This document shows positions 1 to 64,000 of a stretch of DNA of 64,000 nucleotides, piece after piece. Within the stretch, counting starts at the first letter, position 1. Each line of letters begins with the position of its first letter. Origin of the DNA: Hymenobacter sp. CRA2 (GTDB taxonomy: Bacteria > Bacteroidota > Bacteroidia > Cytophagales > Hymenobacteraceae); NCBI RefSeq assembly GCF_002007105.1, contig NZ_MVBC01000001.1, positions 806,001-870,000 of the forward strand. The letters run 5' to 3'. A program made the translations under genes and the position numbers. The notes below the pieces were generated by a model. That model searched no databases, was not told where the DNA came from, and was given only the letters and a program-made list of their open reading frames with translations.

Positions 1-330
1 GACCGTCTCTACAACGAAAGCGACCCAGCCCAACTGCTACTGGTGCTGCCTACCAAAACGGCCGCCGCTACTGCTGCCCTGGAGCCGGCTTTCCCCAACC
101 CCTTCTCGGAGCGCACGCAGCTTAGCTTCCGCCTTGGCGCGGCCACGCACGCCACCGTGCAGGTATTCGACCTCACCGGCCGCGTGGTCAGCCGCCTCGC
201 CGATGGCGACTTCAGCGCCGGCCGGCACACGCTGACTCTGACTGCGGGCACGCTACCGGCGGGCGTGTACGTCATCCGCCTGAGCACTGAAACCGGTAGC
301 TGGCAGCAGAAAGTGCTGCTGACGCGGTAA
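1..330 (+). CDS. T9SS cargo protein, C-terminal end (partial)
   Basis: The reading frame is open from the first base and ends at a TAA at 330, so only the last 109 residues of a larger protein are present. The visible part has the layout of a type IX secretion sorting domain: a PNPF motif (PAFPNPFSERTQ), a beta-rich stretch with FDLTGRVV, a GVYVIRL segment and a basic end. In this family the domain directs a secreted or surface protein through the outer membrane and is then cleaved. The function of the missing N-terminal part cannot be told. Confidence 0.85.
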   Translation, partial: DRLYNESDPAQLLLVLPTKTAAATAALEPAFPNPFSERTQLSFRLGAATHATVQVFDLTGRVVSRLADGDFSAGRHTLTLTAGTLPAGVYVIRLSTETGSWQQKVLLTR

Positions 331-386
331 AGTTGATATTGTGGTACATAGGCAGGCGCATGAACTGCTCCCAGCAAGTAAATTTG

Positions 387-415
387 AAGGGCCCGGCAAC
401 GTTAGCCGGGCCCTT
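387..415 (+). terminator. Intrinsic terminator after the T9SS gene
   Basis: An 11-bp perfect stem (387-397 with 405-415) and a 7-nt loop follow the T9SS gene. The T-rich tail is short, so termination is inferred mainly from stem strength and position between two co-oriented genes. Confidence 0.75.
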
Positions 416-425
416 CCCTTATGTT

Positions 426-872
426 ATGCGTCGAATATTTCTGCTTAGTGCTTTGGCAGTAGCCGCCAGCAGCTCGAGCGCCGTTGCGCAGAGTGCTACG
501 GCCGCTGCTACGCTGCCGCCCCTCGCGTCGCTGCGCTATTCCGCAGCCGATACCATCCGGGCCGTGCAGCATTTGTTTACCCGCCGCCTGAAAGGGGCCG
601 CCGGGTACGTGGGTGGCGGCAGCGCCACGCTCAGCAAAGCCGCCGTGGGCATGGCCCTGCGCAACGACAGTACCTCGCAGGGCCAGCGCATCGATACCAA
701 CCAGGATGTGCTGGGCGGCGGGCTGATGCTGGGCTACGGCCTATGGCGCACCCAGCGCTTCGGCCCCGAGCGTTACGCCCAGATTGTGGCTGCTTACCAG
801 CAGGGCGAACCGCTGCCCGGCTACGTGCGCCGGCGCCTCAAGACCAAGTACTTCCGCTACCGGGCCTTTTAG
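426..872 (+). CDS. Small exported protein of unknown function
   Basis: This 148-residue protein starts MRRIFLLSALAVAASSSSAVAQ, a clear Sec signal peptide with cleavage after AQ; that is why the ATG at 426 is preferred over an upstream in-frame start that would read through the preceding terminator. The mature part has a Gly-rich middle (YVGGGSATLS) and a basic C-terminus (RRRLKTKYFRYRAF). I do not recognise the family. It stands alone between two terminators, so it is probably transcribed by itself. Periplasmic or outer-membrane location is inferred from the signal peptide. Confidence 0.7.
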   Translation: MRRIFLLSALAVAASSSSAVAQSATAAATLPPLASLRYSAADTIRAVQHLFTRRLKGAAGYVGGGSATLSKAAVGMALRNDSTSQGQRIDTNQDVLGGGLMLGYGLWRTQRFGPERYAQIVAAYQQGEPLPGYVRRRLKTKYFRYRAF

Positions 873-901
873 CGCCTGACTTGGCTGAGGCACCGACACG
901 A

Positions 902-931
902 AAAAGCCCGGGAATCAACTCCCGGGCTTTT
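902..931. terminator. Bidirectional terminator between convergent genes
   Basis: A 12-bp perfect stem (902-913 with 920-931) with a 6-nt loop is flanked by A-run and T-run. It lies between the small exported protein (plus strand) and the M28 peptidase (minus strand), and can serve both. Confidence 0.85.
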
Positions 932-952
932 CTTGTGCCAGCTCAAGACGGA

Positions 953-2650
<1,698 letters not shown>

Positions 2651-2993
2651 GGGCAAAGGTTTTAGGTAGCTATAAAGGGCTGGGCTGCAATATGCGGAGT
2701 AAATTCGGCGGGGCACACGGCCACCCAGGCGGGGCGGAACCACGCGCGTAGCCGCGAAAATCAATTTCGCGGCTATTGCCCAACGATGCTACGCCCTGCC
2801 CGAACGGCGGGCGTTGACCCCGCAAACCCGCGCATTGGCATCAGTAGTTGGCCGGTTGGTAGAATAGGGCGTCGGCGTACGCAGCTTTGCGCGTTTTGGT
2901 TGCGTCTTTTGCGCGGAGCCTCCGACGGACCCCGCGCCAAATGTCGGCGGCTGCTTAACTTGCTTCACTCCTACTCATCCTTTTGATTCCCCT
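2651..2993. other. Divergent intergenic region
   Basis: This stretch separates the M28 peptidase (minus) from the first M16 protease (plus) and must hold both promoters. On the minus strand AACCTTTG (2661-2654) resembles a Bacteroidota -7 box but lies only a few bases before the start codon. No convincing gene, repeat or RNA was seen. Confidence 0.4.
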
Positions 2994-5900
2994 ATGACCC
3001 GCAATCAACTGTTGCTGCTCGGGCTGGGTGCTTTCCTGACGGCCGCCGCGCCGCAGGCTGCATCGGCCCAGGCGAAGGCAGCCGCCAAACCCGCTGCTAA
3101 AACCACCGCTACCAAGGCTACCGCCTCGGGCACGCGCCTGGTGGAGAAAGTAACCCGCAAGCCCGGCGAAGTCGTCATTCCCTACGAGAAGTACGTGCTG
3201 CCCAACGGCCTCACGCTCATCGTGGCTGAAGACCACTCCGACCCGATTGCGCACGTGGACGTGACCTACCACGTGGGCTCGGCGCGCGAAACGATTGGTA
3301 AATCCGGCTTTGCCCACTTCTTCGAGCACATGATGTTCCAGGGCTCCGACCACGTGGCCGACGAACAGCACTTCAAGACCGTATCGGCCGCCGGCGGCAC
3401 GCTGAACGGCACCACCAACCGCGACCGGACCAACTACTTCGAAACGCTGCCCTCGAACCAACTGGAAACGGCGCTGTGGCTGGAGGCCGACCGCATGGGC
3501 TTCCTGCTCGACGCGGTGACGGAGAAGAAATTCGAAGTACAGCGCGCCACCGTGAAAAACGAGCGCGGCCAGAACTACGACAACCGCCCCTATGGCTTGG
3601 CTTCGGAGTACATCTCGAAGACGCTGTACCCCTACGGGCACCCCTACTCCTGGCTGACCATCGGCTACCTGGAGGATTTGAACCGCTCGGACGTCAACGA
3701 CCTGAAAAACTTCTTCCTGCGCTGGTACGGCCCCAACAACGCTACCGTAACGGTGGGCGGCGACGTGAAGCCGGCCGACGTGGTGAAGCTGGTGGAGAAG
3801 TACTTCGGCTCGATTCCGAAGGGCCCGGACGTGCAGAACATGAAGCTGCCCGAGCCCACGCTGGCCCAGGACCGCTACGTGAGCTACCAGGACAACGTGC
3901 GCTTCCCGATGCTGCAGATGGTTTTCCCGACCATCCCCGGCAACAACCCGGATGAGGTAGCCGTCGACGCGCTGGCCAGCATCCTGGGCGGCACCAAGTC
4001 CTCGCCGCTGTACCAGAACCTGGTGAAGGCCCAGAAGGCCGTGCAGGCGCAGTCGTACCATCCCACTTCCGAGCTGGGCGGCGAGTTTACCATCGTGGCG
4101 CTGGGCTACCCCGGCAAGCCGCTGGCCGACCTCGAAACCACCATCCGCGCCTCCATCGACGAGCTGGCCAAGCGTGGCATCTCGGAAGAGGACGTAGCCC
4201 GCTACAAAGCCTCCACGGAAGCCGACCTGATCAACCGCCTCTCCTCGGTGAGCGGCAAGGTGAGCACCCTGGCCGCCTATCAGTACCAGACCGGCAACCC
4301 CAACCGCCTGCCCCTCGAGCTGAAGCGCATTCAGTCGCTGACCAAGGCCGACGTGGACCGCGTGTTCAAGCAATACATCATCGGCAAGAAAGCCGTGATT
4401 CTGAGCGTGGTGCCCAAGGCCAACCCCGAGCTGGTGGCCAAGGCCGACAACTACACCGTCGACAAGTCGGGCTTCAAAGCGCCCAAGGACGAGTACGCCG
4501 GCCTGAAGTACGTGAAGGCCAAGGACAGCTTCGACCGCGGCGTGCAGCCCAAAGCCGGGCAGGCGCCGCTGGTGAGCGTGCCGGCCGTGTGGAAGGCCGA
4601 CATGCCCAACAAGCTGAAGGTTATCGGCACGCAAAACGCCGAAATGCCGACCACCACGCTGCTGCTCACCATCCGCGGCGGCCACCGCCTGGAAGGCGCT
4701 ATGCCGAACAAAGCCGGTATTGCGGCCCTGACGGCCGGCATGCTGGACGAAGGCACCGAGAAGTACTCGGCCGAGCAGTTCGACGCCGAGCTGGAGAAGC
4801 TGGGCAGCGAAATCCGCGTGTCGCCGGGCGCCGATGCTACCACGGTGTACGTGCAGAGCCTGACCAAGAACCTGGACAAGACGATGGCCCTGCTGGATCA
4901 GCGCCTGCTGCACCCCAAGTTTGATCAGGCCGATTTCGACCGCCTCAAGAAGCAGACGCTGGAAGGCATTGCCAACCAGAACACGCAGCCGGTGGTCATT
5001 GCCGACAAGACCTACAACCGCCTGCTCTACGGGCAGAACGACATCATGGCGGTGCCCACCACGGGTACGGCCGCCTCGGTGGGCAGCCTCACGCTCGACG
5101 ACGTGAAGCAGTTCTACCAGACCTACTACGCCCCCAACATCAGCAGCCTGGTGGTGGTAAGCGACGCCCCGCAGGCCAGCATCACCCCGAAGCTGGGCTT
5201 CCTCAACAGCTGGACGACCAAGCCGGTGGAGCTGCCGAAAGCTACGGCTTCGGCCAAGGCCGAGAAAACCAAGCTGTACTTCGTCAACAAGGACAACGCG
5301 CCGCAGTCGGAAATCCGCATCGGTTACGTGGGCCTGCCCTACGACGCCACCGGTGAGTACTACCGCGCGTACCTGATGAACTACATCCTGGGCGGCGCCT
5401 TCAACTCGCGCATCAACCTGAACCTGCGCGAAGACAAGGGCTACACCTACGGCGCCCGCTCGGGCTTCCAGGGCTCGCGCTACGCCGGGCCGTTCACGGC
5501 TCAGGCCGGCGTGCGGGCTGATGCCTCGGCCGCGTCGGTGAAGGAGTTCATGAAAGAAATCGAGAACTTCCGCAAGGGCGGCATCACCGATGAGGAGCTG
5601 CAGTTCCTGAAGGCCTCCATCGGCCAGAGCGACGCCCTGAAGTACGAAACCGGTCAGCAGAAGGCCGCCTTCCTCTCGCGCCTCGTGGAATACGACCTGC
5701 CCACCGACTACGTGAAGCAGCAGGCCGAAATTCTGAACAACCTGACCAAGGAGGACGTGACTACGCTGGCGGGTAAGTACCTGCCCGAGCAGATGTACAT
5801 CGTGACCGTGGGCGACAAGAAGTACCTGCCGGAGCTCAAGCAGCTGGGCTACGAGGTGATTGAGCTGGACGCCGACGGCAACCCCGTAGCGGCCGCTGTG

Positions 5901-6032
5901 GCTGCTGAAGCTGCTCCGGCTCCGGCCGCCGCCGCTGCTCCCGCCACCAGCGACAAGAAGGTGAAGGTGAAAACCAAAGAGGATGGCAAGAAGGACAAGC
6001 AGAAAATGAAGTCCGACGAAGCCGGCAAGTAA
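2994..6032 (+). CDS. M16 family zinc metalloprotease, double domain, copy 1
   Basis: The 1012-residue protein has a signal peptide (cleavage near ASAQA, about residue 26) and two M16 halves. The first half carries the inverted zinc motif HFFEH (residues 108-112). The second half (from about residue 540) lacks HxxEH but keeps the R/Y region (NSRINLNLREDKGYTYG) typical of the non-catalytic partner, so both halves of the clam-shell are on one chain. The C-terminus is a Lys-rich tail (TSDKKVKVKTKEDGKKDK). The family degrades peptides in the periplasm; substrates here are unknown. Copy 2 follows about 315 bp downstream, but a terminator separates them, so they are probably separate transcripts. 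Confidence 0.95.
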   Translation: MTRNQLLLLGLGAFLTAAAPQAASAQAKAAAKPAAKTTATKATASGTRLVEKVTRKPGEVVIPYEKYVLPNGLTLIVAEDHSDPIAHVDVTYHVGSARETIGKSGFAHFFEHMMFQGSDHVADEQHFKTVSAAGGTLNGTTNRDRTNYFETLPSNQLETALWLEADRMGFLLDAVTEKKFEVQRATVKNERGQNYDNRPYGLASEYISKTLYPYGHPYSWLTIGYLEDLNRSDVNDLKNFFLRWYGPNNATVTVGGDVKPADVVKLVEKYFGSIPKGPDVQNMKLPEPTLAQDRYVSYQDNVRFPMLQMVFPTIPGNNPDEVAVDALASILGGTKSSPLYQNLVKAQKAVQAQSYHPTSELGGEFTIVALGYPGKPLADLETTIRASIDELAKRGISEEDVARYKASTEADLINRLSSVSGKVSTLAAYQYQTGNPNRLPLELKRIQSLTKADVDRVFKQYIIGKKAVILSVVPKANPELVAKADNYTVDKSGFKAPKDEYAGLKYVKAKDSFDRGVQPKAGQAPLVSVPAVWKADMPNKLKVIGTQNAEMPTTTLLLTIRGGHRLEGAMPNKAGIAALTAGMLDEGTEKYSAEQFDAELEKLGSEIRVSPGADATTVYVQSLTKNLDKTMALLDQRLLHPKFDQADFDRLKKQTLEGIANQNTQPVVIADKTYNRLLYGQNDIMAVPTTGTAASVGSLTLDDVKQFYQTYYAPNISSLVVVSDAPQASITPKLGFLNSWTTKPVELPKATASAKAEKTKLYFVNKDNAPQSEIRIGYVGLPYDATGEYYRAYLMNYILGGAFNSRINLNLREDKGYTYGARSGFQGSRYAGPFTAQAGVRADASAASVKEFMKEIENFRKGGITDEELQFLKASIGQSDALKYETGQQKAAFLSRLVEYDLPTDYVKQQAEILNNLTKEDVTTLAGKYLPEQMYIVTVGDKKYLPELKQLGYEVIELDADGNPVAAAVAAEAAPAPAAAAAPATSDKKVKVKTKEDGKKDKQKMKSDEAGK

Positions 6033-6057
6033 GCCAGTCAGGCTTCTGCCAGAATGC

Positions 6058-6097
6058 AAACCGGGGTGTGGCCGCAGTGGCCGCACCCCGGTTTTTT
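6058..6097 (+). terminator. Intrinsic terminator after M16 copy 1
   Basis: A long stem (6058-6073 with 6079-6094, one G-T wobble) with a 5-nt loop is followed by TTTTTT. It lies 26 bp after the stop codon. Confidence 0.9.
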
Positions 6098-6347
6098 GTT
6101 GGGCCCCGCCGTAGCGCGTCAGGTATCGATGGGGCCGTGAAAGCGGGCTTGGGTGGTGCAACCAGAGCCGGCGGATTACCCGGCTTTGCTACTGCTGCGA
6201 CGAGGTGATTTTCGTGGGTTGTTACTGGAATAAATTCAGACCGCTGGACAGCACGAAGAATATTGCGGGTGGCTAATGAATAAACGGGTGGGGCTGGTCG
6301 TTGAATGCGGACAAAATTCTACCTTATCAACCTAACATCCTCTCTCA
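6098..6347. other. Intergenic region upstream of M16 copy 2
   Basis: About 250 bp without a gene. It is less GC-rich than the flanking genes towards its 3' end (ATAAATTC, AATATTG, AATAAACG). TACCTTAT about 20 bp before the ATG is a weak match to a TAnnTTTG box. Nothing else was seen. Confidence 0.4.
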
Positions 6348-9300
6348 ATGGCTATGAATACCAAACCCTTAGTCTTGCTCGGCCTGGGCTTAGCCCTAGG
6401 TTGTGGCCCACTGGCACAGGCCCAGCAACGCCAGGCCGCCAAACCCGCCGCGGCCAAAGGCTCATCAGCCACCAAGGCTACCGCCTCGGGCACGCGCCTG
6501 GTGGAGAAAGTGACGCCGCAGGCCGGGCAGCTGCTGATTCCCTACGAGAAATATGTGCTGCCCAACGGCCTCACGCTGATAGTGCACGAGGACCATTCGG
6601 ACCCCGTTGCGCACGTGGACGTGACGTATCATGTGGGCTCAGCGCGCGAAACGATTGGTAAATCCGGCTTTGCCCACTTCTTCGAGCACATGATGTTCCA
6701 GGGCTCCGACCACGTAGCCGACGAGGAACACTTTAAGCTCGTCACGGCGGCGGGCGGCACGCTGAACGGCACCACTAACCAGGACCGCACGAACTACTTC
6801 GAGACCGTGCCGAACAACCAGCTCGAAACCGCCTTGTGGCTGGAGGCCGACCGCATGGGCTTCCTGCTCGACGCCGTAACGCAGCAAAAGTTTGAGGTGC
6901 AGCGCGCTACGGTAAAGAACGAGCGTGGGCAGAACGTGGACAATGCCCCCTACGGCCGGGCCTGGGAGCTGGCCGGCCGCACCATGTACCCCTACGGCCA
7001 CCCCTACAGCTGGCCCGTCATCGGCTACCTGGAAGACCTGAACCGCTCGGACGTCAACGACCTGAAGAACTTCTTCCTGCGCTGGTACGGCCCCAACAAC
7101 GCCAGCGTGACCGTGGCCGGCGACGTGAAAACGGCCGACGTGGTGAAGCTGGTGGAGAAGTACTTCGGCAGCATTCAGCGGGGCCCCGAGGTGGCGCGCG
7201 TGAAGCTGCCGGCGCCCGTGCTCGACAAGGACCGCTACGTGAGCTACGAAGACGCCAACATCAGCCAGCCCATGCTGCAGGTGCTCTTCCCCACGGTGCC
7301 GCGCATGCACCCCGATGAAATTCCGCTCGATGCGCTGGCCGACATCCTGGGCCGCGACAACAACTCCTTGCTCTACAAGAACCTGATCAAAAGCCAGAAG
7401 GCCACCCAGGCCGTGGCCTATCATCCCTGCTCGGAGCTCAGCGGCGAGCTGACCCTGCAGGTAATCAACTTCGCCGGCTCCGACCTCGACCAGTCCGAAG
7501 CCCTAGTGCGCCAGACGCTGGCCGAGTTTGAGCAGCGCGGCGTCACCGACGAAGACCTGGCCCGTTTCAAGGCTCACCGCGAAGCCGACGACATCAACAG
7601 CCTCGCCAGCGTGCAGGCCAAAGCCTCCCGCCTGGCCTCCTACCAGTTCCTGACCGGCAACCCCAACATGCTGCCCCGCGACCTGCAGCGCGTGCAAGCC
7701 CTTACCAAGGCCGACGTGATGCGCGTCTACAACCAGTACCTCAAGGGCAAGCGCGCCGTGGTGCTGAGCGTGGTACCGGCCGGCAAACCCGAGCTCATGG
7801 CCGGCCAGTCCAATTTCACCGTCGACAAGTCGGGCTTCAAAGCGCCCAAGGACGAGTACGCCGGCCTGAAGTACGTGAAGGCCAAGGACAGCTTCGACCG
7901 CGGCCAGCGCCCCAAGTCCGGCACCAACCCCGTGGTGAAAGTGCCCGCCCTGTGGCGCGCCGACCAGCCCAACGGCCTGCGCGTGATGGGCACCCGCAAC
8001 ACGGAGCTGCCTTCCACCAACCTGCTGCTGACCATCCGCGGCGGCCACCGTCTGTTGCAGACCCAACCGCAGAAAGCCGGCCTGGCCGAAATGACGGCCA
8101 AGATGCTGTCGGAGAGCACCGAAAAGTACACCAGCGAGGAAATGGCCGCCGCCCTTACCCGGCTGGGCAGCCAGGTGTTCATCTACGCCGGCGACAACGA
8201 CACCAAGGTGTTTGTGCAGTCGCTGACCAAAAACCTCGACCAGACGCTGGCCCTGGTGGAGCAAAGCCTGCTGCACCCGCGCTTCGCGCAGGAAGACTTC
8301 GACCGCGTGAAGAAGCAGCAGCTCGACATGGTGAAGGACTTCGCAAACCAGCCCAGCGTGGTGGCCGATCTGGCCTTCAACCGCCTGCTCTACGGCGCCG
8401 ACAACATTGCCGGAGTGGCCGTGGCCGGCTCGCCCAGCACCGTGGCCGCCCTCACGCTCGACGACGTGAAGCGCTTCTATCAGCAAAACTTCGCGCCCAA
8501 CGTGAGCCACCTCGTGGTGGTGAGCGACGCCCCGCAGGCCGCCATTACGCCCAAGCTGGCCTTCCTGCAGCAGTGGCAGCGCAAAGACGTGAGCATTCCG
8601 GCCGACGTGGCCGCGCCCCAATCGGCCAAAACCAAGCTGTATTTCATCAGCAAAGACAACGCGCCGCAGTCGGAAATCCGCATTGGCTACCTCGGCATGC
8701 CCTTTGATGCCACCGGCGACTTTTACCGCGCCGGGCTGGCCAACTACCTGCTGGGCGGTGCCTTCAACTCGCGCATCAACCTGAACCTGCGCGAGGACAA
8801 GGGCTACACCTACGGGGCGTGGTCGTACTTCCAGGGCACGCACTACCGGGCTCCGTTCACGGCTCAGGCCGGCGTGCGCGCCGATGCCTCGGCGCAGGCC
8901 GTGAAGGAGTTTATGAAGGAAATGGAAAGCTACCGCAAGGATGGCATCAACGAAGAAGAGCTACAGTTTCTGAAGGCCAGCATCGGCCAGCGCGACGCCC
9001 TGAAGTACGAAACCGGTCAGCAGAAAGCCTCCTTCCTCTCGCGCCTGCTGGAGTACGACCTCAAGCCCGACTACGTAGACCAGCAGACGCAGATTCTGCA
9101 GCAGCTCAAGCGCGAAGAAGTGCTGGCCCTGGCCCAGAAGTACCTCGCCCCCGACAACATGCAGATCGTGACCGTGGGCGACAAGAAGTACCTGCCGGAG
9201 CTCAAGCAGCTAGGCTACGAAGTGGTGGAAATCGACATGGACGGCAAGCCCGTGGCAGCGGCTCCGTCGGCCCTGGCTACGGAAGAGCCCGCGGCCTCAC

Positions 9301-9398
9301 CCGTGCCCGCCACCAGCGACAAAAAGGCTAAGGTGAAAATGAAGGAGGACGGCAAAAAGGACAAGCAGAAAATGAAGTCCGACAACGCTGGCAAGTAA
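6348..9398 (+). CDS. M16 family zinc metalloprotease, double domain, copy 2
   Basis: A 1016-residue paralogue of the preceding protease with the same order: signal peptide (cleavage near AQAQQ), active M16 half with HFFEH near residue 107, inactive half with the R/Y segment NSRINLNLREDKGYTYG, and the same Lys-rich tail (KMKEDGKKDKQKMKSD). Long blocks are identical at DNA level between the copies (for example the region coding GKSGFAHFFEHMMFQGSDHV), which points to tandem duplication with possible gene conversion. The substrate region has diverged more than the zinc-binding half. Role inferred as periplasmic peptide degradation. Confidence 0.95.
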   Translation: MAMNTKPLVLLGLGLALGCGPLAQAQQRQAAKPAAAKGSSATKATASGTRLVEKVTPQAGQLLIPYEKYVLPNGLTLIVHEDHSDPVAHVDVTYHVGSARETIGKSGFAHFFEHMMFQGSDHVADEEHFKLVTAAGGTLNGTTNQDRTNYFETVPNNQLETALWLEADRMGFLLDAVTQQKFEVQRATVKNERGQNVDNAPYGRAWELAGRTMYPYGHPYSWPVIGYLEDLNRSDVNDLKNFFLRWYGPNNASVTVAGDVKTADVVKLVEKYFGSIQRGPEVARVKLPAPVLDKDRYVSYEDANISQPMLQVLFPTVPRMHPDEIPLDALADILGRDNNSLLYKNLIKSQKATQAVAYHPCSELSGELTLQVINFAGSDLDQSEALVRQTLAEFEQRGVTDEDLARFKAHREADDINSLASVQAKASRLASYQFLTGNPNMLPRDLQRVQALTKADVMRVYNQYLKGKRAVVLSVVPAGKPELMAGQSNFTVDKSGFKAPKDEYAGLKYVKAKDSFDRGQRPKSGTNPVVKVPALWRADQPNGLRVMGTRNTELPSTNLLLTIRGGHRLLQTQPQKAGLAEMTAKMLSESTEKYTSEEMAAALTRLGSQVFIYAGDNDTKVFVQSLTKNLDQTLALVEQSLLHPRFAQEDFDRVKKQQLDMVKDFANQPSVVADLAFNRLLYGADNIAGVAVAGSPSTVAALTLDDVKRFYQQNFAPNVSHLVVVSDAPQAAITPKLAFLQQWQRKDVSIPADVAAPQSAKTKLYFISKDNAPQSEIRIGYLGMPFDATGDFYRAGLANYLLGGAFNSRINLNLREDKGYTYGAWSYFQGTHYRAPFTAQAGVRADASAQAVKEFMKEMESYRKDGINEEELQFLKASIGQRDALKYETGQQKASFLSRLLEYDLKPDYVDQQTQILQQLKREEVLALAQKYLAPDNMQIVTVGDKKYLPELKQLGYEVVEIDMDGKPVAAAPSALATEEPAASPVPATSDKKAKVKMKEDGKKDKQKMKSDNAGK

Positions 9399-9421
9399 GC
9401 TGACCAAGCTTTTACAGCCTA

Positions 9422-9457
9422 AAACCGGGGTGCAGCATAGGGGCTGCGCTCCGGTTT
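9422..9457 (+). terminator. Intrinsic terminator after M16 copy 2
   Basis: A 15-bp stem (9422-9436 with 9443-9457, two G-T wobbles) and T-rich tail TTTGTTGTTT lie about 25 bp after the stop. It is similar in sequence to the terminator of copy 1, so the duplication may have included it. Confidence 0.85.
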
Positions 9458-9497
9458 GTTGTTTCAGGCGGATGAATTGTTGTTGGTTTCGTTGCTG

Positions 9498-9914
9498 CTG
9501 CATGGGCGCAACCGCGGCGGACTCACCACCAAAGCCCACGTAGCGGCCGATGCACGTGGCCGGCTGGTGCGCGGCGGCCTGACGCCGGGCCACTGCCATG
9601 ATGCGCCGTAGGCGCAGCCGTTGCTCGCGGACTTGGCCCAGGCTTACCTCGTGGCCGACCGCGGCTATGATTCCGACCCGCTCGTGGCGGTGCTGGCCGC
9701 CCACAGTACCTGCGCTGTGATTCTGCCCCGCCGCAAGCGCCGCCACCCACGCACGTTCGATGTGCACGGCTATGCGCAACCCCATCCCGTCGAACGCCTG
9801 TTCAGCTGGCTCAAGCAGTTTCGCCGCGTAGCCACCCGCTACGACAAGCTGAGGGCACATTTCTTAGCCTTCGGCCATATTGCGGTAGTCGTCCTCTGGC
9901 TGCGCGACTGTTAA
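9498..9914 (+). pseudogene. IS5-type DDE transposase remnant
   Basis: One frame reads GRNRGGLTTKAHVAADA, then a TAG at 9609-9611, then LVADRGYDSDPLVAVL, PRRKRRHPRTFD and HPVERLFSWLKQFRRVATRYDK before a TAA at 9912-9914. The GGLTTK...D, ADRGYDSD and ERxFxWLKxFRRxxTRYD blocks are the C-terminal half of an IS5/IS4-type transposase (DDE_Tnp_1 fold). The N-terminal catalytic part is missing and the internal stop splits what is left, so it cannot be active. The 5' end abuts the sequence after the M16 terminator; no terminal inverted repeats were recognised. Confidence 0.8.
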
Positions 9915-9936
9915 CATCTCCTAATACTTGATCTGC

Positions 9937-10392
9937 ATGAATCAATTGCCTTACCTAGTACGATTGGTGAAAACCCATGTTATCTTATACTCTATCATCA
10001 GCTCTGGTAGCTTCTCAACTGTTGATTTAAGTCAAACGAAACATCTACGTCTGTCCGAAGTCGGGATGGAGCTTAAGACTGTAACACTAGCAGACGAAGT
10101 GGCATTTCCCTCCGTGCTAGTTGGGTTCACCGAATTCGGCACTATGTTGGAAATGCGCGCCGATTCGCCGCAGTATTTTGACGATACGCGGCGGTTTTTC
10201 AATTCGGACGCGGCCGCTTATAGCCGGCGTCCGCCGGGGCAGCAAGCTACCGGCACCTGGACCAAGCAGATTGGCACCTTTCGCTTCTCCGATACCCAAG
10301 ATGTGCGCGTGAGCGTACGCCGCTCGCCCATGTACGGCGACGTTGTATCAATGATGTTTACCTCGCACCAAGCGGCTACAGGCCAGCCTTAG
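9937..10392 (+). CDS. Hypothetical protein next to transposase remnant
   Basis: An open frame of about 151 residues from the ATG at 9937 (a TTG at 9928 is also possible). The first ~60 codons are much more AT-rich than the surroundings (for example ATCATCAGCTCTGGTAGC...), while the second half has normal composition. No signal peptide, membrane segment or known motif was seen. It begins 22 bp after the transposase remnant, so its 5' part may have arrived with, or been joined by, the mobile element. Function unknown; it may not be a real gene. Confidence 0.4.
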   Translation: MNQLPYLVRLVKTHVILYSIISSGSFSTVDLSQTKHLRLSEVGMELKTVTLADEVAFPSVLVGFTEFGTMLEMRADSPQYFDDTRRFFNSDAAAYSRRPPGQQATGTWTKQIGTFRFSDTQDVRVSVRRSPMYGDVVSMMFTSHQAATGQP

Positions 10393-10410
10393 CAGTTTTT
10401 ATAAACAATG

Positions 10411-10428
10411 AACGGCCGCGCGGCCGTT
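10411..10428. repeat. 18-bp perfect palindrome, possible terminator
   Basis: AACGGCCGCGCGGCCGTT is self-complementary and lies between the hypothetical gene (plus) and the sensor kinase (minus). No T-run follows, so its role as a terminator is uncertain. Confidence 0.4.
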
Positions 10429-10518
10429 ATGACCAGTGGCCGCCAAGTGGAATAGGACATGTAGGTACTGAGCCGAGCAAAGTCCTTGAAGTACGTCGGT
10501 ACTTATGCCCGCGTGTAC

Positions 10519-12696
10519 TCACGCCGGCAGCGTCACCCGGAACGTGGAGCCCACGCCCAGCTGGCTTTCTACCGCCACCCGGCCACCGCCGTTTTCTACC
10601 AAGCGCTTCACCATGTACAGCCCTACACCCGAGCCCGGTACGTGGGTATGCAGCCGCCGAAACAGCACAAACAGCTGCCCTTGCTGCTGCTCGCTCAGGC
10701 CCAGGCCGTTGTCGTGCACCTCCAGCACCACCTCACCGGCCGCGCCGTGGCAGCGCAACTCCACGTGGACGGGGCGGCCGGGGTGGGCGTACTTCAGCGC
10801 GTTGCTGATCAGGTTATACAGAATGCTGCGCAGGCTCTTGGGCGAAAAGCGCACCGTCGGACAGGCTTCCACATCTATGCTGAGCAGGGCGCCGGCCGAG
10901 GCCAACTCCGGCTGCAAATCCAGGCGCACGGCCTCCACCAGCGGGGCCAGCGGCACGGCTTCCACCGGGGCCGCCGGCATCTGCTGTAGCCGCGAAATAT
11001 CGGTGAGGTGGCCCAGCGTGGTCTGAAAACGGGCCACCGACTCATCCATCAGGTGCAGCAGCTGGGCGGTGTCGGCCTCCTGCAGCACGGGGGGCGGCAG
11101 CTGTGTGCGCAGCGCGTGCAGCAGCCCCTCGATGTTGGCAATGGGCGCCTTCAAATCGTGCGAGGCCGTGTACACGAAGGTGTCCAGGTCGCGGTTAGTG
11201 CGCGTGAGCCGTTCGTTGGTTTGCTGCAGGGCCGCGTTGCTGGCTTGTAGCTCCTCGTTGAGGCGCAGCACCTGCCGGCCCGCCTGTACCTGCTCGGTCA
11301 CCTCAAACACGAACACCATCACCCCATCAACCTGCCCCTGCCCGTTGCGGCGCGGCTGCAGCACAAAGTTGAAGTAAAGCTCTTCGGGCACCCCGTCGGC
11401 GGTGCGGGCCAGGGGCACCAGCATGCCGTTGGCCTCGTGGGTGCGGCCCGTGGCGTACACCTTCCGCAGCAGCGCGTACACCGGCTGCTCGGCTATTTCT
11501 GGCACTGCTTCCAGCAGCGGACGGCCCAGCAGCCGGCGCCCCGGCAGTAGCTGCTGGTAGCGCGGGTTTACCAGCTCGTACACCAGCTCGGGGCCGCCGT
11601 AGATGCAGATGCCCGCCGGCGCCTCCATCACCAGCTGCTCCAGGCGCTGCCGGGCTTGCTCCGCCTCGGCACGGGCTGCCTGGGCTTCCTGCGTGCGGTG
11701 AGTCACGCGCACTTCCAGCCCGGTATTCAGTTGGCGCAGTCGCTCCTGCATCAGCTCCAGCTCCACGTTGTGGGCCAGGGCTTCCTCGTGGGCCGCCTGC
11801 AGCTGCCAGTTCGCCGCGGTCAGGTTCTGGTTGAGGCCCTGCACCTGCTGGCGGGCCCGCACCAGCTCGGTTATTTCGGTGCCCACCGTGATGATGCCCG
11901 TCACGCGCCCGTCGATGGACCGCTGCGGCTCAAACACGAGGCTCCAATACACTGTGTCCTCGCGGCCGTGGCGATTGATGCGCGTGGCTTGCTCGTGGGC
12001 CACGTACCGCTGCCCGGTGGCCAGTACATTATTGAAAATGTCTACGACGTCCTGCGTGGCGGCTTCGGGCAGCACCTCAAACACCGGCCGGTGCAGAACC
12101 TCGGTCAGCGGGCGGCCCCAGATGGCGGCCGTGGCCTCGTTGGCCAGTACCACTACGTGCTGCGGCCCCTGGTACACGGCCAGTGCCAACGGGGCCTGCG
12201 CGAAGATGCGTTGCAGTTCCGCATACTGGGTTTCGGCGGTGGTGCGCGCCAGTACCTCGCGGGCTTGGTCGCGGCGCAGGGCTTCCTCCACGGCCGTGCG
12301 TGGTTGGTCGTTGGTATCGGTGAAGCTCACCACCAGCAGATCGGCGTGGCGCTGGGCGGCCAGCAGATAATAGCCGTTGAGGCCGTCGTGCTGGTAATTG
12401 TTGGTGCGGCGCTGCTCCTGCCCCGATAGAAGCGCGTTGCGGTAAAAGTCGAACACACCCGCCGCCGGGGCCGTCGGGTACAGGGTCAGAAACGAAGAGG
12501 TCGGGCACTCGGGCAGCCCCAGCATCTGCTGTCCCGCCGGGTTCAGGTACACCCAGGCCAAATCCACAATGGTGCCGTCGGTGTACACCGGGCGCATCAC
12601 CATCACCCCCGCGTGGCTGATGCGCAGCAGCGGGCCCAGCAGCCCCGGCGGCAGCGCCCCCTCGGCGGAAGTTTCAAAAGCGGAAGTACCTGTCAT
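10519..12696 (-). CDS. PAS-domain sensor histidine kinase, cytosolic
   Basis: The 725-residue product has no membrane segment. In order: an N-terminal PAS-like domain (LLRISHAGVMVMRPVY), a second PAS (IFAQAPLALAVYQGPQ), a coiled-coil linker, a third PAS (VMEAPAGICIYGGPEL), a HisKA domain with the H-box SHDLKAPI, and a HATPase_c domain with N-box NLISNALKYA, DNGLGL and GSGVGLYMVKR. It should autophosphorylate on the H-box His in response to an internal signal. No response regulator gene is adjacent, so the partner is unknown. The ATG at 12696 is preferred because residues from further upstream in-frame starts look like read-through of intergenic sequence. Confidence 0.92.
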   Translation of the reverse strand: MTGTSAFETSAEGALPPGLLGPLLRISHAGVMVMRPVYTDGTIVDLAWVYLNPAGQQMLGLPECPTSSFLTLYPTAPAAGVFDFYRNALLSGQEQRRTNNYQHDGLNGYYLLAAQRHADLLVVSFTDTNDQPRTAVEEALRRDQAREVLARTTAETQYAELQRIFAQAPLALAVYQGPQHVVVLANEATAAIWGRPLTEVLHRPVFEVLPEAATQDVVDIFNNVLATGQRYVAHEQATRINRHGREDTVYWSLVFEPQRSIDGRVTGIITVGTEITELVRARQQVQGLNQNLTAANWQLQAAHEEALAHNVELELMQERLRQLNTGLEVRVTHRTQEAQAARAEAEQARQRLEQLVMEAPAGICIYGGPELVYELVNPRYQQLLPGRRLLGRPLLEAVPEIAEQPVYALLRKVYATGRTHEANGMLVPLARTADGVPEELYFNFVLQPRRNGQGQVDGVMVFVFEVTEQVQAGRQVLRLNEELQASNAALQQTNERLTRTNRDLDTFVYTASHDLKAPIANIEGLLHALRTQLPPPVLQEADTAQLLHLMDESVARFQTTLGHLTDISRLQQMPAAPVEAVPLAPLVEAVRLDLQPELASAGALLSIDVEACPTVRFSPKSLRSILYNLISNALKYAHPGRPVHVELRCHGAAGEVVLEVHDNGLGLSEQQQGQLFVLFRRLHTHVPGSGVGLYMVKRLVENGGGRVAVESQLGVGSTFRVTLPA

Positions 12697-12945
12697 AAGT
12701 GCCCGGGAATACGGCCGTAACTTCGGTAAAGATAACCGCCGTCGGCAAGGTGCCGCAGGGCGCTTGTATGGGATGTATTCGGCCCTCAGCGCCCCATCAG
12801 CCATTGTTTTTGGCCGCAGGAGGGTAATACAGTTGAGGTCTGCGCTTCGCGCAACCTTCCACGGGCTTTTGGAATGACTGACTGCACGGCCCACTGCCGC
12901 TACTGACGGCGCCGCCGGTCACGCGGTGGCCTCGAAAAGAAAAGC

Positions 12946-12976
12946 TTGCATTCTTCGGCGGCCTTTCCCACCTTTG
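12946..12976 (+). promoter_or_regulatory. Candidate promoter of the phe/tyr operon
   Basis: TTG (12946-12948) and CACCTTTG (12969-12976) are separated by 20 bp. This matches the Bacteroidota pattern (TTTG or TTG, 19-21 bp, TAnnTTTG) with one mismatch in the -7 box. A start site near 12983 would give leader peptide 1 a 5' region of about 18 nt. Inferred from sequence only. Confidence 0.6.
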
Positions 12977-13000
12977 GCTTACTCAGTACCCCACAAGCTC

Positions 13001-13060
13001 ATGCTCGCACCGCAGGCCCAGTACTTTTTTAGCTACTATTTCTACTACGCTCACGCGTAG
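13001..13060 (+). CDS. Leader peptide 1 of the phe/tyr operon (Tyr/Phe-rich)
   Basis: An ATG-TAG reading frame encodes MLAPQAQYFFSYYFYYAHA. Residues 8-16 (YFFSYYFYY) contain five Tyr and three Phe codons out of nine, a composition expected of an attenuator leader that senses charged tRNA-Tyr and tRNA-Phe. It sits about 25 bp after a good promoter candidate and 40 bp before an intrinsic terminator. The final codons and stop can fold into a hairpin (13045-13050 with 13055-13060), a candidate pause structure. No Shine-Dalgarno is visible, as is normal in Bacteroidota. The peptide itself is probably not functional; the ribosome position is what matters. Confidence 0.85.
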   Translation: MLAPQAQYFFSYYFYYAHA

Positions 13061-13064
13061 CAGC

Positions 13065-13109
13065 GAGGCCTCTTTGTAGCAACCCTAACCCAGATTCTAC
13101 AAGCGCCTC
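13065..13109 (+). promoter_or_regulatory. Candidate antiterminator 1
   Basis: GAGGC (13065-13069) and TTTGTAG (13073-13079) can pair with GCCTC (13105-13109) and CTACAAG (13097-13103, one G-T pair), giving 12 pairs around a small internal loop. This uses the 5' arm of terminator 1 and so excludes it. A ribosome stalled on the Tyr/Phe run (13022-13048) would leave this region free; a ribosome at the stop codon would cover its 5' side. Confidence 0.55.
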
Positions 13110-13131
13110 CTGCCCGGGAGGCGCTTTTTTT
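13101..13131 (+). terminator. Attenuator terminator 1
   Basis: A perfect 10-bp GC-rich stem (13101-13110 with 13117-13126) with a 6-nt loop runs straight into seven Ts (13125-13131). It lies between the two leader genes and would stop transcription before leader 2 and the structural genes. Confidence 0.9.
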
Positions 13132-13152
13132 CTGCCCATCAGTCCCGCACTC

Positions 13153-13233
13153 ATGCTTCGCACGGCCCGCTTTTTTTATGGCTTCTATTACTTCTTCTAC
13201 CGGAAGAAGCGGGGCCCTATTTGCGCAGCCTGA
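13153..13233 (+). CDS. Leader peptide 2 of the phe/tyr operon (Phe/Tyr-rich)
   Basis: An ATG-TGA frame of 26 codons with the run FFYGFYYFFY at residues 7-16 (five Phe, four Tyr) followed by a basic part RKKR. It is separated from leader 1 by terminator 1 and followed by terminator 2, 12 bp before the prephenate dehydratase start. The codons for residues 19-22 contain GCGGGGCCCT (13209-13218), which is the exact complement of the 5' arm of terminator 2, so the leader gene itself carries the antiterminator strand. A small hairpin (13191-13197 with 13203-13209) could pause RNA polymerase. Confidence 0.88.
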   Translation: MLRTARFFYGFYYFFYRKKRGPICAA

Positions 13234-13269
13234 AGTCAGGCACACCCAGCAAAACCACCAGGGCCCCGC
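13209..13269 (+). promoter_or_regulatory. Antiterminator 2 (perfect 10-nt pairing)
   Basis: GCGGGGCCCT (13209-13218) and AGGGCCCCGC (13260-13269) are perfect reverse complements. Pairing removes the 5' arm of terminator 2. The first segment lies 9 nt after the last Tyr codon of the aromatic run, so a ribosome stalled in the run leaves it largely free, while a ribosome terminating at 13231-13233 covers part of it. A local hairpin around the stop codon (13228-13232 with 13237-13241) fits inside the loop. Confidence 0.75.
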
Positions 13270-13289
13270 TACCGCGGAGGCCCTTTTTT
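13260..13289 (+). terminator. Attenuator terminator 2
   Basis: A stem of 10 pairs with one bulged A (13260-13269 with 13274-13277 and 13279-13284), loop TACC, followed by a run of six Ts (13284-13289). The structural gene start codon is 12 bp later, so this is a leader terminator and not the end of an upstream operon. Confidence 0.85.
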
Positions 13290-13301
13290 ATTCCCTCCCG
13301 C

Positions 13302-14135
13302 ATGACTCAAACTGTTGCCATTCAAGGCTTCGCCGGAAGCTTCCACCAGATTGCCGCCCAGCACTACTTTGGCCGGGCAGTGACTGTGTACTCCTGCGCG
13401 ACCTTCGCCGAGGTGGTGCGGCAGGTGGCTAGCGGCGAAGCGGCCTGCGGGTTGATGGCCATCGAGAATTCCATTGCCGGCAGCATCCTGCCCAACTACC
13501 GCCTGCTCCAGCAGGCCGCGCTGCAGATTACCGGCGAGGTGTACCTGCAAATCCGGCAGCACCTGGTGCTGCTGCCGGGCCAGACGCTGGCCGACGTGCG
13601 CGAAGTCCGCTCCCACCCCATGGCCCTGCTGCAGTGCACCGATTTCCTGAGCCGGCACCCGCATTGGCGGCTGGTAGAGACGGAAGACACAGCCCTGAGC
13701 GCCCGGCATATCCAGGAGCAGCAGCTCGCGGGTGTGGCTGCCATTGCCGGCGAGCTGGCCGCCCAGCTGTTCGGCCTCGATATCGTGGCGCCCGACATCC
13801 ACTCCGCCGCCGACAACTACACCCGCTTTTTGGTAGTGGAGCGCGCCGGCCACGCCCAGCTCAGCAGCGAGCAGCACAACAAGTCTTCTCTGTACTTCCA
13901 CACCGCGCATCGCCGCGGCAGCCTAGCCGAGGTGCTCACGCGCATTGCCGCCTGCGGCATAAACCTTTCCAAGCTGCAGTCCTTTCCGCGGCCCGGCACC
14001 ACCTGGGAGTACTACTTCCATGCCGACCTGGAATTCGAGCAGCCCGAGGACTTCCAACAGGCGCTGGCCTCGCTCAACGAAGTAGCTGAGAGTGTGCGGG
14101 TACTGGGCATCTACCATAAGGGGCAGACTTACTGA
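13302..14135 (+). CDS. pheA: Prephenate dehydratase
   Basis: The 277-residue enzyme converts prephenate to phenylpyruvate, the step committed to phenylalanine. The N-terminal PDT domain shows GFAGSFHQIAAQHYFG, IENSIAGS and the catalytic NYTRF motif (Thr174). A C-terminal ACT domain (about 193-270, SLYFHTAHRRGSLAEVL) should give feedback control by Phe. There is no chorismate mutase domain, unlike the enterobacterial P-protein; that activity is fused to the last enzyme of this operon. The ATG at 13302 gives the family's normal N-terminus; the longer in-frame start would run through the attenuator. First structural gene after the double attenuator. Confidence 0.95.
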   Translation: MTQTVAIQGFAGSFHQIAAQHYFGRAVTVYSCATFAEVVRQVASGEAACGLMAIENSIAGSILPNYRLLQQAALQITGEVYLQIRQHLVLLPGQTLADVREVRSHPMALLQCTDFLSRHPHWRLVETEDTALSARHIQEQQLAGVAAIAGELAAQLFGLDIVAPDIHSAADNYTRFLVVERAGHAQLSSEQHNKSSLYFHTAHRRGSLAEVLTRIAACGINLSKLQSFPRPGTTWEYYFHADLEFEQPEDFQQALASLNEVAESVRVLGIYHKGQTY

Positions 14136-14178
14136 TCAGCAGGCAAATAGACGACCAATAACAGACTCAACCTCAGCC

Positions 14179-15363
14179 ATGAATATCCAAGTTGCTCAGC
14201 GCCTGGCGCCCATTCAGGAGTACTACTTCTCGCAGAAGCTGCGCGAAATCGACGCGCTGAACCGGGCCGGTGCCAATGTCATTAACCTCGGCATCGGTAG
14301 TCCCGATCTGCCGCCGCACCCGAGCGTAATCGAGGCGCTGACCCGTTCGGCCCAACTGCCCACGACGCACGCTTACCAGAGCTACAAGGGCGTGCCGGCG
14401 CTGCGCCGGGCCATGGCCGAATGGTATGAGCGCAGCTACGGCGTGGCGCTGGATGCCGACAGCGAAGTGCTACCGTTGCTTGGCTCCAAAGAGGGCATCG
14501 TGCATGTGTGCATGACCTTTCTGCAGCCCGGCGACGAGGCGCTGATTCCCAACCCTGGCTACCCTACTTACCGCGCCGCCGTGCACCTGAGCGGTGCCAC
14601 GCCCGTCGACTACGACCTCACCACCGAAAACGACTGGCAGCCCGACCTGCGGGCCTTAGCCAGCCGCGACCTAAGCCGTGTAAAGCTCATGTGGGTGAAC
14701 TACCCGCACATGCCCACCGGTGCTCCGGCCGATGCGGCGGCCCTGGCAGAGCTGGTGGCTTTTGCCAAAGCCCACGGCATCCTGCTGGTGCACGACAACC
14801 CCTACAGCTTCATCCTGAACGAGCATCCGGCGAGCCTGCTGGCCGTGCCCGGCGCCCGCGAAGTGACCCTGGAGCTGAACTCGCTCAGCAAGTCGCACAA
14901 CATGGCCGGCTGGCGCGTGGGCCTGCTGGCTGGCCGCGCCGACCTGCTGCAGGAGGTGCTGCGCTTCAAGAGCAACATGGATTCGGGCATGTTCCTGCCG
15001 GTGCAGCAGGCCGCCGTGGCCGCCCTGCAGTTGGGCGCTGAGTGGTTTGAGGCGCTGAATGCTACCTACCGCGCCCGCCGCGAGCAGGTGTTTGGCCTAC
15101 TCGATGCCTTGGGCTGCCGCTTCGACCGCCGGCAGGTGGGCTTGTTCGTGTGGGCGGCGGTGCCCACCTCGCACGCCGACGGCTTCGCCCTCAGCGACGA
15201 AGTGCTGCAAGCGGCGCGGGTGTTCATCACGCCCGGCGGCATTTTCGGCTCCAACGGCAACGGCTTCGTGCGCGTGAGCTTGTGCCAGCCCGAGGCGGTG
15301 CTGACGGAGGCCCTGGAAAGAATCGTCAACGCCCGCCTGGCAAGTGCGGCGCTAACCCATTAA
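14179..15363 (+). CDS. PLP-dependent aminotransferase (aromatic, class I/II)
   Basis: This 394-residue fold-type I aminotransferase has the PLP lysine in LNSLSKSHNMAGWR (Lys239), a DNPYS aspartate region, and AYQSYKG near residue 66. The usual N-N-P-T-G loop reads NYPHMPTG, so the residue normally an Asn before PTG is Met. Position between prephenate dehydratase and dehydrogenase indicates the last step to Phe and Tyr (phenylpyruvate and hydroxyphenylpyruvate transamination), though prephenate itself is possible. It starts 43 bp after pheA and ends 4 bp before tyrA, consistent with one transcript. Confidence 0.88.
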   Translation: MNIQVAQRLAPIQEYYFSQKLREIDALNRAGANVINLGIGSPDLPPHPSVIEALTRSAQLPTTHAYQSYKGVPALRRAMAEWYERSYGVALDADSEVLPLLGSKEGIVHVCMTFLQPGDEALIPNPGYPTYRAAVHLSGATPVDYDLTTENDWQPDLRALASRDLSRVKLMWVNYPHMPTGAPADAAALAELVAFAKAHGILLVHDNPYSFILNEHPASLLAVPGAREVTLELNSLSKSHNMAGWRVGLLAGRADLLQEVLRFKSNMDSGMFLPVQQAAVAALQLGAEWFEALNATYRARREQVFGLLDALGCRFDRRQVGLFVWAAVPTSHADGFALSDEVLQAARVFITPGGIFGSNGNGFVRVSLCQPEAVLTEALERIVNARLASAALTH

Positions 15364-15367
15364 GGCC

Positions 15368-16213
15368 ATGATTGTAACCATAATCGGTGTGGGGCTCATT
15401 GGCGGCTCGCTCGCCCTTAGCCTGAAGCAGCAGGGCCTGGCCGCGCGCGTCATTGGCGTCGACCGCAGCCCGGAGAACCTGCGCAAGGCCCAGGATCTGG
15501 GGCTTATCGACAAGGCTCACAAGGACTTAGCCGCGGCCGTGGCGCCCGCCGACCTGGTCGTAGTAGCCGTGCCCATGGACGCCATGCTCACGGTACTACC
15601 CGCCGTGCTCGATCTGGTGACGGAGCGCCAAGTGGTCATCGACGTGGGCTCCACCAAAGCTGCTCTGCTGGCTGCCGTGCAGGCCCACCCGCGCCGGGCA
15701 CGCTTCGTGGCGGTGCACCCCATGGCCGGCACCGAGTACTCCGGGCCGGAGGCGGCGGTGCCGGAGCTGTTTGCGGGCCGCACGCTGGTTATCTGCGACG
15801 CGGCCGGCAGCGCCCCCGACGCGCTGCAGCTCGTCGAAACGCTGTTTCACCAGCTGCCCATGCGCCTGGTGCACCTCGCTGCCGCCGACCACGACGTGCA
15901 CACGGCCTACGTGTCGCACATCTCGCACATCACCTCCTTCGCGCTGGCCCTCACGGTGCTGGAAAAGGAAAAGGAGGAGCAGCGCATTTTCGAGCTGGCC
16001 AGCGGGGGCTTCGCCTCCACCGTGCGCCTGGCGAAAAGCTCGCCCGCCATGTGGGTGCCCATTTTTCGCCAAAACCGCCTCAACGTGCTCGACGTGCTCG
16101 ATGAGCACTTGCACCAACTGCAGCGCATGCGCGAACTGCTGCAACAGGAAGATTACGCTGCTTTTGCCGCGCTCATCGAGCAGGCCAACCACATCCGCCG
16201 CATCATCAAATAA
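15368..16213 (+). CDS. tyrA: Prephenate dehydrogenase
   Basis: The 281-residue protein converts prephenate to 4-hydroxyphenylpyruvate with NAD(P). It begins with a Rossmann nucleotide motif (GVGLIGGSLALSL), has the conserved HPMAGTEYSG loop with the catalytic His region, and a helical dimerisation part containing HDVHTAYVSHISHI. There is no chorismate mutase or ACT domain, so feedback control may rest on transcription (the leader attenuators) or on the DAHP synthase. Only 4 bp separate it from the aminotransferase gene. Confidence 0.93.
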   Translation: MIVTIIGVGLIGGSLALSLKQQGLAARVIGVDRSPENLRKAQDLGLIDKAHKDLAAAVAPADLVVVAVPMDAMLTVLPAVLDLVTERQVVIDVGSTKAALLAAVQAHPRRARFVAVHPMAGTEYSGPEAAVPELFAGRTLVICDAAGSAPDALQLVETLFHQLPMRLVHLAAADHDVHTAYVSHISHITSFALALTVLEKEKEEQRIFELASGGFASTVRLAKSSPAMWVPIFRQNRLNVLDVLDEHLHQLQRMRELLQQEDYAAFAALIEQANHIRRIIK

Positions 16214-16224
16214 GCCGCGAAATA

Positions 16225-16260
16225 GACATATGCCCCGCCTTTGAAGGCAGAGCATATGTC
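16225..16260. repeat. Intercistronic hairpin between tyrA and DAHP synthase gene
   Basis: GACATATGC (16225-16233) and GCATATGTC (16252-16260) pair, with an inner stem GCCTT/AAGGC (16237-16241 with 16244-16248). No T-run follows. It may adjust mRNA stability or processing within the operon, or be a weak terminator. Confidence 0.5.
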
Positions 16261-16302
16261 GCCCTCCACTTCTCTTCTCTCGCCTCAAAACCTTCTTTTG
16301 TC

Positions 16303-17388
16303 ATGACTTCTGCTGCCCCTCTCGCCGCTACCATCAACCCGCTCATTGCCGACAAGCCGCTGGTCGTTTCCGGTCCGTGCTCGGCCGAAACCGAACTGCA
16401 GGTGCTCGATACCTGCCAGCGCCTGGCCGACACCGGGCGCGTGAACATGCTGCGCGCCGGTATCTGGAAGCCCCGCACCAAGCCGGGGCTGTTTGAGGGC
16501 ATCGGCACGCGGGGGCTGCCCTGGCTGATCCGGGCCAAGGAACAAACCGGGCTGCCCGTGGCCGTGGAAGTAGCCACGGCCAAGCACGTGGAAGACTGCC
16601 TGGCCTTCGGCGTGGATGTGCTTTGGCTGGGCGCGCGCACCACCGTCAACCCCTTCTCGGTGCAGGAGGTAGCCGATGCGCTGCGCGGCGTGAAGGTGCC
16701 AGTGCTCATCAAGAACCCCCTGAACCCCGACGTGGAGCTGTGGACCGGGGCCGTGGAGCGCCTGACAAAAGTAGGCGTGGAGCACCTGGGCCTGATTCAC
16801 CGCGGCTTCAGCAGCTACGGCAACACGGAGTTCCGCAACGCCCCGATGTGGCACCTGCCCATCGAGATGAAGCGCCGTTTCCCCACCCTGCCTATTCTCT
16901 GCGACCCGAGCCACATTGCCGGCCGGCGCGAGCTGCTGCACGGCTTGGCCCAGCAGGCCGCCGACCTGGACTTCGACGGCCTCATGATCGAAGCGCACCA
17001 GAACCCCGACGCGGCCTGGAGCGACGCGGCCCAGCAGGTGACGCCCGAGGCCTTGGCCGAGCTGCTGGCGGGCCTCACGTGGCGCCGCGAAACCACCGAC
17101 CAACAGGAGTTTCTGACGGCCCTGGCGCAGCTGCGGGAGCGAATCAACCACCTCGACGACGAGATTCTGCAGCTCATCAGCAAGCGCATGGCCGTGGCCG
17201 AGCAGATCGGGCGCTACAAGAAGGACAACAACATCACCATCCTGCAGCCCGGCCGCTGGCAGGAAATCGTGGACCGCGGCGTACGAAAGGGTGCCAAGCT
17301 GGGCCTGAGCCAGAACTTCATCCACCGCTTCCTCGATGCGGTGCACCTGGAGTCCATCACCCACCAGGACCGGGTGATGAATGAATAG
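16303..17388 (+). CDS. Bifunctional DAHP synthase / chorismate mutase
   Basis: The 361-residue protein joins the first enzyme of the shikimate pathway to the first enzyme of the Phe/Tyr branch. Residues ~10-255 form a class I-beta (KDO8PS-like) DAHP synthase: SGPCSAE, RAGIWKPRT, KNPLNPDVELW, HRGFSSYG, CDPSHIAGRR and MIEAHQNPD. Residues ~270-361 form an AroQ-type chorismate mutase (LRERINHLDDEILQLISKRM, IGRYKKDNN). This is the only chorismate mutase seen in the operon, so it supplies prephenate to both PheA and TyrA. It follows tyrA by 89 bp with a hairpin between, and is probably co-transcribed. Confidence 0.94.
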   Translation: MTSAAPLAATINPLIADKPLVVSGPCSAETELQVLDTCQRLADTGRVNMLRAGIWKPRTKPGLFEGIGTRGLPWLIRAKEQTGLPVAVEVATAKHVEDCLAFGVDVLWLGARTTVNPFSVQEVADALRGVKVPVLIKNPLNPDVELWTGAVERLTKVGVEHLGLIHRGFSSYGNTEFRNAPMWHLPIEMKRRFPTLPILCDPSHIAGRRELLHGLAQQAADLDFDGLMIEAHQNPDAAWSDAAQQVTPEALAELLAGLTWRRETTDQQEFLTALAQLRERINHLDDEILQLISKRMAVAEQIGRYKKDNNITILQPGRWQEIVDRGVRKGAKLGLSQNFIHRFLDAVHLESITHQDRVMNE

Positions 17389-17415
17389 CGGGAAAGCCGC
17401 AGAGCCAGCAGTGAG

Positions 17416-17451
17416 GCTAGTTGCCCTCCTCAGCGGAGGAGGGCAACTAGC
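17416..17451. terminator. Long hairpin ending the aromatic operon
   Basis: A 16-bp perfect stem (17416-17431 with 17436-17451) around AGCG, between the DAHP synthase gene and the convergent TPR gene. Its core CCCTCCTCAGCGGAGGAGGG resembles the palindrome in the repeat at 53.2 kb, so it may be a captured repeat serving as a terminator. Confidence 0.75.
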
Positions 17452-17471
17452 TTCTGGCTTTAGCTGGAAAT

Positions 17472-18689
17472 CTACTTTTTCGGGCGGCTTTCGTTCAGGC
17501 CTTTCTTGATGATGGCGAAGGCCGGGTTGTCGGGCGAGGACACTTTGCGCAGCAGCATATCGGCCTGGCGGAAGTGCGGATAGGCTTCGGCGGGGCGCTG
17601 CAGCTGCATATCCAAGCAGGCCACGTAGAAGTGCAGCAAGCCCTGCACGGCGGGCGTCTGCGGGGCTGCGGGGAGCTGTTCCTGGAAGAAGGCGGCCATA
17701 GCGGCGGGTTGCTCGTGCTCCTGGTAGATGTCCATCAAGTCGCTATACACCGCATCGTTGGCCGGGTTCAACTGGAAGAGCTGCAGCGTGAGGGCTTTGG
17801 CATTGGGCGCCTTGGCGGCTACGGCGGCGGCCACTTGTGCTTTCAGTGCGTCGTAAGCGGCTTGGTCCTTGGCATTGGCGGCGGCTTCGGCTTCGCGGGT
17901 GCCGAGCAGGTTGGGGGCAGCGCCGCCTTTCAGCTGCTTTTCCAGAGTGGCGGTCATGCTCACGGCGTCGGCTTTGTATTCGGGGTTCTGGTATAGCGCA
18001 CCGGCACGGCGGGCGTGGGGCAGCGCGTCGGCGGGGCGGCCGAGGGCGCTGTAGGCGTAGGCGAGGTTGTAGTGGGCGTTGGGGTAGTTGGGGTTCAGGG
18101 CCAGGGAGCGTTCCAGCTCGGCGGCGCCCTCAGCCATTTGCTTGCGCCGCATCGAGATGAAACCCAGGGCGAAGTGCGACTCAAAATCCTCGCGCTGGTG
18201 GGCGTGGGCCGTGGTAAAGTATTGCTCGGCGCGCTGCAGCAGCTCGTCTTCGCTCAGGCCCTGACGGCCGCAGCCGCACTGCTGCACGGCGTAGTAGTAA
18301 TGGCCCAGGCCCAGATCGAGGCCGTAGTCGGTGGGGCGCAGGCGCTTGAGCGAATCCAGCAACGGGCGCAGCGGCAGGCGGACGCTGCCGTAGCGGCCGG
18401 GCTTGCCGCGCAGTTCTTCCACGCGCTGAGTGGGCTTGAGGTCCTGCAGCCCGAATATTTCGTGGTTGACGCTAAGCAGGTAGTAGTTCAGCACCACGTC
18501 TTCCTTCTTCAGCAGCACCGCGGTGCGGGCGTTTTTTGGGTCGAACTTATCCAGCACCCGGTACGCCGATTCGTACTTCTTCTGCTGAATCAGCTGCTCG
18601 GCCTGCTGCAGCACGGCGGCTTCGGTTTGGGCCTGGGCGGCGGGTGCGAGCAATAAGCCAGCGGCGAAAAAGGATAAAGCAAGACGCAT
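17472..18689 (-). CDS. Periplasmic TPR-repeat protein
   Basis: The 405-residue product starts MRLALSFFAAGLLLAPAAQAQ, a Sec signal peptide, which fixes the start at 18689. The mature part is helical with tetratricopeptide repeats; the clearest are around ALNPNYPNAHYNLAYAYSAL and the preceding EDFESHFALGFISMRRKQMA. Such proteins act as scaffolds in the periplasm; no catalytic motif is present. A Cys pair (QQCGCGRQG) near residue 165 is unusual. The gene stands alone, convergent with the aromatic operon and divergent from the acyltransferase gene. Specific role unknown. Confidence 0.85.
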   Translation of the reverse strand: MRLALSFFAAGLLLAPAAQAQTEAAVLQQAEQLIQQKKYESAYRVLDKFDPKNARTAVLLKKEDVVLNYYLLSVNHEIFGLQDLKPTQRVEELRGKPGRYGSVRLPLRPLLDSLKRLRPTDYGLDLGLGHYYYAVQQCGCGRQGLSEDELLQRAEQYFTTAHAHQREDFESHFALGFISMRRKQMAEGAAELERSLALNPNYPNAHYNLAYAYSALGRPADALPHARRAGALYQNPEYKADAVSMTATLEKQLKGGAAPNLLGTREAEAAANAKDQAAYDALKAQVAAAVAAKAPNAKALTLQLFQLNPANDAVYSDLMDIYQEHEQPAAMAAFFQEQLPAAPQTPAVQGLLHFYVACLDMQLQRPAEAYPHFRQADMLLRKVSSPDNPAFAIIKKGLNESRPKK

Positions 18690-18909
18690 GGGAGGTTGGA
18701 TTGGATAAATAAGCCGGAGAATAGGCAGGCCAACGGCGGCAGATGGGACAGGTTTGGGGCGACGCCAGAGTACAGGGCAAGCTACCAAATGCTGCTTCGG
18801 CGACCAAGCCACTGCTCGGCGGCGGTATTTCGCGCCGGCTCAGCCCGACTATTCGCCGAAAATGCCGTATTTCTGCCTGGCCGCAGCTCCGGACCTGGCC
18901 GCTTCCCCT

Positions 18910-20307
18910 ATGCCGCTCTTTTATTCCCTGATGAAGCCTCCCGTGCAGCTGGCGCTGCGCGTGTTTTTCCGTCGCATCGAAATCCGTCACCCGCAGCGCC
19001 TGCAGGAGCCGGGGCCGCTGCTGGTGGCCGCCAACCACCCCAACACCCTCATGGACCCGCTGCTGGTAGCGGCCAATCGGCGCCGCAGCCAGCTGTTCTT
19101 CCTGGCCAAGAGCACTTTCTTCCAGAACCCGGTGTCGCGCTGGTTTTTTGAGCGCTCCAACTGCATCCCCGTCTACCGCCGCCAGGATGTGGAATCCGGC
19201 GACGCCAACATCACGCCCGCTCAGCTGGCCGAGCTGAACGAAAAAGCCTTCGGCCGCAGCTACGACCACCTCGGCCGCGGCGGCCTGCTGATGATTTTTC
19301 CCGAGGGCACCAGCGTGGCCGAGCGCCGCCTGCGCCCCTTAAAGACGGGCGCGGCTCGCATTGCCCTCGGTGCCGAAGCCCGCCACGATTTCCGCCTGGG
19401 TTTGCGCATCCTGCCCATCGGCCTGAACTACTCCGCGTCCACGCGCTTCCGCTCCGATGTGCTCATCAACCCCGCCGAGCCCATCCAGGTAGCCGACTAC
19501 GCCGCGCAGTATAAGCAAGACCCCGACGCCGCTGCCGACGCCCTCACCGAGGAGCTGCGCCGGCGCCTGGAAGACCACCTCGTGGTGACCCGCGACGACG
19601 CCGAGGACGCGCTGGTGCGGCAAGTGGAAGATACCTTCGGCGACTACCTCGTGCCCGACCACGACGAAGGCAGCCCCTACGAGGAGTTTCAGCTCACGCG
19701 CACCCTGTTGCAAGCCGTGGCGTGGTTTGAGCGGCACCAGCCGGCGCACCTCGACGAGCTACGCCAGCGCGTGACGGATTATGCCGCCGAGCTGCGCCGC
19801 TTGCGCCTCTCCGACGAAGCCCTGCAGCGCAGCGGCGCCGGCCGCGGCCGCCTGGAGCGTGGTCTGCTCACCACCCTGAAAGTGGTGCTGGGCTTCCCGG
19901 TGTACCTCTACGGGGCCGTCAATAACTACGTGCCCTACATCATTCCCTCCCTGGTGGCCAAGCGCGCCACCAAAGACGTGGAGTTTATTGCCCCGCTGAT
20001 GATGGTGACGGGCATGTTCACCTTCGGCCTGCTGTATCCGCTGCAAATCTGGCTGGTGCACCGCCTCACGCATAGCGCCTGGCTCACGGTGCTCTACGCC
20101 CTCAGCCTGCCCGTTACCGGTTTCTACGCCCTGCACTATTGGAACGAGCTGACCCTGCGCCTGCAACGCCTGCGCGTGCTGCGCCTGTTTCGCCAGCACC
20201 AGGGCACCGCCGAAGCCGTGCTGCGCCAGCGCGCCACCATCCTGCGCTTGCTCGGCGAGGCTCGAACGGCCTACGTGACGGCCCAAACTGCCGGTAGCGC
20301 GAACTGA
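18910..20307 (+). CDS. PlsC-like glycerolipid acyltransferase with C-terminal membrane domain
   Basis: The 465-residue protein has the acyltransferase signatures NHPNTLMD (His43, Asp49) and FPEGTS, typical of enzymes that acylate glycerol 3-phosphate or lysophosphatidate at the membrane. Hydrophobic segments occur near residues 315-340 (VVLGFPVYLYGAVNNYV) and 355-410 (two or three helices), so the C-terminal half is membrane-embedded. The ATG at 18910 (MPLFYSLMK) is preferred; ATG 18862 would add 16 residues without a recognisable signal. Its partner substrate is not evident. It ends 15 bp before a convergent gene. Confidence 0.88.
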   Translation: MPLFYSLMKPPVQLALRVFFRRIEIRHPQRLQEPGPLLVAANHPNTLMDPLLVAANRRRSQLFFLAKSTFFQNPVSRWFFERSNCIPVYRRQDVESGDANITPAQLAELNEKAFGRSYDHLGRGGLLMIFPEGTSVAERRLRPLKTGAARIALGAEARHDFRLGLRILPIGLNYSASTRFRSDVLINPAEPIQVADYAAQYKQDPDAAADALTEELRRRLEDHLVVTRDDAEDALVRQVEDTFGDYLVPDHDEGSPYEEFQLTRTLLQAVAWFERHQPAHLDELRQRVTDYAAELRRLRLSDEALQRSGAGRGRLERGLLTTLKVVLGFPVYLYGAVNNYVPYIIPSLVAKRATKDVEFIAPLMMVTGMFTFGLLYPLQIWLVHRLTHSAWLTVLYALSLPVTGFYALHYWNELTLRLQRLRVLRLFRQHQGTAEAVLRQRATILRLLGEARTAYVTAQTAGSAN

Positions 20308-20322
20308 AAGTCGCCGCGCCGG

Positions 20323-20961
20323 CTAGGGCTTGCCGCCGTTCCCTATCGGGCCGTAGCTGGGCGTGCCGCCGGCTTTGGCGGTGAGGCCCAGCGTCAGGAT
20401 TTCGGGCAGGCGTAGCGTTCTGTTGGTCAGCCAGCTGACGAAGTACAGGTCGTTGGTGCCGATTTCGGCGGCCAGCAGGCGCCGCCGCGGCCAGCCGCCC
20501 GCGGCCGTCTGGGCCAGTCGAGCCCCCACAAAGCCGTGGATGCGCAGCGCCGAGGGCCACCAGTAGTACTTGTTGGTCGAATAGCGCCGGTCGGGGTTGC
20601 GCACCAGGTACAGGTTCGGGCCGGGCGTGTAGCTGATCATGCCGCCCACCGTCAGCGGCGAGAGGCGCCACGCCGCCTCCGAGCCCAGCCGGAAGCCCCG
20701 CGGCGCGTAGGTCGTTTTCAGGCTGAACACCGGCAGCGGGCGGCCGCCCGCCAGCTTGCCCGGCAGCACGCCTATCAGCAGCTCCGGTTCCAGTTGCCGA
20801 TGGGCCAGCCAGTAGCCGCCGCCCACGGCCACGGCTCCCGAGCCGCCCGCCACCTGCACCGACACGAAAAACGGCCCCGCCGCCTGCGCGTGCGCTGCCG
20901 TGCCGGCCAGGCCCAGCAGGGCCGCCGTCAGCAAAAGCGAGGGGTTAGGCCTGAGGTCCAT
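20323..20961 (-). CDS. Outer-membrane-type protein, copy A of duplicated pair
   Basis: A 212-residue protein with signal peptide (cleavage near AHAQA) and alternating beta-strand-like segments. It is a paralogue of the protein at 21855-22529: both share LTVGG/A..SxT, YYWWPSALRIHGFVG versus YYWWSSRTRIGGFVG, GTNDLYFVS versus GTNDLYLAS and EILTLG near the end. Copy A has an extra tail after EILTLGLTAKAGG. Its start overlaps the end of the phosphoesterase gene by 17 bp, implying coupled translation. Family not recognised; outer-membrane beta-barrel is an inference. Confidence 0.7.
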   Translation of the reverse strand: MDLRPNPSLLLTAALLGLAGTAAHAQAAGPFFVSVQVAGGSGAVAVGGGYWLAHRQLEPELLIGVLPGKLAGGRPLPVFSLKTTYAPRGFRLGSEAAWRLSPLTVGGMISYTPGPNLYLVRNPDRRYSTNKYYWWPSALRIHGFVGARLAQTAAGGWPRRRLLAAEIGTNDLYFVSWLTNRTLRLPEILTLGLTAKAGGTPSYGPIGNGGKP

Positions 20962-21772
20962 ACGTCACGGTTTCGAGGCGGAACTGCCGCTCGCCCCACA
21001 CCGAGAGGATGTGGTAGCGGTGCTTCTGCAAGCTGTAGGTGGTGAGGTAGGGCACGCCGTCGTGGAAGGGGTGGCCGGCGGTGTGGCGGTGGATGTGGGC
21101 CGCCAGGTGCATGGCCGGGCGCGGGCTGCGCGCCAGCGCGGCGGCGTAGGCGGCCGTCAGCTTGGGGTCGAAGTCGAGGTCGGTAGGCGGCACGTGGCTG
21201 ACCACGACGGCGCGGCGCACGCCTACGGTATCGGCTAGCTCGCGCTGCAGCCACGCCACATCGGGCACGCGGCCGCCGAAGCCCGACTCCCGGCCGTTGG
21301 TATCGATCAGCACGAACTTCACGCCGCCGTACACGAAGCTGTAGTTCAGGGGCCCGAACACGGCCTGATAAGCCTGTCGGCCGTTGCCTACCTGGTCGTG
21401 GTTGCCGATGACGGTGAGGTAGGGCACGCGCAGCTGCCCCAGGCGGCGGTCGGTCCACTGCAGCTCCCGGGCTAGGCCGAAGTCGGAAATGTCGCCGCCG
21501 ACGAGCACGAAATCAATGCCGCGCTGCTGGTTGACGCTGCGCACGAAGTCGGCCGTTTCGTCGTAAAAGCGCTGGGTATCCCCCACGAAGACGAAGCGCA
21601 CCGTATCGCCCCGGGCGGCGCGGGGCTGCTGGCGCAGGCGCGCCAGGTGCCGGGCCGTGAGCTGGCTGGCCCCGGGCATGGTCACCTGGTGCGGGCTGAA
21701 TTCGAGTAGCTGACAACTCGCCGCCAGGATAAGCAACCCCGCGCCGACGCTCCAACGAGTAAAAACCCTCAT
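20945..21772 (-). CDS. Calcineurin-like metallophosphoesterase lipoprotein, copy A
   Basis: The 275-residue protein carries the metallophosphoesterase motifs in order: FVFVGDTQRF (D-x-Q variant of DxH), GGDISDFG (GDxxD), IGNHDQ (GNHD), VVSHVPPTD and AHIHRH (GHxH-like). Two metal ions and a phosphoester substrate are expected. The N-terminus MRVFTRWSVGAGLLILAASC has a lipobox, placing it in the envelope; the start at 21772 was chosen for this. It is paired with an overlapping outer-membrane-type gene, and the pair is repeated at 21.9-23.4 kb. Confidence 0.9.
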   Translation of the reverse strand: MRVFTRWSVGAGLLILAASCQLLEFSPHQVTMPGASQLTARHLARLRQQPRAARGDTVRFVFVGDTQRFYDETADFVRSVNQQRGIDFVLVGGDISDFGLARELQWTDRRLGQLRVPYLTVIGNHDQVGNGRQAYQAVFGPLNYSFVYGGVKFVLIDTNGRESGFGGRVPDVAWLQRELADTVGVRRAVVVSHVPPTDLDFDPKLTAAYAAALARSPRPAMHLAAHIHRHTAGHPFHDGVPYLTTYSLQKHRYHILSVWGERQFRLETVTYGPQA

Positions 21773-21854
21773 CCACCCCATGCGGCCGGGAAGTAACAAG
21801 CCCGCGTACCGGTAATACCGCGCAGACTATCATTCGGTTACAGCGCCGGGCGAT

Positions 21855-22529
21855 TTACAGATCCAGCTTCACGCCGAAGCCGAGTGTGAGAATCTCGTGC
21901 ACGCCCAGGCCGCCCAGATTGGTAAACAAACTAGCCAGGTACAGGTCGTTGGTGCCCAGCTCGTAGTAAGCACCCAGGGTGCGGGGCCGGCCGTAGCGCG
22001 TGGTGCCCACCACCCGCGACACCTTGCCGCCCACGAAGCCGCCGATGCGCGTGCGCGACGACCACCAGTAGTAGCCCTTGTAGTACTTGTCGTCGCGCGT
22101 GTTGTTCAGCCCCCGGCTGGCCGTGTGGCTTACCAGGGCGCCCACGGTGAGCGGGCGCACCTGCCAGCGGCCCGCTGCCACGGGCAGCGTCCAGGGCGAA
22201 TAGCCGGCTTTGGCGGTGAAGACGCCCATGGGCGTGACGCTGTATTGGCGGGGCACATAGCCCGCCAGCACGTCCAGATCAATGCGGCCGCGCAGGGTGG
22301 TGTAGCCCACCCCGCCCGTAATCATGCCCTGGCCGCCAGCCGTTTGCAGCACCACATGGTGCGGGTGGTACCACGGCTGAGCGGCCAGGCCTGCCGGGGC
22401 CACCTTGGTTTCCTTGGGCGGGGCCGGTGCTTCCAGCGGCTCGGCCACCAGCGCCAGCGTGGTGCTGTCAAGCTGGGCGGTGGCGGGCAGCGCGGCCCCC
22501 CACAACACGAATAGAAGTAGGCGGCGCAT
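21855..22529 (-). CDS. Outer-membrane-type protein, copy B of duplicated pair
   Basis: A 224-residue paralogue of the 20323-20961 product, with signal peptide (MRRLLLFVLWGAALPATAQ) and a C-terminal strand ending GFGVKLDL that fits a beta-barrel. Its ATG shares one base with the TGA of the phosphoesterase gene upstream (TGATG), a strong sign of translational coupling. Function unknown; the repeated pairing suggests the two proteins work together at the cell surface. Confidence 0.72.
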   Translation of the reverse strand: MRRLLLFVLWGAALPATAQLDSTTLALVAEPLEAPAPPKETKVAPAGLAAQPWYHPHHVVLQTAGGQGMITGGVGYTTLRGRIDLDVLAGYVPRQYSVTPMGVFTAKAGYSPWTLPVAAGRWQVRPLTVGALVSHTASRGLNNTRDDKYYKGYYWWSSRTRIGGFVGGKVSRVVGTTRYGRPRTLGAYYELGTNDLYLASLFTNLGGLGVHEILTLGFGVKLDL

Positions 22530-23389
22530 CAGTACTGCACGGTTTTAAGCGAAAACTCCTTTTCTCCCCACACCGTCAGCACCACGTACTCCCGCTTCTC
22601 GAAGCTGTAGGAGTTGATGAATGTCAGCCCGTTTTCGTAGGGCTCCCCGATGCTGAAGTCGTGGCGGTGGCCGTTCAGCTCGAAGGCCACGCGCGGCGCG
22701 TCATTAAGCGCCTGCACGTAGGGCCGCTCCAGCTGCGGATCGAAGTCGGCATCCATGGGCGGCACGTGGCTCATCACCACCTGCCGGCGGATGCCGGGGC
22801 CCGGCTCGCTCAGGGCGCGCTGCACCCACGGCACGTCGGGCACGCGGCCGTTGAAGCCGTACTCGCGGCCGTTGGTGTCCACCAGCACGAAGCGGGTGCC
22901 GCCGTACTCGAAGCTGTAGTTCAGCGGGCCGTACACTTTCTGGTAGGACTCGCGGCCGTTGCCCACCTGGTCGTGGTTGCCGATGACGGTGAGGTAGGGC
23001 ACGTCAAGCTTCTTGAGCCGGTCGTGCACCCAGCGCATTTCCCGAATCAGCCCGAAGTCGGAGATGTCGCCGGCTATGGCCACGAAGGCCACGCCCGGCT
23101 GCTGGTTCACGCTCTTCACGAAGGCATCGGCCTCGTCGTAAAAGCGCTGCGAATCCCCCACAAACACGAAGCGCAGCGAGTCGCCGCCCAGCGGGTTGGG
23201 CTGCTGCTGCAGGCGCTCCAGGTTTTTACGGGTCAGGTTGCTGTAGGCCTCCGGCGTGCGCGTCTCGTTGGGGTTGAACTCAATCAGACCGCAGCCGGAG
23301 AGCAGGGAAGCAAGGGTGAAAGCGCTACCAGCCAGCAGAGCTGGGCGCAGGCGCAAAAGGCGGTGGAAAAGCGAGAAGAAGTAGGTCAT
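22529..23389 (-). CDS. Calcineurin-like metallophosphoesterase lipoprotein, copy B
   Basis: A 286-residue paralogue of the 20945-21772 product with the same motif order: FVFVGDSQRF, AGDISDFG, IGNHDQVGNG, VMSHVPPMD and NGHRHDF. The N-terminus ends in a lipobox (SLLSGC), which sets the start at 23389. The final histidine motif is the canonical GHxH, whereas copy A has AHIHRH, so the two may differ in activity. First gene of the four-gene cluster; a terminator-free 235-bp AT-rich gap lies upstream. Confidence 0.92.
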   Translation of the reverse strand: MTYFFSLFHRLLRLRPALLAGSAFTLASLLSGCGLIEFNPNETRTPEAYSNLTRKNLERLQQQPNPLGGDSLRFVFVGDSQRFYDEADAFVKSVNQQPGVAFVAIAGDISDFGLIREMRWVHDRLKKLDVPYLTVIGNHDQVGNGRESYQKVYGPLNYSFEYGGTRFVLVDTNGREYGFNGRVPDVPWVQRALSEPGPGIRRQVVMSHVPPMDADFDPQLERPYVQALNDAPRVAFELNGHRHDFSIGEPYENGLTFINSYSFEKREYVVLTVWGEKEFSLKTVQY

Positions 23390-23624
23390 AGGTAGTGTCT
23401 CGGGGCGCAGATGTGCGGCCTTGGCTCCCGAGGTCAGGAGCATATACCTACGAGCAGGAGGTTTTGTTAAATAAAAGCCCGCCGTGTATCGGACATCCAG
23501 ATAATTTTATTTTAACTTACCGGGTTTTACCTGCGTTTTATAGCGCAGTGTACAGCGCCTGATCGGCTCCGCACCGGCTATTCTGGCATTCGGGCGGTTA
23601 CTAACAGGTTACCAGCTGCTGGGG

Positions 23625-25286
23625 CTATTCGTCCAGGTACTGGTGCACAAACTTGATGGCCATGGAGCCCTCACCCACGGCCGAAGCCACCCGGGCCATA
23701 GCCCCGGCGCGGCTGTCGCCGGCCGCGAAAACGCCCGGCACGCAGGTTTCCAGGGCGTACGGCTCGCGCTGCTTTTTCCACTTGGTGGCGTAGCGCGGGT
23801 CACTCACCAGGTCGCGGCCGGTGAGCACGTAGCCTTTGCCGTCGCACAGCAGCACGTCGCACACCCATTCGGTGCTGGGCTTGGCGCCGATGAACACGAA
23901 CACGGCCCGCGCCGGGCACTGCTGGCTCTGCCGGGTTTGGCTGTTGCGCAGCACCACGCTTTCGAGGTGGTCCTGGCCCTGCACTTCCGTTATTTCGGTG
24001 AAGGGCAGCAGCTCGATGTTGGGCGTGCGCCCGATCTGCTCGATGAGGTAAGCCGACATGGACGCGGCCAGCGACGCGCCACGGATGACGATGAACACCT
24101 GGCGCGCGTAGGTGGCCAGGTACATGGCCGCCTGCCCGGCCGAGTTGCCGCCGCCCACCACGTACACGTCCTGCTGCGCGCAGGAGCGGGCCTCGGTACG
24201 GGCTGCGCCGTAGTACACGCCTGCGCCGGTGAGCTGCTGCATGCCGGGCACCTCCAGTTGGCGGTAGCTCACGCCGGTGGTCAGCACCACGGCCCGCGTC
24301 CGGATTTCGCTGCCGTCGCCCAGGGTCAGCACTTTATACTCGTCCTGCACGCAGAGCTGCGTGACTTCCTGCGGCGTCAGGAACTCGGCCCCGAGGCGCA
24401 CGGCCTGCGTCCAGGCGCGGTGGGCCAGTTCGGTACCGCTCAGGCCCGTGGGGAAACCCAGGTAGTTTTCGATGCGCGAGGAGGTGCCGGCCTGCCCGCC
24501 GGGGTTTTGCCGCTCGATGAGCAGCGTCTTGAGCCCTTCCGAGGCGCCGTACACCGCCGCGGCCAGCCCCGAGGGCCCGGCGCCCACCACCACCACATCG
24601 TAAAGCGCCTGCAAGGCTTTCAGGGCCAGACCCAGCTTTTCGGCCACCTGCGCACGGGTGGGCTGGGCCAGCGCCGAGCCATCTTCAAACACGGCCACCG
24701 GCAGCTCGCTCGGCGTCAGGTTCAGGGAGCTGAGCAGGGCCTCGGCTTCGGGGTTGGATTCGAAGTCCAGCCACTGATACGCCACCATGTAGGCGGCCAG
24801 GAAATCCTTCAGCTCGTGCGAGAGCGGCGACCATTGAAAACCCAGCAGCCGTACCCCGCGGAAGCGCGGCCGGTGCTGGGCCTGCCAGGCGCTCAGCAAA
24901 TCGTGCAGCGTGGGGTAGAGCAGGTGCTGGGGCGGGTCCCAGGGCTTCATCAGGTAGTAATCCAGGCGGGCGTCGTTGATGGCCCGGATGGCGGCTTCGG
25001 TGTCGGCGTAGGCGGTGAGCAGCACGCGCTTGGCCTCCGGAAACAGCGTGCGCGCCTGCTCCAGCAGCTGCACGCCCTCCATATCGGGCATGCGCTGGTC
25101 CGAAAGCACCAGGGCCAGGGGCTCGGCGCGGGCCTTGAGCTGGCGAATCACTTCCAGGCCTTCGGCGCCCGAGCCGGCCCGCACCACGCGGTAGTCGGGC
25201 CGGAATTCCTGCCGTAGGTCGCGGTCGATGGCCGATAGCACTTGCGGGTCGTCGTCGACGACGAGCAAAACAGGTTTCTTATCCAT
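23625..25286 (-). CDS. Response regulator fused to thioredoxin-reductase-like flavoprotein
   Basis: The 553-residue protein has three parts. Residues 1-125 are a receiver domain (VVDDD, phospho-acceptor Asp63 in LVLSDQRMPD, YYLMKPW). Residues ~150-230 look like a glutaredoxin/thioredoxin fold without active cysteines (GFQWSPLSHELKDFLA). Residues ~240-553 are a two-dinucleotide-binding flavoprotein (VVVGAGPSGLAAAVYG, VYVVGGGNSAGQAAMYLA, GVFAAGDSR). Where thioredoxin reductase has CxxC, this protein reads AARTEARSCAQQ, so the dithiol is missing. It lies downstream of, and in line with, a cytosolic sensor kinase, its likely phosphodonor. ATG 25286 gives the standard receiver start. Confidence 0.9.
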   Translation of the reverse strand: MDKKPVLLVVDDDPQVLSAIDRDLRQEFRPDYRVVRAGSGAEGLEVIRQLKARAEPLALVLSDQRMPDMEGVQLLEQARTLFPEAKRVLLTAYADTEAAIRAINDARLDYYLMKPWDPPQHLLYPTLHDLLSAWQAQHRPRFRGVRLLGFQWSPLSHELKDFLAAYMVAYQWLDFESNPEAEALLSSLNLTPSELPVAVFEDGSALAQPTRAQVAEKLGLALKALQALYDVVVVGAGPSGLAAAVYGASEGLKTLLIERQNPGGQAGTSSRIENYLGFPTGLSGTELAHRAWTQAVRLGAEFLTPQEVTQLCVQDEYKVLTLGDGSEIRTRAVVLTTGVSYRQLEVPGMQQLTGAGVYYGAARTEARSCAQQDVYVVGGGNSAGQAAMYLATYARQVFIVIRGASLAASMSAYLIEQIGRTPNIELLPFTEITEVQGQDHLESVVLRNSQTRQSQQCPARAVFVFIGAKPSTEWVCDVLLCDGKGYVLTGRDLVSDPRYATKWKKQREPYALETCVPGVFAAGDSRAGAMARVASAVGEGSMAIKFVHQYLDE

Positions 25287-25317
25287 GGCTTGGGTGCGGC
25301 ATAAGGGGGTATCAGTT

Positions 25318-25427
25318 GTCATCCTTGCGCCGACATCGGCGCAGCAAAGGACCTTCCCACGCCGGTAGTAGCTATCCGGGTAGGGGCGTTTGCGCGCGTC
25401 GGTCCGGCGCGTTTCGCTCAGGATGAC
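25318..25427. repeat. Intergenic repeat with 8-bp terminal inverted repeats
   Basis: The element starts GTCATCCT and ends AGGATGAC (perfect inverted 8-mers) and contains an inner hairpin TGCGCCGA/TCGGCGCA and the phrase AAGGACCTTCCCACGCCGG. Sequences of this style are, to my knowledge, widespread between genes in Hymenobacter and relatives. It sits between the sensor kinase and the regulator gene and could fold in their shared mRNA. Confidence 0.65.
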
Positions 25428-25445
25428 TGCCAGAAACGGTGTTAT

Positions 25446-26846
25446 CTATTCTTCTTCCATCGGTAGCCACACGCAGAACTCGGTGCGGCCGGGCACGGAG
25501 CTGACGTTGACACGCCCGCCGTGACTGAGCACGATGCGGCGGGCAATGTCGAGGCCCAGACCGGTGCCTTCACCCACGGGCTTGGTTGTAAAGAACGGCT
25601 CGAAGATATGCGGCAACACGTCGGGCGGAATGCCCGGACCACTGTCTTCGATGCAGACCTGCACAAACTCGCCGGAGCGGCGGGTGCGCAGCGTGATGAC
25701 GCCCTCTGTGCCGATGGCATCGATGGCGTTGTCGATAAGGTTGGTCCACACCTGATTGAGCGCGCCGGGCTGGCCCACCACGCTCAGCAGGCCCTCGGCG
25801 TAGTCGCGCACCACGCGGATGTGGTGCTTGCGCAGCGGGTAGCTCAGCAGGGCCAGGGTGCTATCGAGGCCACCGTGGATGTCGGTGGGCACCAGGCCGG
25901 CGGCGCGGTCCATGTGGGAGTAGTCCTTCACGTTGTGCACCAGCTCCGAAATGCGCCGTGAGGCTTCCTGGATGTCGCGCACCAGTTGCCGGCTGGTCAG
26001 CTGGGCCTCCAGCCAGCGCAGGGCGGGCCGGCGGGCGTCGGCGGGCAAGGCCGCGAGTACCGGAGCCAAGGCGTCGGCATCGAGGGCGCCGCTGAGCAGG
26101 CCGGTAGCCAGGCCGTGCACGTCGGTTATGCCCTGCTGATTAAGCCAGTCTTCCAGCTCTTCCTCGCAGTCGGCCCGCTCCAGGGCCGAAATGGAGGCGC
26201 CGGGCAAGGTGGAGCGGCTGGCCAGCATCAGCAGCGGCGGCAGCTGCTCGGCCGTGACGCCCGCGGCCACCAGCTCCTGCAGCAGCACGGCCTCCGAGCC
26301 GGTGCGGTTCGACAGCTCGGCGGCGGAGCGGCTGATGGCGGCGGCAGGATTGTTCAGCTCGTGGGCCAGGCCGGCGGATAGTTTGCCCAGGGCGCGCAGC
26401 TTGTCGTCGCGCTCCTGGGTGCGGGCTTCCTCGCGCACCCGGTCGCTCATCAGCCCTACCAGGCGCTGCACCAGCTCGGGGCTGATGCGCTCCAGCTCGG
26501 GAAATAAGTCGCGGTGCAGCAGCAGCAGCGAGGCATCGGCCACTACCACGCCCACGGCCGAGGTCTGGCGCAGGCGGGAGTAGGGCAGCACGCCGGTTAC
26601 CATAGGGGCCTCGAAGCGCAGAAACGGTTCGCGGTGGCCGTTTTGCTCGCGCCACAGCTGCAGGCTGCCGCGCAGCAGCACAATCAGGTGGTTGGCTTCT
26701 TCGCCGGGATGAAACAGCTCGGTGCCGGCGGGCGCCTCACGCGGTTCGCCGTGGGTAAGCAGCCAGGTGAGCACGTCATCGGGCAAACCCTGCAGGGCGG
26801 GCACCACGGTCAGGTCTTCGGCGGTAAGGGTTGCGGTTGTGGCCAT
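25446..26846 (-). CDS. Sensor histidine kinase with cyclic-nucleotide-binding-type domain
   Basis: The 466-residue soluble kinase has an N-terminal cNMP-binding fold (residues ~15-125: [20 protein letters not shown]), an H-box [17 protein letters not shown] (His162), a long helical insert, and HATPase_c with [31 protein letters not shown]. The H-box of the HELNNP type is typical of kinases without membrane anchors. Gene order kinase then receiver-flavoprotein, same strand, 160 bp apart, suggests a two-component pair sensing a small ligand or redox state. The ATG at 26846 lies at the expected domain border. Confidence 0.92.
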
Positions 26847-26992
26847 AGCACGTCGACTGGAAAGGGACAACACAAAAAACAACCGGCGCCCGCAGGCGGG
26901 GTATGCGAAAGTAGCGGAAGCCACCGGGTTTTGGCATCACCGGCCGGCGGCTCTCGCGTTGGCAGACGCCGTTCGGGCAGAAATACTTTGGC

Positions 26993-27045
26993 CCCAACGC
27001 AAAACCGCCCACCAGCCAGGGGCCAGTGGGCGGTTTTGCGTTGGG
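26993..27045 (-). terminator. 20-bp stem hairpin after T9SS gene
   Basis: Perfect 20-bp stem (26993-27012 with 27026-27045) with a 13-nt loop, 15 bp past the stop codon of the T9SS gene on the minus strand. The minus-strand tail is not T-rich, so termination strength is uncertain. Confidence 0.7.
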
Positions 27046-27059
27046 AGATTGACGCGGTA

Positions 27060-28505
27060 CTATTCGCGGGTTAGCTTCACCGTGCTCTTGCCCTGCGGGG
27101 TAGTTACCGTCAGGAAATACAGCCCGATGGGCAGCTTGCCCGCGCCTTCCAGGGTCATGGTGCTGGCCCCGGCCGCTGCGTTGGCTTGCTGCTGCAGTAG
27201 CAAGCGTCCGGCAGTATCGTGCACGTGCAGCGATACTTGTCCGGCAGTAGCCAGGGTGAGGCGCACCGTCAGCTCGTCGTGGAAAGGATTGGGGGCGGCC
27301 TGTACCAGCTCGCTGCGCTCGTCTACACGCACGGTGCGAACAGGCGAGTAGCTGGCCGTGCCGCTGCGGTCCACCTGGTGGAGGCGGTAGTAAATCACGC
27401 TGGCCCCGTAGCGCGCAATGCCGAGGTCGGTCAGCTCGTAGTCGGTGCGGTGGGTGGTGGTGCCCTGGCCAGCCACCGTGCCGATGCGGCGGAACGCGCG
27501 GCCATCCACGGAAGCTTCCACCTCAAACCGGTCGTTGTCTTTTTCCAGTGCCGTGGTCCAGCGCAGCAGGGCATCCTTGCCCACGCGCTCGGCCGTGAAA
27601 TCCACCAGTTCTACCGGCAGCGGGTTGGCGGCGTTGCTCACCGTGAAGGAGCCGCTCAGGCTGCTGGCGTTGGCCGTGATGCTGCGCGAGGCCGAGGCAT
27701 CGGCGGGCCCGCCCACGGGCAGCCAGCTGGCGTTGGCGGCAGTTTTCTGCCACAGCTGGGCGTTGCTGAAGTTGGTCAGGCCGTTGTCGTTGTCGGCTAC
27801 CCAGGTCAGGGTTAGCGGTACCTCCGAGGTCGGCTGCTGCGCGGCCTGCACCGTCCAGATCCGGTCGATGCCCTTGAAGGCGGCGTTATTGGGGTTCGTG
27901 CCGTAGCTGACGTCGGCCCGGCGCAGGCCGGCGGTGCGCGTCACGGTTACCTGCCCGAGGTTGTTGGCACCCGGCGTCAGTGCCAGGCCGTTGCCGAAGT
28001 CGAAGACCGAGGCTCCGCTCACCGCCGTGCGCACCACGCGCAGGTTACCCTGCACGTACTGGCCCGCGGCTTCGCCCTGCACGGTGGCGCCGTTGGGCAG
28101 GGTGATAACGACGCTGGCGGGCGTGCGCACCATGCCCTTGGTGAAGCTAAGCTGGTTGCTGATGGTCAGGTCGGCCGGTACGATAAGCGTATCCTGGCCG
28201 GCAGTCGGCTTGCTGACGACCACGCGGTACAGCGTGGCGCCACCCGGCGTCAGCGTCTGATTGGTCGTGCCGCTGAATACCACTGAGCCGTTGCCGCTCA
28301 CGGTGCCTTGGTTGACGAAGTTGCCGCCGAGCTGCAGCGTGCCTTCGTTGGTAAGGGTGCTGCCCGCGGTGTTGGTCACGGCCCCGTCGACGTATAGTAC
28401 AGCCCCAGAAGATACTGTCAGTTGCGCGCCGTTAATGGTCATGTTCTGAGCCATGCCAGTCAGGCTCAGGCCAAGGAAACCAATAGAACCGTAGAAAGCT
28501 TTCAT
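27060..28505 (-). CDS. T9SS-secreted surface protein
   Basis: The 481-residue product has a signal peptide (MKAFYGSIGFLGLSLTGMAQ) and repeated beta-strand segments with GNFVNQGTVSGNGSVVFSG-type turns, a fibronectin-like stretch starting PVELVDFTAERVGKDALLRW (a common Bacteroidota linker before sorting domains), and a C-terminal type A sorting domain (AAPNPFHDELTVRL, GLYFLTVTTPQGKSTVKLTRE). It should be exported to the surface by type IX secretion. No enzyme motif was found; it may be an adhesin or structural protein. Start at 28505 chosen for the signal peptide. Confidence 0.9.
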   Translation of the reverse strand: MKAFYGSIGFLGLSLTGMAQNMTINGAQLTVSSGAVLYVDGAVTNTAGSTLTNEGTLQLGGNFVNQGTVSGNGSVVFSGTTNQTLTPGGATLYRVVVSKPTAGQDTLIVPADLTISNQLSFTKGMVRTPASVVITLPNGATVQGEAAGQYVQGNLRVVRTAVSGASVFDFGNGLALTPGANNLGQVTVTRTAGLRRADVSYGTNPNNAAFKGIDRIWTVQAAQQPTSEVPLTLTWVADNDNGLTNFSNAQLWQKTAANASWLPVGGPADASASRSITANASSLSGSFTVSNAANPLPVELVDFTAERVGKDALLRWTTALEKDNDRFEVEASVDGRAFRRIGTVAGQGTTTHRTDYELTDLGIARYGASVIYYRLHQVDRSGTASYSPVRTVRVDERSELVQAAPNPFHDELTVRLTLATAGQVSLHVHDTAGRLLLQQQANAAAGASTMTLEGAGKLPIGLYFLTVTTPQGKSTVKLTRE

Positions 28506-28850
28506 AGAATGGATTAAAGAGTTCCGGGCCGGATTTGCATCGGGGCCGCTAAAGTACACAGGCGGTCCGGTTAAACCTCATTTATTTACCAGGTTGCGCT
28601 TCAGGCCTTTTGCCCGCCGCTACGGCGCCCGGAGGAGCCAGCAGCTGGTATCAGGCCCGAGCCGAAGCCAAACTTACCACCGGGCTACCGCTGCCGCCGG
28701 GCTATGTATGCCAACGGCACCGATTGGGTAGCCAACAGCCCGCCCGGTGCTACTGGGGGCGCCGCTACCAACTAGGAGGAAACAGCGACGCGCAGCCCGC
28801 CTGCGAAAGACGAGCCGCGCGTTGGTTGGGTGCACTTGAGGCCGCCCCGC
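28506..28850. other. Intergenic region upstream of the T9SS gene
   Basis: About 345 bp between two minus-strand genes. On the minus strand TACTTTAG (28556-28549) resembles a -7 box for the T9SS gene. The rest shows short open frames with no recognisable protein; no repeat or RNA was seen. Confidence 0.35.
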
Positions 28851-29297
28851 TTACTTGCCCGCCGAGGTAGCCGCGGCGTCGCAGTTGTCGGGCTTCAGGT
28901 CGGCGTTTTTCTTCTTGTAGGTTGATTCCGTGACTTCCGTAAACACCATTTTCACGGTCATCAGGCGGCTTTTGACGTCGCCCTGCACATAGTACACTCT
29001 GCCCGGCTCCAGCGTCAGGTCAAACTTGTCTTGGTCGGGCAGGTTCAGGCCGCCGGCCACGGAGGTAAAGGAGGTTTCGCCGGGCTTGAGCTTGCTCACG
29101 AAGTAGCGCTTGTTGCTCAGGCGGCACAGCTCGGCGCCGTTGGCCCGCACCGTGAAGTTGACGCCGGCTTGGGCCAGCATCGGCGGACGGTAGAAGACCA
29201 CAGTGGCCATTTCGGGCGTGGGTGTGGGAACGGGGCCTTGGGCGTAGCAGGTGCCGGTGGCTGCGGCTAGCAGGCTGGTGCAGAGGAGGGTGCGCAT
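28851..29297 (-). CDS. DUF2846 domain protein, exported
   Basis: The 148-residue protein has a signal peptide (MRTLLCTSLLAAATGTCYAQ) and the DUF2846 pattern: VVFYRPP, VRANGAELCRLSNKRY, KLKPGETSF, PGRVYYVQGDVK. DUF2846 proteins are small envelope proteins of unknown role. The start at 29297 was chosen for the signal peptide. Single gene, divergent from radA. Confidence 0.8.
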   Translation of the reverse strand: MRTLLCTSLLAAATGTCYAQGPVPTPTPEMATVVFYRPPMLAQAGVNFTVRANGAELCRLSNKRYFVSKLKPGETSFTSVAGGLNLPDQDKFDLTLEPGRVYYVQGDVKSRLMTVKMVFTEVTESTYKKKNADLKPDNCDAAATSAGK

Positions 29298-29574
29298 GTC
29301 CGTAGAGAAGGAAAATAGTACGGAGCGAAAGTATAGAAAGGCCCTGCTCGCTTCAATCACATAAAAAGGTGATATAGTTGCTAATCAATGTGATACACGT
29401 TGTGCTGGTGGGGCACTGGGAGGCCGCGTAGTCAGCCCGGCACCCTAGGTCTAGGGGTGGAGCGGTGCCCGCCGACAGTAGCTTGGTGAGCCGCTTTTAC
29501 CGGCCAAAAAACCCGTAATTGCCAAACTTTTTAGCAGCCGAAAGCATTACTTTCTTTTACCCCGGTTGAGCTCC

Positions 29575-30960
29575 ATGGCCAAAGTCAAGACCCTCTATTT
29601 CTGCCAGACCTGCGGCGCCCAAAGCGCTAAGTGGATAGGCCGCTGCCCCAGCTGCGGCGAGTGGAATACCTACGTGGAGGAAGTAGTGCAGAAGGACGAA
29701 CTCACGCCCGCCACCGCGTGGAAGGCCTCTACCTCGGTGGGCGGCACCAGCAAGGCGGCCAAGCCCAAGCCCTTGGGCGACATCCTCTACGAAGAAGAGT
29801 CGCGCCTCAATACCCACGACGGCGAGCTGAACCGCGTGCTCGGCGGCGGCCTCGTGCCGGGCTCCTTGGTGCTTATCGGCGGCGAGCCGGGCATCGGCAA
29901 GAGCACCCTGATGCTGCAGATTGCCATGCAGCTCAAGAACTTGCGCATCCTGTACGTGTCGGGCGAGGAAAGCGAGCAGCAGATCAAGATGCGCGCCGAG
30001 CGCATGGGCCAGCAGCACCCGGGCCTCTACATCCTCACCGAAACCAGCACCCAGAACATCTTCAAGCAGATCGACGCGCTGCAGCCCAACGTGGTAGTGG
30101 TCGACTCCATCCAGACGTTGCACTCCCAGCTGGTGGAGTCGGGTGCGGGCTCGGTGAGCCAGGTGCGCGAGTGCACCACCGAGCTGCTGAAGTACGCCAA
30201 GGACACCGGCGTGCCGGTGCTGCTCATCGGCCACATCACCAAGGACGGCTCCATTGCCGGCCCCAAAATCCTGGAGCACATGGTGGATACGGTACTGCAG
30301 TTCGAGGGCGACCGGCACCTCACGTACCGTATTCTGCGCACCGTCAAGAACCGCTTCGGCTCCACCTCCGAGCTGGGCATTTACGAGATGCAGGGCTCGG
30401 GGCTGCGGCAGGTGTCGAACCCCTCCGAAATCCTGCTCTCGCAGCGCGACGAGCAGCTCAGCGGCGTGGCCATCGGCGCCACGCTGGAGGGAAACCGCCC
30501 GCTGCTGGTGGAAGTGCAGGCCCTGGTGACGCCCTCCACCTACGGCACGCCGCAGCGCAGCAGCACCGGCTTCGACGCCAAGCGCCTGCAGATGCTGCTG
30601 GCCGTGTTGGAGAAACGCTCGGGCCTGCGCCTGGGCCAGCACGACGTGTTCCTGAACATTGCCGGCGGCCTGCGCCTCGAAGACCCGGCCCTGGACGCGG
30701 CCGTGTGCGCCGCCGTGGTCAGTTCCCTGAATGATATTCCGGTGCCCGGCGACGTGTGTCTGGCCGCCGAAGTGGGCCTGAGCGGCGAAATCCGGGCGGT
30801 GAGCCGACTCGATCAGCGCCTGTCGGAAGCTGAAAAGCTCGGCTTCCGCGAGATGTACATTTCGCAATTCAACGGCCGCGGTCTTGATTTGGGAAGGTTT
30901 GGACTAAAAGTTCACCCGGTAGGACGTCTCGATGAAGTTTTGGCGGGCCTCTTTGGCTAA
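29575..30960 (+). CDS. radA: DNA repair protein RadA
   Basis: The 461-residue protein follows the RadA/Sms plan: N-terminal zinc finger (CQTCGAQSAKWIGRCPSCG), RecA-like ATPase with Walker A GEPGIGKST and Walker B VVVDSIQ, the RadA-specific KNRFGST motif, and a C-terminal Lon-like domain (NIAGGLRLEDPALDAAV). It drives branch migration during homologous recombination. The ATG at 29575 places the zinc finger at the usual distance. Weak promoter-like TACTTTCT lies just upstream. Monocistronic in appearance. Confidence 0.97.
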   Translation: MAKVKTLYFCQTCGAQSAKWIGRCPSCGEWNTYVEEVVQKDELTPATAWKASTSVGGTSKAAKPKPLGDILYEEESRLNTHDGELNRVLGGGLVPGSLVLIGGEPGIGKSTLMLQIAMQLKNLRILYVSGEESEQQIKMRAERMGQQHPGLYILTETSTQNIFKQIDALQPNVVVVDSIQTLHSQLVESGAGSVSQVRECTTELLKYAKDTGVPVLLIGHITKDGSIAGPKILEHMVDTVLQFEGDRHLTYRILRTVKNRFGSTSELGIYEMQGSGLRQVSNPSEILLSQRDEQLSGVAIGATLEGNRPLLVEVQALVTPSTYGTPQRSSTGFDAKRLQMLLAVLEKRSGLRLGQHDVFLNIAGGLRLEDPALDAAVCAAVVSSLNDIPVPGDVCLAAEVGLSGEIRAVSRLDQRLSEAEKLGFREMYISQFNGRGLDLGRFGLKVHPVGRLDEVLAGLFG

Positions 30961-31164
30961 ACCCCAAAAAATTAGGAATCACCCGAAAATGTGAGCCGGC
31001 CGATTGGATTTTGTGTATCCAATCGCCTTATCTTCGGTCCATCAATTGACTTTTCCCGTGAAACGCTTGGCCGACTCAATTTTCGGATAGGCAGCAACGG
31101 GGCGGCCCCGGCCGCGTATGAGAGTTATTGTTTGCTTTGCCTCACCCAGATACCTAGCCGCCCG

Positions 31165-32634
31165 ATGTCCTTCGTCTCACGCACTTTCGCCCTCGGTTTG
31201 TTTGCCGCAGCGCTGACGGCGCCGCTGGCAACGCAGGCCCAAAGCACTGTGGTGCTCACCGGTAAAATCAGCGGCAAAACGGCCGACTCGGTCGCCGTAT
31301 CGGTGCGGGAACATCCGCTCGACCCGAAGGAGCAGCTGACCTATGCCGCCGTCAACGACAAGGGCGAGTTTCGGCTGGCGATGAAAGTGAACGGCCCCAC
31401 CAAAGCCGACCTGGTGTACGGCGACGACGTGGCCGGCCTGTGGCTGGAACCCGGCACCAACATGGACGTGCGCTTCAAGGGCGACGACCTGGCCACCTCC
31501 GTGAAGTTCAAGGGCAAGGGCGCCCAGGCCAATACCTACCTGGCCGACTTCGATGAGCGGTTCGTGGAGAACGACGGCTTTCAGGTGCTGCCCGACAACA
31601 TTTCGCTCTACGAGGCCCCGTTCGTCTCCTTCCTCGACTACCGCCGCAAGGAGGAAATGAAGTTCCTCAAGGACGTGCAGGAAGATCAGACGGTGTCGCC
31701 CGCCTTCCGCAACTACGTGAAGGCCGAGGTAGACTACAGCTACGCCAACGACCGGCTGACTTTTCAGGACCTGCGCGAGCAGGTAGTAGCCACCGAAGGC
31801 CGGCTGAAAATGTCGCCTACCTACTACGACTTCCTCAACGACGCGTCATTGATCAACAACGAAGCCGCGCTGCAGAACGAGAACTACCAGGAATTCCTGC
31901 TCAACTACGTGCACTACGCCGCCACCGCGGCCGGCCACAAGAAGGGCGACCCTGAGTTCTACCGCGTGTGCTATAACATGGCCAAGGAGAAGCTGCAGGG
32001 TCCCGCTCGCCCCGTCGTGATGGGGCGCGTGCTACAGGAGTCGTTCCGCTTCGGGCACGTGAAGCAGTCGGCGGCCATGCTGGATGACTTCCGCGCTTCG
32101 GTGGACAAGAGCAACCAGTTTTACCCCGTACTGAAGGCCGACTTCGACGCCCACAAGGACTTCGCCATCGGGTCGCCTGCGCCCGACTTCCGCTTGGTTT
32201 CGGCCAAGGGCGACACGGTGTCGCTGCAGGATTTCCGCGGCAAGCTGGTGTACCTGAACTTCTGGCGCACCACCAGCGGCCTTTCGCTGCGCGACCTGCC
32301 TTATGCCCAGGAGCTGGCTAAGAAGTTTAACGGGCAGAATATTGCCTTCGTCAACATCGCGCTGGACGACAACGAGCCGGCCTGGAAGCAGCTAGTGGTG
32401 AGCAAGAAGCTGGCCGGCACCCATCTGCGCGCCCCCGGCGGGCAGCGCGGCACCGTAGCCAAAGCCTACATGCTGCAGGAGGTGCCCGCCTATTTCCTTA
32501 TCGCCGAGGACGGTACCTTCCTCAACACCAAGCCCAAGCGCCTGAGCAGCCGCGCCGCCATGGACGAAATCAAGGAGTCGTTCGGCAAAGCCGCCACCTA
32601 CACCAGCGCCCAGCCCGCGCCGGGTAAGAACTAA
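31165..32634 (+). CDS. TlpA-like thioredoxin-fold protein lacking active-site cysteines
   Basis: The 489-residue protein has a signal peptide (cleavage near ATQAQ) and an N-terminal DUF4369-like beta domain (LTGKISGKTADSVAVSV) followed by a helical middle and a C-terminal redoxin domain from about residue 335. In normal TlpA proteins the redoxin motif is FWATWCGPCR; here it reads YLNFWRTTSGLSLRDLP, with neither cysteine. Later features (FVNIALDD, LQEVPAYFLIAEDG, cis-Pro in EVPAY) are kept. It therefore cannot do thiol exchange by the usual mechanism and may be a binding or structural protein in the periplasm. Confidence 0.85.
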   Translation: MSFVSRTFALGLFAAALTAPLATQAQSTVVLTGKISGKTADSVAVSVREHPLDPKEQLTYAAVNDKGEFRLAMKVNGPTKADLVYGDDVAGLWLEPGTNMDVRFKGDDLATSVKFKGKGAQANTYLADFDERFVENDGFQVLPDNISLYEAPFVSFLDYRRKEEMKFLKDVQEDQTVSPAFRNYVKAEVDYSYANDRLTFQDLREQVVATEGRLKMSPTYYDFLNDASLINNEAALQNENYQEFLLNYVHYAATAAGHKKGDPEFYRVCYNMAKEKLQGPARPVVMGRVLQESFRFGHVKQSAAMLDDFRASVDKSNQFYPVLKADFDAHKDFAIGSPAPDFRLVSAKGDTVSLQDFRGKLVYLNFWRTTSGLSLRDLPYAQELAKKFNGQNIAFVNIALDDNEPAWKQLVVSKKLAGTHLRAPGGQRGTVAKAYMLQEVPAYFLIAEDGTFLNTKPKRLSSRAAMDEIKESFGKAATYTSAQPAPGKN

Positions 32635-32677
32635 ACTGCGGATCAGACGGCTTTTGTAGTCGATTCACAAGAGTATG

Positions 32678-32702
32678 GTGCCACGGCTCTAGGCCGTGGC
32701 AC
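32678..32702 (+). terminator. Terminator-like hairpin
   Basis: GTGCCACGGC (32678-32687) pairs perfectly with GCCGTGGCAC (32693-32702) about 45 bp after the TlpA-like gene; a weak T-rich tail (TGCTGTTT) follows. Confidence 0.65.
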
Positions 32703-32882
32703 TGCTGTTTCTAAGCGGCGGGCAATGCCCGGCCTAAAGCGCAAACGATACACGGCACGCGCGGTGGCGCCACCGACCACGGCCAAAGCCGCTATTTTTA
32801 CCAGCCGCATAACTTAAGGCCGCCGGTTGGGGTTAGTGCGGCGGAAATCAGCTGGCTCGTCGGGCCGCCCTTCGTATCAGCC

Positions 32883-33917
32883 ATGCCAATGTTCAATGCC
32901 TCCGCGGTGCGCGACGGGCTCAACTTCTTCTCCAAGCTCACGCCGCTGCGGGCCCTCAACGCCGCGCAGGTGACGGGCTCCTACGTGCTGAGCCGGCTCA
33001 CCAAAAAGTCGCGGGCCTGGGGGCTGCCGCTGGCTATTTCGCTGGAGCCCACCACTTCCTGCAATCTGCGCTGCCCGGAGTGCCCCAGCGGCCTGCGCTC
33101 CTTTACCCGGCCCACGGGCATGCTGCAGGACGACGTGTTTCACCGCACCATCGATGAGCTGGCGCCGCGGCTGTGGTACCTCACGTTTTACTTCCAGGGC
33201 GAGCCGTACCTGCACCCGCAGTTTTTGGACATGGTGCAGTACGCCTCGCGCAAGAAGATTTACACGGCCACCAGCACCAATGGCCACTACCTGACGGAGG
33301 CCAACGCGAAGAAAACCGTGGAAAGCGGGCTGGACCGCCTCATCGTGTCGCTCGACGGCACTACGCAGGAAGTGTACCAGCAGTACCGCGTGGGTGGCCG
33401 CCTCGATAAGGTGCTCGACGGGGTGCGGCGCGTGGTGAAGTACAAGCAGGAGCTCAACTCGCAGACGCCGCGCATCATCTTCCAGTTTTTGGTGGTGCGC
33501 CCCAACGAGCACCAGATCGACGAGGCCCGGGAACTGGCCCGGGAGCTGGGCGTGGACGACGTGTGGTTCAAGACGGCCCAGATATACGACTACCAGCAAG
33601 GCTCGCCGCTGATTCCGACCATCGACTACTACTCGCGCTACCAGAACAACGCCGACGGCTCGTGGAGCATCAAAAACCGCCTGCTGAACCACTGCTGGAA
33701 GATGTGGCACTCCTGCGTTATCACCTGGGACGGGCTGGTGGTGCCCTGCTGCTTTGATAAAGATGCCGAGTACCGCCTCGGCGACCTGAAGGGCACCACG
33801 TTCCGGCAGCTGTGGCACGGGCCCAAGTACCAGGGGTTCCGGCGCGCCCTGCTCAAGGGCCGCGACCAGGTGGAAATGTGCCGCAACTGCACCGAGGGCA
33901 CGCGGGTGTGGGGCTGA
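32883..33917 (+). CDS. Radical SAM / SPASM domain protein
   Basis: The 344-residue protein has the radical SAM cluster motif CNLRCPEC (Cys60, Cys64, Cys67), the SAM-binding FQGEPYLHPQF region, and a C-terminal SPASM-type part with cysteines in CWKMWHSCVITWDG, VPCCFDK and MCRNCTEG that should bind an auxiliary Fe-S cluster. Such enzymes modify peptides, cofactors or other small substrates; no substrate gene is adjacent, so the reaction is unknown. Cytosolic, single gene after a terminator-like hairpin. Confidence 0.92.
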   Translation: MPMFNASAVRDGLNFFSKLTPLRALNAAQVTGSYVLSRLTKKSRAWGLPLAISLEPTTSCNLRCPECPSGLRSFTRPTGMLQDDVFHRTIDELAPRLWYLTFYFQGEPYLHPQFLDMVQYASRKKIYTATSTNGHYLTEANAKKTVESGLDRLIVSLDGTTQEVYQQYRVGGRLDKVLDGVRRVVKYKQELNSQTPRIIFQFLVVRPNEHQIDEARELARELGVDDVWFKTAQIYDYQQGSPLIPTIDYYSRYQNNADGSWSIKNRLLNHCWKMWHSCVITWDGLVVPCCFDKDAEYRLGDLKGTTFRQLWHGPKYQGFRRALLKGRDQVEMCRNCTEGTRVWG

Positions 33918-34001
33918 GTTGGACTATAGTAAGCCGACTGATTGCAGTAAAGCCTTGCCGGGTACAGAACCAGCTGTACCTTGCGCCGCCATTGCTGCCG
34001 C

Positions 34002-34436
34002 ATGCTTCCTTCCAGTTCCGCCCCCCAGCTTCTGCGTACTGATTACCGGCCCGATCTGGGCATCTTGGTCGGCCGTTGGAGCTATCAGCCCGAGCCGGCC
34101 GCGCTGCCAGCCGTTTACGAGCAACTCACGGCCGATGCGCTGGCGTGCGGCTGCCGGTACTGGCTACAGGATATCCGAAGCCGTACGCTGAACGACCCGG
34201 CCATTACGCAGTGGCTACTCACGGAGTATTTCCCGCAAATGGGCCCGCGGCTGGGCGGCCGCCTGGCGGTGGCCTACCTGACGGCCCCGGCCCTGCTGCA
34301 CGCCCTCACTACCAGCCCCGGTTACCGGCCGCCCAGCCACTACGACGGGCAGCCCTTCGCGCTGGCTTTCTTCGGCGACGAAGGCGAGGCCATTCGCTGG
34401 CTGCAGCAGGAGCAGCGCCGCCACACACCGGCATAA
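34002..34436 (+). CDS. Hypothetical protein, member 1 of a dispersed three-gene family
   Basis: A 144-residue soluble protein. It shares with the protein at 62056-62484 the pattern TDYRPDLGILVGRW (IDYRPGPGLLIGRW), ACGCRYWLQDIRSR (AHGCRYWLLDARRR), WLLTEYFPQMGPRLGGRLAVAYL (WLLNDFAPRLGQHLGGRVFLAYL) and a C-terminal EGEAIRWLQQ (EDAALAWLQQ). The fold is likely a STAS/SpoIIAA-like alpha/beta domain, but that is inference. Start could be 33981 or 34002; the latter leaves fewer unrelated residues. Function unknown. Confidence 0.65.
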   Translation: MLPSSSAPQLLRTDYRPDLGILVGRWSYQPEPAALPAVYEQLTADALACGCRYWLQDIRSRTLNDPAITQWLLTEYFPQMGPRLGGRLAVAYLTAPALLHALTTSPGYRPPSHYDGQPFALAFFGDEGEAIRWLQQEQRRHTPA

Positions 34437-34438
34437 AA

Positions 34439-34469
34439 CGAAGCGACCCGCCAGGGGCGGGCCGTTTCG
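34439..34469 (+). terminator. Terminator hairpin after hypothetical gene
   Basis: A 14-bp stem with one mismatch and one wobble (34439-34452 with 34456-34469), loop of 3 nt, directly after the stop codon. The T-tail is weak. Confidence 0.65.
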
Positions 34470-35158
34470 CGTCAGTGAGTGAATGGTTGGAACGGGTAAA
34501 TGCCGCGTGAGCGTGTGGGCGTCGGGGCCTCACGCCTGACTAAGGGAGTAGGAATCAAGCCGGGTGGTTGCCCGAACTGCGCCAAGCTGTGCAGAAAGCA
34601 TTGAATTCCAGCGCGTGACAGCAGCCACGCGGGTAGCATGAGCAGCGCTTGTCGTTCGTGCACGGTGGCGTGTGTCCTTCCCCTGATCCGCATAAGCGCA
34701 TCCGCAACGCGGACGGCGCACTGAGCGGGCTTCAATCCCTCCACAAGACACACTAAACCTGCAACCGCCGAGCGGCGCTTCTGGTTCAAAAGAACCGGCC
34801 GCCGCGCTGCATGATATCCTTGTGCGGACGGTTTGCGGCGGCCAAGCCTGCCAGCGCGGAGCAGCGGCGGGGGCATGCACCAGCCCCCAACCTCGCTGCT
34901 CCGCCCGAAGCCGACTTCCTGCCCGCTGACCGGTTGCCGGGCGCAGGTGAGTTGGCGCTTCAGCATCGGGAAAGGCGGTGAAGTTGGTTGCGGTATGCTG
35001 GCAAGCCGTAGGATAGCGTGCCGGGGCCGCGGGCGTCATGGCCTCCCTCGCTCGGGCCCCGGCGCGTGATACCTGCACTTGTACACTAGCACGAGTCATG
35101 TAGGGATAAGAATGGCGTGGGAAGTCGTAAAAAGGGGAATAGAGGCTCGGGACAAGGC
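34470..35158. other. Structured region without a convincing gene
   Basis: Nearly 700 bp between convergent genes. Open frames here have unlikely amino acid content (rich in Arg, Ser, Pro, Cys, His) and no known motif. Three strong hairpins stand out: 34797-34805 with 34835-34843 (9 bp); 34857-34866 with 34894-34903 (10 bp) containing an inner 6-bp stem (34869-34874 with 34883-34888); and 35016-35028 with 35055-35067 (about 12 bp). It may be a degraded element or encode a structured RNA. I do not recognise it. Confidence 0.5.
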
Positions 35159-37126
35159 TTAACGCCGGCCGTAGGCTTCTGTGCCCGGCGTCAGGCCCGC
35201 GGCTACTTCCATCATGCGGATGCATTCGGCACGGTAGCCGTCGGCGTCGTGGCCGCGGGCGGCGTGGGCCAGCTCCAGGGTGCTGGGCCAGGTGGTAGCC
35301 CCGCGCCGCTCCGACTGGCGCAGCAGCAGGCTCATCTGGGCCACGGCGGCGGCCCAGCGCAGGTTTTCGGAGGCCGCCGCGAGCGTGGCGGGGGCGGTAG
35401 CGGGCAAGGCGCGGCTGAGCAGGCGGCTTTGCTGACCCTGGGGTTCTTTGTAGCGCATCTTCACGGTAAGCAACTCGGTAGCGGCGGCCCCATTGGTTGC
35501 CGCCGCTGGCGCCTGATACTTCAGATTATCAATGACGGGCGGGGCCCCCACCGGCACCACTTCGTACAGGGCCGTGACCTGCTGCCCGGCGCCCAGCTCA
35601 CCGGCGTCTTTCTTGTCGTTGTTGAAGTCCTCGTCGGCCAGCAGGCGGTTTTCGTAGCCAATGAGGCGGTAAGCCTGCACCTTGGCGGGGTTGAACTCCA
35701 CCTGCAGCTTCACGTCCTTGGCCAGCGTAAACAGGGTGCCGCCGAACTGCTGCACCAGCACGCGCCGGCCCTCGGCCAGGTGGTCGATGTAGGCGTAGTT
35801 GCCGTTGCCCTTGTCGGCGAGGCGCTCCATTTTGCTGTCCTGCAGGTTGCCGGTGCCAAAGCCCAGCACCGACAGGAACACGCCCGACTCCCGTTCCTGC
35901 GTGATGAGGTGCTCCATGGCGTCGTCCGACGACTCGCCCACGTTGAAGTCGCCGTCGGAGCATAGAATCACGCGGTTGTTGCCCTCCTTCTTAAAGTGCT
36001 GCCGCGCGGTGGCGTAGGCTAGGCGCAGGCCCGCGCCGCCCGCCGTGGAGCCGCCCGCTTCCAGCCGATCCAGCGCTGCTAGGATGTCGGCGCGCTGCGT
36101 GCCCGGCGTGGGCGGCAGCACTACGCCTGCAGCCCCGGCGTACACCACCAGCGACACCTGGTCCTGCGGCCGCAGCTCACGCACCAGCTGCCGCAGCGAG
36201 GCCTTTACCAGCGGCAGCTTGTCGGCCGACTGCATGGAGCCCGACACGTCGATGAGAAACACCAGGTTGGCCGGCGGCAGCTGCTCATTCGGTACGGTAC
36301 GGCCCTGCAGGCCCACCAGCACCAGTTGGTGCTGCGGCTCCCAGGGGCAACGGGCCTGCTCCAGGTGCAGGCCGCAGGGCGCGCCGGCTTCGGTGGGCTG
36401 CGGGTATTGGTAGTTGAAGTAGTTCACCAGCTCCTCGGTGCGTACCGCATCAGGGGGTGGCAGCTGGCCGTTTTGCAGCAGGAAGCGGCGCACGTTGCTG
36501 TAGGAAGCCGCGTCCACGTCGATGCTGAAGGTGCTAAGGGGCGCCTTGCTCACCAGCTGAAAGCCGTTTTCGGCCTGGTGGGCGTACGATTCGGATTCGG
36601 CGCGCGCCACGCGGCCGGGCAGCGGCGCATAGCTGGGTGCCGGCGCCGCGCCCTGGGCCATCTTGGCCTTGCGCCCACCGAACAGCGGCGGTCCGGAAAT
36701 GCCACTCATCTTGCTGGCGCTGCCGTAGCCCGTCACTACCACTTCGTTGAGCTGCTTGGTGTCGGCAGCCAGCGCCACCTGCACTTGCTGGCCCCGGCTG
36801 ACCTTCACTTCCTTGGGGCTATACCCAACGGAGGCAATGCTTAGGACTACGTCGCGGGTGCCCGGCGGCAGGGCCAGGCGAAACGAGCCGTCGAAGGCCG
36901 TGGTAGTACCGGTGGTTGTGCCTTTGATAAGCACGGTGGCGCCGGGCAGGTCCGCGCCGGTGCCCGCTTCCGTGACCCGGCCACTCACCGCCAGCGAGTC
37001 GGTCGTGTTGGGGGCTATCAGCACGCCGGGCTGCGAAGCGCCGACCGGGCGTTGGGCAACGGAACCACGTTGGCAGGCCGTAGCGACGGCCGCACTCAGC
37101 AGGCAGGAAAGCAATACGGTGCGCAT
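35159..37126 (-). CDS. VWA-domain lipoprotein with carboxypeptidase-regulatory-like domain
   Basis: The 655-residue protein starts MRTVLLSCLLSAAVATACQ (lipobox ATAC). Residues ~45-130 form a CarboxypepD_reg-like domain (SGRVTEAGTGADLPGATVLI) ending in NEVVVTGYGS, the motif that in SusC-type receptors precedes the plug. A linker and a YfbK-like N-terminal region (FSIDVDAASYSNVRRFL) follow, then a VWA domain with MIDAS motif FLIDVSGSMQSADK, and a DUF3520-type C-terminus. Expected to be an envelope lipoprotein that binds proteins through the metal-dependent adhesion site. Single gene. Start at 37126 fixed by the signal sequence. Confidence 0.9.
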   Translation of the reverse strand: MRTVLLSCLLSAAVATACQRGSVAQRPVGASQPGVLIAPNTTDSLAVSGRVTEAGTGADLPGATVLIKGTTTGTTTAFDGSFRLALPPGTRDVVLSIASVGYSPKEVKVSRGQQVQVALAADTKQLNEVVVTGYGSASKMSGISGPPLFGGRKAKMAQGAAPAPSYAPLPGRVARAESESYAHQAENGFQLVSKAPLSTFSIDVDAASYSNVRRFLLQNGQLPPPDAVRTEELVNYFNYQYPQPTEAGAPCGLHLEQARCPWEPQHQLVLVGLQGRTVPNEQLPPANLVFLIDVSGSMQSADKLPLVKASLRQLVRELRPQDQVSLVVYAGAAGVVLPPTPGTQRADILAALDRLEAGGSTAGGAGLRLAYATARQHFKKEGNNRVILCSDGDFNVGESSDDAMEHLITQERESGVFLSVLGFGTGNLQDSKMERLADKGNGNYAYIDHLAEGRRVLVQQFGGTLFTLAKDVKLQVEFNPAKVQAYRLIGYENRLLADEDFNNDKKDAGELGAGQQVTALYEVVPVGAPPVIDNLKYQAPAAATNGAAATELLTVKMRYKEPQGQQSRLLSRALPATAPATLAAASENLRWAAAVAQMSLLLRQSERRGATTWPSTLELAHAARGHDADGYRAECIRMMEVAAGLTPGTEAYGRR

Positions 37127-37338
37127 CAGAACAGGTGTTTGAGGTGGTAGGTGCCTGTTGGATGCGGGGCAACTTCAGATTCCACACGGGGTGGGAATAA
37201 AAAGATGTTCCATTGTCGGGATGCCAAACAAGGGTGTATTTTGGTGCTGTGCCAGCAAGCGCAGTTCCAGGCCCTCAGCGGAGCCGTGCTATGGGCCGAT
37301 CTAGTAAGCATACCCCGTTCAACAATACATACCCGCTT

Positions 37339-39149
37339 ATGAAAACATTATTACTCCTGCTGCCGCTGCTGTGCGCTGAAGCAGGCATCCGCCTCTCCCC
37401 AAAGGCAGTTCTTCCTCTCCCGCTCGTGGCGGCCGCTGCTAGCCAGCCGCTGCTGAGTCCGCCTGCCCGGCTGCTCCCCGCTGCGGCCGATGGTTACGCC
37501 CTGCTAGCCGGTGGCACCATTGTCGCAAGGCCCGCGGCCGAGGCCGTCGGTAACGCTGGCGCGGTAAAGAGCATTGGCGCGTTGGTGCAGGTCAGCGGTA
37601 CGGCCCGCACCGGCCTTGCAGCGCAGAAGGTCGTGGACCAGTTGACGCAAACATCTACACCATTGGTATCTGGCAGCAAGATGGTAATTTCTCCAACGAA
37701 TTTTCCGGCAATACCGTGTATCTGAACCCGCTGAATGGCGCTTCATCGCCGCAAATAGACCCCGGTTCTTCGGCCGCGGGCCTTTACTGCGGCAGCCTTA
37801 GCTACGGGGCCAGCCCGGCCAGCGGGAACTACGTGTACGGTGCCCCCTTCGGCACTGTGGCCTCGCCGCGCCCGCAGCTGGGAGCCGTGGCGGGGGAAAA
37901 CCAACTGCTGGAAACCAACTATTTCCGGGACTTGAACGTGGGCATGAGCACGCTCAACGGCCAGCCCCGCCTGCTGGGCAACTTCGTTTTCAACTGCGAA
38001 GAAGCCGTGCGCGTGAACCCCGCCACGTACTACCTGAGCAACCCGCAGGTGCGCTGCAACCGCTTTACCCGCCTGAGCGGCGGCCCGCCCTACGTCTACG
38101 GGATTGTAGTTTCCAGCGCCATGCAGCAAAGTCTGCAGTTCGGCTCCAACAGCCAGCCGGGCGGCAACCGCTTCGTAAATATCCAGGAGCCGCTGCGCAA
38201 CGATGGGAACGGCTCGGTAACCTATTGGCGGTATAGTTCAGGGCAGGAAATTGTATCAGGGTCAGGGAATAACGGTACGACTGTTATTCCCTCTAGCTTA
38301 TCTCCTATCAACGCTTGTTCTCCCTACACCGCCGGGGTCAACGCGGCCCGGGCAGCTGGGGGGGCTTCTGCCATCGTGCAGGCCCTGATGGATTCGGTGT
38401 TGCGGCGCAACGCGCCGGCTTACCGGTTAAAAGACTACCAGGGCGAGATTGTGCGCCACTTCGCCAGCCAGAACAACCTGGCTCCGCTGGAGCTATACCT
38501 GGCCCGCCTGGAAACAGCCAACTCCGACGCGTACCGATCCATTGGCTTGGGCCTGCTGCGCATCCGGCGCCAACAACGTAACGTTGCCCGCGCCCAATGG
38601 GTGCGCGCCGAGCTGTTGCGTACTGCCGGCCAGGATGTGGAGGTGCACAACCAGATTAAGCTCTCGGACGCGCTGACCCGCCTGGCCCAGCGCCCCGTAC
38701 GCCCCGGGCAGCGCCTGCTGCCAGCCGACAGCGTGGCCCTGCGCCAAGTTGCCCTCTCCGGCACCGATGTAGCCGAGGAAGCAGCCACCCGGTTGCGGTA
38801 CTATTACCCGAAAGCCTTGCCGGTTGCCACAAGGCCCGCCCTGCGGCCTAGCGCCACCACCACCAGCCCGGTTGAAACGGCCACTACCCGCCTCGACGGG
38901 GTCAGCCCCAACCCGGCTACGGCCGAGCTAATGCTCCGCTACGCGCTGGGCACGGAGGTACGCCGCGCCGAGGTGCAGCTCTACAGCCTGCTCAGCGGCA
39001 AGCGCGTGCTCACGCAGGCGCTTGCCGCCCGGGCCGGCGCCGGCCAGCTGCTGCTGGACGTGCGCGCCCTGCCGCCCGGCCACTACAGCTACCGCCTCGT
39101 CACGGACGGGCGCCCCGGCCCGGCCAAGCACTTAGTCATTACGCGTTAA
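37339..39149 (+). pseudogene. T9SS surface protein gene with frameshift
   Basis: The 5' part from ATG 37339 codes a signal peptide (MKTLLLLLPLLCAEAG) and about 100 residues ending GLAAQKVVDQ in one frame. From about 37644 the coding signal switches frame: DANIYTIGIWQQDGNF, then a long open frame to 39149 ending in a type A sorting domain (SPNPATAELMLRYALG, HYSYRLVTDGRPG). The switch between ~37630 and 37644 implies a 1- or 2-base indel. A product from either part alone would lack signal or sorting domain. Real mutation, programmed change or assembly error cannot be told apart here. Confidence 0.75.
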
Positions 39150-39206
39150 TTATTTCGTAGCCCCGCTCGGCACTGTAGTGGCCGGGCGGGGCTACAGTTT
39201 TGCGCC

Positions 39207-40717
39207 ATGCGTACCTTCTGCCTTCTGCTTTTACTGGCTTTTGTAAGCCAGCTAAGCCCCGCCCAGCGACTGCTGCGCGACCGGATGTACCCAGCCTTGA
39301 GTACGCGCCCTTTCCCATTGGCCTCCGGGCTGGCTAATGGAAGTGTGCTGACCTACACGATTAAGCGACTGCCGCAAATGCCGGGGTTTCAGCAGCGCTT
39401 CATCCGCCTCAACCGCCAGCTGGACACGCTGGCCACCCCGATGCAGTTTTACCGGCTCAACGCAGGTCTGGGCCGGGCGGCAGCCTTTGGCGGCTACGTG
39501 GTCTGCTACGGAAGTCCGGGCGCGACGCCCGCCGATAACCAGAAACTGACGCTGGTGCGCTACCGCAACGATTTCAGCCTGGCATGGGGGCACCGCGGCG
39601 CTACAACTTCTTTAACGGCTGGCAGGAGCTCTGCGGTGGCGTGTTGACCACGGCCGCCGCCTGCTTTCTGGGCTTCTATTCCGACGCCCGAGCGCGCACC
39701 AGCTTTTCGCTTGCCAAGACCGACACCACGGGCAACCTGCTTTGGGTCAAGGGCTATGGGTGGCAAGGGGATATTATCGCGGATATGAAGTTTACGCTGC
39801 AAGGCAACCTGCTGCTGATGGGCTACACCCAGTACGCCCAGCAGTACGATTTGAAGCTGCTGCTGGTAAACCAGCGGGGCGACTCGCTGAACTCGTTGCG
39901 CTTCGCTCCGCTTGGCCCGGGGCGCACCGTAGCGACACCTGAAGGATGGAGAAATTTGTTCTCGTTGACAGACGGTGGATTTTTGGTGCTTACCAGCGTT
40001 GACTCTGTGAGCCGGCCCAACATTCCGGTGGCCGTGAAGGTGGACGCACAGCTGCGCCCGGTCTGGACGCGGGTGGAGCGCTACCTGCCGCCGCGCACGC
40101 CCGGCGCCATCGGCCAGTACGGCACGGCCCTGGAGCTGGCCGACGGCTCGGTGCTGGTGCTGCTGTCCTACAACAACACGCCCGCGGCCGAGCAGCGCCC
40201 CTTCTACCTGCTGCGCCTGGACGGGGCCACCGGCCGGCTGCTGCAGCGCCACGAGCTGCTGAGCCCCATCTGCAACCGGGTGGAAACCTTCCAGCTGCTG
40301 GCCGACGGCGACAGCGCCGCCTACGTGCTGGGTGGCTGCACGGCCGGGCCGGGCGGCGCGTTCGTCTCGGCCCCGTACGCGGCGCGGGTGAGCCTGCGCG
40401 GGCTGCCGGCCGTCGTCACGGCTGCCGCGCCAGCCCAGCCGCGGCCCGCTGATTTCGCCGGGCTGGGCCAGCCCTTCCCCAATCCGGCTACCGGCGCGGC
40501 GCGTGTGCCCTACCGCCGGGCGGCGGGCAGCGCCCTGGCCCACGTTGTGCTGCTCGATGCACTAGGGCGATGTGTGCGCACGGCGACGGTGCCGGCGGCC
40601 CCGAGCGGGCAGGTGGAGCTGCCGCTCAGCGGGCTGGCGGCGGGCGTGTACGCCCTGCGCTACGAACAGGGCGGCGCACCCGTCGGGCCCGGGCGCCGGT
40701 TGGTGGTGCAGCCGTAG
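39207..40717 (+). pseudogene. Exported protein gene with frameshift at a G5 run
   Basis: The gene starts MRTFCLLLLLAFVSQLSPAQ (signal peptide) and reads RYRNDFSLAWG, after which the natural continuation APRRYNFFNGWQELCGG lies in another frame. The two frames meet at GGGGG (39586-39590). The downstream part (39584-40717) contains repeated propeller-like strands (FSLAKTDTTGNLLWVKGYG) and a C-terminal sorting-domain-like end (GQPFPNPATGAARVPYRRA, GVYALRYEQGG). It is the second adjacent surface gene with a frameshift, 57 bp from the first. Confidence 0.72.
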
Positions 40718-40852
40718 TCCGGTAGTGGCGTGGACAAGTGCGAAACGGAGCCCCCGAACCTAAGCGAAAGTTCTGGTGCCCCGTTTCATTTTCTACCGCC
40801 GCGCCGCGGCCCGTCCGGCTCCGTATCTTTAGCCTGCCGCCATCATTCGTGT

Positions 40853-41461
40853 ATGTTCTCGCTGTTTCGCCGCAATAAGTCCGCCGCTGCGCCGCCCCCG
40901 ACCGAGGCGGAGCTGCTCGCACGCTACCGGCAGCACGGCGACGTGCAGGACCTCGGCCGCCTCTACGAACCGTACTTCCACCTCGTGTACGGCGTGTGCC
41001 TGCGCTACCTGCGCACCGAAGACGACGCCAAGGACGCGGTGATGCACATCTTCGAAAAGCTGGTGGTGGACCTGCGCCGCCACGAGGTGCAGCACCTCAG
41101 CAGCTGGCTGCACACCACCGCCCGCAACCACTGCCTGATGGAGCTGCGCCGCCGCAAATCGGCGCCCGATACGGTGGAATTTGCCTTGCCCGGCGCGGCC
41201 GGTGTGGAATCCGACGGCGTCCTGCATCTAGCTGCTGATGACGACGATTTTCCCACCGAGGAGCACCTGCAGCAGCTCGAAGCGGCCATGGCCGCGCTGC
41301 CGCCCGAGCAGCAGCAGTGCCTCGACCTGTTTTACCGCCAACAGCAGTCGTACCAGGAAATTGCCGCGCTTACCGGCTACGACCTCAAGCAAGTGAAAAG
41401 CTACCTGCAAAACGGTAAGCGCAACCTCAAACTCTCCCTCGCCCGCCATGTCGTCCGCTGA
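40853..41461 (+). CDS. ECF-type RNA polymerase sigma factor
   Basis: The 202-residue protein has sigma-70 region 2 (GRLYEPYFHLVYGVCLRYL, DAKDAVMHIFEKL) and region 4 (MAALPPEQQQCLDLFYRQQQSYQEIAALTGYDLKQVKSYLQNGKRNL). Such factors direct transcription of small regulons under control of an anti-sigma factor. The next gene, which overlaps it by 14 bp, encodes a membrane protein with a zinc-type anti-sigma N-terminus, its probable regulator. TATCTTTA at 40824-40831 is a possible -7 box. ATG 40853 gives the usual start. Confidence 0.92.
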   Translation: MFSLFRRNKSAAAPPPTEAELLARYRQHGDVQDLGRLYEPYFHLVYGVCLRYLRTEDDAKDAVMHIFEKLVVDLRRHEVQHLSSWLHTTARNHCLMELRRRKSAPDTVEFALPGAAGVESDGVLHLAADDDDFPTEEHLQQLEAAMAALPPEQQQCLDLFYRQQQSYQEIAALTGYDLKQVKSYLQNGKRNLKLSLARHVVR

Positions 41462-42590
41462 TTCGCACCTTCCGGCTTCGGCTCTGCCGACTGCGCATCT
41501 GCCTGCGGCGGTGCTGCGGCAATACGCCGCCGGGACGCTTACGGCCCCGGAGCGGCGGCAGGTAGAGCACCATACCCTGGGCTGCGCCCTCTGCGCCGAT
41601 GCCCTCGACGGCTATCTGCTGGCCGTGCCCGCGGCCGTAGCCCCCGCCGCGCTGGCCGAGCTGCGTCAGCGCCTGCACGCCCGCGTACAGGCCGAGCCGG
41701 CTGCTCCCCGCGGTGCGGCTGGCTGGTGGATGGCCGCCGCGGCGGCCGTTTTGGCCTTGTTGGTCGCCCTCCTGGGGATGTGGCAACGGGCCGAGCGGCC
41801 CCAGCCGACAGTGGCCGCCACGACCAGACCCTCTGCCCCGAAAGTGGTGCCCGCGCCTCCAGCACCGGCTCCGGCCGTATCCGAGGAAGCATCCGTTGAG
41901 GCGGCGCCGGCCGTAGCAGCAGCGCCAGTTACGGCGCCGGCTGCGGCTTCCAGTATTCGGAAGCGCCCGGCAAGCCGTCCTGCGCCGGGCTACGCCGCTG
42001 CGCCTCGGCGGCGCACGCCGCGCCGGCCGGTGCAGGCTCCGGAAGAACCGGTTACGGCCGTAGCAGCCGGAACCATCGCCGCTGAACCTGCGCTGAACGG
42101 AGTCGGCAGCGAGGACAGCAAGCTTGCCGAACAGTTGCCGGCCGTCGCTCAGGAAGTCACCGCTCCAGCGCCCACCGAGGCGCCGGTTGTGGCCGGCCGG
42201 GTGGCCATGGCCGCTAAGAAGGCGCCTGTGCCGGCGGCCTCAGCCAATACATTGGTGGAAGAAGCCGGCAAGCGCAAAGCCGAGTTGCCGCCCGCGCCGG
42301 CCATTGCCCCGATGCCCGTGGGGGGCTACTCCGCCCTGGAACGCTACCTGCGCCGCGAGCAGCAGTGGCCCAGCGAAGCCAGCGGCCAGAACCTTTCCGG
42401 AGTTGTCAAGCTGAAATTCACCGTGGAAGCCGACGGTACCGTCCAGAATATCCAGGTGGTACGCGGCCTGCACCCCGCCCTCGACGAGGAAGCCATGCGC
42501 CTAATCTGCGAGGGGCCGGCCTGGCGCCCGGGCATCGTGAACGGCCGCCGCGCCAGCCAGACGGTGCGCGTAGACGTGCCCTTCCGCTAG
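41448..42590 (+). CDS. Anti-sigma-like / TonB C-terminal domain hybrid membrane protein
   Basis: The 380-residue protein combines an N-terminal zf-HC2-like segment (HHTLGCALC: His42, Cys46, Cys49), one transmembrane helix (about 92-111), a long Ala/Pro-rich periplasmic linker, and a TonB C-terminal domain (about 300-380: LSGVVKLKFTVEADGTVQNI, ICEGPAWRPGIVNGR). It overlaps the sigma factor gene by 14 bp. The likely job is to hold the sigma factor at the membrane and release it on a periplasmic signal; whether the TonB domain acts as an energy transducer or as the sensor is unknown. Confidence 0.85.
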   Translation: MSSADSHLPASALPTAHLPAAVLRQYAAGTLTAPERRQVEHHTLGCALCADALDGYLLAVPAAVAPAALAELRQRLHARVQAEPAAPRGAAGWWMAAAAAVLALLVALLGMWQRAERPQPTVAATTRPSAPKVVPAPPAPAPAVSEEASVEAAPAVAAAPVTAPAAASSIRKRPASRPAPGYAAAPRRRTPRRPVQAPEEPVTAVAAGTIAAEPALNGVGSEDSKLAEQLPAVAQEVTAPAPTEAPVVAGRVAMAAKKAPVPAASANTLVEEAGKRKAELPPAPAIAPMPVGGYSALERYLRREQQWPSEASGQNLSGVVKLKFTVEADGTVQNIQVVRGLHPALDEEAMRLICEGPAWRPGIVNGRRASQTVRVDVPFR

Positions 42591-42602
42591 CGCATACACG
42601 CC

Positions 42603-42639
42603 AGCGGCCCGCCAGTTCAGCACGAACCGGCGGGCCGCT
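42603..42639. terminator. Terminator between convergent anti-sigma/TonB and dodecin genes
   Basis: An 11-bp stem (42603-42613 with 42629-42639) with an inner GTTC/GAAC stem lies 12 bp past the plus-strand stop and 20 bp from the minus-strand stop. Confidence 0.8.
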
Positions 42640-42658
42640 TTGCTCGCGTCCGGGCTGG

Positions 42659-43030
42659 CTAGTTGCTGTAGCCGCCGCCGCTTTCGGGGGCAGTAGCGCT
42701 GCCGCCGGGGCCTTCCGCCTGCGGCAGATCGGGTTCGGTCTTGATGCGCACGCCCGAGTAGTCGGGCACGCCGCCGCCATCCACTTCTTCGTCCGCTGCC
42801 TGGCCTTGCGTGGAGGGCTGCCAGCGGTGCATCACCTCGAAGGTGATTTTGGCCGTGATGCGGTACTCCACAATCTTATTGTCCTGCACCCGGCAGCTCT
42901 GGTCCTTGATGTAGATGGACTTGATGCCTTTGACGGTGGTACTGGCCTCGGTGAGGGCGCGCTGCAGGGCGTCTTCAAAGCTCTTGTCCGACGAGGCCAG
43001 CACTTCGATAACTTTCTTGATGGTGCTCAT
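42659..43030 (-). CDS. Dodecin family protein with C-terminal extension
   Basis: Residues 1-68 match dodecin: KVIEVLASSDKSFEDALQRA, ASTTVKGIKSIYIKDQSCRV, DNKIVEYRITAKITFEV. Dodecins form hollow twelve-mers that store flavin or coenzymes. The usual aromatic flavin-stacking residue position (W in many dodecins) is here in IKSIYIKDQ, so Tyr may take its place. A 55-residue acidic, Gly/Pro-rich tail follows, absent from typical 70-residue dodecins. The ATG at 43030 gives the family start. Single gene. Confidence 0.88.
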   Translation of the reverse strand: MSTIKKVIEVLASSDKSFEDALQRALTEASTTVKGIKSIYIKDQSCRVQDNKIVEYRITAKITFEVMHRWQPSTQGQAADEEVDGGGVPDYSGVRIKTEPDLPQAEGPGGSATAPESGGGYSN

Positions 43031-43399
43031 GGCTGTGGGGGTGTGGGGTTGAACGATACAGTGGCGAACCAGCATGTACGCAGCCCCGCTACTCAGCGGC
43101 TGACATATTCGCCAGAAGAAAGCACAGGCCCCGCAGACCAACAGCGCCTTCACGCCTCATTTTCGCAGAAGTAGCAGGTATTGGCGCCGTGTTTAACGGG
43201 GGCAACAATACAGTAAACATGTTTACCAAGTGGAAATTCGCGCTCAGATTTCCGGTGGTAGCTTAGTTTACTAGTACCCGTTATAAAATAAAACCCGTGC
43301 GCAACGGTGCCTTTGCTGCGTTGCGTTTAGCCTGCTTTGGCGGCGGGTGCTACCTTTGCCGCGCCTAATTCCCATCGTTTCACCGAGTCTGTTCGCCTG
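43031..43399. other. Divergent intergenic region between dodecin and fumarase genes
   Basis: About 370 bp. It holds a good fumarase promoter candidate (see 43351) and an AT-richer patch around 43200-43300. No gene or repeat was recognised. Confidence 0.4.
43351..43358 (+). promoter_or_regulatory. Candidate -7 box of the fumarase promoter
   Basis: TACCTTTG is a perfect match to TAnnTTTG, 42 bp before the fumC ATG. The -33 region 21 bp upstream has TTTA (43326-43329) in place of TTTG. Confidence 0.5.
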
Positions 43400-44803
43400 A
43401 TGCAATTCCGCACCGAAAAAGACACCATGGGCACCGTGCAGGTCCCCGCCGACGCCTACTGGGGCGCCCAAACCCAACGCTCCATCGAGAACTTCCAGAT
43501 TGCGCAGGACATCAACCGGATGCCCAAGGAGATTATCCGCGCCTTCGCTTACCTGAAGAAAGCCGCCGCGCTGACCAACCGCGACGCGGGCGTGCTGCCG
43601 GCCGAGAAAGCCGAGCTGATCGGCCGCGTAGCCGACGAAATCCTGGAAGGCAAGCTCGACGACCAGTTTCCGCTGGTGGTGTGGCAGACGGGCTCGGGCA
43701 CGCAGTCGAACATGAACGTGAACGAGGTGGTAGCCTACCGCGGCCACGTGCTGCAGGGCGGCAACCTGCTCGACGAGAAGAAGGCCCTGGCCCCGAACGA
43801 CGACGTGAACAAGTCGCAGTCGTCGAACGACACCTTCCCCACGGCCATGCACATCGCGGCCTACAAAATCCTGGTGGAGGTGACCATCCCCGGCATCGAG
43901 AAGCTGCGCGACACCCTGGCCGCCAAGTCCAAGGAGTTCATGGGCATCGTTAAGATCGGCCGCACCCACCTGATGGATGCTACCCCGCTGACGGTGGGCC
44001 AGGAGTTCAGCGGCTACGTGTCGCAGCTCGACCACGGCCTGCGCGCCATCAAGAACACCCTGGCCCACCTCTCGGAGCTGGCGCTGGGCGGCACCGCCGT
44101 GGGTACGGGCATCAACACGCCCGCCGGCTACTCGGAGAACGTGGCCAAGCACATTGCCGACCTCACCGGCCTGCCCTTCATCACGGCCGAAAACAAGTTT
44201 GAGGCCCTGGCTGCCCACGACGCCATCGTGGAAGCCCACGGCGCCCTGAAGACGGTGGCCGCCTCGCTGATGAAAATTGCCAACGACATCCGCCTGCTGG
44301 CTTCGGGTCCGCGCGCGGGCATCGGCGAGCTGTTCATCCCCGACAACGAGCCCGGCTCCAGCATCATGCCCGGCAAGGTGAACCCCACGCAGTCGGAAGC
44401 TATGACCATGGTGGCTGCTCAGGTAATGGGCAACGACGTGGCCATCAACATCGGCGGCATGAACGGCCACTTCGAGCTGAACGTGTTCAAGCCGGTGATG
44501 ATCTACAACTTCCTGCACTCGGCCCGCCTGATCGGCAACGTGTGCGTGTCGTTCAACGACAAGTGTGCCGTGGGCATCCGTCCGCTGGAAGATAACATCC
44601 GCAAGCACGTAGAGTCGTCCCTGATGCTGGTGACGGCCCTGAACCCGCACATCGGCTACTACAAGGCCGCCGAAATTGCGCAGACGGCCCACAAAAACGG
44701 CTCGACGCTGAAGGAAACGGCCCTGCAGCTGGGCTACCTCACCGAGGAGCAGTTCAACGAGTGGCTCAAGCCCGAAGACATGGTGGGCGAGCTGCCCCGC
44801 TAA
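43400..44803 (+). CDS. fumC: Class II fumarate hydratase
   Basis: The 467-residue enzyme interconverts fumarate and malate in the TCA cycle. It has the fumarase/aspartase signature [11 protein letters not shown], the substrate-site segments [21 protein letters not shown] and [10 protein letters not shown], and the length of class II homotetrameric fumarases without Fe-S clusters. The ATG at 43400 ([11 protein letters not shown]) is the standard N-terminus. Monocistronic with its own promoter and terminator. Confidence 0.97.
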
Positions 44804-44826
44804 ATAAAATCCGCCCTTGTGCGTTT

Positions 44827-44858
44827 AAACGCCGCAGCCCTAACCGGTTGCGGCGTTT
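44827..44858 (+). terminator. Terminator after fumC
   Basis: AAACGCCGCA (44827-44836) pairs with TGCGGCGTTT (44849-44858), 24 bp after the stop; tail TCTATTGTT is moderately T-rich. Confidence 0.8.
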
Positions 44859-44933
44859 CTATTGTTAACAAAATTCACCGCTGTGCCTTAGGCCCGGTTT
44901 TTGGGCGCATTTTCATGTCTATACATCCAATGC

Positions 44934-45374
44934 ATGATTATACTCTACGAAAAACCATACTTGCGCATTGCCTACGTGCGGCAGCATCGCCTGCTGGAGG
45001 TGCAGTGGCTGCACAGCAGCATCTCGGCCGGTGAGTTTCGCGACGCGTACTGGCAGGCCCTGCTGCTGGCCGAACGCTACCAAGCGCGGGCCTGGCTTAG
45101 TGATTTTCGCGCCATGCCCCTGCCACAGGAGGCCGAGGTGCAGTGGCTGGAAAAGTACTGGTACCCCCGCTACGTGGAGCTGAAGCTGGATAAAGTGGCC
45201 ATCGTCAACTCGGGCAGCGAAGCCGGGCGCCGGCGCCTGACGGAGATTATCCAGCGGGCCAACGCCGCCGGCCACACCAACCGCCCCGACCCCATGTACT
45301 TTGACGACCTGGAAACGGCGCGCGCCTGGGTGCGCAAACCCCTGACCACCGGGCAGCTGCCCTCATTGGGCTAG
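44934..45374 (+). CDS. Hypothetical protein, member 2 of a dispersed family
   Basis: A 146-residue soluble protein with YEKPYLRIAYVRQHRLLEVQW, then AERYQARAWLSDFRAMPL, WLEKYWYPRYVELKLDKVAIV and a C-terminal DLETARAWV. The layout (strand, helix, xxxWLxDxRxM, helix, strand, helix with ARAW) parallels the products at 34002 and 62056, though identity is lower. Possibly a STAS-like fold. Function unknown. Confidence 0.65.
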   Translation: MIILYEKPYLRIAYVRQHRLLEVQWLHSSISAGEFRDAYWQALLLAERYQARAWLSDFRAMPLPQEAEVQWLEKYWYPRYVELKLDKVAIVNSGSEAGRRRLTEIIQRANAAGHTNRPDPMYFDDLETARAWVRKPLTTGQLPSLG

Positions 45375-45443
45375 GCGCCTGCCCACCGGGCACTTTGCGC
45401 GCCGCCTTCGTCGTTAAGCGCCTGAGCCGTAGGTTTGTGTTTT

Positions 45444-45530
45444 GAAATGGTTGGGTGGCTGAATGGCTAGTCGTTCTGCCCGCGTTGCACAGTCAACCAT
45501 TTAACCATTCGGCCCTTTAACCATTTGATC
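45444..45530. repeat. Imperfect inverted-repeat element, upstream of the beta-helix lipoprotein gene
   Basis: Left arm 45444-45469 and right arm 45502-45527 pair at 19 of 26 positions. The element also contains AATGGCTAGTCGTTCTGCC (45462-45480) and TCAACCATTTAACCA (45493-45507), both closely matched in the element at 56.7 kb in the same orientation. It ends directly at the GTG start of the next gene, so it is part of that gene's 5' region. Confidence 0.65.
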
Positions 45531-45531
45531 A

Positions 45532-47046
45532 GTGCGCTACATTTTTCCGCTGCTGCTCCTGCTCGCCATGCTGGTTTCCACCGTGCTGCTACCCGGCTGC
45601 GAACCGAAGGAGGAGCTTCTGACTACCGATAGCAGCGCCCGGCTAGAGTTTTCCACCGACACGGTGATGTTTGATACCGTGTTTGTGCAGACGCGCACCG
45701 TGAGCAAGCGCCTGTGGGTGTACAACCGCAACAAGCGCGCGGTGCAGGTAGAGGGAATCCGGCTGTCCGGTGCCTACGGCCAGCCCTACAAGCTCCTGAT
45801 CAACGGCGACTCGGGCGCGGCCCAGCAAAACCTCACCATTCGCGGCAAGGACAGCCTGCTGATTCTGGTAAAGGCCACGCTCGGCACCAACAACCAGCCG
45901 CTCAACAAGCCTTTCCTGACCGAGGACCAGATTCAGTTTCGCACCAACGGCAACGAGCAGCTGGTGCGCCTGATTGCCTACGGCCAGAACGCGTACTTCC
46001 ACTTCAACGAGACGCTGCCGTGCAACGCCGTGTGGCGCAACGACAAGCCGCACGTCATTTACGGCGGCGTGCTGGTGAACAGCAACTGCACCCTGACCAT
46101 GCAGGAGGGCACGCGCGTGTACTGCCACGCCGGTGCCGGCATAGTGGTGCGGGGCCAGCTGCGCATCAACCCCACGCTGCAGCCCACGGGCGAGGTAAAG
46201 CCCGAGGACCCGCGCATCGTGCGCTTCCAGGGCGACCGGCTAGAAAGCTTCTACAACGACATTCCGGGCCAGTGGGCCGGCATTCAGTTCGACCCCGGCA
46301 GCCGGCCGAGCGTGGTGCGTTTCTGTGACCTTAAAAACGCCTCGTTTGGCCTGCTGGTGTACAACCCCGAAGCCCGGCAGCCTTTCCCCAAGGTGACGGT
46401 GGAGCACACGACCTTCCGCAACATCTCCGGCGCAGCCCTGACCTTCAACAACCCCATTCCCTTCGATGGGGCCGGCATCCTGGGCTTCTCCGGCGACTTC
46501 GACGTGCGCAACTCCCTGTTTACCAATTGCGGCGAGTACGCCGTGGCCGGTTTCCAGGGCGGCACCTACAACCTGCAGTACTGCACCGTGGCCAATTACA
46601 CGCCGCAGTTCCGCCGCCAGACTTCCTCGCTCACGTTTTCCGACGCCCTGCCGGTACAGAATCCCACCCTGCGCGTCGCGCCCCGCGTCAGCATCGAAAA
46701 CAGCATCGTGTGGGGCTCCTTTGAAGACGAGCTGTACTTCGACAACAGCAGCACCTACCTCGCGCAGATTCAGGTGCGCAACAGTGTGCTGCGCACCCAG
46801 GAGTACCAGGCCGCCGCCGATGCCGGCGGCAAGCCCGGGCTGGCCCGCAACGGCAACCTGATCAACGTGAACCCGAAGTTCAAGCGCACGCCCGACAACG
46901 CCGCCGAGCGCTTCGACTACCGCCTCGATACCCTCTCGCCGGCCAGCAACCGTGCCGTGCCGCTGCCCGCGCTGACCAACGACCTGCGCAACCTCAGCCG
47001 CAGCGCTACTCCCGACCCCGGCGCCTACGAGCGCGTCAATCCGTAA
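45532..47046 (+). CDS. Right-handed beta-helix surface lipoprotein
   Basis: The 504-residue protein uses a GTG start (45532) and a lipoprotein signal (LLAMLVSTVLLPGC). The middle part (about residues 200-450) has parallel beta-helix repeats: FCDLKNASFGLLVYN, TTFRNISGAALTFNN, SLFTNCGEYAVAGFQGG, CTVANYT. It ends with the choice-of-anchor Q-like segment DYRLDTLSPASNRA...PDPGAYER. Such proteins bind or process polysaccharide or serve as adhesins; no catalytic residues are obvious. The upstream inverted repeat touches the start codon. Confidence 0.85.
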   Translation: MRYIFPLLLLLAMLVSTVLLPGCEPKEELLTTDSSARLEFSTDTVMFDTVFVQTRTVSKRLWVYNRNKRAVQVEGIRLSGAYGQPYKLLINGDSGAAQQNLTIRGKDSLLILVKATLGTNNQPLNKPFLTEDQIQFRTNGNEQLVRLIAYGQNAYFHFNETLPCNAVWRNDKPHVIYGGVLVNSNCTLTMQEGTRVYCHAGAGIVVRGQLRINPTLQPTGEVKPEDPRIVRFQGDRLESFYNDIPGQWAGIQFDPGSRPSVVRFCDLKNASFGLLVYNPEARQPFPKVTVEHTTFRNISGAALTFNNPIPFDGAGILGFSGDFDVRNSLFTNCGEYAVAGFQGGTYNLQYCTVANYTPQFRRQTSSLTFSDALPVQNPTLRVAPRVSIENSIVWGSFEDELYFDNSSTYLAQIQVRNSVLRTQEYQAAADAGGKPGLARNGNLINVNPKFKRTPDNAAERFDYRLDTLSPASNRAVPLPALTNDLRNLSRSATPDPGAYERVNP

Positions 47047-47057
47047 TTGTAGACATG

Positions 47058-47132
47058 AGTATGGAGACATGAGAAGTGAGACTTAAGCACCTTAAATGCA
47101 AGAACAATTCTCACTTCTCATGTCTCCATACT
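47058..47132. repeat. 24-bp perfect inverted repeat upstream of yjbQ
   Basis: The arms 47058-47081 and 47109-47132 are perfect reverse complements, with a 27-nt loop. The element begins 11 bp after the beta-helix gene and ends 13 bp before the next start codon. It may end the upstream transcript or fold in the yjbQ leader. Confidence 0.75.
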
Positions 47133-47145
47133 CTATACTCCACCC

Positions 47146-47568
47146 ATGATCTGCGTTCAGAAACGACTGCGCTTGCCGGCCGTGCGCCGTGGCTTTCATC
47201 TCATTACCGACCTGGTGACGGCCAATCTGCCTGAACTGGAACAGGTGCAGGTAGGCACGCTGCATGTGTTCATTCAGCACACCTCGGCCAGCCTCTCCAT
47301 CAACGAAAAAGCCGACCCCACGGTGCGCCACGACTTCGAGCAGTTCTTCAACCGCGCGGTGCCCGAAAACGCGCCCTATTTCCGCCACACCCTGGAAGGC
47401 CCCGACGACATGCCCGCGCACCTAAAAGCCGCCATGCTCGGCAGCAGCGTCACCATTCCCGTCACCAAGGGTGAGCTGGCGCTGGGCACCTGGCAGGGCA
47501 TCTACCTCGGGGAGCACCGTAACGACGGCGGCCGCCGCTGGATCGTGCTGACGTTGCTAGGGGCATAG
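47146..47568 (+). CDS. YjbQ family protein (UPF0047)
   Basis: The 140-residue protein has the family hallmarks HVFIQHTSASLSINEKADP, PDDMPAHLKAAMLGSSVTIPV, LALGTWQGIYLGEHR. YjbQ proteins form trimers with a metal site made from conserved His and Cys/Asp residues; thiamine phosphate synthase side activity has been reported for the family, but the physiological role is unsettled. Its leader carries a strong inverted repeat. Convergent with the next gene, 11 bp apart. Confidence 0.92.
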   Translation: MICVQKRLRLPAVRRGFHLITDLVTANLPELEQVQVGTLHVFIQHTSASLSINEKADPTVRHDFEQFFNRAVPENAPYFRHTLEGPDDMPAHLKAAMLGSSVTIPVTKGELALGTWQGIYLGEHRNDGGRRWIVLTLLGA

Positions 47569-47579
47569 CTCAGTGCGAG

Positions 47580-48185
47580 TTAGAGGACCCAGTTGAGGCT
47601 GGCATCGAGGCGGGGCATCAGCGTGCGTTGGGTCGGACTGATCTTGGATACTATCCCCAAGCTGCCTTCGGCCAGCAGATGCGCGCCTACGTTGCGCCGC
47701 AAGCCGTAACGAAGGCCCACCGGGTGAGCCGCAGCTAGGTTGGGCACCTTAATCAGGCGGTCAGTAGCCAAAGCGGCTTCGGCAAACAAACCCAGAAAGC
47801 TGCCCGCCTGCCGGCGGATGTCCTTGCCCTGGCGCTGCCGCACGAGTAGCCGCGGATACACCCGTAGCTCTCCGGCCAAGTAGGGCAAAAGTGCCGCCGT
47901 GCTGTAGTCGCGCCCGAAATGTGGGTCGATAACATTTACGAACCGGGTGCCGCCGATAGGCAGATTGGTGGAATAAAAGCTGTAGTGCGCTCCGGCGCTT
48001 ACGTAGGCCGTCAGGCTACTGCCCAAGCGCCGCTCATAAGCCACGGCTGCCCCCAGGTAGTTAATACCGGCCAGCACCAGCTGCTTTTCCACCCGCACTT
48101 GTTCCGCTGAAGGAGCGGTGGCTGCCTGAGCAGTGGCCGAACGCGCGGCACAGGTCAGGATAGCGGCGGCAAGAATCTTTCGCAC
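47580..48185 (-). CDS. Putative outer-membrane beta-barrel protein
   Basis: The 201-residue protein has a signal peptide (MRKILAAAILTCAARSATAQ) and amphipathic strands (AAVAYERRLGSSLTAYVSAG, LRYGLRRNVGAHLLAEGSLG) ending in ASLNWVL, a plausible barrel terminus. No family recognised. It is transcribed toward yjbQ and separated by 90 bp from the lipoprotein gene upstream on the same strand. Confidence 0.7.
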   Translation of the reverse strand: MRKILAAAILTCAARSATAQAATAPSAEQVRVEKQLVLAGINYLGAAVAYERRLGSSLTAYVSAGAHYSFYSTNLPIGGTRFVNVIDPHFGRDYSTAALLPYLAGELRVYPRLLVRQRQGKDIRRQAGSFLGLFAEAALATDRLIKVPNLAAAHPVGLRYGLRRNVGAHLLAEGSLGIVSKISPTQRTLMPRLDASLNWVL

Positions 48186-48275
48186 CAGTAAAGAAGCATC
48201 AGAAGTAAGCTCAGCAGGGCGTTTTTGCCATCCGCTTATTTATTGTACGACCACTTCAGTAAGGCGTAAATGAGG

Positions 48276-48881
48276 CTAGCGCAGCACCCGGGCGCTGCTT
48301 ACATAGCGCGTGGTATCGAAGCCCACGAGCTTCTGGCGGCCCTGCACTTCGTAGTCGCTCAGCAGGCCGTCGGCACCAAAACGTAGTTGCAGCTTTTTGC
48401 CGGAGAAAAACAGCGGGTTCCTTTGCTCCAGCGTGGCGCGCAGTTCGCGCACCACGGAGTCGTCCTGCACCACTTCCAGAGCCAGCACCGGGTGGTCTAC
48501 CTCGGGCAGGCGGCGGAAGATGCGCCGCGTGAAGCCAGCCGAATCCGACGTGAGTACCTGGTAGGCACCGCGCAGCGCGGGCTTGTTGATGTCGGCCTGG
48601 TAAAACAGCTGCAGCTCACGCGCCCAGTCGGGTTGCGGCAGCTTGGCAGTTTCGGGCAGGGCGTCGCGCAGCATCACGCGTTTCTCCAGCGCCGGGCGCT
48701 GCCGCTGCAGGCGTTGTACCTGCGCGTTCAGCAGCGTTTGCGTATCGAAGTAGCCAGCCGGGCGCCGGGCCGGCCGGGCCCCGATATCGTCGCCGCCCGA
48801 CGAGCAAGCGGCGCCAACCCCGCCCCCGAGGAGCAGGATCAGCGCCGCCGCAGCGGGTCGGAACCCGGAGAGCTTACGCAT
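48276..48881 (-). CDS. Hypothetical lipoprotein overlapping gpmI
   Basis: The 201-residue protein has a lipoprotein signal (ALILLLGGGVGAAC) and a mature part with a coiled-coil-like start (NAQVQRLQRQRPALEKR). Its ATG overlaps the end of the gpmI gene by 8 bp, suggesting co-transcription and coupled translation. No known domain. Envelope location inferred from the lipobox. Confidence 0.72.
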   Translation of the reverse strand: MRKLSGFRPAAAALILLLGGGVGAACSSGGDDIGARPARRPAGYFDTQTLLNAQVQRLQRQRPALEKRVMLRDALPETAKLPQPDWARELQLFYQADINKPALRGAYQVLTSDSAGFTRRIFRRLPEVDHPVLALEVVQDDSVVRELRATLEQRNPLFFSGKKLQLRFGADGLLSDYEVQGRQKLVGFDTTRYVSSARVLR

Positions 48882-50415
48882 TGGTCGGGCGCAGCAGCGA
48901 TTCGCCGGTCATCTCGGCGGGCTGCGGCAGTCCCATCAGGGCCAGCACGGTGGGCGCGATGTCGCCCAGCTTGCCGTCGGCCAGCGTGCCGCGGTAGTCG
49001 TTATCGGCCAGGATGCAGGGCACCAGGTTGGTGGTGTGGGCCGTGTTGGGCGTGCCATCCTCGTTCATCATCACGTCGGCGTTGCCGTGGTCGGCGATGA
49101 TGATGCTGGCGTAGCCGCTTTCCAGCGCCGCCGAAATTACGTCGTTGGCGCACTGATCCACGGTTTCCACGGCCTTCACGGCGGCCTCAAACACGCCGGT
49201 GTGGCCCACCATGTCGGGGTTGGCGAAGTTCAGCACCACGAAGTCAGCCGACTTGGCCCGCAACTCCGGCACCAGGGCGTCGCGCAGCTCGTAGGCGCTC
49301 ATTTCGGGCTGCAGGTCGTAGGTGGCTACCTTGGGCGAGTTGCGCAGAATGCGGTTTTCGCCCTCAAACTCCTGCTCGCGGCCGCCCGAGAAGAAGAACG
49401 TCACGTGCGGGTACTTTTCCGTTTCGGCAATGCGGATCTGCTTTTTGCCGTTGGCGGCCAGCACCTCGCCCAGCGTCTTTTCCAGATTGTCCTTCTCAAA
49501 AATCGGCTGCACGCCCACGAACGTCGCGTCGTAGTTCGTCATCGTGAGGTAGTGCAGGTTCAGCCGGTGCATGTTGAAGGCGTGGAAGTCCTGCTGGGTC
49601 AGCGCCTGCGTGATTTCGCGGCCGCGGTCGGTGCGGAAGTTGAAGCAGATGACCACGTCGCCCTCCTTCATGGTAGCCAGCGGCTGGTCGTCGGCCCCGA
49701 TTTTCACCAGCGGCTTCAGGAATTCGTCGGTCACGCCCGCCTTGTACGAGTCGAGCATGGCGCCGATGAGGTTGTTGCAGCGCTGGCCCTTGCCGTTCAC
49801 CAGCAGGTCGTAGGCTACCTGCACCCGCTCCCAGCGGTTGTCGCGGTCCATGGCGTAGTACCGCCCCACGATGGAGGCGATTTTGCCGCTGGCCCCGTGC
49901 TGAAGGTGCTGCTCCAGGTCGTTGACGTAGCGCACACCGGCTTTGGGGTCGGTGTCGCGGCCGTCGGTGAAGGCGTGGATGAACACGCGGTGCACGTCCT
50001 CGTCGTGGGCGAGGGTGCACAGGGCCTTCAGGTGCTCGATGTGAGAGTGTACGCCCCCGTCGGAGAGCAGGCCCATCAGGTGCAGGTTCTTGTCGGGGTG
50101 CTGGCGCAGGTACTCAAACGCCTGCTTGAGGGCGGGCATGGCGCCCAGCTTCCGCTCCCGAATGGCTTTGTTGATGCGTACCAGGTCTTGGTACACCACG
50201 CGGCCAGCACCGAGGTTCATGTGGCCTACTTCCGAGTTGCCCATCTGCCCATCGGGCAGCCCTACGGCCTCGCCGGAAGCTTGCAGGCGGCTGTGCGGAA
50301 AGCGCTGGAAAAGCGAATCGATGAAAGGCGTCTTTGCAGCCGCAATGGCCGACACGGCCGGGTTGGTGCCCAAGCCCCACCCATCAAGGATTACCAACAG
50401 TACCGGTTTATTCAT
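48874..50415 (-). CDS. gpmI: 2,3-bisphosphoglycerate-independent phosphoglycerate mutase
   Basis: The 513-residue enzyme converts 3- to 2-phosphoglycerate in glycolysis. It shows the alkaline-phosphatase-fold metal site ILDGWG (Asp11), the phospho-serine in QMGNSEVGHMN (Ser61), DGRDTDPKAG, and the C-terminal IIADHGNADVM metal residues; two Mn ions are expected. The ATG at 50415 (MNKPVLLVIL) is the family start. A perfect TATCTTTG box lies 6 bp upstream on the minus strand. First gene of a probable two-gene unit. Confidence 0.97.
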   Translation of the reverse strand: MNKPVLLVILDGWGLGTNPAVSAIAAAKTPFIDSLFQRFPHSRLQASGEAVGLPDGQMGNSEVGHMNLGAGRVVYQDLVRINKAIRERKLGAMPALKQAFEYLRQHPDKNLHLMGLLSDGGVHSHIEHLKALCTLAHDEDVHRVFIHAFTDGRDTDPKAGVRYVNDLEQHLQHGASGKIASIVGRYYAMDRDNRWERVQVAYDLLVNGKGQRCNNLIGAMLDSYKAGVTDEFLKPLVKIGADDQPLATMKEGDVVICFNFRTDRGREITQALTQQDFHAFNMHRLNLHYLTMTNYDATFVGVQPIFEKDNLEKTLGEVLAANGKKQIRIAETEKYPHVTFFFSGGREQEFEGENRILRNSPKVATYDLQPEMSAYELRDALVPELRAKSADFVVLNFANPDMVGHTGVFEAAVKAVETVDQCANDVISAALESGYASIIIADHGNADVMMNEDGTPNTAHTTNLVPCILADNDYRGTLADGKLGDIAPTVLALMGLPQPAEMTGESLLRPTNA

Positions 50416-50420
50416 GGCCG

Positions 50421-50428
50421 CAAAGATA
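50421..50428 (-). promoter_or_regulatory. Candidate -7 box of gpmI
   Basis: Minus-strand TATCTTTG matches TAnnTTTG and ends 5 bp from the start codon, so the mRNA would have almost no leader. A TTG 16 bp upstream is a weak -33 candidate. Confidence 0.45.
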
Positions 50429-50519
50429 GGAGCTACGTAACTGCCAAGCCGCACCGATTCACTATTTTGGAGCCATCAGCGCCCAACCGTCGCGCGGGGC
50501 TGCCCGTAGGGGATTGGCA

Positions 50520-50527
50520 TAGTTTTG
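50520..50527 (+). promoter_or_regulatory. Candidate -7 box of DUF4783 gene
   Basis: TAGTTTTG matches TAnnTTTG, 32 bp before the ATG at 50560. No good -33 element was found. Confidence 0.4.
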
Positions 50528-50559
50528 GTATACCCGCCGCTGCAACCCCCGCATATTAC

Positions 50560-50961
50560 ATGAAACGATTGATTTTCCGAGCTCTGACGGTACTGTGCCT
50601 GGCCCTGCTGGCGCCCGCCGTCCACGCCCAGAACGACACGTTCGGGGCCGTGCGCTCGGCCATTCAGAACGGCTCGTCCCGGGCTGTATCTCAGTACTTT
50701 GGCGGTACGGTGGAGATTGGTTTCGACGGCGAGAAGCAGAGCTACAGCGCCACGCAGGCGGAGTTCGTGCTGAAGGACTTCTTCGCCAAGAACTCGCCCG
50801 CCACTTTTGAGGTGGTACACCAGGGCGCTTCCACCTCCGAGGGCATCAAGTACGCTATCGGTAAGTACGCTGGCAAAAATGGCAGCTACCGGGTCTTCAT
50901 CAAGATGAAGGCCGCGCAAGGAGCGATGCAAATCGATACCATGGAATTTTCGCACGAGTAG
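50560..50961 (+). CDS. DUF4783 domain protein, exported
   Basis: The 133-residue protein has a signal peptide (cleavage near VHAQ) and the DUF4783 pattern: GAVRSAIQNGSSRAVSQYFGG, VEIGFDGEKQSYSATQAEFVL, FEVVHQGAS, YRVFIKMK. The fold resembles NTF2-like domains; role unknown. Found next to nadC in several Bacteroidota, as far as I recall, but a terminator separates the two here. Confidence 0.85.
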   Translation: MKRLIFRALTVLCLALLAPAVHAQNDTFGAVRSAIQNGSSRAVSQYFGGTVEIGFDGEKQSYSATQAEFVLKDFFAKNSPATFEVVHQGASTSEGIKYAIGKYAGKNGSYRVFIKMKAAQGAMQIDTMEFSHE

Positions 50962-51013
50962 ATGGGCTGAACGACTACTTTCTCCCCTGCTTTTACCTCC
51001 TTGCTCTGGGTTA

Positions 51014-51040
51014 GGTCCCGACTCTAAGTCGGGGCCTTTT
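51014..51040 (+). terminator. Terminator after DUF4783 gene
   Basis: Nine-bp stem (51014-51022 with 51028-51036, one wobble), loop TCTAA, followed by TTTT and then the nadC promoter box. Confidence 0.85.
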
Positions 51041-51042
51041 CC

Positions 51043-51050
51043 TATTTTTG
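51043..51050 (+). promoter_or_regulatory. Candidate -7 box of nadC
   Basis: TATTTTTG matches TAnnTTTG and ends 4 bp before the GTG at 51055. If used, the transcript would be leaderless or nearly so. Confidence 0.45.
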
Positions 51051-51054
51051 TACC

Positions 51055-51915
51055 GTGCAAACCCCGCCCTATCTCACGCCCGACGCGCTGCGCGCCTTTA
51101 TCCACTCGGCTCTGGCCGAAGACGTAGGCGACGGCGACCATTCGTCGCTGGCCGGCGTGCCCGCCGATGCCCGCAAGCAGGCCCGCTTATTGGTGAAGGA
51201 CGAAGGCGTATTGGCCGGGGTAGAGCTGGCTCAGGTCATCTTCCGGGAGGTGGACCCTGCGCTGCAGGTGACGGTGCTGCTGCCCGACGGCAGCCGCGTG
51301 AAGCACGGCGACGTGGCCCTGACGGTGGAAGGACCGGCCCGCAGCATCCTCACGGCCGAGCGACTGGTGCTCAACTGCATGCAGCGTATGAGCGGCATTG
51401 CCACCAAAACGGCCTACCTGACCTCGCTCATCGCCGGCACCAAGGCCAAGCTGCTCGACACGCGCAAAACCACGCCCAACTTCCGCCTCTGCGAGAAATG
51501 GGCGGTGCTCATCGGCGGCGGCGTAAATCACCGCTTCGGGCTGTTCGATATGATCATGCTGAAGGACAACCACGTGGACTACGCCGGCGGCATTCGGCCC
51601 GCTATCGAAGCCACGCACGCTTACCTGCAGCAGCTGGGCCGCGAACTGCCCATCGTGGTGGAAACCCGTACGCTCACGGAAGTGCAGCAGGTGGTGGAAG
51701 TAGGCGGCATCACCCGCATCATGCTCGACAACATGAAGCCCGATACCATGCGCGAAGCCGTGGCGCTGATTGCCGGCCGCTTTCCTACGGAAGCCTCGGG
51801 CGGCATCACGGAGCACACCATCCACGCTGTGGCCGAAAGCGGCGTCGACTACATTTCGGTGGGGGCCCTCACGCACTCCGCCGACATTCTGGACCTGAGT
51901 CTGAAAGCATTTTAA
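51055..51915 (+). CDS. nadC: Nicotinate-nucleotide pyrophosphorylase (carboxylating)
   Basis: The 286-residue enzyme makes nicotinate mononucleotide from quinolinate and PRPP in NAD synthesis. Motifs: EDVGDGDHSS near the N-terminus, RMSGIATKT, LDTRKTTPNFR, GGGVNHRFGLFDMIMLKDNH, VETRTL, IMLDNM and SGGI. The start is GTG (51055); no in-frame ATG exists before residue 100, and family proteins begin at this point. A promoter box lies immediately upstream. Confidence 0.96.
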   Translation: MQTPPYLTPDALRAFIHSALAEDVGDGDHSSLAGVPADARKQARLLVKDEGVLAGVELAQVIFREVDPALQVTVLLPDGSRVKHGDVALTVEGPARSILTAERLVLNCMQRMSGIATKTAYLTSLIAGTKAKLLDTRKTTPNFRLCEKWAVLIGGGVNHRFGLFDMIMLKDNHVDYAGGIRPAIEATHAYLQQLGRELPIVVETRTLTEVQQVVEVGGITRIMLDNMKPDTMREAVALIAGRFPTEASGGITEHTIHAVAESGVDYISVGALTHSADILDLSLKAF

Positions 51916-51918
51916 TTG

Positions 51919-51999
51919 AGCTGTCAGTTGCTGGTTGTCAGGCCCTACGGCGCTTGTCGCACGTACTAACAACTGGCTGACAACTGACAACTGATAACT
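51919..51999. repeat. Imperfect inverted repeat upstream of membrane protein gene
   Basis: AGCTGTCAGTTGCTGGTTGTCAG (51919-51941) pairs imperfectly with 51977-51999, itself made of two CTGACAA-type sub-repeats. Starts 4 bp after nadC and ends 13 bp before the next ATG. Similar in size and placement to the elements at 45.5, 47.1 and 56.7 kb. Confidence 0.55.
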
Positions 52000-52011
52000 G
52001 AAACCTTCCTA

Positions 52012-52659
52012 ATGCAACCTCCCATTCCCCGCGGCGGCGCGGGTCGCCAATTCGTCCAGCAGCCGCAGTCTTCGCCGCTGGCCATCCGCACCAAGAAATA
52101 CCAGCTCGACAAGGAAACCTACACCCGCATGGCCCTCATGCAGGTGTGGAAGAAGGACTGGTGGCAGGCCGTTATTCCGCTGGTGGTGCTGTCGTTGCCG
52201 GCCATCTTCAGCTTTTCGTGGTGGTGGATTGCGGCCGCCGTACTCGTGACGGTACTCTACGTGCTCATCCGCTCGGCGCAGGTGACGGGCGTGACGCAGC
52301 TGGAGCAGGGCAAGGTGCTGTTTGAGCGCCTCAGCTACGAGTTCGATCCGCGCTACATCGCCATGCGCGCCAACGATAAGGATCAGCCCCGCGGCATGAC
52401 CTGGGACATGATCGAGCGCGTAAAACGCGAGAAGGACGCCTACGTGCTCTACCTCAAGCAGCCCGACGTGACCGACCAGGTCAGCGGCTGGCGCGCTACC
52501 CTGGCCAAGGTGATGTGGGTGCCCGTATTCATCCACGTGCCGACGCGTATTTTCAACGCGCCGAAGGACCTGACCATGTTTGAGAACCTGCTGCGCCGCA
52601 AGAACCTGCTGCCCGCCGGCCCCGGCACTGCCGCGCCGGAAGCGCCCAAGGCCGCCTAA
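52012..52659 (+). CDS. Membrane protein, YcxB-like C-terminal domain
   Basis: The 215-residue protein has two transmembrane helices back to back (about residues 52-68 and 70-88: VIPLVVLSLPAIFSF, WWIAAAVLVTVLYVL) followed by a soluble part with FERLSYEFDPRYIAMRAND, WDMIERVKREKDAYVLYL and VFIHVPTRIF that resembles YcxB-type domains. The assignment is tentative. No enzymatic motif. Follows nadC with an inverted repeat between. Confidence 0.65.
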   Translation: MQPPIPRGGAGRQFVQQPQSSPLAIRTKKYQLDKETYTRMALMQVWKKDWWQAVIPLVVLSLPAIFSFSWWWIAAAVLVTVLYVLIRSAQVTGVTQLEQGKVLFERLSYEFDPRYIAMRANDKDQPRGMTWDMIERVKREKDAYVLYLKQPDVTDQVSGWRATLAKVMWVPVFIHVPTRIFNAPKDLTMFENLLRRKNLLPAGPGTAAPEAPKAA

Positions 52660-52712
52660 GCCAGCGTTTTCTCCGTACTTCGCATTTGAGACATTTCTTC
52701 CGCTTCATCAAT

Positions 52713-53108
52713 ATGACCTCCAACAAACTCGTTTTGGGCCTGGCCGCCGCAGCTCTGCTGGGCCTGGCTTCGTGCAGCAGCGAACCGTCGGACTGGCGTC
52801 CGGACAATAAAGTATCCAACGACCTGGTGGCTCCTGGCACCCGCGAGTCGTACGACTTCGACCAAGCCACGGACGCGCCCAGCCAGCACAAGGGTGGCGC
52901 TATCGAGACGCCCATCAGCTCGCACATGGACGTGGAGCAAACCCTGGACCCGGCTAAAGGTGCGCCTGACCGCATGACGGCTGAGCACGGCCAGACGACG
53001 GAAGCCGCCAAAGTGGAAGGCAGCAAAATGGGCGAGGAAGGCACGCCGGCCGAAACCGACACGCACCACGACCTGAACGAAAACGGCGGCGGTCCGCAGA
53101 AAAACTAA
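52713..53108 (+). CDS. Hypothetical lipoprotein, acidic and disordered
   Basis: The 131-residue protein has a lipobox (LLGLASC) and a mature part of charged and polar residues without predicted structure (SEPSDWRPDNKVSNDLVAPG, MGEEGTPAETDTHHDLNENG). No family recognised. It starts 53 bp after the YcxB-like gene, perhaps in the same transcript. ATG 52713 is chosen for the signal. Confidence 0.7.
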   Translation: MTSNKLVLGLAAAALLGLASCSSEPSDWRPDNKVSNDLVAPGTRESYDFDQATDAPSQHKGGAIETPISSHMDVEQTLDPAKGAPDRMTAEHGQTTEAAKVEGSKMGEEGTPAETDTHHDLNENGGGPQKN

Positions 53109-53230
53109 CCGCTCGACCGCGGCTCGACGTACTGCCCGTGCGCCCCGGCCTAGTCGCTGGCTACCGATATGCCAGCGGCCGGGCCGGGGCGCTTACTTGC
53201 TCACCGGGATTGTCAAATCCACGGCCAAGG

Positions 53231-53371
53231 CTAAGGTTAGTTCCCCTCCTCAGCTGAGGAGGGGCTAGGGGTGGTTGATGAACTAGAGCTAAATTCTATT
53301 TCTAGAAGTCGTTCAACGTTTGGTCAACCACCCCTAACCCCTCCTCAGCTGAGGAGGGAAACTAACCTTAG
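53231..53371. repeat. Large nested inverted repeat
   Basis: Two 48-nt arms (53231-53278 and 53324-53371) match as reverse complements at 46 of 48 positions around a 45-nt spacer. Each arm contains its own palindrome of the form CCCTCCTCAGCTGAGGAGGG. There is no open frame inside. It could be a miniature element without a transposase gene, or a large structured transcript between the lipoprotein and methyltransferase genes. The rest of the 53109-53455 gap shows nothing else. Confidence 0.8.
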
Positions 53372-53455
53372 TCTTAGTCCTGGGTTTGCTAGGCGCGTGG
53401 CCGGCATTCATCGTTAATTTGTCGGGTTACGCCCTCCTTTTCCCTCCGCATTCCC

Positions 53456-54205
53456 ATGCCGTACACCTATGCGCAGTCGGCCGAGTGGTTCAGCACGTGG
53501 TTTGATTCGCCCTACTACCACCTGCTCTACCACGACCGTAACCAAGACGAGGCGCGTTACTTCCTCGACAACCTGCTGCGGCATCTGCACCCCAAGCCCA
53601 AGGAGCGGCTGCTGGACCTGGCCTGTGGGCGCGGCCGGCACGCCATCTACCTCAACGAGCGCGGCTTCGATGTGACGGGGCTCGACCTCTCACCCGAAAG
53701 CATTGATGTAGCGCGCCAGCACGAAACAGAGCGGCTGCGCTTCTACGTGCACGATATGCGCGCTCCGCTGCCCTACGGCCCTTTTGATTTTGTGCTGAAC
53801 CTGTTCACCTCCTTCGGCTACTTCGACGAGGAGGCCGAAAACGTGGTGGCCCTACGCAACGCGGCCGACGCCATGCAGTACGGCGGCAAGATGGTCATCG
53901 ACTTCATGAACACCGACCGCATCGTGCGCGAGCTGGTGGCGCACGAAACCAAAACCGTTGATGGCATCGCCTTTGAGCTGCGGCGGCATCTTGAGCGGGA
54001 TTTTGTCGTAAAGGACATTCGCTTTACCGACCGGGAAGGGCAGCCGCAGTTTTTTCAGGAACGAGTGCGCGCCCTGAGCGTGGAGCGGTTTCGTGAATAC
54101 TTTTACCTGGCCGGCCTGCGGCTGGGCGAGGTGCTGGGCGACTACGACCTCCAACCCTACGTGGAGGGCGAAAGCCCGCGCATGATTTTCATTCTCAAGA
54201 AATAA
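53456..54205 (+). CDS. Class I SAM-dependent methyltransferase
   Basis: The 249-residue protein has the SAM-binding motif I LLDLACGRGRHAIYL, acidic motif II VTGLDLSPESI and motif with PFDFVLNLFTSFGYF. It belongs to the small-molecule methyltransferase group often found in Bacteroidota; the substrate is unknown. TTAATTTG 30 bp upstream (near 53415) may be part of its promoter. Cytosolic, next to a ZIP transporter gene 45 bp downstream. Confidence 0.88.
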   Translation: MPYTYAQSAEWFSTWFDSPYYHLLYHDRNQDEARYFLDNLLRHLHPKPKERLLDLACGRGRHAIYLNERGFDVTGLDLSPESIDVARQHETERLRFYVHDMRAPLPYGPFDFVLNLFTSFGYFDEEAENVVALRNAADAMQYGGKMVIDFMNTDRIVRELVAHETKTVDGIAFELRRHLERDFVVKDIRFTDREGQPQFFQERVRALSVERFREYFYLAGLRLGEVLGDYDLQPYVEGESPRMIFILKK

Positions 54206-54250
54206 AGCCCAGGCCGGGCGCCGCAAGGTGCCGGCCGGGCTGGTCTTTGC

Positions 54251-54985
54251 ATGTTCGTAGCTCTACTGCTGCTGTTCGCCACGGTGCTGGGCGCTGGCTG
54301 GCTCACGCGCTTTGTGCCCACCGTCCACACCACCTGGCTGCGGCCCCTGCTGGCGTTCAGCGGCGCTTATCTGGTCACGCTCACACTCACGCACCTGTTG
54401 CCCGAGGCCTTAGCGCTGACGGGCGAGGCGCACCGCGTGGGCTATTTCGTGCTGGCGGGCTTCTTCGGGCAGCTGGTACTGGAGCTGTTTTCGCAGGGTG
54501 TGGAGCATGGTCACCAGCACGTGCACGCCGAGCACCCGCACGCGGGCGTACCCTTCCTGCTGCTTGGTTCGCTCACGGTGCATGCCTTTCTGGAAGGCAG
54601 CATTCTGGTGCATAACCCCCACGGCGAAGTACCGGGCGGCTTCTATGCCGTGCTTACGGGCGTAGCCCTGCACCACATCCCGGCCGCCTTTGCCCTGATG
54701 GCCGTGCTGGTAACGCGCCTCGGCAGCTTCGGCAAGGCTCTGCCCTGGCTGGTGCTCTTTGCCGCCGCCGCGCCGCTGGGCGTGCTGGCCAGCGACTATG
54801 CCGGCATCAGCCCTACGGAACAAGGTGGCTGGTACCCGGCGCTGCTGGGCCTCGTGAGCGGCAATTTTCTGCACGTATCCACCACCATCCTGTTCGAGGT
54901 CAGCCCTGAGCACCACATCAACAAGCGCAAGCTGCTGGCGACGGTACTGGGGGCCGGCTTGGCATTGCTGGTGAACGGGCACTAG
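54251..54985 (+). CDS. ZIP family metal transporter
   Basis: The 244-residue protein has about seven or eight membrane helices, a His-rich loop (GVEHGHQHVHAEHPHAG) and the metal-path motifs VHAFLEG and GVALHHIPAAFALM with NFLHVSTTILFE. ZIP proteins import zinc or other divalent metals. The gene overlaps the end of the convergent HAD-like gene by 4 bp. ATG 54251 gives a short N-terminus before the first helix. Confidence 0.9.
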   Translation: MFVALLLLFATVLGAGWLTRFVPTVHTTWLRPLLAFSGAYLVTLTLTHLLPEALALTGEAHRVGYFVLAGFFGQLVLELFSQGVEHGHQHVHAEHPHAGVPFLLLGSLTVHAFLEGSILVHNPHGEVPGGFYAVLTGVALHHIPAAFALMAVLVTRLGSFGKALPWLVLFAAAAPLGVLASDYAGISPTEQGGWYPALLGLVSGNFLHVSTTILFEVSPEHHINKRKLLATVLGAGLALLVNGH

Positions 54986-55392
54986 GCTCGCCCAACGCGC
55001 GCCAGCAACTGCTGCAGCTGGGGTAGCTCGTTTAGCCGGTCCAGCTCCACCAAAATCAGCCGATGTAAGCGGCCGTAGCGTTCCAGTACCCGCTTTTCGC
55101 TTTCGAAAGGCGCATCTTCTAACCAGAAGAAGTCCGTGGTGAAGTCCAGGGCTTCAGTTTTCAGCGTGTCCCAGGTGGTGGGTTTTACAGACTGCAGCAG
55201 CTCGATAGTATCAGCATCGTAGTAGCCAGCCAAGTAGCGCACGGCCGTGGCCGCTTCGCCTCGACAATGTGTGGTCAGCCAGTAGCATTCAAACTGCGCC
55301 GTAACGAATCTGATGAAAGCGGCCCCGCCGATAGCAGCCTGCACCGGTCGCTTGGTCAGCAGCACTCCATCAATATCAAGGTACAGCCGCGT
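54982..55392 (-). CDS. HAD-like small hydrolase gene with non-standard start
   Basis: The frame reads LYLDIDGVLLTKRPVQAA near its N-terminus, a HAD motif I (DxDGVLL), then YWLTTHCRGEA (motif II-like Thr), and FFWLEDAPFES (motif III/IV-like acidic). The only ordinary start codon is a GTG at 55365, inside the motif and removing both Asp residues. The first in-frame triplet at a sensible distance is ACG at 55392-55390, two bases after the upstream CbpM gene's stop. Either ACG initiates here, or an ATG was lost by a T-to-C change. End at 54982 is firm. Confidence 0.6.
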   Translation of the reverse strand, partial: TRLYLDIDGVLLTKRPVQAAIGGAAFIRFVTAQFECYWLTTHCRGEAATAVRYLAGYYDADTIELLQSVKPTTWDTLKTEALDFTTDFFWLEDAPFESEKRVLERYGRLHRLILVELDRLNELPQLQQLLARVGRA

Positions 55393-55393
55393 T

Positions 55394-55720
55394 TTAGTCC
55401 GCGTCCGTAGCCGGGTGGCGGCGAATCCAGGCTTCGAGCTGGGCGGTGCGGGCCGACTGGCGCATCAGCTCGTACTGCATCTGCAGCATGCGGCGGCGCA
55501 TGGACAGCACCAGGTCAATGCCTTCGGGAGCGAGGTGCAGTTCGTGGTGCAGCCGCGCCAGGCGGGCCAAGTGGTCGGCTTCGTCTTCGATGAGCGGCTC
55601 GGGCTCGGCGGGCTGGCGCACGCGCAGCCAGCCCAGATCGGCCAGCTCGTGCAGGGCGTCTTCGGGGAGGCCGTACGTGCTGGCGCAGTCGCGGAAGGTG
55701 AGGGTGATGTAGTGGGGCAT
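55394..55720 (-). CDS. cbpM: Chaperone modulator CbpM
   Basis: The 108-residue protein matches CbpM: a MerR-like N-terminal helix-turn-helix (CASTYGLPEDALHELADLGWL), central helices (DEADHLARLARLHHELHLAPEGIDLVLSMRRRM) and a helical tail. CbpM binds the J-domain of CbpA and blocks its stimulation of DnaK. The gene lies 18 bp downstream of the DnaJ/CbpA-like gene on the same strand, the usual order. Confidence 0.9.
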   Translation of the reverse strand: MPHYITLTFRDCASTYGLPEDALHELADLGWLRVRQPAEPEPLIEDEADHLARLARLHHELHLAPEGIDLVLSMRRRMLQMQYELMRQSARTAQLEAWIRRHPATDAD

Positions 55721-55738
55721 GGCGGAAGCTGGGCTGGG

Positions 55739-56680
55739 TTAGGCCGGCTGAGCCGACACGGTTTCGCCGCGGAGCTGGGCCAGCTGGCGCACCAGCTCCT
55801 TTTCCTGCTCGGTGAGGTGCTGCGGTAGCTCCACTTGCAGGCGTAGGTACAGGTCGCCGTATTGGCCGGCTTGCCCGTACACGGGGAAGCCTTTGCCGCG
55901 CAGGCGCAGTCGGGTGTTGTTGGCCGTTTCGGGCCTGAGCTTGATTTTGACCGGGCCGCCGAGCGTTTCCACCACCTGTTCGCCGCCCAGCAGGGCTTTG
56001 AACAAACTCACGGGCACGTCCATGGTCAGGTCGTGGCCGGTGCGCACGTAGCGGGCGTCGGGGCGGATGCGGAAGGTGATGAGCAGGGAGCCGTTGGGGC
56101 CGCCGTTGCGGCCGGGGGCGCCCTGGTCGCGCAGCCGAATGGTCTGGCCGTCTTCCACGCCGGGCTTGATGGTCAGGCGCAGGCTCTTGCCGTTCACGTT
56201 CACGGTGCGCGGACCGCCGTGGTAGGCTTCCTCCAAGGTCAGCTCCATGTCGGCCTGGTAATCGTGGCCGGCGGCGGGGCGGCTGCTGCGGGCGCGGCCC
56301 CCGGCCATGTTGCCGAAAAGGGAGCCAAAAAAGTCGGAGAAGTCGCCCGCGTCGCCGAAATCGGCCCCGCCTCCAAAGCTGCCCTGCCCGGCGTACTGCG
56401 ACCAATCGAAACCGCCCGCTTCGCCGAAGCCGCCGCGGCCGCCACCCTGCTGGTAGCGCTGCCAGTCGGCGCCCAGCTGGTCGTACTTCTGGCGCTTCTC
56501 GTCGTCGGACAGCACTTCGTTGGCCTCGTTCACCTCCTTGAACTTGCGCTCCGCCTCCGGGTCGTTGGGGTTCACATCGGGGTGATACTGCCGGGCCAGC
56601 TTGCGGTACGCCTTCTTAATCTGGTCCTTGGTGGCGGTTTTCTCCACCCCCAGAATCTTGTAATAGTCCTTGTAGTCCAT
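55739..56680 (-). CDS. DnaJ/CbpA-type co-chaperone
   Basis: The 313-residue protein has an N-terminal J-domain with HPD (residues 33-35, QYHPDVNPN), a Gly/Phe-rich linker ([14 protein letters not shown]), and DnaJ C-terminal peptide-binding domains ([31 protein letters not shown]). It lacks the four zinc-finger repeats of true DnaJ, matching CbpA. It stimulates DnaK; the adjacent CbpM probably modulates it. ATG 56680 gives the J-domain at the start. The element at 56.7 kb lies between its start and the DUF3140 gene. Confidence 0.95.
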
Positions 56681-56690
56681 TGGAAGAATT

Positions 56691-56780
56691 GTCAAATGGC
56701 CAAAGGCTAAATGGCTGGCCGTTCTGCTAGTGCAAGTAAGAACAATCAACCATTTAACCAGTTGGTCATTCAGCCATTCA
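56691..56780. repeat. Inverted-repeat element related to the one at 45.5 kb
   Basis: Left part GTCAAATGGCC... and right part ending TCAGCCATTCA can pair. It shares TCAACCATTTAACCA (56746-56760) exactly and AATGGCTGGCCGTTCTGCT (56710-56728) nearly (16 of 19) with the 45.5-kb element. It lies between DUF3140 (whose stop codon it overlaps) and the DnaJ/CbpA gene. Confidence 0.65.
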
Positions 56781-57119
56781 CTTTTTCAGCGGGTCGTGGC
56801 CCCAGTTCATCAGGGAGTAGCGCCAGCGCGAGGTTTCCACCTCCTTTTTATCGTGCGGGCCCTGAGCCGAGTGACGGCTGATGTAGCTGTGCACTTTGTG
56901 CATGTGCTCTTCGTCGGCGGCCGTGAGGTCGGCTTTTTTCTTGTGCAGAATCTCGATGATGCGCTGGCCGGAGTGGTGCCCGATGCTCTCCCCGTCGCCG
57001 CTATCCTGCCCCACGGATTTGGATTCTTCCGTCTTCAGCCATTTCTCAATCTCGGCGGCCGTCATGTTAACGTCGGCTTTGAATTGCTGGTAAATCTCGT
57101 CAGGGCCTTTCGTAGTCAT
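56778..57119 (-). CDS. DUF3140 domain protein
   Basis: The 113-residue protein matches DUF3140: [67 protein letters not shown]. It is small, charged and soluble; the role is unknown. Upstream of the chaperone genes on the same strand, with an inverted repeat between. Confidence 0.85.
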
Positions 57120-57199
57120 GGCGTTGCGGCGTCAGGGTGAACGAATACCGAAGTTGGTCCGTTTGTTGCCTCAACGGCCGGCAGCCGGCGCGGGTTGTA

Positions 57200-57232
57200 T
57201 TTGCCCGGTATGCCGTCTTTGTCGTATATTTC
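57200..57232 (+). promoter_or_regulatory. Candidate promoter of DUF6799 gene
   Basis: TTTG (57200-57203), 21 bp, then TATATTTC (57225-57232), close to the TTTG-N19/21-TAnnTTTG pattern; ATG is 32 bp further. Confidence 0.55.
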
Positions 57233-57263
57233 ATTTCAACCTCTCTTACCTCCCCATTTTCCC

Positions 57264-57671
57264 ATGAAGTTTTTCTCGACTCTCCTGACCCTGGGGCTGC
57301 TCACGCTCGGAGTGGCCGTTCAAGCGCAGACGCGCCCGGCCCCGCGCCGCGCTGCCGTACCGCAGCGCCCCGTAATGGGCACCGCCGGTGTGAAGGATGG
57401 CTTTGCGATGAAAGAAGGCAAAGTAATGCACACCCAAAACGGCCATACCATGCCTGTTGGAGCCCTCGTGACGCTGCCCAACGGCACCAAAGTGCAGCCC
57501 GACGGTGTGGTGATTTTGGCCGATGGCAGCACTGCCCAGCTGCAGGAAGGCGACTACATGTCGCCGAGCGGCCGCATGACCACGGCCCGCATGAAAGCCG
57601 AGCAGGACAGCCTGGCCCGTGCCGCGCAGCAAGACCTCAAGAACAAAGGCAAAAAGAAGAAAGGCAAGTAA
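57264..57671 (+). CDS. DUF6799 domain protein, exported
   Basis: The 135-residue protein has a signal peptide (MKFFSTLLTLGLLTLGVAVQAQ) and the repeated DUF6799 pattern: DGFAMKEGKVMHTQNGHTMPV, VTLPNGTKVQPDGVVILADG, LQEGDYMSPSGRM. A basic Lys-rich tail (KNKGKKKKGK) ends the protein. Role unknown; periplasmic by inference. It has its own promoter candidate and a strong terminator. Confidence 0.85.
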   Translation: MKFFSTLLTLGLLTLGVAVQAQTRPAPRRAAVPQRPVMGTAGVKDGFAMKEGKVMHTQNGHTMPVGALVTLPNGTKVQPDGVVILADGSTAQLQEGDYMSPSGRMTTARMKAEQDSLARAAQQDLKNKGKKKKGK

Positions 57672-57696
57672 GCCTCACTTCGACTTTGCAGTGATG

Positions 57697-57730
57697 AAAA
57701 AGCCCGCGGCACAATGCCGCGGGCTTTTTT
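57697..57730 (+). terminator. Strong terminator after DUF6799 gene
   Basis: Fourteen-bp stem (57697-57710 with 57716-57729) with flanking A-run and TTTTTT. Confidence 0.95.
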
Positions 57731-57855
57731 CGTCAGTGAATTTTGGCGGGCATCCTGACGCAGGGAGGCCCTCACCATACGTGAACGACGCGTATCAGAC
57801 AGCTGCTAGCCGAGGTGAACAGGACCTGCGCATTCTGCTCAGCAGCCGGAAGGGC

Positions 57856-58053
57856 TTAAGCCACGGTATAGTCCTGAAAGATTTCGTAGGCTTCGGCGTC
57901 TTCGCGGGCTTCCACGATTTCATCGATGACGAACTGCACTTCGGTTTCGGACCAGCCCTGCTGCTCGGCGGCTTTCACAAACTGGCTCAGAATGATGAAC
58001 CGGCTGGTTGTCACCGGCGGCAAGACCCATTTTACTTTTTTGCGGATGCGCAT
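57856..58053 (-). CDS. Small hypothetical protein
   Basis: A 65-residue frame starting [19 protein letters not shown], with two helical stretches ([35 protein letters not shown]). Acidic C-terminal half, basic N-terminus. Codon use and spacing (27 bp from the RlpA gene upstream on the same strand) favour a real gene, possibly co-transcribed with rlpA. No family recognised. Confidence 0.55.
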
Positions 58054-58079
58054 GGCGAAAGAAGCTACTATAGAATGAG

Positions 58080-58478
58080 TTACCGGCCGGCGCTGGCCCG
58101 GCGTACCACCTGAACCTTGACGGGCGCCACCCCGGCTTTGTCGACGCCAATCTTGTGGGCGGCCTTCTTCGACAAGTCGATGATGCGGCCCTTGACGTGC
58201 GGGCCCCGGTCGTTGACGGTGACTTTGACGGAGCGGCCGTTGGCGGGGTTGGTCACGCGCACCACCGTGCCGAAGGGCAGCGTGTTGTGAGCCGCCGTTT
58301 TTTTGCCGGGCCGGTACGGAATGCCGCTGGCCGTTTTCTTGCCGGCAAACTTATCGGCGTAGTACGAGGCCTTGCCCGACTCGATGACGCCTTTGCTGCT
58401 GCTGCAGCTAGTGAGCAGGGCAGTAGCAGTCAGCAGAGCGGCGGTGGAGCGGAGTACCAGGCGGATAATACGGTGCAT
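58080..58478 (-). CDS. rlpA: RlpA-like double-psi beta-barrel lipoprotein
   Basis: The 132-residue protein has a lipobox (ALLTSC) and the RlpA DPBB domain: [57 protein letters not shown]. RlpA proteins bind or cleave denuded glycan at the division septum. The C-terminal SPOR domain found in long forms is absent. An ATG immediately upstream (58481) could also start it. Confidence 0.9.
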
Positions 58479-58504
58479 CATAGGCGGAAATCGAGGCCGA
58501 AGAG

Positions 58505-59365
58505 CTAGTTACGGACTTCTTTGGAGGCTTCGGGGCGCTTGGGTGGAATGCGCAGCGCCAGCAACCCCTGGAAGCTGCCCTGGTACACGTTGAAGTCCAC
58601 GGTGCCGCGGATGCCGGGCACGTACGATTCGTCGGAGTGCTGCCAGATAATCCACTTGTCGCGGGGCAGGGCGGGGCGCTCCACTTCGTAGTGGGCCAGC
58701 CAGAGCGGGTACTTATCGAAGTGGCCGGCGAGGTAGCGGCGGTAGAAGCTGTAGTTGGAGTAGAGAATGGGCCGCACACCGTAGTGGCGTTCCACCAGCC
58801 GCAGCCAGGTGGCAATGCCTTGGCGCATTACGGCCACATCGTGAAATTCGGGCGCTTCCACGTCGAGCACAGGCGGCAGGTCGCCGGGCTGCAGGTCGGC
58901 GGTACGCACAAACAGGTTGGCCTGGGCCGTGCCGTCGTAGTTGGGCTGGAAGAAGTGGTACGCTCCGCGGCAGATACCGGCCTGCTTGGCGCCGCGCCAG
59001 TTGCGCGCGAAGCGCCGGTCGCGCAGGCTCACGCCCTCGGTGGCCTTGATGAAGGCAAAGCGCACCCGGTGCTGCGCCACCTCGTCCCAATCAATGCGGC
59101 CCTGGTACGACGACACATCGATGCCATGCACCGAGTAGCCTTCCAGCAGCGGGGTTTTTTCGCGGCCGGTGAGCTTGTCGGCTACCAGCGTGGCCCAGGC
59201 CCGGCGGGCGTAGCGGTTGAGCTGGCGCCGGTAGTAGCCGTAGAACGCGCCCGTGCCCAGCACCACGAGCAGCAATACCCACAGCAGCGCCTTGCCAGCT
59301 CCCGAGGAGCGGGGAGGGGCGGGCCGCCGGGCGGCTGGAGCGGTGGTGCGACGGACGCGGGGCAT
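58505..59365 (-). CDS. GH25 family lysozyme-like hydrolase, membrane-anchored
   Basis: The 286-residue protein has an N-terminal transmembrane helix (about residues 25-45, LLWVLLLVVLGTGAFYGYY) and a GH25 domain: VHGIDVSSYQGRIDWDEV, FAFIKATEG, GICRGAYHFF, PPVLDVEAPE, GVRPILYSNYSFY. It should cleave N-acetylmuramyl links in peptidoglycan, using Asp/Glu residues in DVSSYQG and LDVEAPE. Next to rlpA on the same strand, 27 bp apart; both act on cell wall. ATG 59365 preferred over a TTG three codons upstream. Confidence 0.9.
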   Translation of the reverse strand: MPRVRRTTAPAARRPAPPRSSGAGKALLWVLLLVVLGTGAFYGYYRRQLNRYARRAWATLVADKLTGREKTPLLEGYSVHGIDVSSYQGRIDWDEVAQHRVRFAFIKATEGVSLRDRRFARNWRGAKQAGICRGAYHFFQPNYDGTAQANLFVRTADLQPGDLPPVLDVEAPEFHDVAVMRQGIATWLRLVERHYGVRPILYSNYSFYRRYLAGHFDKYPLWLAHYEVERPALPRDKWIIWQHSDESYVPGIRGTVDFNVYQGSFQGLLALRIPPKRPEASKEVRN

Positions 59366-59483
59366 GGCAGGCAAAACAGGCTCGGGAGCGAAGATAACGC
59401 GAATTCGGCCCTAACTCGTGCCTCGAATGGTGCTGGGTTGCGCCCGAACCGGTAATTTGCCCCGTTCCTCATCCCTCCTTTCT

Positions 59484-59813
59484 ATGGCTGCCGACGTCCG
59501 CTCCGAAGCCTCCGGCCCCCGCGTATTTCTTATTGGTTTAGCGGGCTTTATCGTCTTCGAGACGGTGGCGTACCTGCTGCTGAGCTGGGCCACCTCAAGC
59601 CTGGGCCAGAGCAACCAGATGCAGGCCGAAAACACCATCGTGCCGAACTGGGTGAAGACCACCATTTTTCTGCTGGGGCACCTGGCGCTGGTGGTAGTGG
59701 CCCTGCTGATGCTCAGCAACCGCCTGCCCCGGCACTACCGCGGCCAGATCATGCGCTGGTTCCTGCTCTCGTTGGTGGTGATGTTTCTGCAGCTGATCCT
59801 GCTCTTTGGGTAA
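59484..59813 (+). CDS. Small membrane protein, unknown function
   Basis: The 109-residue protein has three hydrophobic segments (about 13-33, 58-77 and 90-108), the last ending FLQLILLFG. No known family. A promoter-like TAATTTG lies upstream. Transcribed away from GH25 and toward the small heat shock genes. Confidence 0.65.
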   Translation: MAADVRSEASGPRVFLIGLAGFIVFETVAYLLLSWATSSLGQSNQMQAENTIVPNWVKTTIFLLGHLALVVVALLMLSNRLPRHYRGQIMRWFLLSLVVMFLQLILLFG

Positions 59814-59872
59814 TGGCGGAGGCGCCGCCGTCGCTCCAGCCCGAAAGACGACCGACAAGCCCGCTAAAAACG

Positions 59873-59899
59873 AAAAAGCCACTGCAGCAACGCAGTGGC
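59873..59899 (-). terminator. Terminator of the small Hsp20 gene
   Basis: GCCACTGC/GCAGTGGC stem (59878-59885 with 59892-59899) is followed on the minus strand by TTTTT (59877-59873). Confidence 0.85.
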
Positions 59900-59969
59900 G
59901 GTGAAACCATGTACGGGTGTCGGTCGGTCCCGACGTTATGAACAAGCAAGGGCCGCAGCCCGCAGTGCC

Positions 59970-60353
59970 TTAGTTGTAGCGAATGTCGATTTCGCGCTGG
60001 CGGTTGCTCGGGTCCTGGTACGGAATCCGTACGCGCAGCTCACCGCCTTCGTGCTCCGCCTCGATGCGGGTGAGGTCCAACTCGCGGGGCAGCTGGAAGG
60101 TGTGCACGAACAGCGGGGCCACCAGCTCATCCTCGGGCGAATGACGGTACTCGGCGAAAATGTCCAAGCGGTTGTTGTTCAGCACGACGTGGAAGGTCTC
60201 GGGCCGCACGCTCGGCGCCGACACCCGGATGACCACGCCTTGTTCGCGCTTTTGCACGCGCACCTGCGGTTGTGCCACCCCGCCGCCCAACGTGTTGAGC
60301 AGGTCAAGTTGGGGAGCAATGTTCTGCAGGAATTCTTGGCTAATGAGCTTCAT
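59970..60353 (-). CDS. Hsp20-type small heat shock protein, short form
   Basis: The 127-residue protein has an alpha-crystallin-like domain (VVIRVSAPSVRPETFHVVLNNN, RLDIFAEYRH, LVAPLFVHTFQLPRELDL, GELRVRIPYQ) with the L-x-V/I-type tail RIPYQ. The N-terminal arm is short (MKLISQEFLQNIAPQLD). Such proteins hold unfolded clients for DnaK. Start at 60353 chosen because the longer frame upstream has no supporting sequence. The longer Hsp20 gene is 260 bp upstream on the same strand. Confidence 0.82.
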   Translation of the reverse strand: MKLISQEFLQNIAPQLDLLNTLGGGVAQPQVRVQKREQGVVIRVSAPSVRPETFHVVLNNNRLDIFAEYRHSPEDELVAPLFVHTFQLPRELDLTRIEAEHEGGELRVRIPYQDPSNRQREIDIRYN

Positions 60354-60550
60354 GGTGTAGGTCCTCCTTCTGTGATTCAGAGGGTTATTTGCAAACCGCG
60401 TACCAACCAAACTACTCGGCATGCTGTCATAGTTGGGTGCCAAAGTGGCCGCGTATCTCGGTTTAAACGCCGTATGAGCACGCCAGTCTGGCAGCCGGGC
60501 TGGAACCGCTCTGGTCAGACTAAGGGGTACGTACATTGGATCTACATAAC

Positions 60551-60586
60551 AAAACCGGGTTTCCTCAGCGGAAGAAACCCGGTTTT
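60551..60586 (-). terminator. Terminator after long Hsp20 gene
   Basis: AAAACCGGGTTTC (60551-60563) pairs with GAAACCCGGTTTT (60574-60586). It lies 28 bp past the minus-strand stop at 60614, so the two Hsp20 genes are probably separate transcripts. Confidence 0.8.
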
Positions 60587-60613
60587 GAATTACTAGCTCG
60601 AACGCGCCAGGGC

Positions 60614-61360
60614 TCAGATGCCGGCCCCGCGGCTGCCGGTGCCGGCACCATCGTCCGGGTGCCCGTCGCCGTAGCTGTCGGCGGAAGAGCTGGGGTTGAT
60701 CCAGGACGGCGACATGCTGCCGGGTTGGCCGCCAACGTTTAGTTGATTGCCGGCTGCACCGCTGGCATCGGCCATGATGGCGTTGCTTTGCGGCTCGGTC
60801 ATGCGGCCGCCCCGTACACCGGCGCCTTCACTGCCTTCGTGGCTTTCCACGGGTACATCGGTGGCCTGCTGGCCCATGCGCTCCGATACCTGCCCACCGG
60901 CCGCAGTACCGCCGGCTTGCCCGCTGCGAATTTGGATCTGGTGACGCACTGTTTTCTGCTGGTCCTTGGGCACCGAAATGCGAAGCACGCCGTCTTCGAA
61001 GTGCGCCTCAATGCCCTGGGCCGAGGCTACGTCGGGGAGCTGGAAGGAGCGGTGGAACGAGCCGTACTGGCTTTCCAGCACGTGGTAGCGCCGGTCGTTG
61101 CGCTCATTGTTCATCCGCCGCTCGCCCGAAATCGAGAGGCGGCCCTGCTGAAACTCCACCTTGATGTCTTCGCGCTTCATGCCGGGCAGCGAGGCTTCGA
61201 TTTCGTAGCCCTTGTCCGTTTCGTAGGCGTCCACGTGCGGCGTGAAGGCGTTGAGCCGCCCGCGCGAGTTCAGCGAGTCGCTGAAAAACCGGTCCATCAT
61301 GGCCGAGAAGCTCTGCGGCATCAGGTCTCCGAACGAGTCGGAATAACGTTGAATAGCCAT
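60614..61360 (-). CDS. Hsp20/alpha-crystallin protein with long disordered tail
   Basis: The 248-residue protein begins with an N-terminal arm (SFGDLMPQSFSAMMDRFFSDSL), then the alpha-crystallin domain (VDAYETDKGYEIEASLPGMK, DIKVEFQQGRLSISGERRM, FHRSFQLPDVA, DGVLRISVPKD) and a tail of about 110 residues rich in Gly, Ser, Ala and Asn, unusually long for the family. It should act as an ATP-independent holdase. Start at 61360 gives a normal N-terminus. Part of the stress-protein group at 55-61 kb. Confidence 0.9.
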   Translation of the reverse strand: MAIQRYSDSFGDLMPQSFSAMMDRFFSDSLNSRGRLNAFTPHVDAYETDKGYEIEASLPGMKREDIKVEFQQGRLSISGERRMNNERNDRRYHVLESQYGSFHRSFQLPDVASAQGIEAHFEDGVLRISVPKDQQKTVRHQIQIRSGQAGGTAAGGQVSERMGQQATDVPVESHEGSEGAGVRGGRMTEPQSNAIMADASGAAGNQLNVGGQPGSMSPSWINPSSSADSYGDGHPDDGAGTGSRGAGI

Positions 61361-61509
61361 GGCAATTACGGGTTTAGTAGGTTGGAAATGAGGCTGATTG
61401 GGCTAATAATTCTACTGGCTTCGTGCGTGCCGGGTTGCACGCAGTAGCGCCTCATTCGCAGTCTGCTAAAGCCGTAAGTGCAGAGGGCTGGCCAGCCCGT
61501 CAGCGGCCG

Positions 61510-61872
61510 TTAGGACGGCAACTGAAAATGCGGGTTCTGAATCACGCCGAACAGGTTGCCGAACGGGTCCTGCACCGTGCCGAGCAGGATACCGCTGCCT
61601 ACGTCGTGCACGGCCTCGTGGGCCTGGGCGCCCAGCTCCAGCAAGCGGGCGTACGCCGCGGCCGCATCGGCCACGCCCCAGTACGTTACTGGGCCCGCCG
61701 CGCTGCCCACGGCGCCGTCGGGGTCGAGGCCCAGCTCGTAGCCGCCGACGTTGAAGCCCACGTAAAAGGGCTCGTCGAAGTAAGGTTGTTGGTCAAGAAC
61801 CTGGGCGTACCACTGCCGGGCACGGGCCAGGTCGCCGACGGGGTACACGATGGTGCGTAAGCCCTGAAGCAT
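61510..61872 (-). CDS. VOC family (glyoxalase-like) protein
   Basis: The 120-residue single-domain protein shows VOC/glyoxalase features: TIVYPVGDLARARQWYAQVL near the N-terminus, FYVGFNVGGYELGLDPD, and TVQDPFGNLFGVIQNP near the end (the usual DPxGN metal-side motif). Metal and substrate unknown. The ATG at 61872 fits the domain start; the longer frame has no homology sense. Monocistronic by appearance. Confidence 0.85.
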   Translation of the reverse strand: MLQGLRTIVYPVGDLARARQWYAQVLDQQPYFDEPFYVGFNVGGYELGLDPDGAVGSAAGPVTYWGVADAAAAYARLLELGAQAHEAVHDVGSGILLGTVQDPFGNLFGVIQNPHFQLPS

Positions 61873-62055
61873 AAAGGAAAGGGTGAAAGTGAGCCGGCAA
61901 GTACCGTTCCGGCGTCGCCAAAAGCAAATAACTCCGGCGGGCTGAACGTTGGGCCTTACTTCGGGCCGAATAGCCCGCACCCGTAGCCATCCGGGCAAGT
62001 CCCGCCGGGCCAATTGATTTCGTCGCACGTACTTTTGTTTCCCGCTCCCGTCCCT

Positions 62056-62484
62056 ATGCCCCACCTCAGCTTTCTGCAGATTGACTACCGTCCCGGGCCC
62101 GGCCTGCTGATCGGGCGCTGGCTCCGGGCCGTCACAGAGGGCGAGCTGTACGCCAGCTACCCGGCGCTGCTAGAAACTGCCCTGGCCCACGGCTGCCGCT
62201 ACTGGCTGCTCGATGCCCGGCGGCGCCTCAACGTGGAAGTAGCTATTACGCCCTGGCTGCTCAATGACTTTGCCCCCCGGCTGGGGCAGCACCTGGGTGG
62301 GCGCGTGTTCCTGGCGTATCTGGTGGCACCCATTCAGATGACCGACGCCGTGCCGGCTGATAAGGTCATTCCGCCCCAAGTGTACTTCGATGGCAAAAGC
62401 TGTCTGATGCAACGCTTTATCGATGAAGACGCGGCCTTGGCCTGGCTACAGCAACACCAAGCGCTGGCAGCAACTAAAGGCTAA
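62056..62484 (+). CDS. Hypothetical protein, member 3 of a dispersed family
   Basis: The 142-residue protein is the closest relative in this window of the product at 34002-34436 (IDYRPGPGLLIGRW, GCRYWLLDARRR, WLLNDFAPRLGQHLGGRVFLAYL, AALAWLQQ). Soluble, no signal peptide. A STAS-like fold is possible. Function unknown. It is followed by the TetA-like gene after 80 bp of AT-rich sequence. Confidence 0.68.
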   Translation: MPHLSFLQIDYRPGPGLLIGRWLRAVTEGELYASYPALLETALAHGCRYWLLDARRRLNVEVAITPWLLNDFAPRLGQHLGGRVFLAYLVAPIQMTDAVPADKVIPPQVYFDGKSCLMQRFIDEDAALAWLQQHQALAATKG

Positions 62485-62564
62485 ATTTTTTAGTATAGGT
62501 CGAGCTGTATATTCAATATTTTTAGCATTTCTTTGCCCGTTGTTTCACCCGAACACCCCAGGTT

Positions 62565-63893
62565 ATGGCACAGGAACCGCGCAAGGCCGCTTTGGGCTTC
62601 ATCTTCGTCACGCTGCTCATTGACGTCATCGGGTTTGGCATCATCATTCCCGTGGTGCCCAAGCTGATTCAGCAGCTTACCGGCGGCTCCATCAGCGACG
62701 CGGCCCGGTACGGCGGCTGGCTGGTGTTTGCGTTTGCCGTGATGCAGTTCCTGTTTTCACCCGTGCTCGGCAACCTCAGCGACCGGTACGGCCGGCGGCC
62801 GGTGCTGCTGTTTTCGCTGTTTGGCTTCGGGCTGGATTACCTGCTGCTTGTGTTTGCCCCCACCATCGGCTGGCTGTTCGTGGGGCGCCTGCTGGCCGGC
62901 GTTACCGGGGCCAGCATGACCACGGCCACTGCCTACATTGCCGACGTGAGCACGCCCGAAAAGCGGGCCCAGAATTTCGGCATGGTGGGTGCGGCCTTCG
63001 GGCTGGGCTTCATCATCGGGCCGGCCATCGGCGGCGAGCTGAGCCACTGGGCGCCGCAGGTGCTGGGCTGGCTGGGGCAGCTGACGGGCAGCGTGCTGGA
63101 TGTGCACCGCTGGGGCCCACGGGTGCCGTTTATGGTAGCGGCCCTGCTCACGTTTGTCAACTGGCTGTACGGCTTCTTTGTGCTGCCCGAGTCGCTCGAC
63201 GCCGCGCACCGCCGGCCTTTCGACCTGCGCCGGGCCAATCCCGTCGGCTCGTTGCGCCAGCTGCAGCGCTACCCGGTCATCTTCGGTCTGGTCGGCTCGC
63301 TGATTTTCATCTACGTAGCGGCCCACGCCACCCAGAGCACCTGGTCGTATTTCACCATGGAAAAGTTCGGCTGGAACGAGGCTTGGGTAGGCCGCTCCCT
63401 GGCCGTTATCGGCGCCTTGGTGGCCGTGGTGCAGGGTCTGCTGATTCGCTACATCAATCCGCGCCTGGGCTCGGAGCGCTCCGTGTACGTGGGCATGATG
63501 CTCTACGCGCTGGGCTTTCTGCTCTTCGCCTTCGCCACGCAGGGCTGGATGATGTTCCTGTTTTCGGTGCCGTACTGCCTGGGCGGCATTGCCGGACCGG
63601 CCATTCAGGGGCTGATTTCGGCCCAGGTGCCGCCCAACGAGCAGGGCGAGCTGCAGGGTGGCCTGACCAGCCTCGTCAGTGCCACATCCATCGTCGGGCC
63701 GCCGCTGATGACGGGCCTCTTCGCCTATTTCACGGGCCCGAAAGCGCCCGTGTATTTTCCCGGCGCGCCGTTTTTGCTGGCGGCCGTGCTCACGGTCATT
63801 AGCGCGCTGCTGGCCGCCCGCTCCCTCTCGGGCGGAGGGCACCGGCGTCAGCCTGAGCAAGCGCCGGTGCCCGAACAAGCCCTGGTCGAGTAG
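62565..63893 (+). CDS. TetA/TCR-type MFS exporter
   Basis: The 442-residue protein has twelve predicted helices and the drug-H+ antiporter signatures: [16 protein letters not shown] in helix 1, motif [15 protein letters not shown] in loop 2-3, helix 5 motif C-like [16 protein letters not shown]. It resembles TCR/Tet family exporters; whether it confers resistance is unknown, and chromosomal members often export metabolites. The second-half motif A-like segment is degenerate, which is common. No adjacent TetR repressor. Confidence 0.9.
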
Positions 63894-63920
63894 CTTTGCC
63901 CAGCCCGCCCCTGCGGCGGC

Positions 63921-64000
63921 ATGCCTTTTCCCTTAATGCGTATGCTCACCGTCCGTCCTGCCGTCACCACTGATCTGCCCGCCATCCTCGATATCGTGCG
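63921..64000 (+). CDS. Start of GNAT-type N-acetyltransferase gene (partial)
   Basis: The frame from ATG 63921 (also ATG 63936 or 63942) reads MLTVRPAVTTDLPAILDIV, the typical first strand and helix of GNAT acetyltransferases (xxRxAxxxDxxxIxxI). The rest is beyond the window. Substrate unknown. Confidence 0.7.
   Translation, partial: MPFPLMRMLTVRPAVTTDLPAILDIV

Follow-up and report, generated by a model that had tools for sequence, protein, structure and literature searches.

It appears that the genes for phenylalanine and tyrosine synthesis in this genome lie behind two amino-acid-sensing attenuator units placed in series, rather than the usual one. Leader-peptide attenuation is a textbook mechanism, usually with one decision point per operon. 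In the window, by which is meant the whole 64-kb stretch of DNA analysed, a predicted promoter at about 12946-12976 is followed from 5' to 3' by unit 1, unit 2 and pheA (13302), and both units are composed of a leader ORF rich in phenylalanine and tyrosine (F/Y) codons, an antiterminator and a terminator. A preliminary description had listed a promoter candidate, two leaders, two terminators and a pheA start 12 nt after the T-run, each of which is present in the sequence. We consider it highly probable that these elements constitute two ribosome-mediated transcription attenuators in series, served by one promoter and followed by the pheA, aminotransferase, tyrA and DAHP synthase/chorismate mutase genes.

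The products of the genes behind the attenuators, as judged from domain matches, make phenylalanine and tyrosine. They are prephenate dehydratase (pheA, 13302-14135; PF00800, E 4.5e-56), a class I/II aminotransferase (14182-15363, with its start codon inferred inside ORF 14092-15363; PF00155, E 3.1e-61), prephenate dehydrogenase (tyrA, 15368-16213; NF006307 above cut-off, PF02153/PF20463) and a DAHP synthase fused to chorismate mutase (16303-17388; PF00793 and PF01817), all encoded on the forward strand, as are the features described below, and probably transcribed as one operon. Elsewhere in the same genome a single His-rich leader ORF precedes hisG and a single Trp-rich leader ORF precedes trpE, and no terminator was called after either of these leader ORFs.

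According to the proposed mechanism, an ample supply of charged tRNA-Phe and tRNA-Tyr would let the ribosome pass the F/Y codons, arm 2 would be masked or held by the 1:2 pairing, and the 3:4 terminator would form. Were either charged tRNA to become short, the ribosome would stall in the run and cover region 1, 2:3 would form, and the polymerase would continue. With two terminators in the path, full transcription would be expected only when both are lifted. If the units are independent, leakage and read-through would multiply, so that the off-state would be lower and the response steeper; we infer such AND-like sharpening from the series geometry, from which it would follow only given that independence. 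A series design would also release two short leader RNAs; the one ending at terminator 1 (about 150 nt) might act in trans, or a leader peptide might, a precedent being reported in the S. meliloti trp leader peptide, peTrpL (PMC7298713). No sequence feature demands a trans role, however, and we regard this as very improbable.

Leaders and predicted alternative structures

Leader peptide 1 is specified by an ORF from ATG 13001 to TAG 13058-13060 (MLAPQAQYFFSYYFYYAHA), with its regulatory codon run, Y F F S Y Y F Y Y, at 13022-13048 and a short tail of 3 residues past the run. Leader peptide 2 extends from ATG 13153 to TGA 13231-13233 (MLRTARFFYGFYYFFYRKKRGPICAA), with the run F F Y G F Y Y F F Y at 13171-13200 and a long tail of 10 residues, its reading frame crossing arm 2. 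A six-frame scan of the window for at least 7 F/Y in 10 codons returned only these two runs, and both leaders have the short ORF and end-product codon run predicted of a ribosome-mediated attenuator.

In unit 1 the predicted protector (1:2, 13014-13071) joins AGGCC 13014-13018 to GGCCT 13067-13071 around an inner hairpin at 13045-13060. It appears in the predicted folds of 13001-13131 and 13012-13090, the latter segment alone folding no better than shuffles (z -0.60, 54/200). Antiterminator 1 (2:3, 13060-13113), which is drawn from a predicted fold and the pairing test described below, pairs GCAG(C)GAGGC 13060-13069 with GCCTCCTGC 13105-13113, and a second predicted helix joins TTTGTAG 13073-13079 to CTACAAG 13097-13103; RNA 13012-13116, which stops before arm 4, is predicted to adopt this structure (z -2.08, 8/200 shuffles as good). 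Intrinsic terminator 1 (13101-13131) comprises a stem-loop at 13101-13126 and a T-run at 13125-13131. None of 200 dinucleotide shuffles folded as well as the whole of unit 1 (z -3.29), and the same was true of the whole of unit 2 (z -3.22, 0/200).

The predicted protector of unit 2 (13164-13216) pairs GGCCC 13164-13168 with GGGCC 13212-13216 around an inner hairpin at 13191-13209, and is found in folds of 13153-13289 and 13163-13245 (z -2.30, 4/200). Antiterminator 2 (13209-13269) is predicted to pair GCGGGGCCCT 13209-13218 with AGGGCCCCGC 13260-13269, with a second helix of TTTGC 13220-13224 and GCAAA 13249-13253, and emerges in the fold of 13163-13270 (z -3.73, 0/200 shuffles). A small hairpin is predicted over the leader-2 stop codon (GCCTGA AG TCAGGC, 13228-13241), the window form of which is seldom retained in relatives (22.2% of alignment cells paired). 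Intrinsic terminator 2 (13260-13289) has its stem-loop at 13260-13284 and its T-run at 13284-13289.

Both units thus place a predicted intrinsic terminator (3:4), also marked by covariation, between leader and gene, together with a mutually exclusive antiterminator (2:3): full-length RNAs fold as 1:2 plus 3:4, and RNAs ending before arm 4 fold as 2:3. In these predictions the shortened RNAs favour 2:3 even when region 1 is included, and therefore the protector must act kinetically.

Occurrence among relatives and the predicted promoter

The preliminary description had named loss of the leaders or their F/Y runs in relatives as one outcome that would count against it; both are in fact conserved, with an F/Y-rich leader ORF and its start codon in all 131 of the related pheA loci read. 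Two leader-plus-terminator units were found by script in 78 of them. A joint search of the 400 nt upstream of each of the 131 pheA loci, for F/Y leader ORFs with a terminator behind them, gave two in 76, one in 54 and none in 1. Applied to 2,620 shuffles (20 dinucleotide shuffles per locus), it gave none in 2,619, one in 1 and two in 0, a leader ORF alone, without terminator, occurring in 44. The same joint search found no leader plus terminator upstream of the 56 other ORFs of at least 150 aa in the window. Among the 80 nearest pheA loci 77 have an F/Y leader, and one of the three leaderless loci (L072) has just 150 nt of upstream sequence. The idea of a phylum-wide leader was dropped, with an F/Y leader in just 1 of the 70 loci of a wider phylum sample. 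This sample, skewed towards high Pfam scores, was made up of the 30 loci returned by a phylum search and 40 picked by family code among the best-scoring prephenate dehydratases listed; locus L301 ends at 664 nt, the others not being clipped.

Counted by leader ORFs, 46 of the 131 loci have one and 85 have two or more, and two leaders are found in 12 of 12 Chitinophaga loci. Single-unit loci exist within the genus Hymenobacter, some resembling unit 1 only, and one single-unit locus, G116, resembles leader 2 only; in seven loci the leader that remains is like that of unit 1 and has a long tail (MLQPTARFFFSYYFYYLPGSRAAVL or a variant close to it). Both the loci with a single leader ORF, including those like unit 1 and G116, and the seven long-tailed ones speak for a reading in which only one unit regulates, its companion being either a back-up terminator or a remnant of unit turnover during evolution. 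We judge this unlikely, however, given that the F/Y runs, terminators and tail order of both units are retained in 78 loci and that the terminators of both units carry two-sided changes.

The predicted promoter, of the Bacteroidota type, consists of TTG 12946-12948 and CACCTTTG 12969-12976, and was assigned from relatives and from the consensus TAnnTTTG/TTTG, as given in two papers (PMC7366714, PMC9723704). Promoter-like elements recur by eye before leader 1 in relatives, and a script located a -7-like element in 72 of the 78 two-unit loci, 19-25 nt before the first ATG in 68 of those. The gap from terminator 1 to the second ATG is only 5-30 nt in 75 of the 78, and in the other 3 loci the script placed that ATG within terminator 1. 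Because the gap is so short, a promoter between the units appears unlikely. An internal promoter formed from the conserved TTTG after arm 2, which resembles part of the -7 box, is likewise not favoured; this TTTG pairs inside the antiterminator in predicted folds, co-varies by eye with its partner in some clades (e.g., TGTTG with CAACA), and no -33 partner for it was seen by eye.

Counts of differences by codon position bear on whether the leaders are translated at all. No clean third-position excess is found in either leader across loci (4525/6807/6780 at codon positions 1/2/3 in unit 1 and 7412/9671/8968 in unit 2), because F-to-Y changes sit at codon position 2. The absence of this excess would suit a reading in which the F/Y runs are untranslated and the two terminators have an unrelated cause, or in which leader 2 has its own promoter. 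We give such readings little credence, since an F/Y ORF with a start codon is present in 131/131 loci, the tail order is kept in 78/78, and the gap between terminator 1 and the second ATG gives a promoter like that before leader 1 little space. Two translated leaders behind a single promoter remain the preferred reading.

Covariation and possible non-equivalence of the two units

Across the related loci the letters vary and the pairing persists, a pattern that is clear for unit 1 and both terminators and weak for antiterminator 2. The terminator 1 stem (9 pairs) is 93.7% paired in 60 sequences, with 15 two-sided cells vs 1.8 in shuffles, and the terminator 2 stem (10 pairs) is 88.3% paired in 71 sequences, with 37 vs 13.8. 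The letters of antiterminator 1 differ by clade and remain complementary, as in GTCGAG:CTCGAC, GAACGAGC:GCTCGTTC, GAGGC:GCCTC and GTCGGG:CCCGAC. Counting in fixed columns with the window's own antiterminator structures fitted the relatives poorly (48.5% of cells paired for antiterminator 1, below its shuffles, and 55.9% for antiterminator 2) and was set aside for pairing and helix tests. Slid by one column, unit 1 was 65.9% paired with 66 two-sided cells, and we read the poor fit as consistent with register shifts between clades.

The pairing tests compared each arm's own partner with partners from other species over 2000 permutations, ignoring phylogeny, and were repeated with non-redundant sequence sets. 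Own-partner pairing exceeded cross-species pairing for 2:3 and 3:4 in both units (0/2000 permutations each), and for antiterminator 1 the repeat with non-redundant sets also gave 0/2000. The non-redundant 2:3 test of unit 2 was not significant (226/2000, n=13), and the GC-rich arms of this unit also pair well with partners from other species. The longest 2:3 Watson-Crick helix reached at least 6 bp in 54/78 own pairs vs 32% of cross-species pairs in unit 1, and in 49/78 vs 44% in unit 2. The 24 of 78 loci whose own unit 1 helix is shorter include the window locus (5 bp), in which the longest helix of antiterminator 2 is 11 bp. For the protector (1:2) the test gave 3/2000 in unit 1 and was not significant in unit 2 (221/2000), where the 1:3 control pairing was itself better than chance (12/2000). 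For the distal (TTTG) helix it was only suggestive, at 29/2000 in unit 2, 857/2000 in unit 1, 66/2000 in family singles and 181/2000 in others. The comparison of stems that the preliminary description had proposed therefore favours both terminators and antiterminator 1, which co-vary, and antiterminator 2 only weakly; its central claim, of two leader-switch units in series before one operon, is sustained by anatomy, folding, conservation and these compensatory changes.

The leader 1 tail is shorter than the leader 2 tail in all 78 two-unit loci and all 12 Chitinophaga loci, and this fixed order, short then long, means that the units are not plain copies. The Tyr share of F/Y codons also differs, averaging 0.52 for unit 1 against 0.46 for unit 2; unit 1 has the higher share in 49 loci and the lower in 17, and 12 loci show no difference. 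Leader 1 of all 12 Chitinophaga loci has a Trp codon (FW) that is absent from leader 2. Tail lengths, Tyr share and Trp codon would all fit a division of labour, or two-input gate, in which the units sense partly different inputs, leader 1 perhaps more Tyr and leader 2 more Phe. Yet the Tyr bias is small, both runs contain F and Y codons in 78/78 loci, and a stall at any F/Y codon should release arm 2, so that we think such a gate rather unlikely; most probably both units attenuate in response to one and the same signal. Of the earlier proposal that a shortage is sensed twice, the F/Y runs in both units stand; the same shortage sensed twice may nonetheless be too simple, because the tails differ systematically in length. 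More tentatively, the pair could form an attenuator of two unlike stages in fixed order: the stop codon of leader 1 would hold the ribosome at the border of arm 2, and leader 2 would be translated through arm 2, with different kinetics or thresholds. The arrangement would then have been kept or reached in Hymenobacter, in Chitinophaga and in another lineage of the same family as the window (G172/G196). If so, the pair would compute more than one switch could.

Relation to known attenuators

The pheL-pheA and trpL attenuators of E. coli combine a leader ORF containing regulatory codons, the 1:2, 2:3 and 3:4 alternatives and an intrinsic terminator. The region described here has the same leader and terminator elements, with predicted alternative folds, ahead of pheA, and differs from pheL-pheA in having two units in series, in mixing F and Y codons, and in its phylum and operon. 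No Rfam family, RF01859 (Phe_leader) included, matched the region at its gathering score; lax matches to Phe_leader (24 vs 55 bits, E 0.082) and ar15 (30.7 vs 40 bits, E 0.00016) were taken as chance or weak resemblance. The tandem, unit-1-only and unit-2-only forms among relatives are natural variants for testing the benefit of a second attenuator, which may include a lower leak, a steeper response or a second input.

This locus points to a control of amino-acid genes by leader peptides in Hymenobacter, of which our limited literature search found no description. In Flavobacterium psychrophilum, one paper reports a structured 5' element at pheA, without an Rfam match and conserved in other Flavobacteriaceae, and suspects that amino-acid operons are preceded by leader-peptide attenuators (PMC9723704). 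The Flavobacterium pheA loci that we read have one F/Y leader with an ATG start, a single unit in contrast to the two found here.

Paired elements are known from other systems. The rimP-leader of some Gammaproteobacteria also has terminators in tandem, an additional one preceding the first, together with a potential antiterminator, and amino-acid leader peptides are not described for it in the passage cited (PMC2965389). Two leader peptides also precede ermB, where attenuation is translational and induced by erythromycin (PMC8274638), in contrast to the transcription attenuation by amino-acid shortage proposed here. The tandem SAM and B12 riboswitches of B. clausii metE likewise provide two elements and two intrinsic terminators in series, acting independently (PMC3641672), but they are ligand-binding and answer two signals, whereas leader peptides are used here. 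A tandem attenuator for the same amino-acid signal was not found in the literature searched, in keeping with the earlier remark that the arrangement is not a standard one. The nearest counterpart found is Salmonella mgtCBR, in which the tandem leader ORFs mgtM and mgtP sense ATP and proline with additive effect (PMC3641672). In both systems two short leader ORFs, each coupled to alternative stem-loops, stand in series before one operon, here on what is probably a shared transcript; unlike mgtCBR, with its two different signals, the present units each have their own intrinsic terminator, and the presence in each run of codons for both F and Y (78/78) speaks against different signals.

Layout of the pheA leader region

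In Hymenobacter sp. CRA2 a predicted Bacteroidota-type promoter is followed, in 5' to 3' order, by leader 1 (13001-13060, YFFSYYFYY), terminator 1 (13101-13131), leader 2 (13153-13233, FFYGFYYFFY), terminator 2 (13260-13289), 12 nt and pheA (13302), and each sequence-visible item of this anatomy had been correctly recorded in the preliminary description. The window's pheA, for which the nearest named record is that of Hymenobacter gummosus (78% identity), stands first in the region 3' of the leaders, ahead of a class I/II aminotransferase, tyrA and a DAHP synthase-chorismate mutase fusion. Across six frames of the 64 kb, a density of at least 7 Phe/Tyr per 10 codons is confined to the two leader runs, and no F/Y leader plus terminator turned up in a joint search ahead of 56 further ORFs in the window. 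The same combination in the 400 nt 5' of pheA gave two units at 76 of 131 family loci, one at 54 and none at 1; among 2,620 dinucleotide shuffles of pheA upstream regions, two units never arose and a single unit arose once. Elsewhere in this genome, hisG is preceded by one leader ORF with HHHHH, ending in GHAGHHHHHSSPGEE, and trpE by one with WWW, MTLASTSQLLWWWPSRFTGRD. These are likely to be a His and a Trp attenuator respectively; the script called no terminator behind either leader, lax limit included.

Conservation of the leaders

A pheA match is present in 168 of the 204 family genomes, and 131 of these loci were read (31 from search loci and 100 fetched); the 37 outside the count come from genera g5 and g6 (34) and g4 (3). 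An F/Y leader ORF lies within 700 nt 5' of pheA at every one of the 131, and in that interval two leader+terminator units were called by script at 78 loci, one at 52 and none at a single locus, where the leader is present and the terminator uncalled. Seven of the 52 single-unit loci hold a second leader ORF with no called terminator, so that 85 of the 131 carry at least two leader ORFs. The leaders are thus conserved in relatives, a point the preliminary description had left for checking. Within the window's own genus, four of eight genomes searched match pheA and all four are two-unit; four genomes of the genus without a match are each listed as 99% complete. The match in one genome, G003, is split into two overlapping pieces with both leaders present, perhaps through a frameshift or assembly error.

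In the named collection a leader ORF precedes pheA at 77 of the 80 nearest loci; two leaders occur at 10 of the 11 Hymenobacter loci and at all 12 from Chitinophaga. Both Chitinophaga terminators were called by script in 2 of the 12, and the six loci inspected by eye have a hairpin with a T-rich tail behind each leader. The leader does not extend across the phylum: in a sample of the phylum weighted towards prephenate dehydratases with high scores, an F/Y leader preceded pheA at 1 of 70 loci.

Predicted switch structures and probable passage of polymerase

Whole-unit folds of both units predict a 1:2 structure (protector) around the F/Y codons together with the 3:4 terminator, and RNAs cut before arm 4 are predicted to adopt the 2:3 antiterminator. 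The cut RNAs favour 2:3 despite the presence of region 1, which suggests that 1:2 protection would depend on timing or on the ribosome. The 1:2 structure is the least secure element of the switch, the unit-1 segment in isolation being no more stable than its shuffles (z -0.60). The window's Watson-Crick helix measures 11 bp for antiterminator 2 and 5 bp for antiterminator 1, the latter with three further pairs past a bulge. The letters of antiterminator 1 vary between species, being for example GTCGAG:CTCGAC in 22 of 78 loci and GAACGAGC:GCTCGTTC in 25 (11, plus 14 one base longer). Helices of at least 6 bp form in 54 of 78 own pairs against 32% of cross-species pairs for antiterminator 1, and in 49 of 78 against 44% for antiterminator 2. 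Kinship being ignored throughout the permutations, own partners surpassed partners taken from another species in the 2:3 and the 3:4 pairing of each unit (0/2000 each), three of four pairing controls were not above chance and the unit-2 1:3 control was (12/2000). Non-redundant 2:3 tests, with kinship likewise ignored, gave 0/2000 for unit 1 (n=9) and for single units in the family (n=12) and elsewhere (n=18). By fixed-column count both terminators exceed shuffles and slid controls in two-sided cells, and the window's antiterminators misfit the columns of relatives. The expectation that the stems of both units covary held for both terminators and for antiterminator 1, and held weakly for antiterminator 2, whose own partners were not significantly better in the non-redundant test (226/2000, n=13; kinship ignored). 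Taken together, pairing tests, folds and column counts support both terminators and antiterminator 1 well. For antiterminator 2 the predicted fold is the stronger evidence and covariation the weaker, and the 1:2 pairings of both units have the standing of predictions only. A hairpin also surrounds the leader-2 stop codon (13228-13241), and other clades have, by eye, different complementary arms there (AGTGT/ACACT, GTGAA/TTCAC, GTGCT/AGCAC).

A promoter-like element lies 19-25 nt before the start codon of leader 1 in 68 of 78 loci, and terminator 1 is separated from the start of leader 2 by 5-30 nt in 75 of 78, a spacing that would be short for another promoter of the leader-1 kind; one polymerase therefore probably meets both gates. 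Were the gates independent, read-through would multiply, giving a lower off state and a steeper response, and the AND-like action proposed in the preliminary description is plausible on this model. At each of the 78 loci both runs contain Phe as well as Tyr codons, and Tyr is slightly more favoured in unit 1 (0.52, versus 0.46 in unit 2), so that a sharp separation of Phe from Tyr between the units seems unlikely. Leader 1 of all 12 Chitinophaga loci contains a Trp codon (FW), and a third aromatic amino acid may thus be sensed there.

Order, origin and relation to known attenuators

The tail, the residues after the F/Y run, is shorter in leader 1 than in leader 2 at every one of the 78 two-unit loci (3-4 residues in 77 and 9 in one, versus 7-15), and the 12 Chitinophaga loci keep this order (2-3 versus 8-9, one 22). 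Units 1 and 2 are consequently not plain copies. In the window leader 1 stops just 5' of arm 2 and the leader 2 ORF runs through it; by eye, aligned relatives look alike in this respect. A ribosome done with leader 1 would wait at the edge of arm 2 and one on leader 2 would sweep across it, and the masking of arm 2 is expected to be timed differently in the two units. The leader nearest pheA has a tail of at least 7 residues in 46 of 54 named loci outside Chitinophaga and Hymenobacter, which makes the downstream unit look like the usual form and its upstream partner an addition. Seven Hymenobacter loci have a lone leader that is leader-1-like, yet long-tailed like unit 2 (...LPGSRAAVL or a close variant). 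At three loci an in-frame upstream ATG of leader 2 (MQASLPGG...) lies inside terminator 1, whose folding could affect start choice.

A midpoint-rooted PheA tree of 95 rows, built by a quick method with SH-aLRT as its sole support measure, places Hymenobacter in one clade whose earliest branches are two-unit, Chitinophaga in a clade apart, and two two-unit genomes of another genus of the family (G172 and G196) on a long branch of their own. When rows are scored by their count of ATG leader ORFs, with one locus (L043) hand-scored as one and one leaderless row excluded, at least 5 changes between one and two are needed over 94 rows and at least 3 within 33 Hymenobacter rows, where by eye they look like losses. 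The two-unit form may have a single origin with frequent loss, or up to three origins. Two pheA loci with an F/Y leader, labelled Ignavibacteriaceae (L030) and Verrucomicrobiota (L042), are nested among Bacteroidota in the tree, which suggests transfer or mis-binned contigs.

Attenuators in series occur in the pyr operon of B. subtilis, where they are protein-based and lack leader peptides. A tandem same-signal amino-acid attenuator was not found among the literature matches listed, the coverage of which leaves out most subscription journals, and to that extent the arrangement is non-standard, as first supposed. One account describes a structured element 5' of pheA in Flavobacterium psychrophilum, with hints of single leaders (PMC9723704), and another contains a remark about leader-like ORFs in B. 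thetaiotaomicron (PMC7366714). In a 2010 survey, leader-peptide systems had previously, to its authors' knowledge, been confined to Proteobacteria and Actinobacteria, to which Firmicutes were added, and tandem terminators were noted for the rimP leader (PMC2965389). The mgtCBR tandem attenuators, termed a singular example, answer different signals as described in that source (PMC3641672), whereas both leaders of the Hymenobacter pair carry F/Y codons. Judged from comparative sequence, the tandem pheA leaders are real and conserved, and most likely a novel form of ribosome-mediated attenuation.
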